Shown here in pieces: positions 1 to 64,000 of a DNA stretch of 64,000 nt. Positions within the stretch are counted from its first letter, which is position 1, and every line of letters begins with the position of its first letter. The notes under the pieces were generated by a model. It was not told the origin of the DNA. It searched no databases and worked only from the letters and a program-made list of their open reading frames with translations. The translations under genes were made by a program, and so were the position numbers. Source of the DNA: Polystyrenella longa. Its GTDB lineage: Bacteria > Planctomycetota > Planctomycetia > Planctomycetales > Planctomycetaceae. The DNA is taken from the NCBI RefSeq assembly GCF_007750395.1, contig NZ_CP036281.1, forward strand, positions 4,921,001-4,985,000, in the 5' to 3' direction.

Positions 1-1
1 T

Positions 2-2944
2 GAAGGTGACGACGTAGCAGAAGAGGAATCTGACTTTCCGTTCACTGAGGAACAACTGCAATACTGGTCATTTCAAGTCCCCACAAAAGCCGAGCCCCCT
101 CAGGTGAAACAGACCGAATGGCCGCGAAATGAAATCGATCACTTTATTCTGGCTCAGCTCGAAGCCAACGAGATGCACCCCGCCCCCCAGGCAGACAAGC
201 TGACATTACTTCGTCGGGCGACTTTTGATTTAACTGGCCTGCCGCCAACTCCAGAAGAAATTCGCGAATTCGTGGCGGATGAAAATGAAGATGCCTTCGC
301 CAAAGTCGTGGACAGGTTACTCGCCAGCGATGCTTACGGAGAACGCTGGGGCCGTCATTGGCTGGACATCGCCCGCTACGCAGACACCAACGGGATGGAC
401 GAAAACATGGCGTATGCATACGCCTATCTGTACCGCAACTATGTCATCAGCGCTTTCAACAAAGACAAACCTTACGATCAGTTTATTAAGGAACAGCTGG
501 CGGGAGACTTGATCCCCCATCCGGATGACGAGCAACAGACGATCGAAAGACAGATTGCCACCGGATTTCTCGCGATCGGTCCGAAAATGTTGGCCGAGGA
601 CGACCCGGTCAAAATGCACATGGATATTATCGATGAGCAATTGGACACGTCTGGAAAAGCGTTTCTGGGTATGACGTTGGGATGCGCTCGCTGTCACGAT
701 CACAAGTTCGATCCGATTACGGCGAAGGATTACTACAGCCTGGCGGGTATCTTCAAAAGTACGAAAACGATGGAGAACTATCGAGTCGTCGCGCAGTGGT
801 ACGAACGACCGGTTGAACCTCAAGCACGAATCGATGCGTATGCTGCTTATGAAAAAGATCGTGATGCTGTCAAAAAGACCATCGATGAATTGGTCAACAA
901 AGCGAATACCGAGATTCAAATCGCTGCACGGACTCGGGCGAAGGAATATCTGCTGGCCGCGACTTCAGTCCTGTCGTCACGCAGTCACTTCGATCAACTG
1001 GTCGATCAATGGAACAACGATAAAACAGCATCAGTCGAAAACAGCATCGATCGATTGGCTGAAAAATTCGACCGAGGGAATGTCGACGTACAGGAACAAA
1101 CCGCCGACCCTCGAGTAGCCGTTATCCTGACTTTCAAACAGGGTGCGTCGATGGCGGAATATGATGTCGAGATTCCCCAGGAGGGCAAATATGCGATGTT
1201 CCTGCAGTACGCCGCTCATCAATCCCGTCCGCTGAAAATCAGCGTGAATGGAGAAGTGATCAAAGAAACAGCTGCTGATCAAGTCACCGGAAGCTGGGGA
1301 CCTGACGGTCAAAAGTGGTTCTTTGAGCAAGTCATCGACTTAAAGCAGGGCAAAAACATTGTTCAGCTCGCCTGTACAAAACTATTCCCTCACGTTCATC
1401 AGTTTCGTTTAGTTCCGGAATCTGCAGATGGCACTATAGTACCGCCTATCGCATCTACGGATCAGAACCAGTCAGAGTCAGATTTGAATTCGCTGATTCT
1501 CGATCAATGGGTCAGTTTTCTGAAAGCAGAAGAAGCAAATCCGAAGTCCATTTTTAAACCTTGGTTTGCCCTTGGTAAAAATCAAGACGAAGCCGATCCA
1601 GCCTATTCTCGCTTGAAGACCAGTGTTCAAAAAGCAACAAAGCACGCGAAAAACGATCTGGCAGAAAGCTACGCCGCATTGTTCCTGGAGGCCGAACAGT
1701 CTTGGACGGCAATGAAGGCAGAAGAAGCAACCAAAGAAGCGATGGCTCTTCCTGATGCCGAACTGGAAGCCTTCAGACAAGTCTACCTGGGAGAGAAAGG
1801 ACCTTTCCGAGTTCCGGAAAATGTGGAACAAGGTTATAGCGAAGAGGTTAAACCTCTCCTTGGAGAGCATCGGTCGAAACTGAAAGCAATTGAAGACAAT
1901 GCACCGGCGCCATTGCAACTTGCATTGGGAGTCACGGAATCTAAAATTGAAAACATGCAGGTCTGCATCCGTGGGAATCATGTCAACCTAGGTCCGGAAG
2001 TTCCTCGTCAGTTCCTCTCCATTGTGGAAGGACCCGACCAGACGCCGTTAGGCGATGAGGAGAGTGGACGTTTGGCTCTGGCTGAATGGCTTGCTAAACC
2101 GGATCACCCGTTGACCAGCCGAGTGATGATCAACCGAATCTGGCGATGGCATATGGGGACGGGTCTGGTACGAACTCCTGACAACTTCGGTTTAACAGGC
2201 GAGACACCCTCCCATCCCCAACTTCTGGACTGGTTGGCTGTAACCTTCATTGAGCAGGGCTGGTCCATGAAAACGATGCACCGACTCATAATGAACTCTG
2301 CCACCTACCAGATGAGTTCGGATTACTCGGCCGAGTACACTGAACTCGACCCTGAAAATAAACTGTATTGGCAGATGAATCGGCATCGCCTGGAAGCGGA
2401 AGCGATTCGCGATTCGATTCTGGCAATCGCAGGTACTCTCGATCGAACTCAGGTCGACACTACTTTAGACTACAAAAGCCACACCTATGTGAACTCAACT
2501 GGGGGAGCGGGGGCGGTGAGTTATGACTTCAACTACCGCTCTATCTACCTACCGATCATTCGTAGTGCGCTTTACGAGATGTTCCAGGCGTATGATTTCC
2601 CTGACCCAAGTTATATGCAGGGAAACCGAGCGACGACGACTATCGCCCCTCAGGCATTGTTCCTGATGAATAGTGAATTTGTCGACAAGCAGACAGAGGC
2701 GATGGCCAAACGACTGCTGCAGGAAGCGCCCGACGCTCCTGAAGATCGAATCGAACGAGCCTTCGAATTGATCTATGGTCGTAAACCGGAAATTAAAGAG
2801 ATGGAAGAAATGCTCGGGTTTGTTTACGAATACGAGCAACAGGTCGTCTCGTCGATTCCCGAACAGGATCTACGACAGTTACAGGTCTGGAAAGGCCTTT
2901 GTCGTGTCCTGCTTTCCTCAAACGAATTTATCTTCGTCGATTAA
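2..2944 (+). CDS. DUF1549/DUF1553 (PSCyt2/PSD1) protein, 5' end outside the window
   Basis: The reading frame is open from the first bases of the window, and the translation before the GTG at 104 (QYWSFQVP, then NEIDHFIL) is typical family sequence. The gene therefore starts upstream and the GTG is not the true start. The order is DUF1549 (from about base 110), a haem-type CxxCH (CARCH) followed by DHKFDP, then a beta-rich insert (about bases 1135-1430) resembling a carbohydrate-binding module, a helical linker, and C-terminal DUF1553 with the RVMINRIWRWHMG and FGLTGETPSHPQ motifs. The cytochrome-like PSCyt1 domain usually found at the N-terminus would lie upstream of the window. DUF1549/DUF1553 proteins are abundant in Planctomycetota, are predicted to be secreted and have no firmly proven function; a role in polysaccharide or sulfated glycan use is commonly inferred. 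The DUF1501 gene follows 88 bases downstream, as in the two other pairs here. The family call is secure; the function is not. Confidence 0.93.
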   Translation, partial: EGDDVAEEESDFPFTEEQLQYWSFQVPTKAEPPQVKQTEWPRNEIDHFILAQLEANEMHPAPQADKLTLLRRATFDLTGLPPTPEEIREFVADENEDAFAKVVDRLLASDAYGERWGRHWLDIARYADTNGMDENMAYAYAYLYRNYVISAFNKDKPYDQFIKEQLAGDLIPHPDDEQQTIERQIATGFLAIGPKMLAEDDPVKMHMDIIDEQLDTSGKAFLGMTLGCARCHDHKFDPITAKDYYSLAGIFKSTKTMENYRVVAQWYERPVEPQARIDAYAAYEKDRDAVKKTIDELVNKANTEIQIAARTRAKEYLLAATSVLSSRSHFDQLVDQWNNDKTASVENSIDRLAEKFDRGNVDVQEQTADPRVAVILTFKQGASMAEYDVEIPQEGKYAMFLQYAAHQSRPLKISVNGEVIKETAADQVTGSWGPDGQKWFFEQVIDLKQGKNIVQLACTKLFPHVHQFRLVPESADGTIVPPIASTDQNQSESDLNSLILDQWVSFLKAEEANPKSIFKPWFALGKNQDEADPAYSRLKTSVQKATKHAKNDLAESYAALFLEAEQSWTAMKAEEATKEAMALPDAELEAFRQVYLGEKGPFRVPENVEQGYSEEVKPLLGEHRSKLKAIEDNAPAPLQLALGVTESKIENMQVCIRGNHVNLGPEVPRQFLSIVEGPDQTPLGDEESGRLALAEWLAKPDHPLTSRVMINRIWRWHMGTGLVRTPDNFGLTGETPSHPQLLDWLAVTFIEQGWSMKTMHRLIMNSATYQMSSDYSAEYTELDPENKLYWQMNRHRLEAEAIRDSILAIAGTLDRTQVDTTLDYKSHTYVNSTGGAGAVSYDFNYRSIYLPIIRSALYEMFQAYDFPDPSYMQGNRATTTIAPQALFLMNSEFVDKQTEAMAKRLLQEAPDAPEDRIERAFELIYGRKPEIKEMEEMLGFVYEYEQQVVSSIPEQDLRQLQVWKGLCRVLLSSNEFIFVD

Positions 2945-3032
2945 TCCTCGATCGACAGAACTAATTGAACTGGCTCCAAGAAAATATTGGCGGCATTAGC
3001 TCGCAATATTCACCATACCAGTGGAGAAGAAT

Positions 3033-4469
3033 ATGTCTCGTTATCGCGATCACTTTCAACTGGGTGCCCCTCGCACTCGCCGTCAGATGCTCCAACAGTC
3101 GGCGACAGGCTTCGGATGGCTTGCGCTGGCCGATCTGCTCAGTCGGGAACAATCAGCCTCTGCAGCCGAATCTGCTCCCCCCGCCGGTCCGCTGGAAGTC
3201 AAAGAACCCCATTTTGCTGCTAAGGCCAAACGGGTCATTTTTCTGTTCATGCACGGGGGCCCCTCTCACATGGACACATTCGAATACAAGCCGCTTCTGC
3301 AGCGTGATCATGGCAAACCATTGCCGTTCGACAAACCTCGGGTCTTTTCCGCTCAGACCGGTTCGTTGATGAAGTCGCCCTTCAAGTTTCAACAACATGG
3401 CGAATCGGGTGCCTGGGTTAGTGAACTATTCCCGGAAGTCGCAAAGCAGGTCGACGACCTGTGTATTTTGAATGGAATGCATGGTTCAAACTCTCGTCAC
3501 GGGGGTGCTCTGTTAGAGCTGCATACCGGCAGCGACACATTCACTCGTCCCAGTATGGGGTCGTGGCTGAACTACGGGCTGGGAACTGAAAACCAGAATC
3601 TTCCCGGCTTCGTCACAATCTGCCCCAGCCTGACCCATGGTGGCATGAACAACTGGAGTGCCGCCTTCCTGCCCGCAGTTTACCAGGGAACGCCTATTGG
3701 CAATGCCGGACTACAGGCGAAAGATTCGCGGATCCCATACATCACCGGCTCAAACCCGGATGCTCTTCAGCGACTGGAACTGGAATACCTGCAGAGACTG
3801 AACCAACAGCGTCTGGATCAAACTGGCCCCGACGCGAAACTGGAAGGCCGTATCAAAGCGTTTGAACTGGCTTACCGAATGCAGATGGAAGCACCTGAAA
3901 TTCAGGACATCTCAAATGAGTCTGAAGAGACCATGAAGATGTACGGCGTTGATGATAAAACAACCGAGGACTTTGGTCGCCAATGTCTGATGGCACGCCG
4001 CTTTTCAGAACAGGGTGTCCGGTTCGTTCAGGTCTCGCACAGCTACAAATGGGATTCCCACTCTAACCTGTTACGCGACCATAAACAGAATTCAAAAGAA
4101 GTCGACAAGCCGATTGCGGCTTTACTCAAAGACTTGAAGCAACGTGATTTGCTCAAGGATACCTTAGTCCTATGGGGCGGTGAGTTTGGACGGACGCCTG
4201 TCTCCCAGGGAGGCAACGGCCGTGACCACAATCCCGAAGGGTTCACCATGTGGATGGCCGGAGGGGGTGTGAAGCCGGGAATTCAATATGGCCGAACGGA
4301 TGATTATGGTTATTTCGCCGTAGAAAACAAAATCCACTTCCATGACCTGCACGCGACGATGCTGCATCTGCTGGGATTGGATCATCTCAAATTGACCTAT
4401 CGCTATGGCGGTCGTGACTTCCGGTTAACCGATGTCGCCGGCGAAGTGAAACACGACATTCTGGCTTAG
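3033..4469 (+). CDS. DUF1501 domain protein with Tat-like signal (pair 1)
   Basis: DUF1501 proteins resemble the sulfatase/alkaline phosphatase fold and are exported partners of PSCyt proteins; no reaction is established. The N-terminus carries a twin-arginine-like segment (RTRRQMLQQS) followed by a short hydrophobic stretch and AxA-type residues near SASA. Family motifs visible are FLFMHGGPSHMDTFEYKP near the N-terminus, VSELFPEVAKQVDDLCIL, FGRQCLMARRFSEQGVRFVQV, and GGEFGRTP with GRDHNPEGF and HATMLHLLGLDHLKLTYRY near the C-terminus. The frame opens with GTG at 3021, but ATG 3033 has GGAG at 3023-3026 with a 6-base spacing, so I chose ATG. It is probably cotranscribed with the PSCyt2/DUF1553 gene just upstream. 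A strong bidirectional terminator follows at 4562-4605. Confidence 0.93.
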   Translation: MSRYRDHFQLGAPRTRRQMLQQSATGFGWLALADLLSREQSASAAESAPPAGPLEVKEPHFAAKAKRVIFLFMHGGPSHMDTFEYKPLLQRDHGKPLPFDKPRVFSAQTGSLMKSPFKFQQHGESGAWVSELFPEVAKQVDDLCILNGMHGSNSRHGGALLELHTGSDTFTRPSMGSWLNYGLGTENQNLPGFVTICPSLTHGGMNNWSAAFLPAVYQGTPIGNAGLQAKDSRIPYITGSNPDALQRLELEYLQRLNQQRLDQTGPDAKLEGRIKAFELAYRMQMEAPEIQDISNESEETMKMYGVDDKTTEDFGRQCLMARRFSEQGVRFVQVSHSYKWDSHSNLLRDHKQNSKEVDKPIAALLKDLKQRDLLKDTLVLWGGEFGRTPVSQGGNGRDHNPEGFTMWMAGGGVKPGIQYGRTDDYGYFAVENKIHFHDLHATMLHLLGLDHLKLTYRYGGRDFRLTDVAGEVKHDILA

Positions 4470-4561
4470 AGCGATCACTATTCCTCCCTAGATAGTAAAC
4501 CTGGAGTCGAGGTCAGAGGTTATCTCCATTTAGAAATACTCACCCGATTTTTAACGAATAA

Positions 4562-4610
4562 AAACAGCCGACCTCATCTGTTAATCCAGACGAGGTCGGC
4601 TGTTTGTTTT
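4562..4610. terminator. Bidirectional intrinsic terminator between convergent genes
   Basis: A 14-bp perfect stem (4562-4575 with 4592-4605, core CAGCCGACCTC/GAGGTCGGCTG) encloses a 16-base loop. GTTTTTG follows on the plus strand and a U-rich run (TTTTTATT) follows on the minus strand. It lies between the convergent DUF1501 gene and the giant surface protein gene, so it can end transcription from both sides. Confidence 0.9.
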
Positions 4611-4720
4611 TGCTTTCATTCGTGAAGCATCAATGCCGACACGACTTTGATATTGCTTTAGAAAGAACAATAGCTTTAGGGAGAACTAATACTTAGGTAA
4701 GAGCTTTCTTCTAATGCTAC

Positions 4721-7700
4721 TCAGCTAATGACTTTGTTCCGCCCCGATGCAAAAGTCTTTTCATCATCGTCGTCATCTTCATCGAAGTAGAAGAAGTCAA
4801 TTCCGGCGAAGACTTCGTCGGTGGGAGATGAACTTGGAATCGGTGGAATTTCACGAACTCGGACATCGTCGTAACGTGTCCGAGCATTGTAAGCTCCGAG
4901 ACCGATCTTACCCTGATTCAAAGTAAAGCTATTAGCCACAGTGGCGGTGGTAATCGCTTCGTTATTCACGATCAGTTTAATATTGTTATCCCGGACTTCA
5001 ATCTTGACGTCGTATTCCTGCCCAACATTGATACTGCGTCCCTGATCATCCCAATCGACTAAAGCCAACCGATTTCCAAAGTTGCCCTGGTAATGTCCGA
5101 TCACCCACTGATTCTGACCAGTGAACATACCCGCGTATTTGAAGTCGTTCGGGTTTTTGTAATCAAAGATGATGAAACCATCTTGCCAGCTTCCCGATTG
5201 AACCTGTGTAGAAATACGAGCGGAAATTTCGAAATCAACCGGCAAAGTGCCATTAGGTTCGATGAATGCTATCGCCCATTTATTTCCGATAGGTGCACTT
5301 GAATTCGATTCCAGCATTACGTCTTCACCGACTTCAATTGCCGACCAGACAGCGGGATTCGTTGGTTTAAAGTTTGGTGGGATCACCGGGGTTTCATCAA
5401 AGTCGACATCGAACTGTTCATCGATAGGTTCGATCGTACGCCCCTGATAAACTCGGTCACTTAATTTGAAGTTGTCGAAATGGGTTTCGGCGTTGTTGTT
5501 CGCCAATCCAATTCGGCCTTTGTTCAAATCAGTCACTGACCCGACAATGGTGCTGGCAATCCGCTCACCGTCAACGGACAGCTGGACTTGATTGCCATCG
5601 ATCCGCACGTGAACGGCATAAGTTCGCTCACGCAATATTTTCCGACCGGAAGCATCCCAATCGACGGTCACGTATCGGTTGGACCAGTTGCCTTGATAGT
5701 GGCCGATCACCCATTCGTTCTGGCCGACGAGCATTCCTGCGTATTTGAAGTCATTCGGGTTTTTGTAATCAAAGACAACAAACCCGTCGTACCAACGGTT
5801 AACTCCGGTCTTGGCTGTCATCTCGACTGAGAACTCAAACGTCTGAGGCAATTCGGGAAGGCCGAGTAGCGAGAGTCCTAACCCAGCGAAACCAGAGGTG
5901 TCCGCCTGATAGTAAAGGTTACCATCAGGACCCTGTTCGACGCCCCAGTCTGAAGTATCGTAGGGGAGGAACAATTGAGCGCTACCATCCTCAAAATCTT
6001 CGATCAAGGGGAAGGAGCCATTGGACGCTTCGTGGAAACCGATATCCCGGAGTACGTCTCGGGCATCGCCGAAGTAGTCCGTTTTAGGAGCTTCAACACC
6101 TTCGTAACCACCAAAGAGTGGATCGTCTTCGAATCGAGTTCCTGCGTTGAGCGCGATCGAGTTGGGACTGACCCGGAAATTACCAGGTGCGACGAACATG
6201 GGATCGCCGCTAATATTCTTTTCTGGATCGGAAGGCGTTCGATTAATGTTGAAGGTCGTCATGCTTCCGAACTCGGAGGGGTAATTCACCCAGTCTTGTC
6301 CGTCATTATTCCAAAGCAAGTTCCTCATCACGCTTTCGAGCTGGGGAACATAAGGAGCATTGGCAACAATTCCGCCTTCATTATTGGCAAAGATATTGTT
6401 TCGAACTGAAAAACTATCGTCGGTAAAACTAGAGTGATACAGAGCAATCCCGTTATTTTCAACAACGGTGTTATTAATGATATCGGCGTTCAACAACCCA
6501 AACACGGTAGAGACCCGGAGATCAATCGCGTTCCCGTTGTTGTGAGCAATCAGGTTATTGTGAGCAATGGGTGCAACGACCGTGAAATTCTGATCGTTAA
6601 TACTTCTTGTTGACTTACCCACAATTCCGTTCTTATTGTTCTCGATCGAGTTCGCAAAGATTCGTGGGGCCACCACACTCTCGGCTTTATCCGGGTTTAC
6701 ATCATTCAGGGAAGTGTTTGCAAGAAGATAGACACCCGCTCCCTCACTGTGCCCATAGATTTGGTTACCTTCAATCATGGGAGCAGAACGAGAGTCATTA
6801 AATTCTGTATTGAAAGAACTCACCAACACGCCGTTTTCGCCATTGTTGTGAATCTTACTGTAAAGAATCTCAACTTCGTCCTCGTTGATATCGTCACCAT
6901 TTCGAGCAGTCACAACGAAGCCATTTTCCACATGTGAGTGGATGTCCGAATTTAGAACTCGGATATGAGGCTCATCTGTGCCAAAGATCGTAAACCCATT
7001 GATCGCATTTTTGACGGTCGTATTGCTAAATACCGTTTGCCCCTGAGCTTCTGCCGAGTAGAATACTCCAGCCCAAGGTCCGGGGGCCTCGCCTCGATGA
7101 CTCTGGTCAGTAAAGATGACCGGAATTTGATTGGCCGCATTCGCGACTACTGCCCCTTCGATATATAATCCCGTTCCAGGTGCGAACTTCAATGTCGTAG
7201 CGAAATTTAGTGAAGGTTGAATCTGAAGAGTTCGTCCTGAATCGACAATGATATCTAGCAAAACTTCGTAATTATTGAACGGGGTGATGGGCTCATAAAG
7301 ATGACCACCAAGAGTGCGTTTGGACTGCACATCATCATCTCGAACATCAATGGTATCGGACACCGAGCTGAAATTGGGAGCGGAAGCAAACAAGGTCACA
7401 TCAAGTTGATCGCCATCAATCGCTCCATCATTCACGGTTTCAATATCGAACTCAACCGTGTCCACGCCCACAGGGAAAAAGAGAGTCTTGGGGGCATAGA
7501 TTTCGGTATCATCGGAATTGATGACCTGAACAGTTAAGTCCTCTGTAAGATCGCCATTTCGAATGACGACAGCCTTGGCCGCTCGGGGACCTTCCTGCTC
7601 TCCAACGACATTTTTATCGATATCGAGGATCAACGTCAGTGGATCATCGTTATCAAGAATGATTCCTCTCGCGACATCGCTGATATCGTCGATATCTCCC

Positions 7701-9433
7701 TGAATCACTCGAGATACATAAACATTAAAAGATTCAACTGTCTCGGAAATGAGATCGTTGATGATCGGCACATTGAATGTCGTTGTGCCGCTGGTGGTAC
7801 CAGCCGGAATTCGAATCTGAGTGGTCGTCGCTCGGTAGTCTCGACCATTAATGGCAGTGCCATCGGAAGTAGTCAGCTCCAGGATAACATCTTCTTGCGT
7901 AGCATAATTCAAGCTGACTTCAAAGGAGGCTGTGCCTTCATGTTCGCTCACAACGATATCTTCGAGTATGACAGAGACGTTGTCATAGGGCTGAACCTCA
8001 GCCGAAATTCGATAGTTCCCCAGACTTCCGTATTCGGTGTAACCATTGGGGTTATTTTCATCGAGCGGGACTCCCAACCCGACGCCAATAATCTCCAGGT
8101 AGTACAGTCCGCCCGCGGCTAATTCGTAACTGAAAGTAGAATTTAAAGTCGATGGATCATTAAAGAGTTGAACGACCTGGCCATTTTCGTTGTACAAGAT
8201 TGCGAGAACATCGAGGTTCGCCGCTCCTGGTTCACCTCCACCCAGTGAGGGAACTGCTACGTCGAAATTGATTTGTCCTGGCCCAGCCCAAAAGCTGAAC
8301 ATGTCGCTATCGTCTGTCTGGCTGATGATTCCGAATAGCTCATCTCCGAAAACCTCACTATCGCCTTGACGAATGAGGTTGTAACTGTTGAAGAAATCGT
8401 TTCCGTAGTCATCTGGATAATATCCGAATCCGTTTTCGGTCGTGATGACTGTTAAGTCATCTTCCCCGTTGGATGAATCAAAATATTCCCCTTTACTCCA
8501 CTGGGTCACCTGAGTTCGAAAAGGAGCACCCATCAATGGCCCCCAGGATGTTGCCCCCGTTCCACCGTGCCCAGGGTAGTATTCCAAATCCGAAGTTCCG
8601 TCGTGCTCTAACCCGAGTGCATGTCCGACCTCATGTGAAATCGTCATCGCCGCCACGTTACTACCGAACTGGTATTGGCCGTTGAAAGCAAAGACGGGAA
8701 TATCGATGTCATCATTAAACGATTCGAGATAGGCGATTCCTCCGGCACCGGTGTTCATGGCATCGTCACCGATGACGACACGGACGCCCCACCTGAAGTC
8801 CGCAACTCCTTCTTCAACTTCTGCATTCTTCAAGTCTTCAAGATCTAGAGGCTCCATCGTCGTTACGTTCACATTGAACGGGGCAAAGTCTTCAGCGACT
8901 CTAGCCCAGATTTTGATAATTTCAATTTTTTCAGCTTCTGAGAAAGTCTGATTATCACCGTCAAAATCATAAGCAGGAGATTCGATGGTTTCCATGTTCG
9001 CAAAAGTATTCCAAGCAGTATCTGTCGTCGTGTGACCATCAAAATCTAGATAAATTGTATGGTTCGAGCCCGGATTACTGCTCAGTTCGAATGCCTTCGT
9101 CGTATCGTAGGCTTCAAAATCCTCCCAGAAAGTTCCATCACCTGGAATTGCCGAGATGGATGGATCCACATTCACTTCCACCAAGGGGTCGAAGTGTATC
9201 TCCCGACCATCTTCCGTAATGACGTGATCCTGATCCGGATAGCTAATCGTGATCGGTACGTGGACGGGTTCCGTGCTTTCGAGTCCAAAAAACGAGGCCA
9301 TATCGGCGGAGAGCATCACTTTATCTTCAAGCTGTTCGATTTGCAGAGACGCAATTGAAGTATTTTTACGTCGATGCTGCGACTGAGCACGGAAGAAACG
9401 GTTCGTCAGTTGATACCAGGGAGAAATTCGCAT
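4721..9433 (-). CDS. Giant extracellular protein: LEPR-XLL-like motif, reprolysin-like metalloprotease, Calx-beta, beta-helix, duplicated C-terminal module
   Basis: This is a 1570-residue modular surface or secreted protein. Residues 32-43 (QIEQLEDKVMLS) match the LEPR-XLL-type N-terminal motif seen on very large planctomycete proteins. A metzincin-type zinc protease follows: HEVGHALGLEHD at 267-278 supplies the HExxHxxGxxH ligands and GPLMG near 298-302 is a plausible Met-turn. Next come a beta-sandwich like those bound to metalloproteases (about 350-480), a Calx-beta domain (about 485-600, FEVSLNYATQEDV) and a second Calx-like repeat with degenerate features (to about 700). A right-handed beta-helix region follows (about 720-1090, with repeated N-rich turns such as GNQIYGHSEGAGVYL). 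The C-terminus has two copies of one LamG/DUF1080-like module, each with DGFxxFDYKNPNDFKYAGM. The tail is very acidic (DEDDDDDE). The start is the ATG at 9433; the Shine-Dalgarno signal is weak. It is probably an exported enzyme or adhesin acting on a polymer; the substrate is unknown. Confidence 0.9.
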   Translation of the reverse strand: MRISPWYQLTNRFFRAQSQHRRKNTSIASLQIEQLEDKVMLSADMASFFGLESTEPVHVPITISYPDQDHVITEDGREIHFDPLVEVNVDPSISAIPGDGTFWEDFEAYDTTKAFELSSNPGSNHTIYLDFDGHTTTDTAWNTFANMETIESPAYDFDGDNQTFSEAEKIEIIKIWARVAEDFAPFNVNVTTMEPLDLEDLKNAEVEEGVADFRWGVRVVIGDDAMNTGAGGIAYLESFNDDIDIPVFAFNGQYQFGSNVAAMTISHEVGHALGLEHDGTSDLEYYPGHGGTGATSWGPLMGAPFRTQVTQWSKGEYFDSSNGEDDLTVITTENGFGYYPDDYGNDFFNSYNLIRQGDSEVFGDELFGIISQTDDSDMFSFWAGPGQINFDVAVPSLGGGEPGAANLDVLAILYNENGQVVQLFNDPSTLNSTFSYELAAGGLYYLEIIGVGLGVPLDENNPNGYTEYGSLGNYRISAEVQPYDNVSVILEDIVVSEHEGTASFEVSLNYATQEDVILELTTSDGTAINGRDYRATTTQIRIPAGTTSGTTTFNVPIINDLISETVESFNVYVSRVIQGDIDDISDVARGIILDNDDPLTLILDIDKNVVGEQEGPRAAKAVVIRNGDLTEDLTVQVINSDDTEIYAPKTLFFPVGVDTVEFDIETVNDGAIDGDQLDVTLFASAPNFSSVSDTIDVRDDDVQSKRTLGGHLYEPITPFNNYEVLLDIIVDSGRTLQIQPSLNFATTLKFAPGTGLYIEGAVVANAANQIPVIFTDQSHRGEAPGPWAGVFYSAEAQGQTVFSNTTVKNAINGFTIFGTDEPHIRVLNSDIHSHVENGFVVTARNGDDINEDEVEILYSKIHNNGENGVLVSSFNTEFNDSRSAPMIEGNQIYGHSEGAGVYLLANTSLNDVNPDKAESVVAPRIFANSIENNKNGIVGKSTRSINDQNFTVVAPIAHNNLIAHNNGNAIDLRVSTVFGLLNADIINNTVVENNGIALYHSSFTDDSFSVRNNIFANNEGGIVANAPYVPQLESVMRNLLWNNDGQDWVNYPSEFGSMTTFNINRTPSDPEKNISGDPMFVAPGNFRVSPNSIALNAGTRFEDDPLFGGYEGVEAPKTDYFGDARDVLRDIGFHEASNGSFPLIEDFEDGSAQLFLPYDTSDWGVEQGPDGNLYYQADTSGFAGLGLSLLGLPELPQTFEFSVEMTAKTGVNRWYDGFVVFDYKNPNDFKYAGMLVGQNEWVIGHYQGNWSNRYVTVDWDASGRKILRERTYAVHVRIDGNQVQLSVDGERIASTIVGSVTDLNKGRIGLANNNAETHFDNFKLSDRVYQGRTIEPIDEQFDVDFDETPVIPPNFKPTNPAVWSAIEVGEDVMLESNSSAPIGNKWAIAFIEPNGTLPVDFEISARISTQVQSGSWQDGFIIFDYKNPNDFKYAGMFTGQNQWVIGHYQGNFGNRLALVDWDDQGRSINVGQEYDVKIEVRDNNIKLIVNNEAITTATVANSFTLNQGKIGLGAYNARTRYDDVRVREIPPIPSSSPTDEVFAGIDFFYFDEDDDDDEKTFASGRNKVIS
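4855..5245 (-). repeat. Tandem module copy 2 (C-terminal) inside the giant surface protein
   Basis: This is the second copy of the module coding for DGFIIFDYKNPNDFKYAGM and VIGHYQGN. The bases around 5130-5171 are nearly identical to those around 5739-5780 in the first copy, so the duplication is still visible at DNA level. Confidence 0.8.
5465..5845 (-). repeat. Tandem module copy 1 inside the giant surface protein
   Basis: This is the first copy of the module (WYDGFVVFDYKNPNDFKYAG, VIGHYQGN, KGRIGLANNN). It aligns along its whole length with the copy at 4855-5245, which indicates an internal gene duplication about 600 bases apart. Confidence 0.8.
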
Positions 9434-10174
9434 GATCCAAACCTGTTGTGATACTTGAATGTGAAGGACGATTAAAGACGAATGATAATTAGTACGCAGG
9501 ACTACCGACGTAAGGTTTTTACAGGAAATCTTTGCGTGGAGAGAATATCAGTGCAGTGTTGATGAAGAGATAAAAGACACGAAAACTGATATCAGAAGGT
9601 GATTTTGAATTGATTGGTGGAACTGGATACATCTTGAATTACCCAGAAACCACAGCTGATTGGTCTAAATAAATACGACTCGTCTATTCAGAACAGAATA
9701 CCAGTCAAAATTGATTTAGAAGGCCAGACAAGAGACAACCAGGAATCGCTCAGAGAATGTTTCCAAACCCGAGAGTAGGACGACGGTGGAGCCTCAGGTA
9801 AGCGTTGATTCCACAGCCCTCAGTATGTTTCTCCTTTAAAATAAAGAGAAATTCGCTCGAAATGGCGTCGTTAAGGGTTGCGCAATCCGCACAATCACCC
9901 CCATCTATACACGACCCGCTATTTAGATTACACCATTTTTTCGAATGATAGTTCAAATTGTTCTAAATTAACGAAATTAACAATTGTGTCAGTTTCAGCC
10001 TTGAGAAATGACATTATTGCAATCGAGATGCAATAGCAGGCATAAATCTCTCTCAAAACAGTGGGTTTATGTGAACCATCTTGGAGATTACGAGTCTTCC
10101 TTGCGAGCGGGAGTTGACTCACGACGAACAAATAAATAGACTTCTCCCCTTGCAGATCAACCAACTGCAGAAAT
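9434..10174. other. Gene-free interval, AT-rich
   Basis: This stretch lies upstream of the minus-strand giant protein gene and upstream of tRNA-Pro. It should hold promoters for both. The short open frames at 9750-9956 and 9928-10164 on the minus strand have no recognisable domain, signal or ribosome site, and I do not call them. I see no convincing repeat or RNA in it. Confidence 0.5.
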
Positions 10175-10248
10175 CGGGATGTAGCTCAGCTTGGTAGAGC
10201 GCCGGCTTTGGGAGCCGGAAGTCGCAGGTTCGAATCCTGTCGTCCCGA
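10175..10248 (+). tRNA. tRNA-Pro (anticodon UGG)
   Basis: A full cloverleaf can be drawn. The acceptor arm is CGGGATG (10175-10181) with CGTCCCG (10241-10247), discriminator A at 10248. The D-arm is GCTC/GAGC. The anticodon stem is CCGGC/GCCGG with loop TTTGGGA, giving anticodon TGG at 10209-10211. The T-arm is GCAGG-TTCGAAT-CCTGT. The 3' CCA is not encoded (ACT follows). UGG reads the proline CCA codon and probably other CCN codons. A terminator follows 12 bases downstream. Confidence 0.97.
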
Positions 10249-10260
10249 CTAACTGAAAAA

Positions 10261-10297
10261 GCCCGTCGAAACAATCACGTTTCGACGGGCTTTTTTT
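10261..10297 (+). terminator. Intrinsic terminator after tRNA-Pro
   Basis: A perfect 11-bp stem GCCCGTCGAAA (10261-10271) / TTTCGACGGGC (10280-10290) with an 8-base loop is followed by seven T residues (10291-10297). Confidence 0.95.
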
Positions 10298-10466
10298 GCG
10301 TTATATTTTAAGAAAGCTATGAAGGCCTTCTTCGAGGAACACACAACGGCCATCAGTCCTTTTCTATCCAATTCACCGCCAGGGGATGCCTCTCATTTGT
10401 CATGCTTGACTCGTCACGAACCGCGTTCTACTTTCGCAAAAGCCGCCACACTTTTCCAGGACATGA

Positions 10467-10898
10467 TTAGCTGACCGTTTCTTCAGGCATTGGTATAGGA
10501 AATATGACGTCGTAGACCCAGTTGTAGACGAACGCATAGACCAGGAAGAAGACAGAGAACGAGGCTTCCAGCACGAACGACTCCTGCAGGGTAATTCCCA
10601 GGTGCCAGGCTATTACGGGAATCAGAATGGCAAGCAGGCCTGCTTCAAAGAGGACTGCGTGCAACACTCGGATAGAAGGAGATTTACGAACATTCTTGTA
10701 GATTCGCAGCATCGCGTGATCAAACAGGAAATTGTAAACATAGTTCCAGAGCATCGCGATTGTGGCATTGATTACACCAACAATTCCAGCATGGTGTAAT
10801 GGCATTTCAAATGCCCACGCTCCCAATGGCGTCACGATAAGCAGGCCGATAATTTCAAAAAGGATCGCGTGGCGGATCCGGTCTTTAGTGTCACGCAC
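10467..10898 (-). CDS. PACE-family (AceI-like) multidrug efflux transporter
   Basis: This 143-residue membrane protein consists of two homologous halves, each with two transmembrane helices, as in the bacterial transmembrane pair (BTP) domain. The first half begins RIRHAILFEIIGLLIVTP and the second RVLHAVLFEAGLLAILIP; the repeated R-x-x-HAxxFE motif, with its glutamate inside the first membrane helix of each half, is the family signature. The halves end in WNYVYNFLFD and YNWVYDVIF. Characterised PACE members export biocides such as chlorhexidine or short diamines by proton antiport across the inner membrane. The length matches the family norm. The gene stands alone, with no regulator next to it. 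The family call is firm; the substrate is unknown. Confidence 0.93.
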   Translation of the reverse strand: MRDTKDRIRHAILFEIIGLLIVTPLGAWAFEMPLHHAGIVGVINATIAMLWNYVYNFLFDHAMLRIYKNVRKSPSIRVLHAVLFEAGLLAILIPVIAWHLGITLQESFVLEASFSVFFLVYAFVYNWVYDVIFPIPMPEETVS

Positions 10899-11196
10899 AG
10901 AACTCTCCCCTGACGATCCGGGCCGTCCCGGACAAATTTCCCATCAGGGGGAGGTCGTCCTCACTTCTCTCAAGTTGATACATAAGGTGTCACACTTTTT
11001 TTATTCGATTCTGGACCATGCCCGAATAGAAAAGGCAGCGTGCTCCAAACGGTTTCTACCAAGAATGACAATCGTATTCTAACGACTAAGCAGAAATACG
11101 CGAAGACTGTTCAATCTGTTGTCCAAAGGACTTGGAAACTTATTAAAGACCACATACAGAGAGATTGTCTGAGTGAGTAAAGACGCTCGCATCCGG

Positions 11197-13203
11197 TCAA
11201 TCAGAACTCTCATTTTTAGAAACATACTCTGCAACCATCGTCAACATTTCAATTCTGTTGATCGGTTTGCTGAGGTAGGCGTTGCAGCCACTTTCGAGAC
11301 AGCGGGTCATATCTCCCTGCATCGCATCGGCCGTTAAGGCAATGATCGGTTTATCAAATCCCATCGATCGCAGTCGGGAAGCGGCCTGATATCCATCCAT
11401 CGTTGGCATCTGCATATCCATTAAGATTAGATCCAGCTCTCTTCCATTGGTTGCCCCTCTTTCGACCATCTGGACTGCCTGCAGTCCATTCTCGACATCG
11501 ATCACTTCTGCACCGGCATCAGTCAGAAATCGAGTGGTCAGGAAGCGAACATCTCGGCGATCATCGACCACTAATACGCGGCAATTGAGTACAGGGGAGG
11601 TAGTCACTTCCGATTCTGGAAGAATCTTGATGGCAGGTTCGTTGGTAGGTTCGATAGGGGTGCCTGAAGTTGTCGCCACTGCGTGGAGAATAAGAGAGAA
11701 GGTGGAACCAACTCCTGGTTCGCTGATCACTCTGATTTCTCCCCCCAGCATTTTGGCCAGTCTTTGACTGATGGCGAGTCCAAGTCCTGTGCCTCCGAAG
11801 TTCCGTGTAATGGATGCATCTCCCTGCTGAAACGGTTGGAATAGCCGAGTCGTCTGATCTTTATTCATGCCGATTCCGGTATCTTTCACGGAAAACACGA
11901 TGCGTTCAGAATCCTGACTGACCTCCAATCGGACCCGCCCGACCTCCGTGAACTTGATCGCGTTTCCAATCAGGTTGACGAGAATCTGGCGAAGTCGTTT
12001 GGAGTCTGTTTGAATACTCTCCATCACGACCGAATCGACTTCCACTTCAAATTCAATTTCTTTCTCGTTAGCTCGTTCTTCAAGAAGCGTCAATGTGTTC
12101 TCGATAAACGGACGTAGTTCCAATTCCTCAAGTGCGATCTCCAGTTTTCCAGCTTCAATTTTGGACAAATCGAGAATGTCGTTGATGATATCGAGCAGGA
12201 AGCCTCCATTGCGTTGTATGATTTCCAGGTACTGCTTTTTTTCTTTATCTTCCTCACGCTCGATTAGCAATTCTGCATAACCCAAAATAGCAGTCATCGG
12301 AGTACGGATTTCGTGGCTCATATTTGCCAAAAACTCGCTTTTAGCAATACCGGCAGTCGTTGATTTTATCAACGCTTCTGAGAGTTTCTTCTCAGCCAGT
12401 TTGCGCTGATGGATGTCGGTACAAGTGGCATACCATTGTGTCACGTCCCCTTTCTCATCACGAACGGGCACAGCACGAGCAAGATGCCACTTAAACTTAC
12501 CGCTGTTCGCCTCTTTGACACGAAATTCGCAGTGATACGATTTGTGCGATTCCATTGACATAATCCATCGAGACTCAGCTCGGGCGACATCATCAGCATG
12601 GATCACCTCGCAGGGATTGAACGCACTGAATACCTCCCGATCATATCCGAGAAACGTTCGGGCTCGTTGGTTCAGAAATTCGAACTTTCCCTCGCTATTT
12701 GTGATAAATACCATTTGCGGCATGGCGTCGGCCAGTTGCTGAAATTCACTCCGCCGATGATCAAGTGATTCGAGTAAACGACGCACGACATACTGGCGTT
12801 TACGGTCCTGAATCCTGGACCGGACGACACTGAGGAATTGCGCAATTTGCAAAGGTCTCTGAATGAGAGAGACATTTGCTGCTTGTTGCCATTTTACAAG
12901 AAGCGCAATGTTCACCTCGCTAGGCACGGTGAGAACTAAAATCGGCAAGTCCGACCAGGCGGGCTGTTCCCGCAATTGCAAACTTAGGCTGTTGGCCTGT
13001 TTCCCGTGCAGATGTTCTTCCGCAATAAGAACAGCACCCGCTCCTTTTTCGATCTCTCGACAGAGACAATCGATGTCAGCGCAAATATATGATTCGATAT
13101 CGTGCTGATTAAAAAGCCGATTCGTTATCTCACCGTCTCTTAACGTCGGTGGAAGAATCAGAATTCGTTGAGGGCCTTGAACCGTCTCAAGATTCGGCAT
13201 CAT
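11197..13203 (-). CDS. Hybrid sensor histidine kinase: pseudo-receiver, PAS, HisKA, HATPase, receiver
   Basis: This 668-residue cytoplasmic signalling protein has no transmembrane segment. Residues 13-130 have receiver-like spacing, but the phospho-acceptor position reads AVLIAEEH and the usual lysine position reads IQRP, so it is probably a pseudo-receiver. A PAS domain with PAC tail follows (about 152-270). HisKA has the phospho-accepting histidine at about 297 in FLANMSHEIRTPM. The ATPase domain has the N box (LVNLIGNAIKF), DTGIG at 441-445 and GTGLGL at 471-476. The C-terminal receiver has its aspartate at about 596 in ILMDMQMPTMDGY and the lysine in YLSKPI. The ATG at 13203 overlaps the end of the KaiC-like gene by 17 bases, so the two are translationally coupled and very probably one operon. 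No separate phosphotransfer protein or output regulator is adjacent. Confidence 0.95.
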   Translation of the reverse strand: MMPNLETVQGPQRILILPPTLRDGEITNRLFNQHDIESYICADIDCLCREIEKGAGAVLIAEEHLHGKQANSLSLQLREQPAWSDLPILVLTVPSEVNIALLVKWQQAANVSLIQRPLQIAQFLSVVRSRIQDRKRQYVVRRLLESLDHRRSEFQQLADAMPQMVFITNSEGKFEFLNQRARTFLGYDREVFSAFNPCEVIHADDVARAESRWIMSMESHKSYHCEFRVKEANSGKFKWHLARAVPVRDEKGDVTQWYATCTDIHQRKLAEKKLSEALIKSTTAGIAKSEFLANMSHEIRTPMTAILGYAELLIEREEDKEKKQYLEIIQRNGGFLLDIINDILDLSKIEAGKLEIALEELELRPFIENTLTLLEERANEKEIEFEVEVDSVVMESIQTDSKRLRQILVNLIGNAIKFTEVGRVRLEVSQDSERIVFSVKDTGIGMNKDQTTRLFQPFQQGDASITRNFGGTGLGLAISQRLAKMLGGEIRVISEPGVGSTFSLILHAVATTSGTPIEPTNEPAIKILPESEVTTSPVLNCRVLVVDDRRDVRFLTTRFLTDAGAEVIDVENGLQAVQMVERGATNGRELDLILMDMQMPTMDGYQAASRLRSMGFDKPIIALTADAMQGDMTRCLESGCNAYLSKPINRIEMLTMVAEYVSKNESSD

Positions 13204-14704
13204 TCCCTCGTTTCTGCATCAAATCATTCAGATCCCCAATATAAGTCGGAGTTCCGGCGAGAATTCCATGGAACTTGGAGAGCGGTTCTCCCACCCGGAT
13301 CTGGCCCTCTTCCATTTTGAATTCTCGAATGGTGCGTTCGTGAGCACTATCCCTTTTTTTCACTACTGAGATCGCCTGCCGGATTTCGCCCATAGCTTCA
13401 AAATAGCGAAACAAGACAACTGTATCCGCCAGGTAACTGGCATCAACCGGAGTCTGCATGGCAGTGCCTAACATCCCGTGTTGAGCAACGATCAGGAATG
13501 TGGCTATTCCACAACTTCCCAGATAGTTCAGCAACTCATGCATCTGAATCTGAAGGAAGCGTTCTTCGGGCATCGAACTCAGGAAGCCATTCAAGCTGTC
13601 GATCACCACTAGTGTTGCCGAGCGGCCATGTTCATCAGGTTGAATAGCTTGACGAACCATTTCAGAAAACTGACCCGGAGTAACATCCCCCGGGTTCACC
13701 TGATGGATCTGCAATAAGCCTTTTTCCTCCAAGGCTTCCAAGTCCATACCCAACCCAGCAGAACGGATCTTCAAAGTCTTCTTGCTTTCATCAAAGGCAA
13801 AGATGACTGCGCGTTCCCCCCGCTTACAGGCCGTGGCGGCAAATAAGGTAGAACAAGACGACTTTCCCACTCCTGCAGGTCCGAGCATCAGCGTACTCGT
13901 GCCAGGTTCAATACCGTTTCCCAGTAAAGCATCCAGTGACTCATTTCCACTTAACAAGGGTAACGTCTCAGGAATTGCAAATTCGTTGTAAGAAACGGAG
14001 ATCCGAGGAAAGATATTCAGCCCGCCCCGTTCAATTTCGAAATCGTGCCAACCGCCAATAAACCTACGTCCCCGGTATTTCACGATTCTTAAACGACGTC
14101 GTTCGTCACCAAACTCGGTAGGAATTCGATCCAGACTGATTACCCCATGTGCAATGCTCTGTAATTGCAGGTCATTGTCGGGAGAAGTCTTATCGTCGAG
14201 AAAAATGGCCGTACAATCTCTCCCAACAAAAAATTGTTTGAGTGCCAGAATCTGGCGTCGATAACGAAGTGCATTCTGAGCCAACAGCCTTAATTCCGAC
14301 AGCGAATCAATCACTACCCGTTTCGGGTTTAACTTTTCGACCTGCTGTAACATCCCTCGGGTGGTCTCGCCAAGCTCGACTTCGGAAGGCTGAAACATCG
14401 TGTATTGAGAATCTGAGTTCAGTGATTCACTGGGATCGACGAGTTCATGAATATGGACATTCTCGATGCACCAGCCATGCGATTCCGCGATCGCCTGCAA
14501 TTCCGGCTTCGTTTCCGAGAGAGAAACGTACATGACCGTTTCACCCTTATTAATTCCGTCGAGCAGAAACTGCATTCCCATCGTAGTTTTGCCAGTACCA
14601 GGATGCCCGTCCAGCAAATAAATCCGATGGGACGTCAACCCGCCACCGAGGAGTTTGTCGAGCGTCAGGTTTCCGGAACTAATATCATCTGAGCGTTGAG
14701 ACAC
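13187..14704 (-). CDS. Double KaiC-like ATPase
   Basis: Two RecA-like KaiC domains lie in tandem. The first has Walker A GHPGTGKTT and VVIDSLSEL as Walker B; the second has GPAGVGKSS and LVVIDSLNGF. The C-terminal segment (VVLFRYFEAMGEIRQAISVV, then REFKMEEGQI and ILAGTPTYIG) follows the KaiC CII domain closely. At the KaiC autophosphorylation site the serine appears kept (DASYLADT) while the neighbouring threonine is tyrosine; this alignment is from memory of cyanobacterial KaiC. The double glutamates of KaiC are reduced to SLSETK and FAFDESK. The open frame can begin at TTG 14749, but GTG 14704 has GGAG 9 bases upstream and gives a normal KaiC-type N-terminus, so I prefer it. The hybrid kinase overlaps its 3' end. 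No kaiA or kaiB is present in the window, so a clock role is not implied; a phosphorelay-linked ATPase switch is the simplest inference. Confidence 0.92.
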   Translation of the reverse strand: MSQRSDDISSGNLTLDKLLGGGLTSHRIYLLDGHPGTGKTTMGMQFLLDGINKGETVMYVSLSETKPELQAIAESHGWCIENVHIHELVDPSESLNSDSQYTMFQPSEVELGETTRGMLQQVEKLNPKRVVIDSLSELRLLAQNALRYRRQILALKQFFVGRDCTAIFLDDKTSPDNDLQLQSIAHGVISLDRIPTEFGDERRRLRIVKYRGRRFIGGWHDFEIERGGLNIFPRISVSYNEFAIPETLPLLSGNESLDALLGNGIEPGTSTLMLGPAGVGKSSCSTLFAATACKRGERAVIFAFDESKKTLKIRSAGLGMDLEALEEKGLLQIHQVNPGDVTPGQFSEMVRQAIQPDEHGRSATLVVIDSLNGFLSSMPEERFLQIQMHELLNYLGSCGIATFLIVAQHGMLGTAMQTPVDASYLADTVVLFRYFEAMGEIRQAISVVKKRDSAHERTIREFKMEEGQIRVGEPLSKFHGILAGTPTYIGDLNDLMQKRGNDAES

Positions 14705-14829
14705 TAAATCGGACTCCGAAAGTATTGGTTGGCAGTGACGACAGAACAAGGAAATTGGCAGCGAAACTTCATAGGTAGAAAGGGTCTGATTATATTACCA
14801 GAGCCACTTCTACTGGAATAGGGGGGCAT

Positions 14830-14879
14830 AAAAAAACGGCGTTAAGGTCACTCGGCCGGGCCGATTGACGTTAACGCCG
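14830..14879 (-). terminator. Intrinsic terminator of the glycosidase gene
   Basis: On the minus strand CGGCGTTAA and TTAACGCCG (plus coordinates 14871-14879 and 14837-14845) pair, and the stem is extended inside by GTCA/TGAC and TCGGCC/GGCCGA pairs. Seven U residues follow (plus-strand A run 14830-14836). It lies about 20 bases past the stop of the glycosidase gene. Confidence 0.88.
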
Positions 14880-14900
14880 AAATTAGATGAGAGATCGAAC

Positions 14901-17651
14901 TCAGGTTCCTTGTTCAGCCTCTTCCGGTTCCATCACCCCGGGAGCTTCTTCTTCATTTCCAGGTGTTTGCCCGGAGCGAGAGGCGAGCGTCTGCAGAATT
15001 GGTAGAATCAACGCGGTCCACCCTGTCTGATGGCTCGCTCCCATACCTCGACCCGTTTCCGCGTCGAAGTATTCGTAGAACAGCACCAGTTCGCGCCAGT
15101 TCGGATCATTCAAAAGCGTCTCCGTACGGGCATAACTGGGCCGGTCCCCTTCCTCGTCGGACAGGAATAACCGGGCTAATCGTTTACGAATTTCATCAGC
15201 CACTTCCTGGAGATCCATATAGTTCCCGGAGCGTGTCGGACATTCCACCCGGAGCGTTTTTCCATAGAATGCGTGGTAACGCTCGAGCGCTTCGATCAGC
15301 AGGTAATTGAGCGGGAACCAGATCGGTCCACGCCAGTTCGAGTTGCCACCAAACAAACCGGAATCGGATTCCGCCGGTTGATATTTGACACAGAGACGTT
15401 CTCCGTTCAATTCATATTCAAACGGATGTTCTTCATGGAATTTAGAGAGCGAACGAATTCCATAGTCCGAGAGGAATTCATCCTCGTCGAGCAGGTACCT
15501 CAGCATCCGCAACAATCGATCGCGTGTTGGAATTGCGAGCAGACGCTGTCCGCCGGTCTGGGTTTCCGGATCATGCTCCATATAGGTCATGAACTTGCCC
15601 AGGTCGGGTCGACTTCGAAGAAACCAATTCATTCGTTTCTGAAACCCGGGGAGTTTTTCGATCGTTTTATCAAACAGCACATCCACCGTGAATAAGGGAA
15701 TCAAACCAACGATAGATCGAATCTTCAGAGGTATGCTGCGACCTTCCAAATGCAGGTGGTCGTAATAAAAACCATCTTCTTCGTCCCACAAGCCGGTTCC
15801 ATCCAGCGAGTTCATCGCTTCCGCAATAGAGACATAATGCTCGAAGAATTTCGAGGCCATGTCCTCATAAGCGGGGTTACCATCGGCTAGTTCAAAGGCG
15901 ATGGACAACATGCTGGAACAGTAGAAAGCCATCCATGCGGTGCCGTCCGCCTGTTCTAGGTGTCCACCGGTCGGTAACGGTTTGGAACGATCAAATATTC
16001 CAATATTATCCAGCCCCAGGAAACCACCGCTGAAGACATGCTTACCCCGGATGTCTTTTCGATTGACCCACCAGGTAAAGTTAATCAGCAGCTTCTGGAA
16101 GACACGTTCGAGGAATTGCCGGTCACGTTTCTCCTCGGTCGCGGTCATCTGATAAATACGCCAACAAGCCCAGGCATGTACAGGCGGATTGACATCGCTG
16201 AAGTTCCACTCGTAGGCCGGTAGTTGCCCGTTGGGATGCATGTACCATTCCCGCAAGAACAGCACTGCCTGATCCTTGGCAAACTCGGGATCGATCTCCG
16301 CGAAGGGAATTAAATGGAATGCCAGGTCCCATGCCGCGTACCAGGGGTACTCCCATTTATCTGGCATCGAGATAATGTTGCGATTATACAAATGCCCCCA
16401 GTCCGCATTCCGGGTGCTGGGTGCACCAGGAGAAGACAGGGTCGGCTTAATTTGTTCTTTGCCCGAGTTCTCCAACCAGCGGGGAATCACGTAGTGATAA
16501 AATTGTTTGGTCCAAAGCAACCCGGCATTCGCCTGCCGCATAACTTGTTGTTCATCCAGACTGAGACCGGGCGCGATCAATGATTTCGCGAAACCATCCG
16601 CCTCTTGAACTCGCTTTTCAAACGCGTCAGCAAACCCGGCACCGAAGGCTTCAACGGGACGCTGCTCGACAGCCGACATTCGCATCCGGAATTCGACTGA
16701 TTCACCTGCAGGCACTTCACATTGATAATGAGCCGCCGCTTTTGTACCGGTCGGATTCGGATTGAGAACCCCTTCAACTCCATCCACGACTGCCAGATGG
16801 AAGGCATCTTTGCAGGAGGGCCGACGGCTATTCGGATCCTCAAAACGCCAACTGTTGGTTTCATTCTCGGTGAACAACCAGCGAGGCTGTTCACCATCGG
16901 GCCCGGCATCGGCGCAGATTTGAAAGTCACCCAAAGCCTCATGTTTGACGGCGACTTCGTTCTTGGCGACTTTAGACAGACTCGGTTTGATACTGGGGCG
17001 ATCAATCGTCGGGCCCCAATCCCAGGTATTGCGGAACCACCAGGTCGGTAGAAAGTGCAGGGGGGCCGCCTCTGGTCCGCGATTGAACACGGTCACCCGA
17101 ATCATGATATCTTCATCGGCTGCCTTACCGTATTCCACCTGGACATCGAAGTAACGGCTCTCATCGAAGATGCCGGTATCGGTCAGCTCGTACTCTTGTT
17201 CATTACGAGTACGCTGGGCATTCACTTCTCGAAGGTGCGAGTAGGGAAACTCCGCCTGAGGGTACTTGTATAATGCCCTCAGATAGGAATGTGACGGAGT
17301 TGAATCGAGGTAATAATATGCCTCTTTGACATCTTCTCCGTGGTTTCCTTCCGGACCAGTTAAACCGAACAGACGTTCCTTGAGAATTGGGTCCTTACCA
17401 TTCCAGAGAGTCAGCCCGAAGCAGAGCCGGCATTGTCGGTCACAAATTCCAAGCAGACCATCTTCGCCCCATCGGTAGGTTCTCCAAGTTGCTTCCTCAT
17501 GGGTAAAGTTTAACCACGGGTCACCTTCGGCCGTACTTTCGCGCACAGTCCCCCATTGACGTTCCGCGAGATAGGGCCCCCATCGCTTCCAGTTCGACCC
17601 TGTCTCTCGCTCTGATTCCGCTTTTAAACGCGATAATTCCGCTCCGGGCAT
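14901..17651 (-). CDS. GH63/MGH1-like glycoside hydrolase (annotated as glucosidase in relatives)
   Basis: This 916-residue protein matches the bacterial family usually labelled glucosidase or MGH1-like glycoside hydrolase, related to GH63. Recognisable stretches are RWGPYLAERQWGTVRE and YRWGEDGLLGICD near the N-terminus, LKERLFGLTGPEGNHGED, the (alpha/alpha)6-barrel segment GGFLGLDNIGIFDRSKPLP with LEQADGTAWMAF, and WRGPIWFPLNYLL near the C-terminus. There is no signal peptide, so it is likely cytoplasmic. Characterised relatives hydrolyse glucosylglycerate or mannosylglycerate or related alpha-glucosides; the substrate here cannot be read from sequence. The last 25 or so residues are acidic and low in complexity. 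Its terminator at 14830-14879 separates it from the KaiC-kinase operon. Confidence 0.9.
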   Translation of the reverse strand: MPGAELSRLKAESERETGSNWKRWGPYLAERQWGTVRESTAEGDPWLNFTHEEATWRTYRWGEDGLLGICDRQCRLCFGLTLWNGKDPILKERLFGLTGPEGNHGEDVKEAYYYLDSTPSHSYLRALYKYPQAEFPYSHLREVNAQRTRNEQEYELTDTGIFDESRYFDVQVEYGKAADEDIMIRVTVFNRGPEAAPLHFLPTWWFRNTWDWGPTIDRPSIKPSLSKVAKNEVAVKHEALGDFQICADAGPDGEQPRWLFTENETNSWRFEDPNSRRPSCKDAFHLAVVDGVEGVLNPNPTGTKAAAHYQCEVPAGESVEFRMRMSAVEQRPVEAFGAGFADAFEKRVQEADGFAKSLIAPGLSLDEQQVMRQANAGLLWTKQFYHYVIPRWLENSGKEQIKPTLSSPGAPSTRNADWGHLYNRNIISMPDKWEYPWYAAWDLAFHLIPFAEIDPEFAKDQAVLFLREWYMHPNGQLPAYEWNFSDVNPPVHAWACWRIYQMTATEEKRDRQFLERVFQKLLINFTWWVNRKDIRGKHVFSGGFLGLDNIGIFDRSKPLPTGGHLEQADGTAWMAFYCSSMLSIAFELADGNPAYEDMASKFFEHYVSIAEAMNSLDGTGLWDEEDGFYYDHLHLEGRSIPLKIRSIVGLIPLFTVDVLFDKTIEKLPGFQKRMNWFLRSRPDLGKFMTYMEHDPETQTGGQRLLAIPTRDRLLRMLRYLLDEDEFLSDYGIRSLSKFHEEHPFEYELNGERLCVKYQPAESDSGLFGGNSNWRGPIWFPLNYLLIEALERYHAFYGKTLRVECPTRSGNYMDLQEVADEIRKRLARLFLSDEEGDRPSYARTETLLNDPNWRELVLFYEYFDAETGRGMGASHQTGWTALILPILQTLASRSGQTPGNEEEAPGVMEPEEAEQGT

Positions 17652-18181
17652 GTGCAGCCTTGCCTGTTATTGTTGCGAGCCGATTGCGCCGAGAATCCTG
17701 CCTTACGCTGACAGTGTAGTCTCATTGCTGATCGCTCGTTCGAAGTTCTGTCTATCAAATCTAAATATTGCGAATACCGTACCTGAATAAATTACTCACT
17801 CGGCTTCCAACACGTGCTCAGAGGGTGGTGCCTGAAACCTCGTCTTGCTCGGCTTCCCCCAAGTTATTCCCTGACCCGTCTCTGATAGGAATTTCTCTTA
17901 TTTCGTCGCGATGCGGGTCGGTACATCCAATCCTCTTCAGACGGATCCTCTTCGTCTTTTCTTCGTCAATAGAGTCGGAGTGTAGGGATGTTAGTCAGAG
18001 AGGACAATTTGAACAACAGGCAAACCAGTAGATCCTGACCTAAAAGGAGTCGCGCATGTTTCTGCGCACAGAACAAGTTCTCAGCACTTAGATCAGTTCT
18101 TCCTTTTCAAATCGGGCCGAAGTTCTAAAATCAACGGCGTCAGTTACTTTGACGCTTTGATTCTCCAGGACCCGAAACACA
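17652..18181. other. Intergenic region between divergent genes
   Basis: This region separates the minus-strand glycosidase gene from the plus-strand ABM-domain gene and must contain both promoters. A minimal open frame of 11 codons (18056-18091) has a clear AGGAG at 18045-18049 and could be a leader peptide, but nothing else supports it. I see no other feature. Confidence 0.5.
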
Positions 18182-18736
18182 ATGGCCACTTCTGCCCCTA
18201 CCCGACAACAGGAAGTCCACTTGGCCGTTACTCTTCAGGTACGCCCCGGTCAGGAGGAAGAGTTTGAAGCCGCACTCGTTCGGTTTATCCAGAAGTCGCT
18301 CGACTTTCCGGGCACGACAGGTGTAAACCTGATCCGGCCCGCTCCGGGGACGGACTGCCGCGAATATGGAATTCTGCGATCTTTCCTCAGTGAGAAACAT
18401 AGTCGGGCATTTTATGAATCGGAGATGTTCCACGATTACAAAGCGGAGACGAAACATCTCGTCGAAGGAGAAGCCAATATTCGTCCGCTGCACGGGCTGG
18501 AAGCTTTCTTCCGGGCAGGACGATCGGCCCCACCACGCTGGAAAATGGCCCTGGTCACCTGGTTGGGAGTCTTTCCAGCAGTTCTCTTCTGGTCACAGTT
18601 GGTGGGCCCGCCGCTGCACATGTTGCCAGCGGTGCTCGTAACGGCGATCTCCACGGTTCTAGTGACGATTACCCTGACCTGGTTCGTCATGCCCCTCCTG
18701 ACCAAAATGTTCCGCCCCTGGCTGGTTAAGAAATAG
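18182..18736 (+). CDS. Antibiotic biosynthesis monooxygenase (ABM) domain protein with C-terminal membrane helices
   Basis: The 184-residue product has an N-terminal ferredoxin-like ABM fold (about residues 8-105: VHLAVTLQVRPGQEEEFEAA, then EYGILRSFLSEKHSRAFYES). A linker with WKMALVTWLGVFPAVLFW follows, then two predicted transmembrane helices and a short basic end (PWLVKK). ABM domains occur in small haem- or cofactor-free oxygenases and in proteins of unknown function; this membrane-anchored form matches COG3224-type proteins. The start ATG at 18182 leaves a conventional N-terminus. The next gene converges on it 19 bases downstream. The reaction is unknown. Confidence 0.85.
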   Translation: MATSAPTRQQEVHLAVTLQVRPGQEEEFEAALVRFIQKSLDFPGTTGVNLIRPAPGTDCREYGILRSFLSEKHSRAFYESEMFHDYKAETKHLVEGEANIRPLHGLEAFFRAGRSAPPRWKMALVTWLGVFPAVLFWSQLVGPPLHMLPAVLVTAISTVLVTITLTWFVMPLLTKMFRPWLVKK

Positions 18737-18755
18737 TTGAGTCTGTCATAGTCTC

Positions 18756-21140
18756 CTATTTTTGCGATGGGGCTGGTTTTTTCTGTAATTCCATTATCCA
18801 GCGATAGAGCATCTCCTGACCGCGGGGATCAACGATATTGGTTGCCAGCGGTGGCATTTGGCGAACACCACGATGACCGGCCCTGGAGTAAAGTTCAGAC
18901 AACAGAGGAGCCCCGGGTAAAACAACGGCGCCCCCCAAAACCGTCAGATGACCATGTAGCGGCTCCTGATTCAGAACGTTCATTTTTTTCAACTCGGTAT
19001 GAAATCGAAGATCCTGGCCACCGGCGGCTATTCCATCCGGTTGATGGCACATGGCACAGTTAACGTCCAGCCAGCCTCGGGCGTATTGCTGAACTTTGCT
19101 TTCCGGTAACTTCAGTTGGCTTTCCTCATGCTTAACGTCCTTACTCCGGTCTAAGTTTCCGAATCCCCATTCCGGGTACGCTTCCAATGCATCCGATGAT
19201 TTCGCCAGCTTTTCCTCGAAGACTCCAAGCTTGTTGAGATAATCCAACTGATTCACATGTTGATCATGATAATCGAGCGTGTGATTCATTTGTCGAGTAT
19301 TCAGACCGAGTACAAATCCCGCCTGTTTCGTATGACAGGTCATACAGTCGGTTCGCGTGGGGAAATAATACGGCTGATTCACCATTCCCTCTTCGGTTTT
19401 TATTTCCAAAGATCGTAGTCGCGATCCTTCCAGAAGTTCGGCATCAGTCCCTTCAGCGTTATACACATAGGTGTAACCCGCCCATCCGGAAGGAGAATGA
19501 ACGAGCAATCGGGTCTCCAGTCGCTTTGCCCCCGTGAGAGTCGTACGGTCCTGATGCATCCAGAATGTTTTGACAAAGAGTGTGCCGACAGGAAACTCCC
19601 ATTTGTCCTGTTCATGAAAGACGACTTTTCCTGCTTCGGGCAAGGCAATATAGCGATCTTTGACGGCATAATCAGACCAGAAGGGCATATTGAGTTCATA
19701 AGGAATCAAACCCTTCACAGGCTTGTTCTTTGAAACAGAGTCGAACAAACCTGCCTCAGAAAGCAAACGAGGAAAACTGTTCGCTTTCTCAAACACCTCT
19801 GCCGGTCGCTGTTTCAGCCGGTACAATTCTCCTTCAAACGTACAGAGAATCATTTCGCCTTGCTGATCTTCACCAAATGCGGCGATGCTCAAACCGGTGT
19901 TAGCAACACGCTTATTCTCCGTTGTGATCTGTCCGTCATGACGCAACATCCAGACATTGCCGCTGAGGTAGTCGCCGTAGAAATAGGCTCCTTCGAATTC
20001 CTTCAACTGACTGCCGCGATAAACGATGCCTCCCGTAACCGACTGCCCCTCACCACGGAAATATTCTGCCAGCGGATCAATTAAATCTCGCTTTGTTTCC
20101 GGGGATTGTGGTTCGAAGTTGTGTGTGGCTTCACGGAGATTCCAACCGTAGTTACCCCCTTTTACGATCAGGTCCACTTCTTCGAATCGATTCTGTCCAA
20201 CATCACCGGCATATAATTGCCCCGACTCCCGGTCGAAGGCCAAACGCCAGATATTGCGAACACCATAGGCCCAGATTTCTCCGCGGGCATTCTCACGCTC
20301 CACAAATGGATTGTCTGCGGGAATCGCGTACATCAATCCCTCGTCCTGATGATCAACATCGATTCTCAAAATGGAACCGAGCAGCGTTTCTAGATTTTGT
20401 GCATTGACGAAAGGATCGTTCGCTTTGCCACCGTCTCCCAGACCTATGTAGAGATAGCCATCGGGACCGAACTTAAGACTGCCACCATTATGATTAGAGA
20501 AAGGTTGTTCAATCTCGAGCAATTTCAATTCGGTATCGCGGTTTACTTTATTTGCATTATCCGCCGATACGGTGAAACGAGAAATAACGGACTTGCGTGA
20601 ATCCTTCTTTTCTCCTGCAGTTGAATAATAGACAAAGAGGTGTCCGTTCTCTTTGTATTTGGGATGAAACGCGAGCCCCAGCAATCCTTCTTCGTTTCCT
20701 TTACGAAGAACAACGTCCTTTATATCCAGGAACAGAGTGGTTTCTGCAGTCTCATTTTTATTGTCGAACAGAAGAATCTGTCCTTGTTGCTCAGCAACAA
20801 AAAGGCGGTTGGTGCCATCATCTGGATACGTCAATTCGATGGGGCGAGTGAATTGCAGATTCGGGAAGACACGGACCTTTTCCAACGGCACGGGATCGGG
20901 ATCATACATAAACCGTGATGTATCAACGGGAACAAATTCTTCCGACAAGGGCCAAGTCGCTACGGTGTCCTGCTGAAGGGTAGAGTTTGACTCCGCCTGA
21001 AGCGGACTTCCATTAAGAGCAGTTAAGGCCACACCCACCACGATAACGCTGTGCATGAATGCCAATTTATAATCAAAATGAGATTTAAATTTCCTCTCGC
21101 ACCGCGCGCTGTTTAGATTCAACTTGATGGTATTGGGCAT
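18756..21140 (-). CDS. PQQ-type glucose/sorbosone dehydrogenase fused to a C-terminal cytochrome c domain
   Basis: This 794-residue exported protein has a six-bladed beta-propeller of the glucose/sorbosone dehydrogenase family (about residues 85-430): NRLFVAEQQGQILLFDN, HNGGSLKFGPDGYLYIGLGD, YAGDVGQNRFEEVDLI and GGNYGWN. The C-terminal half is the conserved module seen in HNE_0200-type proteins. It holds two CxxCH haem sites, CMTCH (about 615) and CAMCH (about 710), the latter followed by QPDG. The architecture suggests a periplasmic PQQ dehydrogenase that passes electrons directly to its own cytochrome domain. The N-terminus has a basic region and a hydrophobic core (HSVIVVGVALTAL) ending at LQAES. 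I kept ATG 21140, which has GAGAG a few bases upstream; an ATG at 21056 is an alternative. The sugar substrate is unknown. Confidence 0.9.
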   Translation of the reverse strand: MPNTIKLNLNSARCERKFKSHFDYKLAFMHSVIVVGVALTALNGSPLQAESNSTLQQDTVATWPLSEEFVPVDTSRFMYDPDPVPLEKVRVFPNLQFTRPIELTYPDDGTNRLFVAEQQGQILLFDNKNETAETTLFLDIKDVVLRKGNEEGLLGLAFHPKYKENGHLFVYYSTAGEKKDSRKSVISRFTVSADNANKVNRDTELKLLEIEQPFSNHNGGSLKFGPDGYLYIGLGDGGKANDPFVNAQNLETLLGSILRIDVDHQDEGLMYAIPADNPFVERENARGEIWAYGVRNIWRLAFDRESGQLYAGDVGQNRFEEVDLIVKGGNYGWNLREATHNFEPQSPETKRDLIDPLAEYFRGEGQSVTGGIVYRGSQLKEFEGAYFYGDYLSGNVWMLRHDGQITTENKRVANTGLSIAAFGEDQQGEMILCTFEGELYRLKQRPAEVFEKANSFPRLLSEAGLFDSVSKNKPVKGLIPYELNMPFWSDYAVKDRYIALPEAGKVVFHEQDKWEFPVGTLFVKTFWMHQDRTTLTGAKRLETRLLVHSPSGWAGYTYVYNAEGTDAELLEGSRLRSLEIKTEEGMVNQPYYFPTRTDCMTCHTKQAGFVLGLNTRQMNHTLDYHDQHVNQLDYLNKLGVFEEKLAKSSDALEAYPEWGFGNLDRSKDVKHEESQLKLPESKVQQYARGWLDVNCAMCHQPDGIAAGGQDLRFHTELKKMNVLNQEPLHGHLTVLGGAVVLPGAPLLSELYSRAGHRGVRQMPPLATNIVDPRGQEMLYRWIMELQKKPAPSQK

Positions 21141-21284
21141 TGTTCTCTCGATTTAAGGTGCGGGTCATTGGGTTGATTTCCGAAACAGGGAGGAGAGGAT
21201 TTCGTTTACATCTGAATTCAGATCAGCCGATCAAAACTGAATAAGAGCTGATTTGTCACAAGGGATGATTTGACATTTTACTGG

Positions 21285-22439
21285 TTAAGTTTTGGCGGTC
21301 GGAGTGGGTGCGTTCTGAGCGATTAGCCTTTCGCTTTTCAAAGTCTCCCAGAACGAATCTGGTATGGAGACCGTCATGGATTCGGCATTCGCTCTCGCTT
21401 GACCGGCATTGCGGGCACCGGGAATCACTGCGGAAACCACTTTTGGTGCTTCGCAGAATTGCAGGGCCGCCGTTCGCAGGTCAACGCCGTGATCACCTGC
21501 AATTTTCATCATACGCTCCCGTTTTTCATTGAACCCCTCCGGGATGTTGCTGCTGTAGTTGTAGCGATCTCGACCGGCCAGGAACCCTGCATTCAGGGGC
21601 GCCCCAATCACAACGGAAATGCCACGATCTGCCAATACGGGAAATGTTTTATTGAGAGCTTCTTCGTGTTCCATTAACGAATATTGAGTCGCCAGCAGGA
21701 AGATATCCGGGTCGGCGACATCAACTGCCTTCAATGCCGGAGCGGGACGGTTCACTCCAAAGCCCCAGGCTTTAATAATGCCCTCCTCACGCATTCGAGT
21801 GAGTTCAGGCATCGCTCCTTTTCTGGCAACTTCGAAGTACTCTGTCCAATTCTCTTTCATGTCCGGGTTATCGGGAGAGAGGTCATGAATGAAAACGATG
21901 TCGATCTCGGAGACTCCCATTCGTTGTAAACTGTCTTCAATAGAGCGACGAGTTCCTTCCGCCGAGTAATCATACTCATAGTCAAATGAAGATGGATTTT
22001 TCCAGAGAAGATCGGCCGGGGGAGCCTCGGCTGCTTTCAGCAAGCGTCCGACTTTTGTGGAGAGTACGTAATCGGTTGGTTTCTGATTATGCAGGAACCA
22101 GCCAAAGCGACGTTCGCTCAGCCCCAGTCCATACCAGGGAGACGTATCGAAATAGCGAGTGCCGGAGTCCCAGGCGTTTTGCATCGCTGCGAGGGCGTCC
22201 TCGTCCGATGTTGGAGCGAATGCATTCCCTACCGCAACTCCCCCTAGGCCAAATCGCGTTTCGGGTCGATAATGACCTTCCAGATGATTCTTATTTTTCG
22301 GCAGTGGCTCGCCTGTTTGATTTCCCTCTATCGGTAAGACGGAACCAATTCCAGGTGCGGCAAATAAAGAACGACCAGCCAGCGCGACAGTTCCTGCGGC
22401 AGCCATTGTCTGTAGAAAGTTGCGGCGATTCGATTCCAT
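21285..22439 (-). CDS. Tat-exported aldo/keto reductase (D-threo-aldose 1-dehydrogenase-like)
   Basis: The 384-residue product begins with a twin-arginine signal (SNRRNFLQTMAAAGTVALAG) ending near LFAAPG. An NAD(P)H-dependent TIM barrel follows, with the catalytic tetrad visible as D in YFDTSPWYG, Y in the same motif, K in LSTKVGRLL and H in FIHDLSP. The order FGLGGVAVGNAF, SERRFGWFL and GIISVVIGAP-like strands fits the L-fucose/D-threo-aldose dehydrogenase branch (COG0667). A Tat signal on a nicotinamide-dependent enzyme is frequent in Planctomycetota and leaves it unclear where the cofactor comes from. It lies 144 bases upstream of the sugar dehydrogenase fusion on the same strand, and sugar oxidation is a shared theme. 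Confidence 0.9.
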   Translation of the reverse strand: MESNRRNFLQTMAAAGTVALAGRSLFAAPGIGSVLPIEGNQTGEPLPKNKNHLEGHYRPETRFGLGGVAVGNAFAPTSDEDALAAMQNAWDSGTRYFDTSPWYGLGLSERRFGWFLHNQKPTDYVLSTKVGRLLKAAEAPPADLLWKNPSSFDYEYDYSAEGTRRSIEDSLQRMGVSEIDIVFIHDLSPDNPDMKENWTEYFEVARKGAMPELTRMREEGIIKAWGFGVNRPAPALKAVDVADPDIFLLATQYSLMEHEEALNKTFPVLADRGISVVIGAPLNAGFLAGRDRYNYSSNIPEGFNEKRERMMKIAGDHGVDLRTAALQFCEAPKVVSAVIPGARNAGQARANAESMTVSIPDSFWETLKSERLIAQNAPTPTAKT

Positions 22440-22811
22440 GTTGTTCTCTGCACTAATTGAGTTGCGTTATCGACTAATATCCCGTCTTCGACAAGTTCCC
22501 ATCTACCAGAACTATCAGGTAAATGACTGCATACAGGATATTGTTGGAGCAAACTCTTACTAGACAAGATAAACAAATGTTTCCAAGGGGTGCTTCAACC
22601 TCATTTCAAGGCAGCGATTATTCCAGAGACCTCTGGCAGGATTCCCATTCTCCCGAGCAATCCAGAACCAGTTGCCCTATATGGAAGCAACTTTTAATAC
22701 ATAAGTGTACCGGGTGTTTATTACCAGCTATAAAAAACGATCTCCCCAGAGAACAAAACCGGGTGGCTGGTTTTTGTCCTTGGGGAGATCTGACCGGAGT
22801 GCCCTTCCGGT
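22440..22811. other. Intergenic region with a terminator
   Basis: This holds the promoter region of the aldo/keto reductase gene (minus strand) and the terminator of the SulP-carbonic anhydrase gene at 22732-22790. I see no other gene or repeat. Confidence 0.5.
22732..22790 (-). terminator. Intrinsic terminator of the SulP-carbonic anhydrase gene
   Basis: On the minus strand a 9-bp stem GATCTCCCC/GGGGAGATC (22782-22790 with 22739-22747) is extended inside by partly paired ACAAAAACC/GGTTTTGT. It is followed by G and six U residues (plus-strand A run 22732-22737). It begins about 20 bases past the stop codon. Confidence 0.88.
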
Positions 22812-25103
22812 TTATCGTTCTACTGCCATCGATCCGATGGCCGAGGGGTTCGATTCCGTCATTAAGATTTCAATCGCACCACTTTTCACGTCGTACAATC
22901 CACCAACAACCATCACCTGACCTGCTTCCAGAGCGTCATGGATAACTCGGCTGCGTTTGATCACTTCGTGAACAGTATGAACAACATTCGCCCGCGCGAT
23001 TTCATCGACGAATTCTTCCTGTTCCAATTCATTCAGATTTCCGAATTTCGTCAGGTCGGAAGGTTCGAGAGAAGGTTCGATCTCGTCTACGATCTGTTGC
23101 AGATGCTGGCAACCCGTGGCCGTTTCGACATCCTGTCCCCCATGCAGCAGTTTGACGGAAGAGGTGACTGCTCCGCAGCGGGAATGCCCCAGGACCATAA
23201 CCAACTTCACACCGGCAACTTTGACGGCGTATTCCATACTGCCGAGTGTCTTAGTCCCGACAATATTACCTGCCACACGAACACTGAAGATGTCGCCAAT
23301 CCCCAAATCGAAAACCAATTCGGCGGGAACTCGGGAGTCAATGCAACTCAGGACAACTGCCAATGGGTTTTGCCCAGCGGCTGTAGCGTTCACTTGTCGA
23401 GCTAAGTCCCGGGTTAAACGACGTCCTGATTGAAAACGCTGATTCCCCTCGACAAGGATCTCCAGAACCTGCTCGGGGCTGATCCGTCCTTGAAGTTCCC
23501 GGGAGGTAAAGTCAGCGAATTGGATGTCATCTTGCAGCTGATACCTCTTACGGAAGCCCCTCAGATTGACCAGCACGTCTCGATTAGGAGCAATGTGTTC
23601 TTTGAAATCTCGAATCAAACCGAGAATATCAGGATCAATGTAATCCGTCCCTGAGGCATCGATCAGTAGTTTTTGGCCCGGTTTCAGATTATTGAAAAGT
23701 CTGTCCAGAGCCGCTTTATTGAGGAAGCTGACCTGATTGGCGAGTTCAATGTGAATGATATCTCCGTCAAGGTGTGTCTCGACAATCTGCCGAATCGGAC
23801 GGCGAACGTTGGACGCCAGAATAAAGACGAGGCTGGTTGCCAGACCAATCAGAATACCAATTAACAAGTCTGTAAAGACAATCGAAACGAGCGTGACGAT
23901 AAAGGGAATGAACTGATATCGACCTTCGTCCCACATTTGCTTCATCAGTTTGGGACTGGCAAGTTTCAAGCCTGTTACAAGCAGAATCGCCGCCAGCGAA
24001 GCCAGCGGAATCATGTTCAGGTAGCTTGCAAAGAACATCACAAAGACCAGCAGAATCACCGCATGGAAGATGGCCGAGAGTTTCGTTTTCGCTCCCATGT
24101 TAACGTTGACAGAACCACGCACGATTACTGAAGTCACCGGCAAACCACCGATGAGCCCTGCGGTAATATTCCCCACTCCTTGGGCAATCAGTTCCCGGTT
24201 GGGAGGTGACGAGCGTTTTTCTTTATCCAGTTTGTCGACAGCTTCCAGGTTGAGTAAGGTCTCCAGCGAAGCAACGATCGCGATCGTGAATGCGGCGACA
24301 TAGATGTCCCCGTTCGTAAACTGACTGAAATCAGGCATCGTCAGAAAAGAGAAGAATTGACCTGGAGAGTCCGCAACCGGAACAGCAACCAGATGAGCCT
24401 TTTCGATAACCCAGTTGGAACCCAGCCGCTGAAAGAAGAATTGCAAACCCACACCCATGACGACGATCAGAAGTGGAGCAGGAATCGGGAGCTTTTTGAG
24501 AAACGACACTCGATCCCAAAGCAGTAGTATTGCGACTGCGGAAAGACCGATAACGGTCGCTCCGAGGGTAATATTTCCTTCGATCAGCGAGGAGATGACC
24601 GCACCGATTTCACTGAACGTATTTTCCTTATCTGGTTGGCTGAACGCCATATCCCCTTCTGGGTCGGCATCGTGACCGAACAAGTGGGGAATCTGTTTGA
24701 GAATCAGGATCACGCCGATTGCTGCTAGTAACCCCTTAATCACGCTCGTGGGGAAGAAGGAAGAAAGCGCCCCGGCGCGAAAGACACCCATGGCGATTTG
24801 CAGCACCCCCGCCAGCACTACCGCCAGCAGAAACGCTTCGAACGATCCCAGGATCGCCAACTGGGCCAACACAATGGCCGTCAAACCAGCGGCGGGGCCG
24901 CTGACACTGGTGTGCGATCCACTGATCGCACCAACGACCAGACCGCCAATAATGCCCGAGAGAATACCGGCAAATGGATCGACGCCCGAGGCAACCGCAA
25001 TTCCGAGACAAAGTGGCAACGCCACCAGGAATACAACAACACCGGCGGACAGGTCTTTAGGTAAATTAGCTAGTGGATACTTCGCCAGACGAGGTGTCGA
25101 CAT
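22812..25103 (-). CDS. SulP-family anion transporter fused to a beta-carbonic anhydrase
   Basis: A 763-residue three-part fusion. Residues 10 to about 415 form the SulP membrane domain (LSAGVVVFLVALPLCLGIAV, SGSHTSVSGPAAGLTA, many hydrophobic helices). About 430-535 is a STAS domain (HIELANQVSFLNKAALD, LIDASGTDYIDPDILGL). About 545-763 is a beta-class carbonic anhydrase with its zinc ligands and Asp/Arg pair in CIDSR and HSRCGA. SulP proteins carry bicarbonate or sulfate, and SulP-carbonic anhydrase fusions are known in several bacterial phyla. The expected role is bicarbonate uptake coupled to CO2/HCO3- interconversion at the inner membrane. The start is ATG 25103, giving the short cytoplasmic leader typical of SulP. 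A terminator lies just downstream and the gene appears monocistronic. Confidence 0.95.
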   Translation of the reverse strand: MSTPRLAKYPLANLPKDLSAGVVVFLVALPLCLGIAVASGVDPFAGILSGIIGGLVVGAISGSHTSVSGPAAGLTAIVLAQLAILGSFEAFLLAVVLAGVLQIAMGVFRAGALSSFFPTSVIKGLLAAIGVILILKQIPHLFGHDADPEGDMAFSQPDKENTFSEIGAVISSLIEGNITLGATVIGLSAVAILLLWDRVSFLKKLPIPAPLLIVVMGVGLQFFFQRLGSNWVIEKAHLVAVPVADSPGQFFSFLTMPDFSQFTNGDIYVAAFTIAIVASLETLLNLEAVDKLDKEKRSSPPNRELIAQGVGNITAGLIGGLPVTSVIVRGSVNVNMGAKTKLSAIFHAVILLVFVMFFASYLNMIPLASLAAILLVTGLKLASPKLMKQMWDEGRYQFIPFIVTLVSIVFTDLLIGILIGLATSLVFILASNVRRPIRQIVETHLDGDIIHIELANQVSFLNKAALDRLFNNLKPGQKLLIDASGTDYIDPDILGLIRDFKEHIAPNRDVLVNLRGFRKRYQLQDDIQFADFTSRELQGRISPEQVLEILVEGNQRFQSGRRLTRDLARQVNATAAGQNPLAVVLSCIDSRVPAELVFDLGIGDIFSVRVAGNIVGTKTLGSMEYAVKVAGVKLVMVLGHSRCGAVTSSVKLLHGGQDVETATGCQHLQQIVDEIEPSLEPSDLTKFGNLNELEQEEFVDEIARANVVHTVHEVIKRSRVIHDALEAGQVMVVGGLYDVKSGAIEILMTESNPSAIGSMAVER

Positions 25104-26366
25104 GAAACAGGCTCACTTTATTATTATGAAGAGTTTTTTAGGATGACCCCGATCCCGTGCCTCTTATTCATTACTGAATGACCAGATTTACTGGACCAGA
25201 GAAACAAGATATCGGTTGATATTTTTCCACCCGACCTACTTTTCTGCCGGGATCCCTGGCCCATAGAAGCGCTATAAGCAACAGGAGAGAATGAAGTTCG
25301 GATATGCAGACCGGCCAGAATCCGTGCCAGAGAATTCTCCGCGTATCTTTCGCGCAAACGACGGCTCTATAAGGAGTTGCCATCTGACACAAAATTTGAA
25401 ATGCGCGTGGATCCGACCCCCAGGGCAGGCGTATACGGATCGATAACCGCATTAAGAACACAGTGGAGAGGCATCCACTAGTTAGAGAACTGGGATGGAC
25501 TCAAAATCCGGCGCGCAGCGCGAGCTATTTAGCAGCGTAGGGGGGCTACGTCACCTGTAAACAGGCGGTGCCCATCGTAAATCCGATTGGGATGTTGACG
25601 CTTATTCGTTAGAGAGTCGGGACGAAAACCATCACTCGTACCGCGAGCGACTCTCGGAGGCAGACTACGGCGATTACGATCAGTTCCGTTCTCCGTACGA
25701 CGGATCTCGCCTCGTTCCTGAAGAGTTTCGACTTCTGCAAGTTCGTACAGCGTAAACTGAACCGACAACTGTCCCGAAAATGGGAAAGATATCGCCAGAA
25801 TAATGAAGAACAATCGCTGTGTAACAAACTGCAGTGAGTCGTACATACGCTATGTCCTGAGTCGAAAAAATGGAAACTTGAAACGCCCGCAGGCGTTGTC
25901 ATACCTTAAAAATATCCTAGAGACCTACCCATGGTTGGTCAACTTGAACTCATTAAATTCAGATAAATTTGGGCACAGTCGCCTTCACATTTGAGATGGT
26001 TGATATGGAGTTAAACATCCCAAATAGAGGGATTTGCTGTTCTGCTACAGAGAATAGATCGTATTGAAAAAGCGGAGAAATCAAGCCTGATTCCGGTATT
26101 TCGTTGAAACTCTCCAGATATGGCCTAATGATCGCCTGAGATCATAAATAGTCAGTCCAGTTCGTCAGATTCGGTCAGGGAATTCCCTGATGGTTCAGCC
26201 CAACCGGATCTAAAATATCAAACCCAAATAAGACTCGCTCGAAAATCGACCACTGAATGGCTAGAATCTGCCGTATTCTCCATATTCACACGAGCATAGT
26301 TGAACCGGGCTCGATTTTTTGTTGTTCGATTTCGGACAACCAAATTCTGTAACTGGCAGGGCAGTA
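25104..26366. other. Large, nearly gene-free interval
   Basis: About 1.26 kb separates divergent genes. It contains one doubtful minus-strand open frame (25529-25846). Three small inverted repeats lie in the plus sequence at about 25510-25575: CGCGCAGCGCG, CGTAG/CTACG and CACCTGT with ACAGGCGGTG. The rest shows no domain, tRNA or clear repeat. It may be a decayed region. Confidence 0.45.
25529..25846 (-). CDS. Doubtful small protein with N-terminal hydrophobic segment
   Basis: An open frame of 105 codons starts with ATG at 25846. It begins MYDSLQFVTQRLFFIILAIS, which could be a signal or anchor, and then becomes rich in arginine and charged residues and ends in cysteine. Codon choice (CGT, CGC, CTG, GAA frequent) looks like that of real genes nearby. 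I recognise no family, there is no strong ribosome site, and its 3' end falls in a hairpin-rich stretch. It may be a lineage-specific protein or a remnant. Confidence 0.3.
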   Translation of the reverse strand: MYDSLQFVTQRLFFIILAISFPFSGQLSVQFTLYELAEVETLQERGEIRRTENGTDRNRRSLPPRVARGTSDGFRPDSLTNKRQHPNRIYDGHRLFTGDVAPLRC

Positions 26367-27791
26367 ATGGCTAAGGATTTTCTGAAGGGTGCGAAAGACC
26401 ACTACGATGTGGTTGTCATCGGGAGCGGACTGGCGGGAATGACCTCGGCTAATGTCCTCGCTCGACAGGGACGATCCGTCCTGTTACTCGAACAGCATTA
26501 TCAACTGGGCGGAATGGCGACCTGGTTCAAACGTCGTAACAAACACATCTTCGACATCTCCCTCCACGGTTTCCCTCACGGCATGGTTAAAAGCTGCCGT
26601 AAATACTGGACCAAGGATATTGCCGATTCCATCATTCAGCTGAAAGGAATTCGGTTCGAGAATCCTCAGTTCTCCGTCCGCACCACATTCGACCGCGAAA
26701 ACTTCTCCCAGATTCTGGAAGAGCGATTCGGTGTTTCGAAAGAAACGATTCAACGGTTCTTCGACACAGCCCGCAGCATGAACTTCTTCGACGACCAGGC
26801 CAAAACGACGGGCGAACTCTTCGAAGAATTCTTCCCCGGTCGCGATGACATCATCCGCTTCCTGATGGAACCGATCACCTACGCAAACGGATCCACTCTC
26901 GAAGATCCCGCGATCACCTACGGTATCGTCTTCTCCAATTTCATGCACAAGGGGGTCTTCACCTTTGAAGGGGGAACTGACGTGCTCGTCTCCAAGATGA
27001 AGGACGAACTGGAGAAGAATGGCGTCGATCTGCGTATTCGTACCCTCGTCGAAAAAATCGAAATCACGGACGGGAAAGTCACTGGCGTCGTCGTCAACGG
27101 TCGCCGCATCGGTTGCGGTGCTCTGATTTCCAACGCCAACGTTAAATCGACTGTTCTGAATCTGGTCGGCGAAGATAAATTCGAAAAAGAATTTGTGGAA
27201 GAAGCCAAAGCAGTTCGTCTCAACAACAGTAGCTGCCAAGTCTATCTCGCTCTCAAGCCGGGCGAATCCTTCCCGGACCAGGGTGACCTGCTGTTTCACT
27301 CGGAACATACCGGTTTCGATATCGACGCGATGCTGAGCCGCAATATCAGCAGCCGCACTTTCTCTTTCTACTATCCCAAGACAAGGCCCGGTCACGATCG
27401 TTACGTGGTGGTCTCTTCCACCAACGCGAACTACGAAGACTGGAAGAACTTGTCGGAGGAAGAATACAAAGCGGCGAAAGAGGAGATGATCGAAAGCACA
27501 ATCGACTGTCTGGAAAAATATGTCCCGGGCGTCCGTGAACAACTCGATCATGTCGAAGCTTCGACACCACGCACGTTCGAGTTCTACACCCGCCACCTGA
27601 ACGGAGCCTCGTTTGGCACCAAGTTCGAAGGCCTGGAAGTGAGCAAGAAACTTCCCGAACAAATCGGCGGTCTCTACCACGCTGGTTCCGTCGGCATCAT
27701 CATGTCCGGCTGGCTCGGCGCTGTAAACTACGGCGTAATTGTGTCCAACGAAGTCGATAAATACCTGACGCCGTCCCCGGTGAATGCGTAG
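26367..27791 (+). CDS. FAD-dependent oxidoreductase of the phytoene desaturase/carotenoid isomerase (CrtI/CrtISO) type
   Basis: This 474-residue flavoprotein starts with a dinucleotide-binding fold, [20 protein letters not shown], followed by [17 protein letters not shown], the typical CrtI N-terminus. The middle carries [16 protein letters not shown], which aligns with the family's GG-x-x-x-L segment. The C-terminal FAD-contact region is [20 protein letters not shown]. The frame opens at TTG 26319, but ATG 26367 starts just before the FAD fold and is preferred. CrtI relatives desaturate, saturate or isomerise polyenes; the substrate here is unknown. It is followed by a small membrane protein and a FabZ-like dehydratase on the same strand, which fits lipid or polyene modification. 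The stop codon lies at the start of a dispersed repeat (27789-27894). Confidence 0.9.
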
Positions 27792-27894
27792 ATCCTGTCC
27801 AGGGTAAGTGTGGCGGCTCCCGGCCCCGAAAAGTCCTTCAATGCAGGAGGTTGCGCCGCTAGTTCCCGCCACGGACATCTGGAATGCATTCCAG
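27789..27894 (+). repeat. Dispersed ~106-bp repeat, copy A, starting at a stop codon
   Basis: This segment aligns without gaps with 46476-46581; by hand count about 82 of 106 bases match. Both copies begin with TAGATCCTGTCCAGG, and in both the TAG is the stop codon of the gene upstream. Internal inverted sequences (CCAG...CTGG, TGTGGCGG...CCGCCACG) suggest an RNA hairpin. The copy ends in a perfect 16-base palindrome CTGGAATGCATTCCAG at 27879-27894. Confidence 0.8.
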
Positions 27895-28022
27895 TTAATC
27901 GACTTGCGGTGCTAAACTCTTTTCGCCAGACTGTATGCTAACATTTCGCTATCCGTCCGCGCCAGGCTGAAGCCTGTGTTTGCGCAGGATGTGCCCTATG
28001 TCTGTCGCAGAGGCCCATCTCC

Positions 28023-28529
28023 ATGCGTTACGCATTCTACGCGATAATGCCGTATCTTTTATTGTCGGCTTATAGCCACTCCGTGATGGCTGAATGGGAA
28101 ATCCAATACGGCACCTTCGGGAACGACACGCTCCCTAAGCAATGGAAGGCGACGATGTATACAACTGAAGGGAGTATAATGGACTCGATCACGACCGTTG
28201 CCAAAGAGTACAAAGTCAACCAGGATTACGAACCACCTGATTTTCAAATTGAAGTCAACCCAGGTGACCAGATCGTCATTGCTAAAGGTGCCATGGAATA
28301 TGAAACCGCCGAGGTCCAGGAAGATGGTAGTTTTAAAGTCATCGGAGATTTCCCCATTCGCAATACGGAAAGCCGACCAGATGGAGTACCCGCCTCGGAT
28401 CGTGACGCAGACGAAGAAGACCCCGCAATATCATCAAACCTGAGTCTCATCTTGCTCTGCGTCTGGCTGCTTCCCTTCGTACTTGTTGCCGCGATCTTCT
28501 TTCTGGTGATGCGACGTTCAAAGCGATAA
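28023..28529 (+). CDS. Small exported protein with C-terminal transmembrane anchor
   Basis: I do not recognise a family. The 168-residue product has a signal-peptide-like start (AFYAIMPYLLLSAYSHSVMA), a soluble central part of about 110 residues with short beta-type strands and an acidic, disordered stretch (SDRDADEEDPA). A C-terminal membrane helix (LILLCVWLLPFVLVAAIFFL) ends in basic RRSKR, so the bulk should face the periplasm. AGAGG lies about 9 bases before the ATG. It stands between the CrtI-like gene and the FabZ-like gene on the same strand and may be coregulated with them. Confidence 0.7.
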   Translation: MRYAFYAIMPYLLLSAYSHSVMAEWEIQYGTFGNDTLPKQWKATMYTTEGSIMDSITTVAKEYKVNQDYEPPDFQIEVNPGDQIVIAKGAMEYETAEVQEDGSFKVIGDFPIRNTESRPDGVPASDRDADEEDPAISSNLSLILLCVWLLPFVLVAAIFFLVMRRSKR

Positions 28530-28582
28530 CTCGATTCGCTACAATCGCCGGGGCGGTTTCACCGACCTGTTAGACGCTTGTC

Positions 28583-28612
28583 CCTTTCGTGTTTTTCGTG
28601 ACCATTCGTGGT
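28583..28612 (+). repeat. Short phased TTCGTG repeat
   Basis: TTCGTG occurs three times, at 28586, 28595 and 28605, so the copies are 9 and 10 bases apart. They lie in the gap between the small membrane protein gene and the FabZ-like gene. The spacing is close to one DNA helical turn. It is not explained by a hairpin. Confidence 0.55.
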
Positions 28613-28642
28613 TCCCACTCGACCCACCCCGAAGGCCTCTCC

Positions 28643-29074
28643 GTGAATCTTGACGACATTAAATCCTGTATTCCCCACCGCGAACCCTTTCTCTGGCTCG
28701 ATGAAATCATTCTTCAAAACGACGATGGACTCGTTGCGACCAAATTTATTGATCCGGATCTTGAGCTCTTTAAGGGACATTACCCGGGGACGCCCATTCT
28801 ACCCGGAGTGATTCAGTGCGAGGCCTGTTTTCAGGCGGCGGCCGTCTTCATGTCCCAACAGCATCCTCCGGATGAGGGCAGAGTGCCCGTCGTCACACGA
28901 CAGACGGAGACGCGATTCCGACGGATCGTGCGACCGGGCGAGACGATCACCGTCGAAGTTAAACTGACTGAGCAACTGGCGAATGCCTACTTTTTCACTG
29001 GGAAAGTCTCGGTCGAAGGCCAGGTCGCGGTTCGGTTGGAGTTTGCCGTCGCCGATGCCCCGATGCCCGCGTAA
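28643..29074 (+). CDS. FabZ-like 3-hydroxyacyl-ACP dehydratase
   Basis: The 143-residue hot-dog-fold protein has the FabZ active-site segment FKGHYPGTPILPGVIQCEA, which contains the catalytic histidine and glutamate, and the N-terminal IPHREPFLWLDEI motif. It dehydrates beta-hydroxyacyl-ACP in fatty-acid type synthesis. The open frame extends back to GTG 28589, but that start falls within the TTCGTG repeat; GTG 28643 has GAAGG just upstream and gives a standard FabZ N-terminus. The window has no other fatty-acid synthesis gene, so this may be a special-purpose copy acting with the CrtI-like flavoprotein upstream rather than the housekeeping FabZ; that is inference. Confidence 0.88.
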   Translation: MNLDDIKSCIPHREPFLWLDEIILQNDDGLVATKFIDPDLELFKGHYPGTPILPGVIQCEACFQAAAVFMSQQHPPDEGRVPVVTRQTETRFRRIVRPGETITVEVKLTEQLANAYFFTGKVSVEGQVAVRLEFAVADAPMPA

Positions 29075-29359
29075 TGGCTGCAATCGCTGTGACTGGAACC
29101 CGGTGAAGGTCGCATAGACTGACAAAACCGAGCGTCCACGACCTCAAATTGTCTGGAATGGTGGGGAATTCGGGCTACAACTTGACAGTCCGCCCAGAAT
29201 GCCTGAAAATATCCATATAGGCTTATATGTCATGCGTCAGGCCCAATCCCGGGTCTGATCTGTACTGCATACCCGGACCGACAGCTCAGCCTGCTTGTCT
29301 ATCGAGAGATTACCGGGTCTATCTATTCTCTCACCCCCACTGAGGTCATTCGAAAGACC

Positions 29360-32300
29360 ATGTCTCGTACTCTTTCTGCCCTCCTGCTCTCTGCCAGCAT
29401 CATTGTTCTGCCTTTCGCTTCCTCGATATCCGCTGCCGAACTTCCTCCTGCAGCGGAACAGGAAATCGATTTCGCGCGGGATATCAAACCGATCTTTGCG
29501 AACCATTGCATGGATTGTCACGGCCCTGATACGCAGGAAGCCGGATTTCGCCTCGATAATCGAGAAGCGGCACTCGATGGGGGTGACGGAGGAAAATCGA
29601 TCCTGCCCCAGAAAAGTGTCGACAGCCCTCTGCTGAATCGCGTCGCCCGGCATGACCCCGAAACGATGATGCCTCCGGACGGTCTCGATCCGTTATCCGA
29701 AGAACAAGTGAGCTTGCTTCGCGCCTGGATTGATCAGGGAGCGAACTGGCCCAAGTCGGAGTCGGCGGAAATCAAAGTCGATCATTGGGCCTTTAAACCT
29801 GTCACGCGCCCCGAGGTGCCGGAAGTCTCCCATCAGGAATGGGTCCAGAACGAAATCGACCAGTTCGTGCTTGCCAAACTGGAACAGAAGGAGTTAACAC
29901 CTTCTGAAGAGGCGGATCGTTACACGCTCATCCGTCGGTTGTATCTCGATCTGATCGGTATCGCTCCCACACCAGAAGAAGTAAACGCCTTCGTTAACGA
30001 CGACTCTCCCGAAGCCTACGAAACCATTGTAGACCGATTGCTTGCATCGCCTCACTTCGGAGAACGCTGGGGCAGACACTGGCTCGACATGGCGCGCTAT
30101 GCTGATTCCGATGGATATGAAAAAGACAATCCCCGTCCCAATGCGTGGCGCTACCGCGACTGGGTGATCAACGCGATTAATGACGATATGCCGTATGACC
30201 AGTTCACTCGTGAGCAACTGGCGGGCGATTTATTGGACCATCCGACCAAAATGCAACAATTGGCAACCGCCTTTCATCGGCAGACATTGACGAACACAGA
30301 AGGAGGAACCGACCAGGAACAATGGAGGGTCGAAGCTGTTTTTGACCGGGTCGAAACGACCGGAGCGATCTGGCTCGGCCTGACCGTCGGATGTGCTCGC
30401 TGCCACACTCACAAATACGATGCCATCTCACAGCGTGAATATTATCAAATGTTCTCATTCTTCAATAATGGGGACGAAACCACCACCGCTGTGCCGAAAT
30501 CGGTTGCTGCCGAAAAAGAATACGAAACTACGAAGGCAAACTACGATCACAAAATCTCCGATCTGAAAACACAATTGATAAAGGCGAAGGCCGAGACCGC
30601 CGATCAGTTTGCGGCATGGGAAACAAGGACTCAGGAAAAAATCGCCCGTGAAATGGGGGATCCTCTGCAGTATCACGCAATGACAAATGATTCTGTAACG
30701 GCCCCCCAAGAAGACACTTTCGAGAAATTGGAAGATGGTAGTTGGCTGGCGAAAAGCCGTCGGGCTGATAAAGGTCAGTATAAAGTCACCGGCCAATCAA
30801 CCGTGACAGACCAGTCAATCGTCGCCCTTCGATTAGAGGCGATTCCTGATGAATCTCTCCCCAACAATGGCTCGGGGCAGGCGGGGTATGGAAACTTCGT
30901 GCTTTCTGAATTCCGCATATACCAGCAGAAAGAGGGACAACCATCGCCGCTGAAAATCAAATCGGTTACAGCCGATTTCTCACAGGACGGGTTCTCCATC
31001 CAGAAAGCAATTGATGGGAAACTCGACACTGGCTGGGCGATCAAACCTCAATACAGCGAACATCATGAGGCAACATTCGTCCTGGCCGAACCCATTACAC
31101 TGACTGCTGACGAACCACTGACTATCGAGATCGACCAGGAATATGGCACGAATCATAATCTGGGCCGCTTCAAGCTGACGCTGGCAACTGGTACTGTTCC
31201 AGACTCTTCTCTCAGTACAGAAGACCGGGCGATCCTTGCTAAACAGGTCAGCGAACGTACGGAAGATGAGACCCAACAACTCCGCAATGTTTTTTACCAA
31301 CATAGCCAGCCCACTAAAGGGTTAATCGCAAGTCTAAACAAGCTAAAGAAAAACCCACCTCCCGCGCCGAACATGACCGTTCGTGTCATTTCTCAACGTA
31401 ACGAAGAACCCCGCACGACGCACATCATGCGACGTGGCGACTTCTTGCAGCCAATGGACGAAGTTCTTCCGGGCACGTTGCAAGTCCTGAATCCTCTCGA
31501 TCACGACCCCGCCTCCGCGACCCGGATTGATCTCGTCGACTGGCTGTTTGCCGAGGGAAACCCGTTAACGGCGCGAGTTTCCGTAAATCAAATCTGGGCG
31601 AAGCTGTTCGGAGAAGGAATTGTCGCGACGATCAACGACTTCGGTGTCCGTGGTGACAAACCGACTCACCCTGAGTTGTTTGACTGGTTAGCCACGGAAT
31701 ATCGCCGACTTGGTTGGAGCCGCAAGGCGTTTATTAAAACGATTGTCATGTCATCCACATACCGCCAGTCAACAGTGCATCGTCCCGAGTTCGCAGAAAT
31801 CGATCCACTTAATAAACTACTGCATCGGCAAAACCGGTTGCGCGTGGAAGCGGAGATCGTCCGTGACTTATCCCTTCAGGCGTCCGGTTTACTGTCACTG
31901 AAGATTGGGGGACCCTCTGTCTTTCCGCCATTGCCTCCAGAAATTGCCGCACTCAGTTATGCAAACAATTTCAAATGGAACACCAGTGACGGAGAGGATC
32001 AATATCGCCGAGGGATGTACACCTTCTTCAAACGAACCTCCCCTCACCCGAACCTGATCAACTTTGACTGCCCCGATTCGAACACGACCTGCCTAATTCG
32101 GCGAACATCGAATACACCGCTGCAGGCATTGCAGGCTCTCAACAACGACATCTTCCACCAATCGGCGATCCACCTTGCGAAACGATTACTGACTTCAGAC
32201 CTCCAATCTTCCGAAGAACGCCTGGAGCAGATGGTGATGTTGACCAGTTCTCGTCCCCTCGACTCGTTCGAGCAGAACGCATACCTGGAACTTCTGGAGG

Positions 32301-32461
32301 AATCACGGGCTTGGTACGAAGCGCATCCCGAAGAAGCGACCGAACTCGCGGAAGGTTTCGACATGGGAGCCCTCCCGAACACCAGCCCCACCGAGTTGGC
32401 CGCCTGGGTCGCCACTTGCCGCATCGCTTTGAACCTGGATGATTTCTTCAGCCGCCCCTAA
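29360..32461 (+). CDS. PSCyt1-DUF1549-DUF1553 secreted protein (pair 2)
   Basis: This 1033-residue exported protein has a signal peptide (SALLLSASIIVLPFASS) ending near ISAAE. The cytochrome-like PSCyt1 domain has CMDCH with QEAGFRLDNREAAL and ETMMPPDG. DUF1549 is marked by QNEIDQFVLAKLE and GERWGRHWLDMARYADSDG. A second CxxCH (CARCHTHKYD) follows. A long insert (about 440-610) with AIDGKLDTGWAI and EIDQEYGTNHNLGRFKLTL looks like a discoidin/F5-8-type or similar glycan-binding beta-sandwich. C-terminal DUF1553 has RVSVNQIWAKLFGEGIV and NDFGVRGDKPTHPELFDWL. The DUF1501 partner gene begins about 80 bases downstream. The protein is presumably a surface redox or glycan-handling factor; the function is not established. 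Confidence 0.94.
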   Translation: MSRTLSALLLSASIIVLPFASSISAAELPPAAEQEIDFARDIKPIFANHCMDCHGPDTQEAGFRLDNREAALDGGDGGKSILPQKSVDSPLLNRVARHDPETMMPPDGLDPLSEEQVSLLRAWIDQGANWPKSESAEIKVDHWAFKPVTRPEVPEVSHQEWVQNEIDQFVLAKLEQKELTPSEEADRYTLIRRLYLDLIGIAPTPEEVNAFVNDDSPEAYETIVDRLLASPHFGERWGRHWLDMARYADSDGYEKDNPRPNAWRYRDWVINAINDDMPYDQFTREQLAGDLLDHPTKMQQLATAFHRQTLTNTEGGTDQEQWRVEAVFDRVETTGAIWLGLTVGCARCHTHKYDAISQREYYQMFSFFNNGDETTTAVPKSVAAEKEYETTKANYDHKISDLKTQLIKAKAETADQFAAWETRTQEKIAREMGDPLQYHAMTNDSVTAPQEDTFEKLEDGSWLAKSRRADKGQYKVTGQSTVTDQSIVALRLEAIPDESLPNNGSGQAGYGNFVLSEFRIYQQKEGQPSPLKIKSVTADFSQDGFSIQKAIDGKLDTGWAIKPQYSEHHEATFVLAEPITLTADEPLTIEIDQEYGTNHNLGRFKLTLATGTVPDSSLSTEDRAILAKQVSERTEDETQQLRNVFYQHSQPTKGLIASLNKLKKNPPPAPNMTVRVISQRNEEPRTTHIMRRGDFLQPMDEVLPGTLQVLNPLDHDPASATRIDLVDWLFAEGNPLTARVSVNQIWAKLFGEGIVATINDFGVRGDKPTHPELFDWLATEYRRLGWSRKAFIKTIVMSSTYRQSTVHRPEFAEIDPLNKLLHRQNRLRVEAEIVRDLSLQASGLLSLKIGGPSVFPPLPPEIAALSYANNFKWNTSDGEDQYRRGMYTFFKRTSPHPNLINFDCPDSNTTCLIRRTSNTPLQALQALNNDIFHQSAIHLAKRLLTSDLQSSEERLEQMVMLTSSRPLDSFEQNAYLELLEESRAWYEAHPEEATELAEGFDMGALPNTSPTELAAWVATCRIALNLDDFFSRP

Positions 32462-32543
32462 GGACGAATCTGACGATTTTCATTCATCGAAAAGACAGAC
32501 AAAATCATCTCTGAAGAGATACAAAGATAACTGGACCAAAATC

Positions 32544-34046
32544 ATGAATCTTGATCCGATGACACCACAGGCTCGGGCGATGAACAGCCGTCGCGACTTT
32601 CTTACCACGACCGCCAGCGGTTTGGGAATGGCGGCCCTGGGCAGCATGCTGACCGAGGACGGTTTACTAACTCCGGCGAATGCCGCCACGGCCAATGCAA
32701 ATCCACTTGCTCCGAAAGATCCGCATTTTGACCCCAAGGCAAAAGCCTGTATTTTCATCTTTATGGCCGGCGCTCCGTCGCAGCTCGACCTGTTCGATCC
32801 GAAGCCGAAGCTGAATGAAATGAACGGTCAGAAGCTTCCCGAGTCAATGACCAAAAACGTTCGTTTTGCATTCATCAAAAAAGATTCCGCCACGCTGCTC
32901 GGTTCTAATCGAACCTTTAAAAGACATGGCGAATGCGGAATGGAACTTTCCGACTGGTTGCCCCATATCGGTTCCTGCGCCGACGACCTGCTCCTCGTCC
33001 GCTCAATGCATTCCGATCAGTTCAATCACCATCCGGGCCAATTGTTGATGCAATGTGGCCGGGGAACATTCGGACTCCCCACAATGGGATCCTGGATGAC
33101 TTATGGGCTGGGAAGTGAATCCAACAACTTGCCTGGGTACGTCGTCCTCAACAGTGGTCGTGGATCATCCGGTGGGGCGACACTCTGGCAGAGCGGGTTC
33201 CTGCCTTCCACCCACGCGGGCGTGCTGTTTCGTAATCAGGGCGAACCGGTGCTCAACTTAAAGAACCCCACAGGAATTCCGGAAGAACTGCAGCGCAAAG
33301 GGCTGGATGTTCTGAATCAGGTGAACAATCAACGTTACGAGGAAATCCGCGATCCCGAGATTGCGTCTCGAATTGCCAACTACGAACTCGCTTACCGAAT
33401 GCAGTCGGCCGCACCGGAACTGATTGACCTTACTGGGGAAACTCGTGAAACACTCGACATGTATGGCGTGAACCGAGCAGAACCTGAAAACGTCGGCGGT
33501 CAGCGTGGTAAAATGGGAAACACCCATGAGAGCTTTGCCCGTAACTGTCTGCTGGCGCGCCGAATGGTCGAAAGGGGTGTCCGGTTCATTAACATCATAT
33601 ACGCCTCCTGGGACCACCACAGCCGGATCGACGAAGAGCTGAGCTACAACTCGCACGTGGTCGACCAACCGATTGCAGCGTTGATTAAAGATCTCAAACA
33701 ACGCGGCATGCTCGATGAAACGATGGTCGTCTGGGGTTCTGAATTCGGTCGCACACCGCTAGGCGAAAACCGCAATGAGAACGAGGCGATTACGGGGCGG
33801 GACCATCATCCGTTTGCCTTCAGTATGTTCATGGCAGGTGGCGGCATGAAAGGGGGCCAGGTTTACGGTGCCTCCGATGAAATTGGCTGGGGCATCGCCG
33901 AAAACCCGGTCCACGTCAACGACCTGCACGCCACGATGTTGCATCAGTTTGGTATGGATCACCTCAAGCTCACCTACCGTTTTCAGGGACGAGATTTCCG
34001 CCTGACCGATGTCGGTGGCAAAATTATTCCGGAATGGATCTCCTGA
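32544..34046 (+). CDS. DUF1501 domain protein with Tat-like signal (pair 2)
   Basis: This is the partner of the preceding PSCyt gene. The open frame begins upstream at 32439, overlapping the end of that gene, but ATG 32544 gives a sensible N-terminus leading to the twin-arginine segment NSRRDFLTTTASGLGMAALG. Family motifs are FMAGAPSQLDLFDPKP, MELSDWLPHIGSCADDLLLV, ARNCLLARRMVERGVRFINI, WGSEFGRTP and GRDHHPFAFSMFMAGGGMKGG, with DLHATMLHQFGMDHLKLTYR near the end. Compared with pair 1 it has a longer central segment (NRAEPENVGGQRGKMG). It is predicted to be exported; no activity is established. Confidence 0.93.
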   Translation: MNLDPMTPQARAMNSRRDFLTTTASGLGMAALGSMLTEDGLLTPANAATANANPLAPKDPHFDPKAKACIFIFMAGAPSQLDLFDPKPKLNEMNGQKLPESMTKNVRFAFIKKDSATLLGSNRTFKRHGECGMELSDWLPHIGSCADDLLLVRSMHSDQFNHHPGQLLMQCGRGTFGLPTMGSWMTYGLGSESNNLPGYVVLNSGRGSSGGATLWQSGFLPSTHAGVLFRNQGEPVLNLKNPTGIPEELQRKGLDVLNQVNNQRYEEIRDPEIASRIANYELAYRMQSAAPELIDLTGETRETLDMYGVNRAEPENVGGQRGKMGNTHESFARNCLLARRMVERGVRFINIIYASWDHHSRIDEELSYNSHVVDQPIAALIKDLKQRGMLDETMVVWGSEFGRTPLGENRNENEAITGRDHHPFAFSMFMAGGGMKGGQVYGASDEIGWGIAENPVHVNDLHATMLHQFGMDHLKLTYRFQGRDFRLTDVGGKIIPEWIS

Positions 34047-34130
34047 ACAACTTGACGCATCAGTTGGCCGGGTAAAGAATGCAGGCGGTCTTTCCATCCA
34101 CCCAATTTATTCAGCCAAAGCGTTCTCCCC

Positions 34131-34694
34131 ATGTTCGAATGGTACTCGCCCGAAGTCACTTACTACATTGTGGCGGTTTTCCTGCTGGTACTGAATGTTG
34201 GTTTCTGGCTGCTGAACATGCTTACCTTGCCAGGCAATTGGATGGTGCTAGCCAGCACCGCCATATTCGTCTGGTTGTATCCCTACCCTCAGGAAACCGG
34301 GGGCCTGCACTGGTGGTTGATCGGGGGCATGCTGGTTTTGGCATCGCTGGGTGAACTAGTCGAATTCGCCGCGGGTGCCGTAGGAGCGGCCAAGCAGGGA
34401 GCCAGTCGACGCGCGATGGTTCTCGCTGTAGTGGGAACCATTTGCGGTAGCTTACTCGGTGCCGGAGCAGGCATCCCTATTCCCATCGTTGGCCCCGTTA
34501 TTGGTGCCTTAGGCGGTGGAGCACTCGGTGCCTTTTCCGGAGCGTGGGTAGGCGAAACCTGGAAAGGGAAAACGGCCCAGGAATCTTATAACGTCAGCAA
34601 AGGTGCGATGGTGGGGCGTATTCTGGGAACGATCGGAAAACTACTCTGTGGTTCGATGATGCTGGCGTTGATGATCATCGATTTAATCTTCTGA
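34131..34694 (+). CDS. DUF456 family membrane protein
   Basis: This 187-residue integral membrane protein has the DUF456 glycine-rich signature: LTLPGNWMVLAS near the N-terminus, LASLGELVEFAAGAVGAAKQGAS in the middle, and the long glycine-alanine membrane stretch GSLLGAGAGIPIPIVGPVIG with GALGAFSGAWVGE. About four to five hydrophobic helices are seen. The function of DUF456 is unknown. Its 3' end overlaps that of the convergent ComEA-like gene by 12 bases. Confidence 0.88.
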   Translation: MFEWYSPEVTYYIVAVFLLVLNVGFWLLNMLTLPGNWMVLASTAIFVWLYPYPQETGGLHWWLIGGMLVLASLGELVEFAAGAVGAAKQGASRRAMVLAVVGTICGSLLGAGAGIPIPIVGPVIGALGGGALGAFSGAWVGETWKGKTAQESYNVSKGAMVGRILGTIGKLLCGSMMLALMIIDLIF

Positions 34695-35222
34695 GGCAGC
34701 CGCTTCAATCCGCTTATTGCTCTGAGCCGGTTTCCCATCCGAATCGAGTTCGATACGCAGCCATGGGCGAATTTGATCCAACTTGATTTCACCAATGCCG
34801 TTGACCCGGATCAAATCATCCACCGATTGAAATGGTCCATTCTGTTCGCGGTCCGCAATGATCTTCTCCGCCGTCGGTTTGCCAATTCCCGGGAGTTGAA
34901 TCCATTCCACCCAGCTCGCTGAATTGATTTCCAACTGATAGTCAAACAGGTTCTCCGCCGGTCGATCAATCTCCACCGATTCCAGACCCCACCCCTGCAA
35001 ACGGGCCCAATGCAGTCCCAGCATCAGCACCAGTGAACCCATCACCAGAATAACCAGCAACTGCTGAGTTTTGGTAAATGGGACGTTTTTTTCCTCCTCA
35101 GCGGCTTCCAAACGGGGCAGAGCGGAGGCCGGAGAAATCGTTGATTCCTCAGGGGATTCTATTGCTGGCGAATCAGGATCGCGGGGAGTGCGTAATTGAT
35201 CGTTCACGGTGGCCAAGAGCAT
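34683..35222 (-). CDS. ComEA-like helix-hairpin-helix protein with one membrane anchor
   Basis: The 179-residue product has an N-terminal charged region, a single membrane helix (LLVILVMGSLVLMLGLHW) and a C-terminal helix-hairpin-helix pair. The pair starts INSASWVEWIQLPGIGKPTA and continues DLIRVNGIGEIKLDQIRPWL, the DNA-binding fold of ComEA. ComEA binds incoming DNA at the cell surface in natural transformation. Here no other competence gene is near, so DNA uptake is possible but unproven. The last residues extend beyond the HhH domain (KRIEAAASED). Confidence 0.85.
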   Translation of the reverse strand: MLLATVNDQLRTPRDPDSPAIESPEESTISPASALPRLEAAEEEKNVPFTKTQQLLVILVMGSLVLMLGLHWARLQGWGLESVEIDRPAENLFDYQLEINSASWVEWIQLPGIGKPTAEKIIADREQNGPFQSVDDLIRVNGIGEIKLDQIRPWLRIELDSDGKPAQSNKRIEAAASED

Positions 35223-35434
35223 AAACGGGGTTGTTTAGGAATGGTAACTTCAAATGTACACGCAGCCAGTTTAACCAGCTCCAAGCGGGGACGGTCCCGG
35301 TTATTTCAAATTTGAGTCGTTTTTCGTAAGATACGGTTCGTTTCGTAAATCAATCGAGTGGAAATGCTGCTCAAGTCGATTTTTCCACCATTCGCCACCG
35401 CCCAATCCATGTCGCTCCCGGAAAGAAGACTACC

Positions 35435-36196
35435 TTGACGACCGTCGCGGGATATTCAGACGCACAACTTCAGGAACTCGGACTCGATCCAGCCAAATTG
35501 CCGCAACACATCGCGGTGATTATGGATGGGAATGGCCGCTGGGCTCGTTCGCGTGGTTTGCCACGCATCGAAGGACATCGCCGGGGCGTTAAAAGTGTTC
35601 GAAAAATCGTCGAAGAGTGCGCCCGGCTGGGAGTCGGTTACCTGACGCTGTATTGCTTCAGCAGTGAAAACTGGAAACGTCCACAACATGAACTCAACCT
35701 GCTCATGTCGCTACTCAAACAGTACGTCATCGAAGAACGATCCGAGATCATGCGGCAGAACTTAAGCTTTCGCACCATCGGTCGAAAAGAGGGACTGGGT
35801 GAAGAAGTTCTGGCTGAAGTTCAGAAGACAATCGATTACAGCCGCGATAATACCGGTATGTGCCTCTGCCTCGCTCTGAATTACGGGAGCCGGGGAGAAC
35901 TCGTCGACGCGGTTCAAACGATCGCTCAAAAAGTTCAAGAAGGTACACTCAATCCGAACGAAATTGATGAAGCCACCATCGCCGATCACCTCTATACGCG
36001 AGGGATGCCCGACCCGGACTTGATTGTTCGTACATCGGGTGAAATGCGCGTCAGCAACTTCCTGCTGTGGCAGCTAAGTTACGCTGAACTGTGGGTGACC
36101 GATAAACATTGGCCGGAATTCCGGCAGGAAGAACTGCATCAGGCGCTGCGCGATTACGCCAGCCGTGACCGTCGTTTTGGTGGATTAAAGGGATAA
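35435..36196 (+). CDS. uppS: Isoprenyl transferase (undecaprenyl diphosphate synthase)
   Basis: This 253-residue cis-prenyltransferase makes the C55 lipid carrier for cell-wall and glycan synthesis from farnesyl diphosphate and IPP. The substrate-binding aspartate lies in HIAVIMDGNGRWARSRG, followed by HRRG. Further family motifs are YLTLYCFSSENWKRP, LNYGSRGELVDA and RTSGEMRVSNFLLWQL with ELWVTDKHWPEF. No in-frame ATG precedes the domain; the start is TTG 35435 with a GGAAAG-type site upstream. It is followed 6 bases later by cdsA, a common envelope-lipid pair. Confidence 0.96.
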   Translation: MTTVAGYSDAQLQELGLDPAKLPQHIAVIMDGNGRWARSRGLPRIEGHRRGVKSVRKIVEECARLGVGYLTLYCFSSENWKRPQHELNLLMSLLKQYVIEERSEIMRQNLSFRTIGRKEGLGEEVLAEVQKTIDYSRDNTGMCLCLALNYGSRGELVDAVQTIAQKVQEGTLNPNEIDEATIADHLYTRGMPDPDLIVRTSGEMRVSNFLLWQLSYAELWVTDKHWPEFRQEELHQALRDYASRDRRFGGLKG

Positions 36197-36202
36197 TCAT
36201 CT

Positions 36203-37090
36203 ATGCTTGCCTGGCGTCTTGGCATTTCTGCGATTCTGATTCCGCTCCTTTTTCTCCTCTTTCGCGTCGACCTGCGAGCTGGAGAAGAGGCCCTCATTCT
36301 ATGGGCCTTCTGTTTACTCGTGCTGATTCGCTCCACGTTTGAATTGAAGACATTACTGACCCGACGCAACATGCAACCGACCTGGCTTGTTCCGACCTTG
36401 CTGGCAGGGTTAACAGTTACGTCTGGCTGGATGCCACACTGGTTCAACTTTGCCGCTCCGTGGAATGAAAGCCTCGTCTGGATCTCGATGGCGTCGAGTC
36501 TGTCGATCCTGCTTTTCTTCCTGAACCGGGCGATTCTGTTTCGGGAACCGGGACAACAAATGGAGACCCTGGGGGCCGAACTCCTGATGTTCACCTACCT
36601 GGGTGTGCTGATCGCCGTGACGACTCAGTTGCGATGGGTGGCGGGGGCTTCGATGGGATACCTGGCGATAGGATCGCTCATTTTCGCCGCGAAAGGAGGG
36701 GATATTGGCGCTTATTTCCTCGGTCGCTATTTTGGTAAAGCCAAACTGATTCCTCGGCTGAGTCCGGGGAAAACTCGCGTCGGTGGCTACGGCGCATTGC
36801 TCGGTGGCGGGCTAGCCTCCGTCCTATGGTTTCACTTCGCCACAGGGCAATTCATGCCGGGACAGGATCCACCCGCACTCTGGGCCACTTTACTTTATGG
36901 CGTGATCATCGCCATCGTTGGACTAGTAGGTGACCTGGCGGAATCACTCATTAAACGGGATTGCGAACAAAAAGACTCCGCCGCTTTGATGCCAGCTTTT
37001 GGAGGATTGCTGGACCTGATCGACTCCGTGATCTATGCCGGCCCGGTCGCATTGCTTCTCTGGTATATCCTGCCGCTACAGACCTGGTAA
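36203..37090 (+). CDS. cdsA: Phosphatidate cytidylyltransferase
   Basis: This 295-residue protein with about eight membrane helices converts phosphatidate and CTP to CDP-diacylglycerol for phospholipid synthesis. The C-terminal signature is ESLIKRDCEQKDSAALMPA followed by FGGLLDLIDS. The KRxxxxKD and the two aspartates of DxxD, which bind metal, are present. The usual histidine of HGG is phenylalanine and the usual arginine of DR is leucine; I believe such forms occur in related phyla but cannot check. The middle has GDIGAYFLGRYFGKAKLIPR and LSPGKTRVGG. It starts at ATG 36203 directly after uppS and is very likely cotranscribed. Confidence 0.93.
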   Translation: MLAWRLGISAILIPLLFLLFRVDLRAGEEALILWAFCLLVLIRSTFELKTLLTRRNMQPTWLVPTLLAGLTVTSGWMPHWFNFAAPWNESLVWISMASSLSILLFFLNRAILFREPGQQMETLGAELLMFTYLGVLIAVTTQLRWVAGASMGYLAIGSLIFAAKGGDIGAYFLGRYFGKAKLIPRLSPGKTRVGGYGALLGGGLASVLWFHFATGQFMPGQDPPALWATLLYGVIIAIVGLVGDLAESLIKRDCEQKDSAALMPAFGGLLDLIDSVIYAGPVALLLWYILPLQTW

Positions 37091-37100
37091 GCTGACTTCT

Positions 37101-38141
37101 TTAGTCCGTATCGTTGATGAACTCGATGATCGTCTTGTTCGGTTCCCCCGCCTGTTCCTGGACGTAGCGAGGCACGGCGTACCCTGGAAGTCGCCGCCTC
37201 AATTCTTCTATCAAGGCACGTCCTTTGTCGACAGAGACTTCAAAATGAGCCACACCCGTCACACGGTCAAGCTGATGCAGATAATAGGGAAGAACTCCCA
37301 GCTGGATTAGCCGCTCGCATAATTCAGCCAGCACGTCGGCCGAGTCATTGATGTCCCGGAGAAGCACTGCCTGATTTAAAACAATCATTCCTGCCTGCTT
37401 CAACTTTTGCAGTGCCTTGGAACAATCCCTTTCGATTTCATGGGGATGATTGGCATGAACCACAACAACGACGGAAAACCGCGAGCCGGTTAATAGTTCC
37501 AACAATTCATCGTTCACTCGGGCTGGCAGAACGATCGGCATCCGGCTGTGAATTCGTAGACGCTGAAGATGCGGAATATCGCTCAGCAAGTCGTGGAGTT
37601 CTCTTAATCGCCGATCCGTCAGCATCAACGGATCGCCTCCGCTGAGGATCACTTCCTGTATCGATTCATCGCCACGAATGTAGTCAAGAGCCGGTTCCCA
37701 ATCGGCAAGTCGGCTGGGTTCTTGCTGGTAGGGGTAATTACGTCGAAAACAGTAGCGGCAATTGATGGCACAACTTCGGGCGGCAATCATCAATACCCTG
37801 CCAGCGTATTTGTGGAGCAAACCGGGGACAGTCCGGGCTGCATTCTCTCCCAGAGGGTCAATAACGAAGCCGGGGGCCTGATCCTTCTCTTTCTGGAAGG
37901 GTAATACCTGCCGGAGCAGGGGGTCCTCCGGATTCTGGGGCTCCATCCGTTCCAGAAAGGATTCAGGCACAAATAACGGGAACTCAGGATCAGGCAGTAA
38001 ATTAGCCCCATTCGCCCCGAAATCGGTGGTATCCAGCCCCAACCGGGCCAGGAGATCGTCCAGCGTCCGAACGGCTGAAGCAAGTTGCTCCCCCCAGTGA
38101 CGGGAGCCCGAGCGAGAGTGTGAGGTCGATTCTGATGGCAT
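37101..38141 (-). CDS. epmB: KamA-family radical SAM enzyme, EF-P beta-lysylation protein EpmB
   Basis: This radical SAM aminomutase has the CxxxCxxC cluster motif in RSCAINCRYCFRRNYPY, then EVILSGGDPLMLTD, RLRIHSRMPIVLPARV and HANHPHEI, all typical of lysine 2,3-aminomutase relatives. EpmB makes (R)-beta-lysine, which EpmA attaches to EF-P. It is divergent from the EF-P gene, whose lysine 34 is conserved, which supports the EpmB role. The open frame extends to 38315, but the first 58 residues look non-coding; ATG 38141 is preferred. No epmA (GenX) is in the window. An alternative is a free lysine aminomutase. Confidence 0.92.
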   Translation of the reverse strand: MPSESTSHSRSGSRHWGEQLASAVRTLDDLLARLGLDTTDFGANGANLLPDPEFPLFVPESFLERMEPQNPEDPLLRQVLPFQKEKDQAPGFVIDPLGENAARTVPGLLHKYAGRVLMIAARSCAINCRYCFRRNYPYQQEPSRLADWEPALDYIRGDESIQEVILSGGDPLMLTDRRLRELHDLLSDIPHLQRLRIHSRMPIVLPARVNDELLELLTGSRFSVVVVVHANHPHEIERDCSKALQKLKQAGMIVLNQAVLLRDINDSADVLAELCERLIQLGVLPYYLHQLDRVTGVAHFEVSVDKGRALIEELRRRLPGYAVPRYVQEQAGEPNKTIIEFINDTD

Positions 38142-38379
38142 CCGACGAGCATTTCCGGGAGGGTTCAGGCAAAAAACAGCCTGTTTATGATGAAAACCGG
38201 GCAAAACACGTTTATGTCGATGTTCCTCTCCCGGTCGGCATATGATATTCTTTTGCCGCCAGTCTCTCCAGAGCCTGCTCCCCGGTCTGCCTCTGGAAGC
38301 GGTGAAAACCAACATTCAGTGAACGAATTGTCCCCGTCTGACCTCAACTCAGACAGCAGAACCTTGAAGAGAACCAGTC

Positions 38380-38949
38380 ATGCCTCAAATTAACACCGGC
38401 GATTTTCGTAAGGGAACCAAAGTCATCCTGGATGGCGAACCTTACGACATGCTCGAATGCAACTTTGTGAAACCGGGTAAAGGGCAAGCGCTCTACAAAA
38501 CTCGTCTGAGAAATCTCCTCAAAGGAACGATGCTCGACCGCACTTACAAAAGTGGCGACAGCCTCGAAGGGGCTGATATCCGAAAGTCGGATGGACAGTA
38601 CTTGTATCGCGATGCGAACGGGTTCGTGTTCATGGATAATGAAACTTACGAACAATACACGATGAATGAAGCGGTTGCGGCTGATAAGGTAAAATACCTT
38701 CTGGAAGGCGCCACCCTCCAGATGCTGTACTGGAACGATCAACTGATCGACATGACACCTCCGCAGCACGTCACGCTTGAAATCACCTACACTGAACCGG
38801 CCGCGAAAGGGAATACCGCGACCAACGTTACTAAACCAGCCACCGTGGAAACGGGTGCTGAAATTCAGGTTCCCGCATTCATCGAGCAGGGGGATCGTGT
38901 TAAACTCGACGCCTCTACTGGAGAATACGTCGAACGCGTCCGTACCTAG
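38380..38949 (+). CDS. efp: Translation elongation factor P
   Basis: This 189-residue factor rescues ribosomes stalled at polyproline. The KOW-like domain I contains FVKPGKGQA, with lysine 34 at the tip loop position modified by beta-lysine in EF-Ps of the EpmAB type. Two OB folds follow (YMNEAVAAD-like segment, then VTLEITYTEPAAKGNTA). The C-terminus (IPAFIEQGD-like region, STGEYVERV) fits the family. The divergent epmB-like gene 240 bases away is a strong functional link. Confidence 0.97.
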   Translation: MPQINTGDFRKGTKVILDGEPYDMLECNFVKPGKGQALYKTRLRNLLKGTMLDRTYKSGDSLEGADIRKSDGQYLYRDANGFVFMDNETYEQYTMNEAVAADKVKYLLEGATLQMLYWNDQLIDMTPPQHVTLEITYTEPAAKGNTATNVTKPATVETGAEIQVPAFIEQGDRVKLDASTGEYVERVRT

Positions 38950-39064
38950 ACCAATTGGTTTAGTCTGGTCAACGAACGGTCCGACTCGATTTGGCCGGAA
39001 TGACCAGTCATCTGGTTCGCAAACCTGAATGGCCTGAAACTTCAAACGCGAAGGGATATAGCGA

Positions 39065-39325
39065 ATGAGTTCCATCCAACTAGGCGTCTATCTGATTGCG
39101 ACTTTCCTGGCGATCCGATCCCTCTCTTCTCTGATGACTCACCATCGTCAGCATTACCTGCTGGAGCGGGTACGAGATATCAAAGCCGAGATTGACGAAG
39201 ACGCACGGCAGACACGGACAATGCAGCTGGAAGAGCATGCCCGCGAGTTACACGAGGCACGTGCCTTACAGCTTGAGCAACAACAGCAGAAAAAAAATGA
39301 GAAAAAAGCGGGCTCAGCAGCCTGA
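39065..39325 (+). CDS. Small membrane-anchored coiled-coil protein
   Basis: The 86-residue product starts with one hydrophobic helix (IQLGVYLIATFLAIRSLSSL). A long charged helix rich in E, R, Q and K follows (about residues 30-80: YLLERVRDIKAEIDE, REARALQLEQQQQKK), probably a coiled coil. I recognise no family. It lies between efp and miaB on the same strand, 116 bases after efp, so it may be part of that transcription unit. A role cannot be given. Confidence 0.65.
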   Translation: MSSIQLGVYLIATFLAIRSLSSLMTHHRQHYLLERVRDIKAEIDEDARQTRTMQLEEHARELHEARALQLEQQQQKKNEKKAGSAA

Positions 39326-39445
39326 ACCCGCCAGCTGGCTTGATGCTCCTGATATGATAATCCAATTCGTCAGCTTGCCTGACCGTGGCTGCGTCGCGTA
39401 CTGACATTGGCTGCTCAAGAGACCTTTTTTCTGGTAATTGCTGCT

Positions 39446-40924
39446 ATGACCACCGAGTCCAAAATCACTCCCGTCGAACATAACCAGAAACTGTACATCG
39501 AGACAGTTGGCTGTCAGATGAATGTTCTTGACAGCGAACTGGTGGTCGGAGCATTACGCCAGGAAGGTTATGAGCTGACCAGCGACATGCTTCAGGCAGA
39601 CACCGTCCTGTTCAATACTTGCAGTGTTCGAGAACATGCTGAACACAAAATCTACAGCCAGCTCGGCCGTATGAAGTTCAGCAAACGGGAACGGCCCGAC
39701 CAGGTCATCGGCGTGATCGGTTGCATGGCCCAGAAAGATCAAGACCTGATTTTCCGTCGCGCTCCCCATGTCGATATCATTGTCGGCACCGGCCAATTGG
39801 GTGAAATTCCCAGGATGGTTCGCGAAGCCCGGAGTAATCGTGAAAAATCAATGGCTCTCAGCCTGGGACGCAAAGCAGGCTCCCGCGATTCGGTCAGTGC
39901 CAGTTTTGAAAGCTACGACCCACTTCGCGAACCTGAAATGCGTCCATCGCCTTACCAGGCGTATGTCCGCATCATGATTGGTTGCGATAAGTTCTGTACT
40001 TACTGCGTCGTCCCCTCCACACGTGGACCCGAGCAGAGCCGTGCCCCCAAAGACATTCTCAGCGAAACTCGCGTGCTTGCCGGCCAGGGAGTAAAAGAAA
40101 TCATCCTGCTCGGACAGACAGTCAACAGTTACAAACATACGGAAGACGGTCGATTACATCGTCTGTCGGACCTGCTGCATCAACTTCATGACGTCGACGG
40201 AATCGATCGCATCAAGTTCATCACCAGTTATCCCAAAGACATGGGGAACGACTTACTCGAAACGATACGGGACCTTCCTAAAGCGGCTCACTACCTCCAT
40301 GTTCCCATTCAATCAGGTTGTAACGACGTTCTCAAAATGATGAAACGAGGTTACACAGTCGAACAATACATGGAGATGATGGGTCGCATCCGCGAAATTC
40401 TCCCGGACTGTGCCGTCTCCAGCGACTTCATTGTTGGTCACCCGGGCGAAACGGAAGAGTCCTTCGAGAAAAGCATGGACATCATCCGCGAATGTCGATT
40501 CAAAAATAGCTTTATCTTCAAATACAGTCCACGACCCGGGACCAAAGCATTCGAGCTTTACGAAGACGAAATTCCAGACAAAGTCAAAAAACGCCGTAAC
40601 AATGAAATGCTGGCACTGCAGAACCAGATTAGTGAGGAAGACAACGCTGGCTTCATTGGAAAAGAAGTCGAAGTACTCGTGGAAGGTGCCAGTAAAACGG
40701 AAGTAAAAAAATCAGGGTCTAATTCGGAAGAGACCGACGGGACGATTCAGTTGATGGGACGAACTCGGTGCGATCGGATCGTCGCCTTCGATGGCAACCC
40801 TCGCTTAAAGGGAACGCTGACGAACATTTCCATCTTCGATTGCACTCCGACGACCTTACTCGGTTCGATCGTCACCCGGTCCTATCAGCACGGAACCGAA
40901 GGCATGTTGCCGATTCTGCAATAA
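39446..40924 (+). CDS. miaB: tRNA-2-methylthio-N6-dimethylallyladenosine synthase
   Basis: This radical SAM methylthiotransferase modifies i6A37 of tRNAs that read UNN codons. The N-terminal UPF0004 domain has the three auxiliary-cluster cysteines in ETVGCQMN, NTCSVRE and IGCMAQKD. The radical SAM cluster is CDKFCTYCVVPSTRG. The conserved LLGQTVNSY and HVPIQSGCNDVLKMMKRGYT stretches and a C-terminal TRAM domain complete the family pattern. The frame opens with TTG 39407, but ATG 39446 (MTTESK) gives a normal start. The TRAM domain has an inserted run with SKTEVKKSGSNSEET. Confidence 0.96.
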   Translation: MTTESKITPVEHNQKLYIETVGCQMNVLDSELVVGALRQEGYELTSDMLQADTVLFNTCSVREHAEHKIYSQLGRMKFSKRERPDQVIGVIGCMAQKDQDLIFRRAPHVDIIVGTGQLGEIPRMVREARSNREKSMALSLGRKAGSRDSVSASFESYDPLREPEMRPSPYQAYVRIMIGCDKFCTYCVVPSTRGPEQSRAPKDILSETRVLAGQGVKEIILLGQTVNSYKHTEDGRLHRLSDLLHQLHDVDGIDRIKFITSYPKDMGNDLLETIRDLPKAAHYLHVPIQSGCNDVLKMMKRGYTVEQYMEMMGRIREILPDCAVSSDFIVGHPGETEESFEKSMDIIRECRFKNSFIFKYSPRPGTKAFELYEDEIPDKVKKRRNNEMLALQNQISEEDNAGFIGKEVEVLVEGASKTEVKKSGSNSEETDGTIQLMGRTRCDRIVAFDGNPRLKGTLTNISIFDCTPTTLLGSIVTRSYQHGTEGMLPILQ

Positions 40925-40930
40925 TACCCG

Positions 40931-41833
40931 CTACGATTTTTTGAGAATCGACTGCAGAGCATCTTCCAGACTTAGTAGCTCAAATAGAAAACCCTCCTGC
41001 TCCAACTTCGCTGGAATGACATTGGCACTGGCCAGTAGTAAGTCGTCCGCCATTTCTCCAAGCGCCGTTCGCACCGCAAATGCGGGAACAGGCAGGCAGG
41101 TTGGCCGCTTCAGCACTTTTCCGAGTGTCTTGGTGAATTCGTAGTTCGTAACCGGGCAGGGGGCCGTACCGTTCACGGGTCCGGAGATTTTGGGATGCGT
41201 CATGGCGAAGTGAATGATTCGCACGAGATCCTCAAGAGCCACCCAACTCCAGTACTGTTTTCCCGATCCCACTTTACCACCAAGCCCCAGCTTGAATGGT
41301 AACAACATCTTCTGGAGCGCTCCTCCTTCTTTCGAGAGAACAATCCCTGTTCTGATAATGGCGACGCGGATTCCTGCGTCACTTGCGGGAGTCGTCGCTC
41401 CTTCCCACAGCTTGCATGTGTCTGGTAAAAAGCCCGTACCTGGAGCGCTCTCTTCGGTCAGTTGTGATTCCCCCCGGTCACCGTAGTATCCAATGGCGGA
41501 TGAGCTTATGAGAACCTCGGGGGGATTCTCCAGCCCGGCAATCGTTTCGGCGAGAAGTCGCGTCCCTTTCTCCCGGCTTTCGACAATCTTGCGTTTGAGT
41601 TCTGGAGTCCAGCGGCCGGAAGCGATATTCTCGCCCGCCAGATGAACGACAGCATCGATCCCTTCCAGCTTATTTTTTTCGATCTCCCCCTCCTGCGGAG
41701 ACCAGAAGACAGCCTCCATCCCTTTTCCCTCTTTCGAGCGGGTCACGGGGAAAACTTGATCGCCCCGTGCTTCCAGAAATTGAGTCAAGGCTCTACCGAC
41801 CAGACCAGTCGCCCCAGTGATGGCCACTTTCAT
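40931..41833 (-). CDS. TIGR01777-family NAD-dependent epimerase
   Basis: This 300-residue extended short-chain dehydrogenase is related to the E. coli YfcH/sulA-like family. It has the NAD(P)-binding motif ITGATGLVGRALTQFL, then AVVHLAGENIASGRWT, the LISSSAIGYYG motif with its tyrosine, and the C-terminal DUF1731 region (LPVPAFAVRTALGEMADDLL). The substrate is unknown. It converges on miaB with 6 bases between the stop codons. The start ATG at 41833 begins the Rossmann fold immediately. Confidence 0.93.
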   Translation of the reverse strand: MKVAITGATGLVGRALTQFLEARGDQVFPVTRSKEGKGMEAVFWSPQEGEIEKNKLEGIDAVVHLAGENIASGRWTPELKRKIVESREKGTRLLAETIAGLENPPEVLISSSAIGYYGDRGESQLTEESAPGTGFLPDTCKLWEGATTPASDAGIRVAIIRTGIVLSKEGGALQKMLLPFKLGLGGKVGSGKQYWSWVALEDLVRIIHFAMTHPKISGPVNGTAPCPVTNYEFTKTLGKVLKRPTCLPVPAFAVRTALGEMADDLLLASANVIPAKLEQEGFLFELLSLEDALQSILKKS

Positions 41834-42199
41834 ATTTCATTTCCTCAGAGGGAATATTTTGAATGAGATTGTAACGGAGGGAACCGGAAATCGTTGCAAT
41901 TCAAAAACAAGAAAAGTGATCGCCTTCTTGAAATTCGAAGTCGCCGCATTGATTTGGAAGGGAAAGCGAAGGAAAGACGGTTACTCCTTTCCCGATTTAT
42001 CTTAGCATTATAAGATCAGGGAACGAACGGCAACTCTGGGCATCCACTATGTTTTAGATCTTGTCTAAGAATAAGAATGGCGTTTAGCGGTCGCAATTAT
42101 CTTGAAAACGTAGTTTTGTGTCACCTGAATTCACCACGATAAATGTGATCCGCTCTCGATAAATAAGGTTGATATCAGGAATAATACCTGTGAGAAGTT
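41834..42199. other. Intergenic region upstream of cobA-hemD
   Basis: This gap separates two divergent genes and should hold both promoters. I looked for a cobalamin riboswitch B12 box and found none. No repeat or RNA is evident. Confidence 0.5.
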
Positions 42200-43771
42200 A
42201 TGAGTAAACCAGGTTTTGTCTATTTAGTAGGCGCAGGCCCCGGGGATCCGGGATTAATCACCGTCAAGGGGCTCGATTGTCTCCAGCGCGCCGATTCGAT
42301 TTTGTACGACGGACTCGTCAATCCGTTGCTACTTCGCCACACATCGGCTCACGCCGAACGAACCTGTCGGTCGATGGGATCCCACGGAAAATGGTTGAAC
42401 CAATCCGAGATCAACGAGCACCTCATCACTGAAGCACGCGCCGGTAAAACAGTTGTCCGCTTAAAGGGAGGCGACCCTTACATTTTCGGACGCGGTAGTG
42501 AAGAAGCGGCCGCGTTGGAAGAGGCGGGCATTGCCTATGAAGTCGTTCCCGGTATCACTGCCGCCACCGCCGCTGCTGTTTACGCAGGTCTCTCGTTGAC
42601 CCATCGTGACTTCGCCTCTGCTGTGGCGTATGTCACTGGCCATGAAGATCCGGCAAAAGAAGACTCCACGCTCGACTACGAAAGCCTGGCTCATTTTTCG
42701 GGTACTCTTGTTTTTTATATGGGCCTGCATCGACTGCCACTCATCGCGGAAAAACTGATCGCCGCAGGCAAACCGGCGAACACGCCCGCCTGCGTTGTAC
42801 GCCGCGCTACCTGGACCGATCAACGGGCGCTCTCTTCTACTCTTGCGGAACTCCCCACCGCAGTGAAAGAAGCGGGGTTCAAAGCACCTTCGTTAATCAT
42901 CGTCGGAGACTGCGTGCAGCAGCGAGAACAAATTGACTGGTTCTGTCGCCGGCCATTACTTGGCAAACGGATTGGAATTACTCGACCGGAAGTGATCCGT
43001 GCTTCCTCAGAAAAAGAAAACGAACCAGACAACGTCGACAGAGTCATCCATCAATGTTGGGAGCTTGGCGCCGAACCGGTGTTAATCCCCACGATGCAGA
43101 TTCGCCCCGTGGCAGATGCGACCCTAGTGGTGGAAACGATGCAACGAATTGATCAGTACGACTGGCTGATCTTCACCAGCGAAAATGGTGTTCAGTTCTT
43201 TCATGACTTCCTCTGGGCCGCAGGGAAAGACGCGCGGGCCTTTAGTTCCTGCAAACTGGCTGCAATTGGTTCCTCCACGGCCGCGGCGTTGGAACGGTAT
43301 CACTTGCGTGCCGATTTAGTTCCGGAGGAGTTTCGAGCCGAAGGACTGGCCGCAGCATTAAAGCCACATGTCGACGGGAAACGACTCCTGTGGGTACGTG
43401 CTAATCGAGGTCGGGATATCCTACCGGAGGAATTGAGGCCCCACTGCGATTCCTTCGAAGAACTCGTTGTCTACGAACACACTGACATCGAGAATTGGTC
43501 ACCGGAAACAGTCCAGCAAATACAACAGGGAGGACTCGACTGGATCGGTGTTAGCAGTCCCGCGATTGCCCGGCGACTTAAGTATCTTCAAGAGACTCAT
43601 CTCGAACTGTCGGACGCACTGGAGAAGACTCGCTACGCCGCTCTCAGCCCGGTCACATCGCAGGCGGCAGACGAAATCGGATTACCGATCTCCGCCACTG
43701 CCGAAGTATTTACCTGGAACGATTTGCTTAACACGATCAGCCAGAACGACTTGAAAAAAACTGTCCAGTAA
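42200..43771 (+). CDS. Uroporphyrinogen-III C-methyltransferase fused to uroporphyrinogen-III synthase
   Basis: This 523-residue bifunctional tetrapyrrole enzyme has an N-terminal SUMT (CobA) domain (about 1-250) with LVGAGPGDPGLITVKG, VVRLKGGDPYIFGRGSEE and EVVPGITAA, using SAM to make precorrin-2. A HemD domain follows (about 255-515), with the weakly conserved pattern WLIFTSENGVQFF, AIGSSTAAAL and LLWVRANRGRDILPEEL. HemD closes the ring to uroporphyrinogen III, feeding both haem and sirohaem/cobalamin. CobA-HemD fusions are known in several phyla. The next gene starts about 190 bases downstream. Confidence 0.95.
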   Translation: MSKPGFVYLVGAGPGDPGLITVKGLDCLQRADSILYDGLVNPLLLRHTSAHAERTCRSMGSHGKWLNQSEINEHLITEARAGKTVVRLKGGDPYIFGRGSEEAAALEEAGIAYEVVPGITAATAAAVYAGLSLTHRDFASAVAYVTGHEDPAKEDSTLDYESLAHFSGTLVFYMGLHRLPLIAEKLIAAGKPANTPACVVRRATWTDQRALSSTLAELPTAVKEAGFKAPSLIIVGDCVQQREQIDWFCRRPLLGKRIGITRPEVIRASSEKENEPDNVDRVIHQCWELGAEPVLIPTMQIRPVADATLVVETMQRIDQYDWLIFTSENGVQFFHDFLWAAGKDARAFSSCKLAAIGSSTAAALERYHLRADLVPEEFRAEGLAAALKPHVDGKRLLWVRANRGRDILPEELRPHCDSFEELVVYEHTDIENWSPETVQQIQQGGLDWIGVSSPAIARRLKYLQETHLELSDALEKTRYAALSPVTSQAADEIGLPISATAEVFTWNDLLNTISQNDLKKTVQ

Positions 43772-43964
43772 TTTCCACGTGTCCCAAGATCAGGAAATCA
43801 ACAGCTTGTCGCGTCCCGGTGTATCACCTAGACTAAATAGATTGCCCGAACGACCTGTTCACGGGTCGCGCGTGGTGATTTCCGAATTAGCCTCGAAATC
43901 GACCAGCCCCGCTTCCTCAGCAATTGATCCCGATACTTCCAACCGAACCAAGGAGCATGTCCAG

Positions 43965-45326
43965 ATGCGGACCGCCTGTGCCACAATTCGCTTCGATAAG
44001 AAACGGATTCTTCATTCCTGTGCTCTGTTCATGTTGTTTGTCATTATCTTAATTGCAAGTTCAGCATTTCTGCTGGCCGATGACGAAACCGAGAAATCAG
44101 ACGAAGAACGTTACTACGAATTAATGTCTCTCTTCGTGGATACCTTCGAAAAGATCGAGAAAAACTACGTCGATGAAATCGACCGGCGCGAAATGGTCGA
44201 GGCCGCCGTTCGAGGAATGTTGCGAGAACTCGACCCGTACAGCAACTACATCAGCCGCAACGATATTCAACGCTTCAATCAGACTGTCGATCAAGAATTC
44301 GGTGGAATTGGAATCCAGGTGTTTGTCGATCCCGATACAACCCGGCTGACTGTCATGACGCCTATTCCGGGAACACCTGCTTACGCTGCCGGTGTCAAGG
44401 CGGGTGATACCATTCTGGAGATCGAAGGAAAATCGACAGATGGCTTTCAGGTATCAGACGCCGTTGAACTGTTAAAAGGGAAACGGGGTGAGAAAGTCAA
44501 ACTTAAAATTCTGCACAATAACGAAGCCGATCCAATTGACCTTGAGATCGAACGGGATGTCATCAAACTCTCCACCGTTCTGGGAATGAAATACAACGAT
44601 GACGCAACGTGGAATTTTTGGCTGAATGATGAAGAAAAGATCGCCTACATCCGTCTCACCCATTTCAGCCGGCGGAGTTCCGAAGAACTTCAAACTGTTC
44701 TCGACGAACTCGTGCTGAAAGGAATGCGAGGTTTGATCCTTGACCTTCGTTCCAACCCGGGCGGATTGCTGTCGCAAGCGACAGACATTTCAGACATGTT
44801 CATCGAGAGTGGTCGCATCGTCAGCACTAAAGGTCGTAACACGCCCGAACGCGTCTGGGATGCCCGGTCCGAAGGAACGTACAAAGGCTTTCCAATGGCA
44901 GTTCTCGTTAATCGATTCAGTGCATCAGCAAGTGAAATCGTTGCCGCCTGCCTGCAGGACCATGACCGGGCCGTCGTCATTGGAGAACGGACTTGGGGCA
45001 AAGGCTCTGTTCAGAACGTCTTCGATCTGGAGGCGGGTAACAGTGCCTTGAAACTGACCACTGCCAGTTATCACCGCCCCAGCGGTAAAAACATCCACCG
45101 CTCCCGGAACGCCAAAACTACGGATGACTGGGGAGTGATGCCGAACGAAGAGTACACGATTGATTTTTCGAATGACGAATTGCGAGCCTACCTCGAATTC
45201 CGCCGTAAATTGGACGTCATCGGTGCAGTCGAAGAAGAGGATCCGTTCGATGACACTCAGCTCAACAAAGCAATGGAATATGTCGAATCGAAACTGAAAC
45301 CGGAAAAAGAAAAAGAAACAGAGTAA
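43965..45326 (+). CDS. S41-family C-terminal processing peptidase
   Basis: This periplasmic serine protease of the CtpA type has an N-terminal membrane anchor or signal (SCALFMLFVIILIASSAFLL), a PDZ domain (FGGIGIQVFVDPDTTRLTVM, AYAAGVKAGDTILEIEGK) and the S41 core. The core has LILDLRSNPGG, the catalytic serine in RFSASASEIVAA and the lysine in ERTWGKGSVQ. It clips tails from envelope or tail-tagged proteins. The frame opens at GTG 43779, but ATG 43965 has AGGAG at 43951-43955 with 9-base spacing and begins just before the anchor. The C-terminus is acidic (EKEKETE). It follows cobA-hemD on the same strand. Confidence 0.94.
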   Translation: MRTACATIRFDKKRILHSCALFMLFVIILIASSAFLLADDETEKSDEERYYELMSLFVDTFEKIEKNYVDEIDRREMVEAAVRGMLRELDPYSNYISRNDIQRFNQTVDQEFGGIGIQVFVDPDTTRLTVMTPIPGTPAYAAGVKAGDTILEIEGKSTDGFQVSDAVELLKGKRGEKVKLKILHNNEADPIDLEIERDVIKLSTVLGMKYNDDATWNFWLNDEEKIAYIRLTHFSRRSSEELQTVLDELVLKGMRGLILDLRSNPGGLLSQATDISDMFIESGRIVSTKGRNTPERVWDARSEGTYKGFPMAVLVNRFSASASEIVAACLQDHDRAVVIGERTWGKGSVQNVFDLEAGNSALKLTTASYHRPSGKNIHRSRNAKTTDDWGVMPNEEYTIDFSNDELRAYLEFRRKLDVIGAVEEEDPFDDTQLNKAMEYVESKLKPEKEKETE

Positions 45327-45419
45327 GATTCCCAGAACGGCATCTGGATCACTTCTGCAGTAAGTGACCCATAGCTATCCGGTACATTCAGATCGATTTG
45401 AGGAGAAGAGGTATTCCCC

Positions 45420-46478
45420 ATGAGTGCAGCCACGGGCGAGAACAGGAGCGATGCCCGATTAATGTTGGCTCTGGAATCGTCATGCGATGAAACGGCCTCC
45501 GCGATCATCGAACGAGACTTAACAGTTCGATCGAACGTTGTCGCCTCGCAGGCGGAACTACACGAAAAGTATGGCGGAGTTGTCCCGGAGATTGCCTCTC
45601 GTGCCCATGTGACGAATCTGTTGCCCGTGGTGCAAGAAGCGGTCACGCAGGCGGGCATCACCCTGAAAGACATCGACCTGATCGCCGTCGTCACCCGCCC
45701 TGGACTCGTAGGCTCCTTGTTAGTGGGACTGACGGCCGCCAAGACGTTTGCCGCCACATTGAACGTACCCCTGATCGCCGTCGATCATGTACAGGCCCAT
45801 CTCTATGCCTGCCGAATCGCCGCGAAACGCGACCTCTTTCCCGCGATTGGTCTCGTCGTGAGTGGAGGTCACACCAATCTGTATCTCTGCAAAAGCGCCA
45901 CGGAATACGAACTGATCGGTTCTACCATCGACGACGCGGCTGGAGAAGCCTTCGACAAAGTCGCCAAGATTTTGAAACTCCCGTATCCCGGGGGGCCTCA
46001 CATCGAACGAGTCGCTGCCGATGGAAACCCGAGTGCGTTTAAATTCGTGCGCACATTCATAAAAGAAGACCGCCTTGATTTCAGTTTCAGCGGCTTGAAG
46101 ACAGCTGTGCTCTATCAAGCTGAAGGCACACCAGGAGCAGTCAAACAACCTCCACCCCTCGACGAGCAACGAATCAACGATCTGGCAGCCAGTTTTCAAG
46201 AAGCAGTCGTCGATGTCCTTGTCGGAAAATGCAAACAGGCACTGGAACAGTACCAGCTGCAAACTCTGCTTATCGGCGGTGGAGTCGCTGCGAACGGTCG
46301 GTTCCGCTCGGCCTTGGAAGAAGCAGCGCAGGAAAACAACTTCGATCTCCATATTTCCCCCCGTGAATTCTGTACAGATAACGCCGGCATGGCGGCAATT
46401 GCCTGGGAGCATTACGAACGTGGTGAGCTAGCCGATTTGAAGATTGATGTCACACCGGGGCTGGTTCGAAAAAGCTAG
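45420..46478 (+). CDS. tsaD: tRNA N6-adenosine threonylcarbamoyltransferase
   Basis: This 352-residue ASKHA-fold protein transfers the threonylcarbamoyl group to A37 of ANN-decoding tRNAs with TsaB, TsaE and TsaC, which are not in the window. Motifs are [26 protein letters not shown], the metal-binding [36 protein letters not shown] and [11 protein letters not shown], then [11 protein letters not shown] and the C-terminal [12 protein letters not shown]. The start ATG 45420 lies about 90 bases after the peptidase gene. Its stop codon is the first base triplet of dispersed repeat copy B. Confidence 0.97.
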
Positions 46479-46581
46479 ATCCTGTCCAGGATAAGTGTGC
46501 CGGCTATCGGTCCCTATAAGCCCTTAAAAACAGCAGGCTACGCCGCCAGAACACGCCACGGTTATCTGGGATGCGCTCTAG
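46476..46581 (+). repeat. Dispersed ~106-bp repeat, copy B, starting at the tsaD stop codon
   Basis: This is the second copy of the repeat described at 27789-27894: TAGATCCTGTCCAGG, then AAGTGTGCCGGC, GCCACGG and ATCTGGGATGC, aligned without gaps. The internal inverted sequence is kept in part (CCAGGATAA...TTATCTGG). The closing palindrome of copy A has decayed here. Confidence 0.8.
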
Positions 46582-46882
46582 AGCCAGTGACCCTTTAATC
46601 GATGGGATTCAAATCCTGTTTGAATGTATTAAAGCTTGTTTTCGCCATGACCTTCCGGAAGCAGCCTTAAATCGAACTCGCTTTCGAATTCACTCCCACT
46701 TCCTTTCAGGAAGACCGTAGAATACGGTATCGTAAACGCCAGGAAACGACGCTGACTTTGCAGTCCTACTTTTCCAAGGTTGGATTTGCTACCAAGTCAC
46801 ATATTTAGTATTATTAAATAAATACTCGCTGATATAATCATTCCCTCGCCGCCCCCTTTTCTGTTGAACCGAAGGCCGTCTG
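46582..46882. other. Intergenic remainder upstream of PSCyt pair 3
   Basis: This 301-base stretch follows repeat copy B. It contains no open frame or hairpin I can support; an AT-rich stretch at 46798-46835 may be part of the promoter of the PSCyt gene. Confidence 0.4.
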
Positions 46883-49414
46883 ATGAAGACCTTCCCATCC
46901 CTCCTGTTCGGACTCGCACTCGCCTTTTTACCCGGAGTTGCCACTGCAGTCCGGGCGGAATCGGCAGAGACTCCGGAACTTACTCCTGAGTTCTCACAGG
47001 AACAGATCGCTTTTTTCGAGACTTCCGTCCGCCCTCTGTTAAAGAGTGAATGCTATCAATGTCACTCGGCGCGGAAGCAGGAAGGAAGCCTACGCCTTGA
47101 TGCGCGGTCCCTGATCCTCGAAGGGGGAGAAAGCGGCGCCGCCGTCGAACCGGGCGACCCCGACTCCAGTCTGTTGATTGGAGCGGTTAGGCGGGAAAGT
47201 TTCGAGATGCCGCCGAAAAAGAAGCTGCCTGAAGATCAAGTTGCCATCCTGACCAAATGGGTCGAGATGGGTGCCCCCTGGCCTGCAGGCGAAGAGATCG
47301 AACCGATCATCGACGAGCGTGCAGAATTGTCAGAAGCGGGACACCAACATTGGGCGTTCCAGCCAGTTCAACCTGTCGAGGTACCGGAAGTTCAAAATTT
47401 AGACTGGATTCGAAATCCCGTCGACGCCTTCATCTTAAACCGTCTTGAACAACATGAAATGACCCCTTCCGCCCCTGCGGATCGTGCCCAATTGATCCGC
47501 CGCGTTTATTACGATCTGACGGGACTCCCTCCTGAGACCGATGAAGTCCAGCAATTTATTAACGACGATCGACCCGAAGCATATGCCGAGCTCGTCGACC
47601 GTTTGCTCGCCTCTCCGCACTATGGAGAGAAGTGGGGACGTCACTGGCTTGATCTCGTGCGTTATGCGGAAACGAATAGTTACGAACGGGACGATCCCAA
47701 ACCGTTTGTCTGGAAATACCGCGACTATGTCATCAGTTCGTTTAACGAAGATAAACCCTACGATCAATTCATCCTCGAGCAACTGGCAGGAGACGAACTT
47801 GATCCGGACAATCCGGAAGCAATCATCGCCACGGGATACTATCGACTCGGTATCTGGGACGACGAACCTGCCGATCGGGTACTCGCTTATTTTGACGACA
47901 TGGATGATGTCGTCTCGACGACTTCCGAAGTCTTCATGGGTTTAACCTTCGGTTGTGCCCGTTGCCACGATCATAAACTCGACCCGATCTTGCAAGCAGA
48001 TTATTACCGCCTGCTGGCATTTATGAGAAATGTGAAACGATATGGGGTACGCGCGGACGATACAGTCCATGCCAACTCCGTCACCGACATTGGCTCACCC
48101 GAGGAGAAAGCCCACTACGCTAAAGCAATGGCTGAATACAAAGTTCGAGTTAACGAACTACAAACGCAGATCACCGTTCTGGTAAAGCCGGTCGTCGATC
48201 AGTTACAGGGAGTCGACAAAGAAGAGTGGCAGTATGAAAATCGGCGAATTGATATCCTCAACAAGTTCGCTCCGAAACTGATTTCCCAATCGAATGTCGA
48301 CAAATACGTCAGTCTTTCAGAACATCTGACTGCGCTCAGGAATTCTCCCCCACCCGGCTTGGAAAAGGCGCTCTCCGTAAAAGAAGAAGGGCCTGACCCC
48401 CTTCTGACCTTCCTGATGCAGCGTGGAAACGCCCATTCACCCGGTGAGCAAATCGAACCTGTTCGTCCTTCGGCGCTCGTTCCTTTTACTCCGGAACTGG
48501 AGCCAATTGAACCACGAGAACACTCAACGGGGCGTCGAGCGGTACTCGCCAAATGGCTCGCTTCCGCCGAGCATCCTCTAACAGTCCGAGTTCTGGTGAA
48601 TCGGGTTTGGCAGTTTCATTTTGGACGTGGCATAGTCCGCTCGACAAGCAATTTCGGACTGGCGGGCGAAGAGCCAACTCACCCGCAACTGCTGGACTGG
48701 TTGGCTCAGGACTTCGTTGATCATGGATGGAGCCTTAAGCACTTGCATCGCCGCATGTTGCTTTCTTCGACCTACCAGATGGCGTCGGCATCCCGACAGG
48801 ATCATGCCGACCGAGATCCGCAGAACGATTTATTCTGGCGATTCAACATGCGTCGACTGGAAGCGGAAGAGGTTCGCGACTCCATTCTGGCCGCCAGTGG
48901 GAACCTGACCTCAAACAAACTTTACGGCCCCAGTATCTATTCCTACATCCCCGATGAAGTCAAAGCGGGACAATCGCGTCCAGGGCATGGGTGGGGAACG
49001 TCATCCCCGAATGAACGGTATCGCCGATCTATTTACATCCACGCAAAACGGTCATTGGTCACCCCCATCCTCTCCAGCTTCGATGTTGCTGACTTAGATG
49101 ACAGTTGCCCGGTTCGATTCGTCACGACTCAACCAACGCAGGCGTTGGGAATGCTCAACAGTGATTTCCTCACAGAGCAGGCGGAAGACTTCGCACGCAG
49201 TCTGGTCGAATCCGGGAAAGACTCCAGCGATACTGACTTGGTCCAAAAAGCTCTAAAGCGAGTTCTTCAACGAGAACCAACCGAGATTGAAATCGAACGA
49301 GGTGTGAATTTCATTATTAAGATGCAACAGGACCGAGGCATGAACTATGAGCGAGCGGTTCAGAGTTTCTGCCTGCTTGTGTTGAACCTGAATGAATTCG
49401 TCTACCTCGACTAA
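46883..49414 (+). CDS. PSCyt1-DUF1549-DUF1553 secreted protein (pair 3, compact form)
   Basis: This 843-residue exported protein has a signal peptide (FPSLLFGLALAFLPGVATA). PSCyt1 has CYQCH with GSLRLDARSLILEGGESG and FEMPPKKKL. DUF1549 has NPVDAFILNRLEQHEMTP and GEKWGRHWLDLVRYAETN. A second CxxCH (CARCHDHKLDP) follows, then a short linker, and DUF1553 with RVLVNRVWQFHFGRGIVR, NFGLAGEEPTHPQLLDWL and RRLEAEEVRDSIL. It lacks the glycan-binding-like insert found in the other two PSCyt genes here, so it is the minimal version of the family. The DUF1501 partner follows about 110 bases downstream. Confidence 0.95.
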   Translation: MKTFPSLLFGLALAFLPGVATAVRAESAETPELTPEFSQEQIAFFETSVRPLLKSECYQCHSARKQEGSLRLDARSLILEGGESGAAVEPGDPDSSLLIGAVRRESFEMPPKKKLPEDQVAILTKWVEMGAPWPAGEEIEPIIDERAELSEAGHQHWAFQPVQPVEVPEVQNLDWIRNPVDAFILNRLEQHEMTPSAPADRAQLIRRVYYDLTGLPPETDEVQQFINDDRPEAYAELVDRLLASPHYGEKWGRHWLDLVRYAETNSYERDDPKPFVWKYRDYVISSFNEDKPYDQFILEQLAGDELDPDNPEAIIATGYYRLGIWDDEPADRVLAYFDDMDDVVSTTSEVFMGLTFGCARCHDHKLDPILQADYYRLLAFMRNVKRYGVRADDTVHANSVTDIGSPEEKAHYAKAMAEYKVRVNELQTQITVLVKPVVDQLQGVDKEEWQYENRRIDILNKFAPKLISQSNVDKYVSLSEHLTALRNSPPPGLEKALSVKEEGPDPLLTFLMQRGNAHSPGEQIEPVRPSALVPFTPELEPIEPREHSTGRRAVLAKWLASAEHPLTVRVLVNRVWQFHFGRGIVRSTSNFGLAGEEPTHPQLLDWLAQDFVDHGWSLKHLHRRMLLSSTYQMASASRQDHADRDPQNDLFWRFNMRRLEAEEVRDSILAASGNLTSNKLYGPSIYSYIPDEVKAGQSRPGHGWGTSSPNERYRRSIYIHAKRSLVTPILSSFDVADLDDSCPVRFVTTQPTQALGMLNSDFLTEQAEDFARSLVESGKDSSDTDLVQKALKRVLQREPTEIEIERGVNFIIKMQQDRGMNYERAVQSFCLLVLNLNEFVYLD

Positions 49415-49522
49415 AATATATTAAAAACAGAGAACTTCAATTCTCCAGGGTTTGACTCGACCGATTGATGGTTGATTTACGCTTGGCGAAATGAACTGAA
49501 TTACACAGAGTGGAGTAATACC

Positions 49523-50986
49523 ATGAATCAATCCGGAAAACAGAACTTCTGTGGACGAACACGCCGGGAGTTTATGTGGCAGACAGGCGCGGGATTCGGC
49601 AGCGTTGCCCTGTCAGGTATGCTGGGAGATGATTTCTTCACTAAGCAGTCGATGGCGGCTGACGGAGTCACTCCGTTTGAATCGCCCCTCAGCCCGAAAG
49701 ACCCGCATTTCGATCCGAAAGCGACTTCGGTTATTTTTCTATACATGTATGGCGGTCCGAGCCATATCGACACGTTCGATCATAAACCAAACATGATTGG
49801 CATGGATGGAAAGACCATCGAAGTCAAAACCTTCGGTCGCGGCGGACACAAGAACCAGGGCCGCATCGTGGAACCTCGCTGGAAATTTCAGCAGTACGGT
49901 GAATCAGGTCAGTGGGTCTCGGAACTGTTTCCCCATCTCTCGGGATGTGTGGATGACATCGCCTTCCTGAAATCAATGACGGCAGATTCGCCCATCCATG
50001 GATCCGCCATGTTGATGATGAACTCCGGTCGAATCCTCAGTGGAAGTCCCTGTATAGGATCGTGGGTGAATTATGGACTCGGAACTGAAAACCTCGATCT
50101 CCCCGGTTTCGTCGTCATGCTCGACCCTCGTGGGGGCCCGATCAGTGGAGCCAAAAACTGGAGCAGTGGTTTCATGCCTGCGTCCTACCAGGCCACTGTC
50201 ATGCGGTCTAAAGGGGCTCCAATCCTCGATCTTGTTCCTCCCAAAGGAATGAGTCGCGACGCTCAACGCGATCTGCTCGACTCTTTGATGGCTTACAACA
50301 ATGATCACATGGATACCCGCGCATACAACTCTGACCTCGCCGCGAGAATTGCGAACTATGAACTCGCTTTCAAGATGCAGAGTTCTGCTCCCGAGGCGAC
50401 AGACATCAGCCAGGAGACGCAGGAGACTCAAGAATTATACGGACTCCACGACGAGCATTCCGGAACGTTTGGACGTCAATGCCTGCTCGCTCGACGGCTA
50501 GTGGAACGGGGGGTTCGCTTTATCCAGATCTATTCCGGCGGCCACCATAACGATGCCAACTGGGATGCCCACGGAGACCTGGAAGACAATCACAATCTAC
50601 ACGCCGCTGAAACCGACAAACCGATTGCCGGTTTACTCAAAGATCTCAAACAACGAGGCATGTTGGAAAATACACTTATTGTCTGGGGCGGCGAATTCGG
50701 ACGCCAACCGACAGCCGAATACGCCAAAGGAACTGGTCGCGACCACAACTCCTATGGCTTTACCATGTGGATGGCGGGTGGAGGAATTAAAGGAGGCCAG
50801 TCTGTCGGCACCACCGATGAAATCGGGAGCCAGGCAGTGGAAGACAAGCTTCACGTCAAAAATCTGCACGCGACGATTCTGCATCAACTCGGACTGGACC
50901 ACACTAAGCTAACGTACTTCTACGATGGCCTTGATGAAAGCCTTGTAGGAATCGAAGGAGCCGAAGTGATCCATCAGGTCATCTGA
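49523..50986 (+). CDS. DUF1501 domain protein with Tat-like signal (pair 3)
   Basis: The exported partner of the third PSCyt gene. ATG 49523 has GGAG at 49512-49515 with 7-base spacing, so the upstream frame from 49472 is not used. The twin-arginine segment is RTRREFMWQTGAGFGSVALS. Family motifs are FLYMYGGPSHIDTFDHKPNM, VSELFPHLSGCVDDIAFL, FGRQCLLARRLVERGVRFIQ, WGGEFGRQP, GRDHNSYGFTMWMAGGGIKG and NLHATILHQLGLDHTKLTY. The layout matches the other two DUF1501 proteins. Confidence 0.95.
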   Translation: MNQSGKQNFCGRTRREFMWQTGAGFGSVALSGMLGDDFFTKQSMAADGVTPFESPLSPKDPHFDPKATSVIFLYMYGGPSHIDTFDHKPNMIGMDGKTIEVKTFGRGGHKNQGRIVEPRWKFQQYGESGQWVSELFPHLSGCVDDIAFLKSMTADSPIHGSAMLMMNSGRILSGSPCIGSWVNYGLGTENLDLPGFVVMLDPRGGPISGAKNWSSGFMPASYQATVMRSKGAPILDLVPPKGMSRDAQRDLLDSLMAYNNDHMDTRAYNSDLAARIANYELAFKMQSSAPEATDISQETQETQELYGLHDEHSGTFGRQCLLARRLVERGVRFIQIYSGGHHNDANWDAHGDLEDNHNLHAAETDKPIAGLLKDLKQRGMLENTLIVWGGEFGRQPTAEYAKGTGRDHNSYGFTMWMAGGGIKGGQSVGTTDEIGSQAVEDKLHVKNLHATILHQLGLDHTKLTYFYDGLDESLVGIEGAEVIHQVI

Positions 50987-51102
50987 CCGGAAGTATCGAC
51001 GCACTCATCTGGGAGGCAGAATCTCCAAATAATTCTGCAGCCATAAAAGAGCCAATACGCAAGAGACAGAGGTGCCCACCTTTGGATCACCACTCTCTTC
51101 TG

Positions 51103-52548
51103 TTATGGATTTTGCTGGACGGCACCGAAAGTAAAGACATCGGTGATATTCGAAAAGACGGGACGTGTGCTGATGCGTACGTAACGTCGATCGGCGGACA
51201 CCACAGCCATAGCTGTCATACTGACCCCTTCGGAGAGATTCGTCACCTCCGGCTGATACCCCACCGCCGTTCCCCCGCCACCACCCGCCGCAAAGTTCTG
51301 GATGTTGCCTTGTTGTCGGAGTGCCTGCCCCATTTCCTGGGGGTTCGAGGTTGCTACGGGAATTTCTCTGCGTTGCTGATGCTTCAATTGTTTGACTTCC
51401 GTTGCCGTTAATGCCCGGCGAGGCCCAGCATTCTTCAGTTCTCCCTGTTCGAGCAATGCGGTACGACGTCCTGTGGGCAACTGCAACTGAATCGTCTGCG
51501 TCTCCGCACCTACTGGTAAAACAAACTCCTGAATCGTCTCTTCAGGACTCCCTGCATTTCGCCAAATTTTGACACGAAATCGATTCCCGACGACGTCTCC
51601 CAGAATATGTTGAATTCGTAATTGATAAACACCTGGCGTTGCTTGAGCGACCACGTATTCTTCGTAGCAGTTCTTCGGTTCAGGACCGAAACCGTCATGT
51701 AGAAATTGACCACCATTGATCGTCTGCGGTTGATGCAAGGAACAAAGGGTGCCATCTGGCTCACTGATAGTCAGGTCCAGATCGGCTGCTCCGCTCCAAC
51801 TGATCTTCACTCGCAAGTCCTGTTTCAATGCAGACGCCAACTGACTTGCTAACTGCTCACTTTGTTCCGGTGCACTCTCTTTCGTCTGCTCGATTAGTTT
51901 CCGAAATGCAGACTCCGCTTGAATTCGCCGAGATTGATACTTGGAATCCATTGCATTGACTAGTATTCCATTCGCAGCCCATGCAATGCTTTCAGAATCT
52001 TTTAACTCCTCAGCCACCTTGAGCCCCAACACGAAAGCCTCAACCTGGCTGGGCAACAATTCCGCTGCCTGCTTATACAATTTAAGCGCCGCCTCTTTTG
52101 CATCGAGACGGTTTAAATAAGCTGCGGACATAAGTAAATGCGGAACATCACTCGCTCCGAAATCGATATTCGAAAGTAAGACGCGGTCGATCTGGGCCTG
52201 CGGATAATCTTCATTCCGCATTGAAAAAGCAAGGACTTCGTACATCCATGGTTGCGAGTAGCCTGCAAGTAAAGCCTGTTCGATCGCTGCAATCACCTGT
52301 GAATGAGCTTTCTGTTCCACCAGTTTTAAGACGACTCGGGAAACAGTTTCACTGGTCCGCTCTTCTTTGAAGTACTTCTGCCAGACGGCCTCCGGCGCTC
52401 CTGAGTCCAGATCAGGCAAAGCGTTTCGAGAAGGTTTTGGGCCGTCGTTTTCTGCCTGAATATTGGGTTCTGAAGTCAGTTCATCGCGCAAAAGAAGAGC
52501 GACAGACATCGTGGCCTGACGCTCTTCCTCGCGAATTACGCTACCCAT
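51103..52548 (-). CDS. DUF2135-like beta-sandwich protein, partner of the VWA-STN protein
   Basis: This 481-residue protein has a helical TPR-like N-terminal half (AALKLYKQAAELLPSQVEAF) and a beta-sandwich (about 255-375) with WSGAADLDLTISEPDGTLCS and YEEYVVAQATPGVYQLRIQH, resembling DUF2135/YfaP domains. I see no signal peptide, so it may be cytoplasmic or the true start may lie elsewhere (ATG 52509 is an alternative). The C-terminus has a low-complexity glycine-rich run (AAGGGGGTAVG) and ends FTFGAVQQNP. The gene follows the VWA protein gene by 29 bases on the same strand, so they are probably one operon. The function is unknown. Confidence 0.75.
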   Translation of the reverse strand: MGSVIREEERQATMSVALLLRDELTSEPNIQAENDGPKPSRNALPDLDSGAPEAVWQKYFKEERTSETVSRVVLKLVEQKAHSQVIAAIEQALLAGYSQPWMYEVLAFSMRNEDYPQAQIDRVLLSNIDFGASDVPHLLMSAAYLNRLDAKEAALKLYKQAAELLPSQVEAFVLGLKVAEELKDSESIAWAANGILVNAMDSKYQSRRIQAESAFRKLIEQTKESAPEQSEQLASQLASALKQDLRVKISWSGAADLDLTISEPDGTLCSLHQPQTINGGQFLHDGFGPEPKNCYEEYVVAQATPGVYQLRIQHILGDVVGNRFRVKIWRNAGSPEETIQEFVLPVGAETQTIQLQLPTGRRTALLEQGELKNAGPRRALTATEVKQLKHQQRREIPVATSNPQEMGQALRQQGNIQNFAAGGGGGTAVGYQPEVTNLSEGVSMTAMAVVSADRRYVRISTRPVFSNITDVFTFGAVQQNP

Positions 52549-52577
52549 CCCAAGCAGACTACCTGCTCTACTGTCAA

Positions 52578-55298
52578 TTACAGGGACTGAGCTTTTTTTT
52601 TCAAGTCGGGTCGATTGGGATGACGGAGGTCAGGCACGGAAAATAACTGGTTGCCACCACCTAAACCACCACCTAAACCACCACCTACACCACCATTACC
52701 GATACCCCCGTTCTGAGCACCATTAATTCCCTGGCCACCACCTCCCTGATTCTGAATAGGAATCACAAGGTCGGTTACTGGATAGATTTTCAATTGAAGA
52801 AATTCGGTATTATTCTGAGCTTCGTCTTCTGTCAGAATAAACAGGACTTCGTCTTTGATCGCGTAAGTGAGATCATGATCTCCCAGTAGCAACCGCAAGA
52901 TACTTCGAAGTTTGATACCAGAGTAGTTCTGCTCAATTTCAATCGACTCCAGGTCACCCAACGTGTCCGTGACGGAAGTGTGAATTTTAATCATAAATCC
53001 ACCCTGATCGGAGATCTGATTCAACGCTTCCTGCAAACTCAGACCTTGAACATCAAGTTCATAGACGCGGTCCAGTTCTTCACGAATTTTCTTTTCGCGA
53101 GGACTCTGTTTGAAGATCGAAACCTGTTTCCATTTCGCTCTGTTACGTGTTAGTGCTTGCCAGATTTCTGGAGCGGGATAAGCGATTGGTGGTTCATCCG
53201 GGAAGGGAATATGCGATTTTTCAACTTCTTCGAGGGTCGCCAACCAACGGTCACGACGAACGTTGTTCAATCGATAAACCAAGTTTAGCTGAGTCAAAGC
53301 TTCTGCCTGGAATCGAGCGGCAGTCGCAGTCCCGTTTAAGGGGAAAGCTTCCAGGGCTTTCGTTCCCACAGCCTGAGCTTCTTCGAAGGCATCCACGTTT
53401 CCATGAATAGCGTCGTAAAGTAAACTTCGAATTCGTGCCATATAGGCTTCGAGTTCTTCTTCGCTTCGGAGTAATTGATCGACAGCTCGTGCCCGAGCTT
53501 CCAGCTGAGAACGCTCGTTCTCAATTTGAATTCGTAGTTGTTGTGCGATCTCAATTCGATTCTGAGCTTCAGCCAGTTTCGATTTCAATTTACGAATCAA
53601 CTCATCACGAACATCGGGACCGATATTGGATACGGCGGCGATGTGTGTAATAGCACGTTTGATTTCGCTGATCACCGATTCGGGATCAAGATAGATTTTC
53701 TCATTGGCATCTTCGATCAATAATTCCACTTCACGAGCATAACGTTGTTCGTAAATACGAATCAGCTGTTCCTGCTCGGACAATAGGTCCACGTTGGCGC
53801 CACCAGCACGAGGCTGGAGATCGCTGGGCTGAGGATCGATTGGTTGCTGAGGATCAATCGGTTGCTGAGGAGCGATCGGTTGAGAATCGCTGGGTTGGAG
53901 AAAATCACTCGACTGAATTTCGTTATCGTCAGTAGGACTAGGTTCTTCCGCTTTAAGATCTGCCGGACCTGGTAAATCCGATTCCGCTTCCTGGATAGGA
54001 GTGGGAGTAAATGGCTTTTCTTTGATAGTCGGTGCGGGTTCGTTATCAGGAGCCAGCAAGTCGCCTTCATCATTGGCTGGTGGAGCCCCCAAAGGAGGTA
54101 CGGGGCCATCACCACCATCAGTTTGAGCGACGGTCAGAAACTCAAAGCGGAAACTATCTGATTTTAATAATTCGGCGTGTCGGTTACCGGGATTCAACTG
54201 CTCCATCGTCTGGCTCAGCTGATTTGCGGTACGATGATCGTTTAAGTCGAGTGCACGCTCGGCCTGTTCGCCCAATTGGTCGAGCTGAGTCCGAACAGCT
54301 TTCCCTTGAAGTTCCAATAGGTCAGCGCCAGCAAAAGCGACTTTCAATCCATTGGACTGCATAGCTGCCTGCCAGGCGGAACCGAGGATGTTGTCAATTT
54401 CTTTATCTGCTTTTAGCTTAACGGCGGTCCCGCTCTTCAAGTGGATCGATTTGGGCAGGGCACCTTTTGCCAGGTAGATCGTTTCGCGGTCAGATCGAAC
54501 CGGCAGTGCCTCGGATGGCAGCACCCGAACGGTGGGACAATTCAGCTCCGAGGGATATTCAACTTCAGATTTAATCGCTTGAGCAAGCTCAGCGCCAACA
54601 GCAGGTGCATTCTCGATTAATAGTTCTTCATTATCAAACTTGACGACACCTCCGGTGAAATTCGCCATGATACCGAGCAACTGAAAATCGATCATGGGAC
54701 CGATACCGAAACTGTGAACAGCAATTTTCTGTTCCTGCAGGTCGTCGATCAGATCGCCCATTTTCTCCTGAGAGATCAAGCGTCCTCGACTCATACCATC
54801 CCCGAGGTAACAGATCGCGCCCTGACGACTCTCTTTCAACAGCTCGCGAGCATGTTCGAGACCGGGCAGCAAATTTGTTACACCAAGTGGAACTCGTGAT
54901 TTCAGTGTGGCCAACCCTGTTCGGATTTCTTCCGAATCTGCGGCAGAGAATTGAGTCGTTAAGTCCTCAACAGTGACATCGACAGCAACCAGGTGGACAC
55001 GGTCGCGAGAGGAAAGAGAGCTCAGCAAGTTATCCAATACAGATAACGCCAGAGTGCGATGGTCGCCGACTTGACTGGCGGATGTATCCACCAGAATAAC
55101 GATGTCGCGGTCAACCTGTGATACTGTTGCAGTCGACTGAACGCCTATTGCAAAGGTTTGCTCGATTTCAGCAGGTTCGGAATGATATAACCGTCCGGAG
55201 AGGGGTCCCGCGCTTGCTGCTGTCACTTGAGCCAGGAAAAGAGCCCCCGCTGCGACAGAGAACAAGCGGTGTTTTTTAACCCCTGAAATGAGTCCCAT
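52578..55298 (-). CDS. Exported VWA-domain protein with coiled coil, STN-like domain and glycine-rich tail
   Basis: This 906-residue exported protein has a signal sequence (LFSVAAGALFLAQVTAASA). A von Willebrand A domain follows, with the MIDAS motif DTSAS at residues 71-75 after DIVILV. A middle region predicts long helices rich in Q, E and R and contains a Pro/Gln hexapeptide repeat (QPIDPQ, bases 53834-53887). About residues 735-845 form an STN-like (secretin/TonB short N-terminal) domain: LQEALNQISDQGGFMIKIH, LRSILRLLLGDHDLTYAIKD. It ends in a glycine-rich tail (GGIGNGGVGGGLGGG). The frame begins at 55445, but ATG 55298 has GGGAG 7 bases upstream. The combination suggests a ligand-binding scaffold in the envelope; no function is known. 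Confidence 0.85.
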   Translation of the reverse strand: MGLISGVKKHRLFSVAAGALFLAQVTAASAGPLSGRLYHSEPAEIEQTFAIGVQSTATVSQVDRDIVILVDTSASQVGDHRTLALSVLDNLLSSLSSRDRVHLVAVDVTVEDLTTQFSAADSEEIRTGLATLKSRVPLGVTNLLPGLEHARELLKESRQGAICYLGDGMSRGRLISQEKMGDLIDDLQEQKIAVHSFGIGPMIDFQLLGIMANFTGGVVKFDNEELLIENAPAVGAELAQAIKSEVEYPSELNCPTVRVLPSEALPVRSDRETIYLAKGALPKSIHLKSGTAVKLKADKEIDNILGSAWQAAMQSNGLKVAFAGADLLELQGKAVRTQLDQLGEQAERALDLNDHRTANQLSQTMEQLNPGNRHAELLKSDSFRFEFLTVAQTDGGDGPVPPLGAPPANDEGDLLAPDNEPAPTIKEKPFTPTPIQEAESDLPGPADLKAEEPSPTDDNEIQSSDFLQPSDSQPIAPQQPIDPQQPIDPQPSDLQPRAGGANVDLLSEQEQLIRIYEQRYAREVELLIEDANEKIYLDPESVISEIKRAITHIAAVSNIGPDVRDELIRKLKSKLAEAQNRIEIAQQLRIQIENERSQLEARARAVDQLLRSEEELEAYMARIRSLLYDAIHGNVDAFEEAQAVGTKALEAFPLNGTATAARFQAEALTQLNLVYRLNNVRRDRWLATLEEVEKSHIPFPDEPPIAYPAPEIWQALTRNRAKWKQVSIFKQSPREKKIREELDRVYELDVQGLSLQEALNQISDQGGFMIKIHTSVTDTLGDLESIEIEQNYSGIKLRSILRLLLGDHDLTYAIKDEVLFILTEDEAQNNTEFLQLKIYPVTDLVIPIQNQGGGGQGINGAQNGGIGNGGVGGGLGGGLGGGNQLFSVPDLRHPNRPDLKKKAQSL
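53834..53887 (-). repeat. 18-base tandem repeat encoding PQQPID-type hexapeptides
   Basis: Three 18-base units lie head to tail at 53834, 53852 and 53870, differing at a few bases. They code for a repeating P-Q-Q-P-I-D pattern in the linker of the VWA protein. Such units expand and contract easily. Confidence 0.8.
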
Positions 55299-55976
55299 TT
55301 TGCAACTCCCGATTTTTCTCTTTGGATGCGTTTGTCGTTGTCTGCGTTCAATGCATTTATTAAAGCCGATGCACGCGATGAACATCGATTTTGGAACGCG
55401 AATTCTGTAAGACTGCTGCCGAGCGGCATCACTGTAGATATTCACACGGCGATCTGGGGGAAATGATCGATTGTAAATGGAAGTGAACGCTCGAAGTGCA
55501 ATAAACCAGAACTCGTAAACTTCTGTATAGATTGTCCCTATCTAAAAGGTAGGTCCAATTTGATTGTATATTCACCGTCGGACGGCAGAGAAGATAATTT
55601 GCCCCTAATCCCCCAATTTATGCAAATTTAAAGCGTTTCGATTCCGCCAGCACTTAACATCGTTTCAGCCGGACATCTCGCGAGCTTCTTCGAATAGAGA
55701 ATGAAGCAAAATGAGATGAGTCAATAATCCTCTTTTCTCTGTTACGTCGACAGAATGTTAAATAAACGACACTTCTTGAAATAATGCTTCTATCAGCGGA
55801 AATACTGGGCCCTGATACTAATGATTCCTCAAAGGCGACGATTTTTCGATCGAACGGTCGGTAAGAGTATCAATTGAACTGATTAGGGGAGTTGTACCGG
55901 GTCGATGAGTAAAACAGGGCGCAAAGACGGTACGCCTTGTATTTAACGGCAATCTCTTATCTCATCGGTTACCTCC
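55299..55976. other. Intergenic region between divergent secreted-protein genes
   Basis: This stretch separates the VWA operon from the metallopeptidase gene and must carry both promoters. Near its right end, 55903-55967, a nested hairpin is seen: an outer 7-bp stem CGATGAG/CTCATCG around an inner 7-bp stem CAGGGCG/CGCCTTG. The rest shows nothing I can support. Confidence 0.5.
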
Positions 55977-57548
55977 ATGTGGTACAGGACTCACACATTC
56001 TGCACGGTCTTGGCTGTATTGGCAGTTGTTGGGTGGAGTAGTTGGCACATCGACAGTGGTTCGACTTTCGCCAAATCCACTAGTCCGAAATCGTTGGCTT
56101 CCCCTCAGACGAAGAACGGACTACAGGCGGGGCAAGCCTATGCGATTGAATTTCCATCTGCATTCGAACAACCAGAATCGGCACTGGAGATCACGAACCT
56201 CCCGGATGTCTATTTCGATCTCCCGGCAGGGGAGCAGAATTTCCAGTTGGTTCTGGGCTGTGTGCAGGGAGAGCTAGTCGGAAACTCGTTCGAACTGGAA
56301 GTGGTTTCGAAACAAGAATCCCCTGAGGGGGCAAGCTCATTGCCATTTCAAGGTCGAGCTAAGTTCATCCCCCTCCCCCCTCTGTTGATTCCCCGCAATA
56401 CGACACACAATGCAAATTTATTTCTCACAGGTGCGGCGCGCAACCCGGGTTTCGGTTCACCAGATCGGTTTAAATTCGATTTAACTACAGAAAGAATATT
56501 GCGAACGTTTTATCTCTACGGAGGTGAAGGGGATTTTCTTGATCAACAAAGTTACCAGCAGTGCCCAACTCGGTTACTGGCTGAAAGCACGCATCTTCGT
56601 ATCTGGTACGACACGAGAGATGAATCTGAAGTCACGAATGACGACCAGATTCAGCATCGCCATCAGCAAGCAGAGCATTTGGCTTCCGTATTCGAGCAAT
56701 TGATCGTTCCACGATTGATACCCTGGCTCGGTGAAGTGAGTGACCTGGACCGGGACGGTAAATTTTCCATCGTGTTGAGTTCTCAATTAAATGAGATTTC
56801 TAAGGGAAAAGAACCACTCGTCGGCCTAACGTGGTCGGGCGATTATCGTCGCAACTTACCAGCTCCCTTGGGAAATTCGTCCGATGTTGTCTATCTCAAT
56901 TCGAGCAGCGCTGACCTGAAATTGTTAACCGAAGTTCTTGTTCATGAATACGTTCATGCACTCTCTTTCGATCTGCATCTCGAGGCATCATCGTCCCCGC
57001 AATATTCTCGTTCTGAGGACGACTGGTTGAATGAGGGACTGGCTCACGTAGTAGAGACTCAGTTAACGGGGACGCAATTCAATATCCACGATCGCCTGCG
57101 TGAATTTAATTCTCGACCTGAGCTCTATCCACTTGTGGTTCCCAACTACAGCCGCTCCGGATTGTGGCGTTCGCCCGGTTGCCGCGGTGCCACATTTTCA
57201 TTCTTGCGATGGTGCATTGATCAGCGAGACCTGCAACTCGTTCCGGATCTCATCCATGCTGAAAACGCTGGTATGCCTAACATGGTCCAGAAGATGGGAC
57301 AACCCTTTGCCGACCTGTTTCGCGGCTGGTCGATTTCATTATCGCAAGAATCAACCAGCAATCTCACCATGCAGCAGGGAGATACACTGCACTGGTTGCA
57401 GGCGGTGACGGCAAGTCGCTCATTTTTAATTCATCAGCGTGCGGAAGAGCGTTTGCGAGTCCGTATTAAAAACGAATCGGAAAGCGGTATGCAACTTACG
57501 TTGATTCCGCTTTCCGATCCGAAAGCTGAGGAAGCTTTATTAAATTGA
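55977..57548 (+). CDS. Exported zinc metallopeptidase, M30-like
   Basis: This 523-residue exported protein begins with a signal peptide (FCTVLAVLAVVGWSS). The zinc site is HEYVH at 323-327, with a further glutamate in WLNEGLAHVVE (about 351-359) as expected for a gluzincin third ligand. A DLDRDGKFSIVLS segment (about 256-268) before it resembles a calcium-binding loop and matches the arrangement in M30 (hyicolysin) peptidases. The N-terminal third (to about 200) is a beta-rich region like those of bacterial exo-enzymes. The start ATG 55977 lacks a Shine-Dalgarno site, and a hairpin lies just upstream. The peptidase call is firm; the M30 assignment is moderate and the substrate is unknown. Confidence 0.82.
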   Translation: MWYRTHTFCTVLAVLAVVGWSSWHIDSGSTFAKSTSPKSLASPQTKNGLQAGQAYAIEFPSAFEQPESALEITNLPDVYFDLPAGEQNFQLVLGCVQGELVGNSFELEVVSKQESPEGASSLPFQGRAKFIPLPPLLIPRNTTHNANLFLTGAARNPGFGSPDRFKFDLTTERILRTFYLYGGEGDFLDQQSYQQCPTRLLAESTHLRIWYDTRDESEVTNDDQIQHRHQQAEHLASVFEQLIVPRLIPWLGEVSDLDRDGKFSIVLSSQLNEISKGKEPLVGLTWSGDYRRNLPAPLGNSSDVVYLNSSSADLKLLTEVLVHEYVHALSFDLHLEASSSPQYSRSEDDWLNEGLAHVVETQLTGTQFNIHDRLREFNSRPELYPLVVPNYSRSGLWRSPGCRGATFSFLRWCIDQRDLQLVPDLIHAENAGMPNMVQKMGQPFADLFRGWSISLSQESTSNLTMQQGDTLHWLQAVTASRSFLIHQRAEERLRVRIKNESESGMQLTLIPLSDPKAEEALLN

Positions 57549-57725
57549 AGTGCGGAAATTAATCCGCTTATTTAGATCGTATAGTGGATGTCCGTCGTTA
57601 CGATTTCTGACTTAAAACTAGATTGACAGTCCAATAATACGCACTGCACTAGTCAAAACAACTCATTTGATATATCAGTTTTACGTCGACAATTGCAAAT
57701 AAAAACAGCAGTTTTTTCTCTTTTT

Positions 57726-58199
57726 TCAATTGCCTGCGGTAATCGCTTCGAAATCCTTAAATAACTTCTTCATTCGTTCGGGAGAATAAAGCCGAAGAGC
57801 TTTCCCTCTGTACATTAATCGGTTGTCCTCATCGAAACTGACTTCAGAACGAATACTGGGATCAGCGAGACCGGCGTACAGTGCCCCGAATGTAAAAGGA
57901 TCGACTCCCGTACCTCTTTCCAGATCCTCTAGTGTTCGAGTTCCTCCTGCGCCTATCGCCAACACGTTCACAACAGAGAGACCGACCTCCTGCCGGCCAG
58001 ATGCGACTAAGTCTTTCTGAACATCAGCCAATGTCGCGTATGAATTTCGAATTCGCGTGAGGGATTCTGTCGACACTCCTTCCGTCCGTGATGGTCCTTG
58101 AGCACGTACTTCGGAGATTAGATTCTGATGGGCCAGTCCCATTCCGTATCCCACTCCAATCAGTGCCAATGTCAGGAACATTTTCGATAGATGCGTCAT
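57726..58199 (-). CDS. Small exported protein of unknown family
   Basis: The 157-residue product has a signal-like N-terminus (MFLTLALIGVGYGMGLA) and a soluble part of helical character ending in LYSPERMKKLFKDFEAI. I recognise no domain. It converges with the metallopeptidase gene, separated by about 177 bases. It is real in length and codon use but cannot be given a role. Confidence 0.7.
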   Translation of the reverse strand: MTHLSKMFLTLALIGVGYGMGLAHQNLISEVRAQGPSRTEGVSTESLTRIRNSYATLADVQKDLVASGRQEVGLSVVNVLAIGAGGTRTLEDLERGTGVDPFTFGALYAGLADPSIRSEVSFDEDNRLMYRGKALRLYSPERMKKLFKDFEAITAGN

Positions 58200-58535
58200 T
58201 TAGCGAGGTTCTTTCTTTTCGATGCGTAGTAGATGTGAAGCGCGTTCGAGAAGAGTAACCTAGCGGACGACGATCAAATTTCAAACGATCAGTCATTGTC
58301 GGATTAGAATTTCAATACACAATAAGAACGATTGGGTGTAACACGTGCTGCAATGCCTGATCAGATGTACGAGATTCGATTGCTTATATCACTAAATGCG
58401 TGTACGCATATTCGCTGGTGACATTGCTGAAGGCAGTTCGCTTGTTAAACTACAAACGCAAAATTCAGCAGCGATCAACATCTTTTCCTTGAGACCAAAC
58501 GAATGATTTTCGAAACGTACAGGAACCCCGATTAA
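58200..58535. other. Intergenic region between divergent genes
   Basis: This separates the small exported protein gene from yaaA. I see no repeat, hairpin or RNA; it should hold the two promoters. Confidence 0.5.
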
Positions 58536-59327
58536 ATGCTTGCTTTGATTTCTCCAGCTAAACGATTAGATGAGCAGCCTGCCCCAATCGATCTCGAACT
58601 GACTCAGCCCGAACTACTCGACGAGTCGCAGGTTCTGATTAACAAACTCAAAAAGATGTCGGTGAAAAAACTTACGGAACTGATGAATATCAGTGAGGAC
58701 CTCGCCACCTTAAATCGGGAACGTTATCAGAACTGGTCATTGCCCTTTACTGCCAATAACGCGGCCCCTGCGCTGACCCTCTTCAAAGGGGACGTGTACC
58801 TTGGCATGAATCCCGAGTCTTTCAACAAGACCGAACTTCGATTTGCTCAGAAGCATCTTCGCATTTTGTCCGGTTTATATGGCGTGCTGCGACCGCTCGA
58901 TTTAATGCAGCCCTACCGGTTGGAAATGGGAACCGATCTCTCGGTTGGGCGTAGCAAGAATCTGTATGCATTCTGGGACGATAAAATCACGAAGGAAATT
59001 AATACTGCATTAGCAGACAGCAATTCGCCGGTCATCGTCAACCTGGCCTCGAACGAATACTACAAATCAATTCGACCTAAAAAGATCGAAGGAGAAGTAA
59101 TCACACCCGTCTTTAAAGAAGAGAAAGCGGGGAAACTTCGAGTGCTTGGTATGTTCGCCAAGCAGGCGCGAGGCATGATGGTGAATTACATCGTGAAAGA
59201 GAAAGCCAACGATGCCGAAAGTTTGAAAGACTTCCACCAGGCGGGATACACGTTTGATGAATCTCTCTCTTCCGAAAAGCAATTTGTTTTCGTCCGCCCC
59301 CAACCCGCACCCGTTTCGAGTCGCTAA
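58536..59327 (+). CDS. yaaA: Peroxide stress protein YaaA
   Basis: The 263-residue product matches the YaaA/DUF328 family throughout. The N-terminus is MLALISPAKRLDEQPAP, then ELMNISEDLATLNRERYQ, RILSGLYGVLRPLDLMQPYR and VIVNLASNEYYKSI, and the C-terminus has FAKQARGMMVNYIV. In E. coli YaaA lowers free iron and protects DNA and protein from peroxide damage. It stands alone, with the sulfatase gene converging 27 bases away. Confidence 0.95.
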   Translation: MLALISPAKRLDEQPAPIDLELTQPELLDESQVLINKLKKMSVKKLTELMNISEDLATLNRERYQNWSLPFTANNAAPALTLFKGDVYLGMNPESFNKTELRFAQKHLRILSGLYGVLRPLDLMQPYRLEMGTDLSVGRSKNLYAFWDDKITKEINTALADSNSPVIVNLASNEYYKSIRPKKIEGEVITPVFKEEKAGKLRVLGMFAKQARGMMVNYIVKEKANDAESLKDFHQAGYTFDESLSSEKQFVFVRPQPAPVSSR

Positions 59328-59354
59328 CGATCGTTGATCCCGTTCTGATATTTA

Positions 59355-60746
59355 TTACTCAACGTTCTTGTCAGGCCCTTGCCAGGGAACCTCGCCACCA
59401 CGCTGAATCTGTTTACGAAGTCGCGCTGCGAGATCGCGGAACTGTTGGGGATGCGTTTCTCGCAAATCGGTTGTTTCCTGCGGATCTGTTTTCAGATTAA
59501 ACAGTTCCAGGGGACCGAACGGACTGTTCTGGACGAGCTTCCAATCGTGTAACCGGAGTGCCTCAATCGTTTTGCCTCCGTAAGTGACTCCCCCTTCTCG
59601 ACGAGTGAAGTAGAGTTCGTCTCGCAGTGGAGATTGTTCCTTGCCAAGTATGGTCGGCAGAATACTGATTCCGTCGATCTCTTCGGAACGAGCCTGACCG
59701 TTGAGCTCCAGAGCTGTCGGAAAGAGATCCATCGTCATGGCCACCAGGCCCGATTTCGTACCAGCGGGTATCTTACCCGGCCACCGCGCGATCGCCGGCA
59801 CCTTCAATCCCCCTTCGTACATACTCTGTTTTCCATCTCGCAGCGGGCCATTATTCGCTCCGACATTCAACTGCCCACCGTTGTCCGAGGTGAAGAAAAC
59901 CAACGTCTCTTTGTCCTGTTCTGTTTCATTCAGTGCTTGTAGCACCTGGCCGATCCCGGCATCCATGTGTTCGATTAACGCAACAAGCATTGCCCGTTTC
60001 TCATCGATTCCCGGCTCCCTCTGTTGAACTTTGGCAACCCATTCCGCCGGCGGCTGAATCGGTGTGTGCGGAGCGTTATAAGCAAGGTAGAGGAAGAATG
60101 GTTCGTCCGCCTCTTTCTGATTATTGAGATAGTCGACCGCCCATTCTGAAAAGAGATCAGTGGCATGCCCTTCCGGATCGATGGTTGTTTCGTTCAATCG
60201 CATGTAGTTAATGTCATGCCGTCGGTGAGCGTAGTAATCATCCATCATGTCTCCGAGCCAACCCTGAAAATGATCAAATCCACGGTCGTTCGGTCGACCG
60301 GGTGCAGTCAGCCCCAGGTGCCATTTACCAATGAGAGCGGTTTGATAGCCCTGTCGTTTCAGCTGGTGAGTAATCAACGTCGCGTTCGGATCGAGATAGC
60401 CCCAGCTGTTTTCCGGGTGCGTTCGAATCACTCCGGGAACACCAACACGATCGGGATAACAGCCCGACAGTAACGAGGCTCGCGTTGGCGAACAAACGGG
60501 GCAGTTAGCATAGAACTCAGTAAACCGCATTCCCTCTTCAGACAGTTGGTCGAGTACGGGCGTCCGCATGTCCGTTGCGCCATAACAACTCAGATCGCCA
60601 TACCCCAAGTCATCAGCAACGATCCAGAGAATGTTAGGACGTTGTTGTTCTGCCGCGAAATTTTCGTCCGGCAAAGCAACGAACACTGAGAGAAGCAGAT
60701 AAAGATTGAAAACAATACGGAGCGCGATCGACATCGAGCAGTCCAT
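59355..60746 (-). CDS. Arylsulfatase-type sulfatase
   Basis: This 463-residue exported sulfatase has the metal-binding start NILWIVADDLGYGDL and the formylglycine signature C-x-P-x-R as CSPTRASLLSG, with the modified cysteine at about 85. Further family motifs are ALIGKWHLGL and FFTSDNGG. A signal sequence (IVFNLYLLLSVFVALP) precedes the domain. Sulfatases are expanded in Planctomycetota for use of sulfated marine polysaccharides. A maturase (anaerobic or FGE) is not in the window. The TIM-barrel gene lies 33 bases upstream on the same strand, so the two are probably an operon. The sulfated substrate is unknown. Confidence 0.95.
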   Translation of the reverse strand: MDCSMSIALRIVFNLYLLLSVFVALPDENFAAEQQRPNILWIVADDLGYGDLSCYGATDMRTPVLDQLSEEGMRFTEFYANCPVCSPTRASLLSGCYPDRVGVPGVIRTHPENSWGYLDPNATLITHQLKRQGYQTALIGKWHLGLTAPGRPNDRGFDHFQGWLGDMMDDYYAHRRHDINYMRLNETTIDPEGHATDLFSEWAVDYLNNQKEADEPFFLYLAYNAPHTPIQPPAEWVAKVQQREPGIDEKRAMLVALIEHMDAGIGQVLQALNETEQDKETLVFFTSDNGGQLNVGANNGPLRDGKQSMYEGGLKVPAIARWPGKIPAGTKSGLVAMTMDLFPTALELNGQARSEEIDGISILPTILGKEQSPLRDELYFTRREGGVTYGGKTIEALRLHDWKLVQNSPFGPLELFNLKTDPQETTDLRETHPQQFRDLAARLRKQIQRGGEVPWQGPDKNVE

Positions 60747-60779
60747 TCGTTTTAAGAGATGAGAAGCAATACTGGTTCG

Positions 60780-61757
60780 TTATGCCGAAATGAAATCCGT
60801 CGACAGGAGACCCAACTGCTGATAAGCGGTCAGGAGCGCTCGCTCCCCTGCTTCGCCAGGTATGGACGTTCCATGTTCCAGGCCAAGCAGTCCGTCATAG
60901 CGGTGAGACTTCAGCGCGGCGAACAGGTTCGAGAAGTCAATTTCTCCCGTTCCAGGCTCTTTGCGTCCGTGGCTGTCTCCCAATTCGATGTGACCGATCC
61001 ATGGGGCAGCCTGCCTTAAACCGTTCGCGAAATCATCCAGTTGCAGATGCTGTTGGTAAACATCAAATAACAGACGGCAACGGGGATGATTGACCTGTGC
61101 ACAAAGATTGATCGTCTCTTCCAGCGAACTCAGAAACATAGGGGTGGACATAAGGGCGGAAGCCGTGCAGTGCCGAATCGGTTCCAGGAGCAAGTTCACT
61201 CCGGCGTTTTCACATTCGACAGCAAACTCCTGATAGAATCGAACCGCGTGTTCCAATTGATTTGATTTGTGAACCGTTGCGTCCCTTTTTCCCGGTACGA
61301 CGATGAACGACGAAGCACCACTCCGTTGAGCGACACCCAATGCCTGCCGGTGTCGCCGCCACAATTGCCGTCGTCCCGATTCGTAACTGGTACCGAATAA
61401 AACTGCTGCATATTCCGCCACACCGACAAACGGACCCATTTCCATCGAATGACTCTCCAATTCGCGTCGCAATTCCCATTGAAATCGCGGCGACCTGTTC
61501 ATCAATCCGTTTTCCTGTAGTCCCTGGAAACCATACTCGGCCATAAAATCGAGTTGAGCACGCCAGTCTTCCCCCGCATGTTTATGAAACTGCCCCAGAT
61601 GGGGAGCAAGTCGCAACGAAGATACGTGCTGGCTTGGATCAGCTGCCGACAGAACGGACGTTCCCCAGGTGGCTCCGATCAGCCCGCCAGCGAATGAGGT
61701 TTGCAGGAAGGTGCGGCGTTTGAGTGGCACGGGGCGTTTCCTCCGGTGGGATAGCAC
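60780..61757 (-). CDS. Tat-signalled sugar phosphate isomerase/epimerase (AP endonuclease 2-like TIM barrel)
   Basis: The 325-residue product begins with a twin-arginine segment (KRRTFLQTSFAGGLIGATWG) ending near SVLSA. A xylose isomerase-like TIM barrel follows with the likely metal ligands in NLLLEPIRHC, CRLLFDVYQQHLQ, IGHIELGDSHGRKEPGTGEI and GLLGLEHGT, resembling hydroxypyruvate isomerases. Most such enzymes are cytoplasmic; an exported form is common in planctomycetes. Its product may act with the sulfatase gene directly downstream on the same strand. The substrate is unknown. Confidence 0.88.
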   Translation of the reverse strand: MLSHRRKRPVPLKRRTFLQTSFAGGLIGATWGTSVLSAADPSQHVSSLRLAPHLGQFHKHAGEDWRAQLDFMAEYGFQGLQENGLMNRSPRFQWELRRELESHSMEMGPFVGVAEYAAVLFGTSYESGRRQLWRRHRQALGVAQRSGASSFIVVPGKRDATVHKSNQLEHAVRFYQEFAVECENAGVNLLLEPIRHCTASALMSTPMFLSSLEETINLCAQVNHPRCRLLFDVYQQHLQLDDFANGLRQAAPWIGHIELGDSHGRKEPGTGEIDFSNLFAALKSHRYDGLLGLEHGTSIPGEAGERALLTAYQQLGLLSTDFISA

Positions 61758-62080
61758 TTTTTCAATTGAACTGGAATTCGGGTGAATACGGCAATTCCTT
61801 CATCTTCACCTGATTCCCAGAGTAAATGCAACCCGGACTAATTGAAAAAGGAGGTTTACCCTGTTTCACATAACCAATCCAACCCCACATTTTCGCCTTG
61901 TCCCGTTTTTGACATTCTGATACCTCTCCCCCCTCTCTCTCCCCAAGCTCAATCAAATACAACCGGATTCCGGATGGCAAGTCTATGTCTATAGATGCGC
62001 GCCGGATTCTCGTCTGCGGACGGTCTGGCTCGGCTAGTTAGCTGAAATCGAAGCCGGATACGTGGAAGTGGTGTCGTCAT
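61758..62080. other. Intergenic region before the phospholipase-DUF4332 gene
   Basis: This gap separates the minus-strand isomerase gene from the plus-strand gene at 62081. It contains a 72-codon minus-strand frame (61762-61980) without any supporting sign, which I do not call. No repeat is seen. Confidence 0.45.
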
Positions 62081-64000
62081 ATGTCTGTATTATTTCGAAT
62101 CGTCTATGCATCCAAGTGCAATGGGACTCATCATAAGCTGGCGATGGATGCGCTCCGTTATCTGGATTTGCCCGAGAGTGAGCAGTGGACCCGACTGTTT
62201 CTCAAACACGCGGACAGCTACATCGAAGGCTCCAAAGCCCCCGATAAACGGTTTCGTGATTTTCGGAATCATGTCCTGCATGTGGAAGACAACTTCTGGG
62301 GTGGCGCCGTAAAAACGGCCAGCCGCTGGTACGATCAAACCGTTGAAGCCATTCAACAAGAGAATTGGAAAGAAGCGGTCTATTCCGCCGGCGTACTCAG
62401 CCATTACTACACCGACCCCATCATGCCTTTTCACACCGCTCAAAGCGAAGAAGAGACGCAGATGCATCGTGCGGTCGAATGGTCTCTCTCCAAATCTTAC
62501 GACGATCTGTTCGCCCTGTTTGAAGCTGAATATCAATCCGAGATTATACGCCCTCGTTCTCACGCGCAGAGAAATGAATTGGTACAAGACCTCGTTTTAC
62601 AAGGCGCGACCCAGTCCAATCGCCACTACCAAAACACGATCGACCATTACAATCTTGATTACGGTGTGCAGGATCCCCCCGCAGGACTGGATGCAGTCTT
62701 ACGAGAGACCTACGCCAAGCTCCTCGGTTACGCCGCGATTGGTTTCGCCCGTATTCTGGAAGAACTGTTCCGCGATGCGGCAGTGAAACCACCGGCAGTC
62801 TCGTTGACATTGGAGTCGGTCTTTAGCGGACTGGAAATCCCCATTCGCTGGGTCACTCGGAAAGTCGCCGACCGGGAAGAACGATTGAAGATTGAAGCTC
62901 TCTACCAGGAATTCGTGCAAACGGGCCGGGTACAGAAACATCTTCCTGAAGATGATCGTCTGGTTCGCCAATGGCATGCCGAAGAAGTTCGCGGAGTCAG
63001 TCTTTCGCAACTCAACCAGGTCGCTCTGGAGCCAATGGGAACAGCACACGGACAGGGTGGGGATTCCGAAAAAACAAACTTCCTGCATCGTGTGCCTCGC
63101 GATTTACGAACAGCCTACGAGCTAAGTCGTGGCAATCGCCCCGGCGTGGTCACCACGATCGAAGTTGTCGGCCCCAAACCTGTATATGACAATCAAACAT
63201 CAGTATCCCCTCGACCGACATTTGACCGGCGCCCGGCGACTCCAGTGGCGACTCCATCTGTGAGCACGCCGTCGATCACACCGACTCCCAAGATCGTCGC
63301 TTCCAGCAAACCCAAGATACGCGTTAAATCGGAACAGCGACCCGAACGGCAGCCAATAGTGTCGACTCCCGAGACAGTCGTTCCTCCCGTTCACACTCAA
63401 ACACAAAAACCGGTCGAAGAAAAATGGATCCCCCGACGGCCAGTTGAGCCGAGACCCGTTGAACTGAATCGAAATGATTCGCGACCGGTAGAATCGAAAC
63501 CCGAACAAACACGTCCCGTCGCATCACGTCTAGAGGTCCCCCAACCATGGATCCAGGAACCTGTCAAACAGGAGCCCGTGAAGCAACAGCATGCAGTCGA
63601 GACGCGTGTAGAGCAAGAACCATTGCCGTTGGATCCTCAAACGGGCATTCCCTCGCGGCCATCTCGCAACCAACAGGAAAGCAAACGCAACACTCCGCAG
63701 ACGATGCCGATTCGCGAGGAACGCTTGAAGTACTATCTTCATCGCAGTGACAACCTTGTCGATGCGCCGTCGATTGGCCCGAAGACAGCGAAGCGGTTTC
63801 AGAAAATGAAGATCAAAACCGTCGATGACTTCCTGAACTGTGATCCGGAGGCTGTTGCCGAACGAATGCAGGTGCGGCACATCACCGCGGATGAAATTCG
63901 TAAATGGCAGGATCAGGCTGAGTTCGTCTGCCGCATTCCCAACTTGCGTGGGCACGACGCCCAAATCCTCGTTGGTTCCGGAATCCACAAGGTCGAGCAT
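62081..64000 (+). CDS. Zinc-phospholipase-C-like domain, proline-rich linker and DUF4332-like HhH region; 3' end outside the window
   Basis: I translated 640 codons from ATG 62081 to the window edge without a stop, so the gene continues beyond it. Residues 1 to about 215 resemble the zinc-dependent phospholipase C family: CNGTHHKLAMDALRYL near the start and GVLSHYYTDPIMPFHTAQ (about 107-124) followed by MHRAVEW, which provide the spaced His/Asp/Glu ligands of that fold. About 365-525 is a proline/valine/threonine/glutamate-rich linker (SVSTPSITPTPK, EEKWIPRRPVEPRPVE), predicted disordered. From about 545 a DUF4332-like helix-hairpin-helix begins (APSIGPKTAKRFQKMKIKTV). No signal peptide is seen. 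The domain pairing is unusual; the function is unknown. Alternatives include a metal-dependent hydrolase other than a phospholipase. Confidence 0.85.
   Translation, partial: MSVLFRIVYASKCNGTHHKLAMDALRYLDLPESEQWTRLFLKHADSYIEGSKAPDKRFRDFRNHVLHVEDNFWGGAVKTASRWYDQTVEAIQQENWKEAVYSAGVLSHYYTDPIMPFHTAQSEEETQMHRAVEWSLSKSYDDLFALFEAEYQSEIIRPRSHAQRNELVQDLVLQGATQSNRHYQNTIDHYNLDYGVQDPPAGLDAVLRETYAKLLGYAAIGFARILEELFRDAAVKPPAVSLTLESVFSGLEIPIRWVTRKVADREERLKIEALYQEFVQTGRVQKHLPEDDRLVRQWHAEEVRGVSLSQLNQVALEPMGTAHGQGGDSEKTNFLHRVPRDLRTAYELSRGNRPGVVTTIEVVGPKPVYDNQTSVSPRPTFDRRPATPVATPSVSTPSITPTPKIVASSKPKIRVKSEQRPERQPIVSTPETVVPPVHTQTQKPVEEKWIPRRPVEPRPVELNRNDSRPVESKPEQTRPVASRLEVPQPWIQEPVKQEPVKQQHAVETRVEQEPLPLDPQTGIPSRPSRNQQESKRNTPQTMPIREERLKYYLHRSDNLVDAPSIGPKTAKRFQKMKIKTVDDFLNCDPEAVAERMQVRHITADEIRKWQDQAEFVCRIPNLRGHDAQILVGSGIHKVEH

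Follow-up and report, generated by a model that had tools for sequence, protein, structure and literature searches.

The last gene of a 64,000-nt stretch of the Polystyrenella longa genome (hereafter, the window) encodes a member of an unnamed, conserved bacterial family, in which a zinc phosphodiesterase-type domain is joined by a floppy linker to a helix-hairpin-helix (HhH) module. The most unexpected feature of the family is the Ala-Ala end of its proteins. As a tentative model, held with somewhat less than even confidence, we propose a cytoplasmic zinc phosphodiesterase that would be docked by its DUF4332 module, act on the chromosome, and be limited in amount by ClpXP. A published description of this protein was not found in the literature searched, which covered few subscription papers, and no NCBIfam model scored over its cut-off for the window part of the protein or for three further family members.

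Gene and domain architecture

The host genome is a single contig of 6.1 Mb, and the window spans its positions 4921001-4985000. As stated by a sequence-only reading of the window, a large frame lacks a stop within it: the frame is opened by an ATG at position 62081 (+ strand) and runs through the last position, 64000. The downstream sequence, obtained from the host genome, completes the protein at 693 aa, with the stop 162 bases past the window edge (would-be position 64162). The gene is divided into the following features:

62081..64000, + strand: open reading frame, aa 1-640 of 693 within the window
62081..62797, + strand: zinc hydrolase core, aa 1-239 (PF00882 at aa 16-139; PLC/S1-P1 structural match at aa 9-239)
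62129..62479, + strand: conserved presumed metal-site residues H17, H18, D55, H64, H67, H108, D112, H118, H129, and E133, invariant in 49/49 rows of alignment A2
62798..63019, + strand: aa 240-313, helical extension specific to the family and C-terminal to the PLC core (AlphaFold2 helices to residue 313; the core match ends at 239)
63020..63736, + strand: linker, predicted to be disordered, aa 314-552, strongly proline-rich from aa 366
63737..64000, + strand: DUF4332/(HhH)2 module, of which the window holds aa 553-640; the domain continues to aa 681 and the protein to aa 693
genome positions 4985001-4985162, beyond the window: remaining 53 residues and the stop

The product of this gene is the sole PF00882 protein and the sole PF14229 protein found in the host genome. 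Its upstream neighbors (window positions 59355-61757, minus strand) are a sulfatase-like and a TIM-barrel-like ORF, both named by eye, and the downstream neighbors are an ECF-sigma-like and a Ser/Thr-kinase-like ORF. A conserved operon was rejected, as no constant neighbor was observed among the 21 genome stretches and 80 loci clustered; local synteny is limited to subsets, with one neighbor cluster (DUF4159/VWA-type genes by eye) present in 15 of the 80 loci. Carriage as phage or plasmid cargo was also rejected, with no relative in the viral contigs, plasmids, or phages searched. The same holds for SOS control, a LexA-type box being found in 0/46 alphaproteobacterial and 0/32 planctomycete upstream regions (four motifs, of which the planctomycete one is uncertain), and for anti-phage defence, since neither the window protein (L002) nor L117 had a PADLOC match at E 0.01.

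The zinc-hydrolase-like N-terminus noticed in the sequence-only reading corresponds to Zn_dep_PLPC (PF00882) at aa 16-139, with 34.6 bits against a Pfam cut-off of 26.8. Among seven zinc-family proteins compared with this profile, the window protein, L003, L005, L012, and L018 are above the cut-off, L016 is below it (23.8), and L022 has no match. The ten His, Asp, and Glu positions listed above are kept in all 49 rows of alignment A2 (48 of the 80 kept loci and the window protein) and in 19/21 rows of alignment A1. These residues are putative zinc ligands, mapped by motif spacing and by alignment with a solved PLC, and the domain looks catalytically intact as predicted from its sequence. Two relatives depart from the pattern while keeping the DUF4332 module: H129 and E133 are lost in L021 (G003), and most presumed ligands are gone in L022/L181 (G022).

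The AlphaFold2 model of the zinc domain (pLDDT 92.9) was matched by Foldseek to phospholipases C (PLCs) first and then to S1 nuclease (prob 1.00). In VIA-align, most PLCs score Z 20-21 (one of them 18.1 in its closed form), the S1/P1 nucleases (S1 5fba, P1 1ak0, and SmNuc1 8qjl) 14.7-16.5, and all remaining folds compared <4, where non-matches to other families carry no exclusion weight. With Bacillus cereus PC-PLC (1ah7) the domain shares a common fold over 214 residues (Z 20.9, 3.4 A), at ~15% identity. The H-x3-D-x5-H stretch was aligned with the Listeria PLC (E 1e-4), and no nuclease appeared in the same profile search; this motif, the HxxxE near the end of the metal site, and the presumed metal-site residues occur in both the window protein and zinc-dependent PLCs. 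S1/P1 nucleases also carry an H-x3-D-x5-H type motif, with HxxxD where the window protein has HxxxE. In S1 nuclease, Lys68 lies near Asp65 (PMC5201275); the family likewise has basic residues close to a metal-site Asp, K52 and K/R59 (49/49 rows of A2 each) flanking D55, and K52 or K/R59, the latter set against Lys68 here, is perhaps comparable to it. The HET-C domain, described in PMC3482391 from polymorphic-toxin and related systems, is predicted there to have the same fold and active site as Zn-PLC and S1/P1.

The window protein differs from PC-PLC in having no signal peptide (judged by reading the sequence) and no mature N-terminal Trp, and in adding the helical extension after residue 239, the linker, and the HhH module. 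It also differs from S1 nuclease, whose cleaved N-terminal Trp serves as a zinc ligand (PMC5201275): both the Trp ligand and the secretion signal are absent. Instead, the start Met1 is conserved in 46/49 rows of A2, with no equivalent of the N-terminal Trp, and an N-terminal helix is modeled at aa 3-12; no membrane helix or lipid-binding domain was seen in the window protein. Because both signal peptide and N-terminal Trp are missing, we infer from sequence that the family protein is cytoplasmic and its third metal site altered. Five of the seven distant planctomycete relatives noted below as weak matches were inspected and, by reading, four of them (L176, L177, L178, and L180) have a signal peptide followed by ...A-W, the fifth having a signal peptide plus His.

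The linker was described earlier as a proline-rich segment of about 160 residues; its proline richness stands, and its length was underestimated, since aa 366-553 hold 34 prolines in 188 residues and the whole inter-domain region is ~240 residues long. Its composition suggests disorder. It is basic, with a pI of 9.8 (aa 301-552 of the window protein) and a family median of 10.0 (78 proteins).

The DUF4332-type HhH assignment of the C-terminal region likewise held. PF14229, a family of unknown function, matches aa 563-681 near-completely (profile positions 1-116 of 122) with 59.3 bits against a cut-off of 23.2, and the window part of the protein scores 42.4 bits on its own. Since the window holds only part of the module, a same-genus relative (L084) was modeled; the AlphaFold2 model (pLDDT 95.4, falling to 75 in the last residues) is of an (HhH)2-type domain. 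Its structural matches are weak: VIA-align Z is best for the NusA acidic-repeat region (6.9), followed by the RadA/Rad51C N-terminal domains (~5-6.5) and the HhH of Y-family polymerases (~5), and the top Foldseek matches are DNA polymerase iota and RadA (E ~0.8-1.0). The module is acidic, with a median pI of 5.4 (78 proteins). HhH modules are able to dock proteins as well as DNA, and given this acidity and the weak matches, which include the NusA acidic repeats, the DUF4332 module may dock a protein instead of DNA. The only mention of DUF4332 found in the literature searched is in a figure legend of PMC9769723.

The same C-terminal module of ~150 aa was identified on a Rad50/YhaN-like ATPase, in place of the zinc hydrolase, in 9 of 59 genomes (G006, G007, G013, G016, G017, G028, G029, G030, and G054; three by Pfam and the others by alignment), and ATPases on sufficiently complete contigs carry it in two copies. 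By analogy, this association is the best hint of a DNA-maintenance role for the module. A zinc-domain relative was not found in seven of these nine genomes. A functional pairing of the zinc protein with the ATPase was rejected, as their co-occurrence is no more than chance (21 genomes with the zinc domain and 9 with DUF4332 on a different protein out of 59, 2 with both; Fisher p 0.47). In several genomes the ATPase (L047, L048, L049, L050, L182-L188) adjoins a protein resembling a degenerate YhaO/Mre11 by eye, and 0/6 adjacent proteins tested had a Pfam metallophosphoesterase match. One DUF4332 ATPase compared with PADLOC gave hits to many AAA-ATPase models, most of which fall within its first 50 residues.

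Distribution and evolution of the family

The sequence-only reading called the protein chimeric, a misleading label for an architecture that is constant across a family spanning two phyla. A scan of GTDB contigs with the zinc domain yielded 277 relatives, the best 80 of which were kept and read: 78 of these 80 have both domains in a complete ORF, and the other two run off contig ends. The best 80 belong to Planctomycetota and Alphaproteobacteria (Hyphomicrobium, Hyphomonas, Rhodomicrobium, Devosia, and Caulobacterales), including cultured Hyphomicrobium strains; three relatives titled 'bacterium' (two) or 'Proteobacteria' (one) were sorted by resemblance. Of the 59 genomes searched, the window's own included, 28 match the window protein. 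An even draw of Planctomycetota genomes gave 37/393 matches, seven of them weak matches to distant proteins, and an alphaproteobacterial draw gave 2/289, one of which is the centre genome itself.

In a tree of 93 zinc domains, the alphaproteobacterial rows form two clades inside planctomycete diversity, and the starred branches force two changes. The tree is a quick LG+G4 reconstruction with long-branch warnings, no bootstrap, and no inferred root, and it left out six near-duplicate rows, one further A1 row, and the A1 rows L006 and L008. We read this topology as suggesting two transfers to Alphaproteobacteria. Many of the alphaproteobacterial hosts bud or carry stalks (Hyphomicrobium, Rhodomicrobium, Hyphomonas, and Caulobacterales); the family is not required for budding, because most of the planctomycetes sampled lack it. 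One family copy (L175 in G388) is broken by stops and frame changes; in G403, of the same genus, the zinc-domain frame is intact.

The C-terminal Ala-Ala

The window protein ends in RTLRAA, outside the window. A terminal Ala-Ala was observed in 63/78 complete family proteins (Val-Ala in three more) and in 19/21 members of a partly overlapping set, against 2/195 neighboring non-family genes; this background is made up of neighboring ORFs of at least 150 aa that have a homolog at another locus and do not belong to the family. For the Ala-Ala tail the Fisher p is 1e-44, a value that ignores relatedness, the tree needing only 6 changes of the Ala-Ala state. Ala-Ala stays last even though the tail after a conserved Trp spans 11 to 24 residues (75/78 proteins anchored), and the four family proteins whose tail is 9 residues long lack a terminal Ala-Ala. 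Among short relatives without DUF4332, L171 (...QRAA) and L172 (...PVAA) keep it, and L173 ends in ...RIA. The DUF4332 ATPases share this trait, their module match extending to a terminal Ala-Ala in 6/9, with two ending exactly in RSLRAA; the others read RAAS or KAG at the C-terminus or are truncated by the contig edge.

In Caulobacter, many ClpXP substrates are described as marked by a C-terminal Ala-Ala motif, and an AA-to-DD change or a masking tag stabilizes CdnL (PMC5324124). Family proteins resemble this degron class in their Ala-Ala ends, and, by this analogy, the end is probably a tag for protein destruction, with turnover of the family protein by ClpXP. The ssrA tags end in Ala-Ala in 4/4 alphaproteobacterial hosts checked and in 11/12 other planctomycete genomes, the twelfth (G006) reading ANNQFAMVA. 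The tmRNA of the host itself (contig positions 2869618-2869984; L164) encodes the tag ANNKQFAMAC, with a Cys end instead of Ala-Ala, so the ClpX rules of the host may differ.

A rather unlikely alternative is that the DUF4332 domain just happens to finish, as a structure, with Ala-Ala, which would then be no degradation signal. It would account for the Ala-Ala on six of the nine ATPases that share the module and for the few changes of state among related rows. A structural end fits poorly, however, with a dipeptide that remains terminal across tails of such different length, with its presence on two short proteins that have no DUF4332, and with the fall of AlphaFold confidence to 75 in the last residues.

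Proposed function and its alternatives

In the mechanism that we favor, a zinc-dependent phosphodiesterase of the PLC/S1-P1 nuclease fold would act in the cytoplasm, tethered by its long basic flexible linker to the acidic HhH module (DUF4332), which would dock the enzyme at its site of action. The likeliest site would be the chromosome, because related genomes carry the same module on a Rad50/YhaN-like ATPase, and the enzyme would serve there in repair or in the processing of nucleic acid ends; ClpXP, recognizing the conserved Ala-Ala C-terminus, would limit the protein amount. Nucleic acid is thus our best guess for the likeliest substrate. Against this model stand a fold closer to PLC (Z 21) than to S1/P1 (Z 16), the HxxxE form of the last motif, the acidity and weak structural matches of the module, the absence of LexA-type boxes, conserved operon partners, and above-chance co-occurrence with the ATPase in the sets examined, and the Cys end of the host tmRNA tag. 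The fullest version of this reading is improbable in all its particulars: a chromosome-maintenance enzyme, namely a cytoplasmic PLC-fold nuclease without the Trp ligand, docked by the module shared with Rad50/YhaN, cleared by ClpXP, of Planctomycetota origin, and handed twice to budding or stalked Alphaproteobacteria. The tethering of a hydrolase to an HhH region had seemed hard to explain by known families. The observation itself was confirmed and its interpretation is partly supported, the difficulty being softened by DUF4332 on the Rad50/YhaN-like ATPase, by S1/P1 nucleases within the PLC fold, and by the ability of HhH modules to dock proteins as well as DNA.

The same closeness to PLCs (the Listeria match and no nuclease, Z 20.9 vs 16.5, and HxxxE), together with an acidic module whose best single structure match is the NusA acidic-repeat region, would suit a true intracellular phospholipase C acting on the head groups of phospholipids at the inner face of the membrane, with DUF4332 as merely a protein-docking joint. 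We regard this as unlikely, although a serious contender: neither a signal peptide nor a membrane helix nor a domain for lipid binding was seen, the module on the ATPase has no obvious lipid meaning, and ~15% identity to PLCs says little about substrate. Distinctly less probable is a hydrolase of small phosphodiesters or nucleotides (e.g., cyclic dinucleotides) docked by DUF4332 to a signaling or transcription complex. SmNuc1 belongs to the nuclease branch of the fold, one of its PDB entries (9emg) is by its title a c-di-GMP cleavage product, and the (HhH)2 module is acidic and NusA-like; the neighborhoods examined, however, hold no constant neighbor, nucleotide signaling included. Finally, a catalytically idle zinc domain with a scaffold role, for which L022 (most presumed ligands missing) and L021 (H129 and E133 missing) might speak, is very improbable given ten positions kept in 19/21 (A1) and 49/49 (A2) rows.

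Enzymes of the PLC and S1/P1 type are best known as secreted proteins, with a zinc site that uses the cleaved N-terminus. The family described here points to a cytoplasmic branch of this fold that differs at the N-terminus and carries both a targeting module and, in all likelihood, its own degradation tag. Should nucleic acid prove to be its substrate, it would be a DNA- or RNA-processing enzyme that has gone unrecognized, giving DUF4332 a role and a link to a Rad50-like ATPase. The range of hosts suggests that the family has spread between two lineages in which budding growth is well known. An ordinary-looking pair of domains thus represents a conserved unnamed family of the PLC/S1-P1 kind, predicted to be cytoplasmic and probably controlled by proteolysis.
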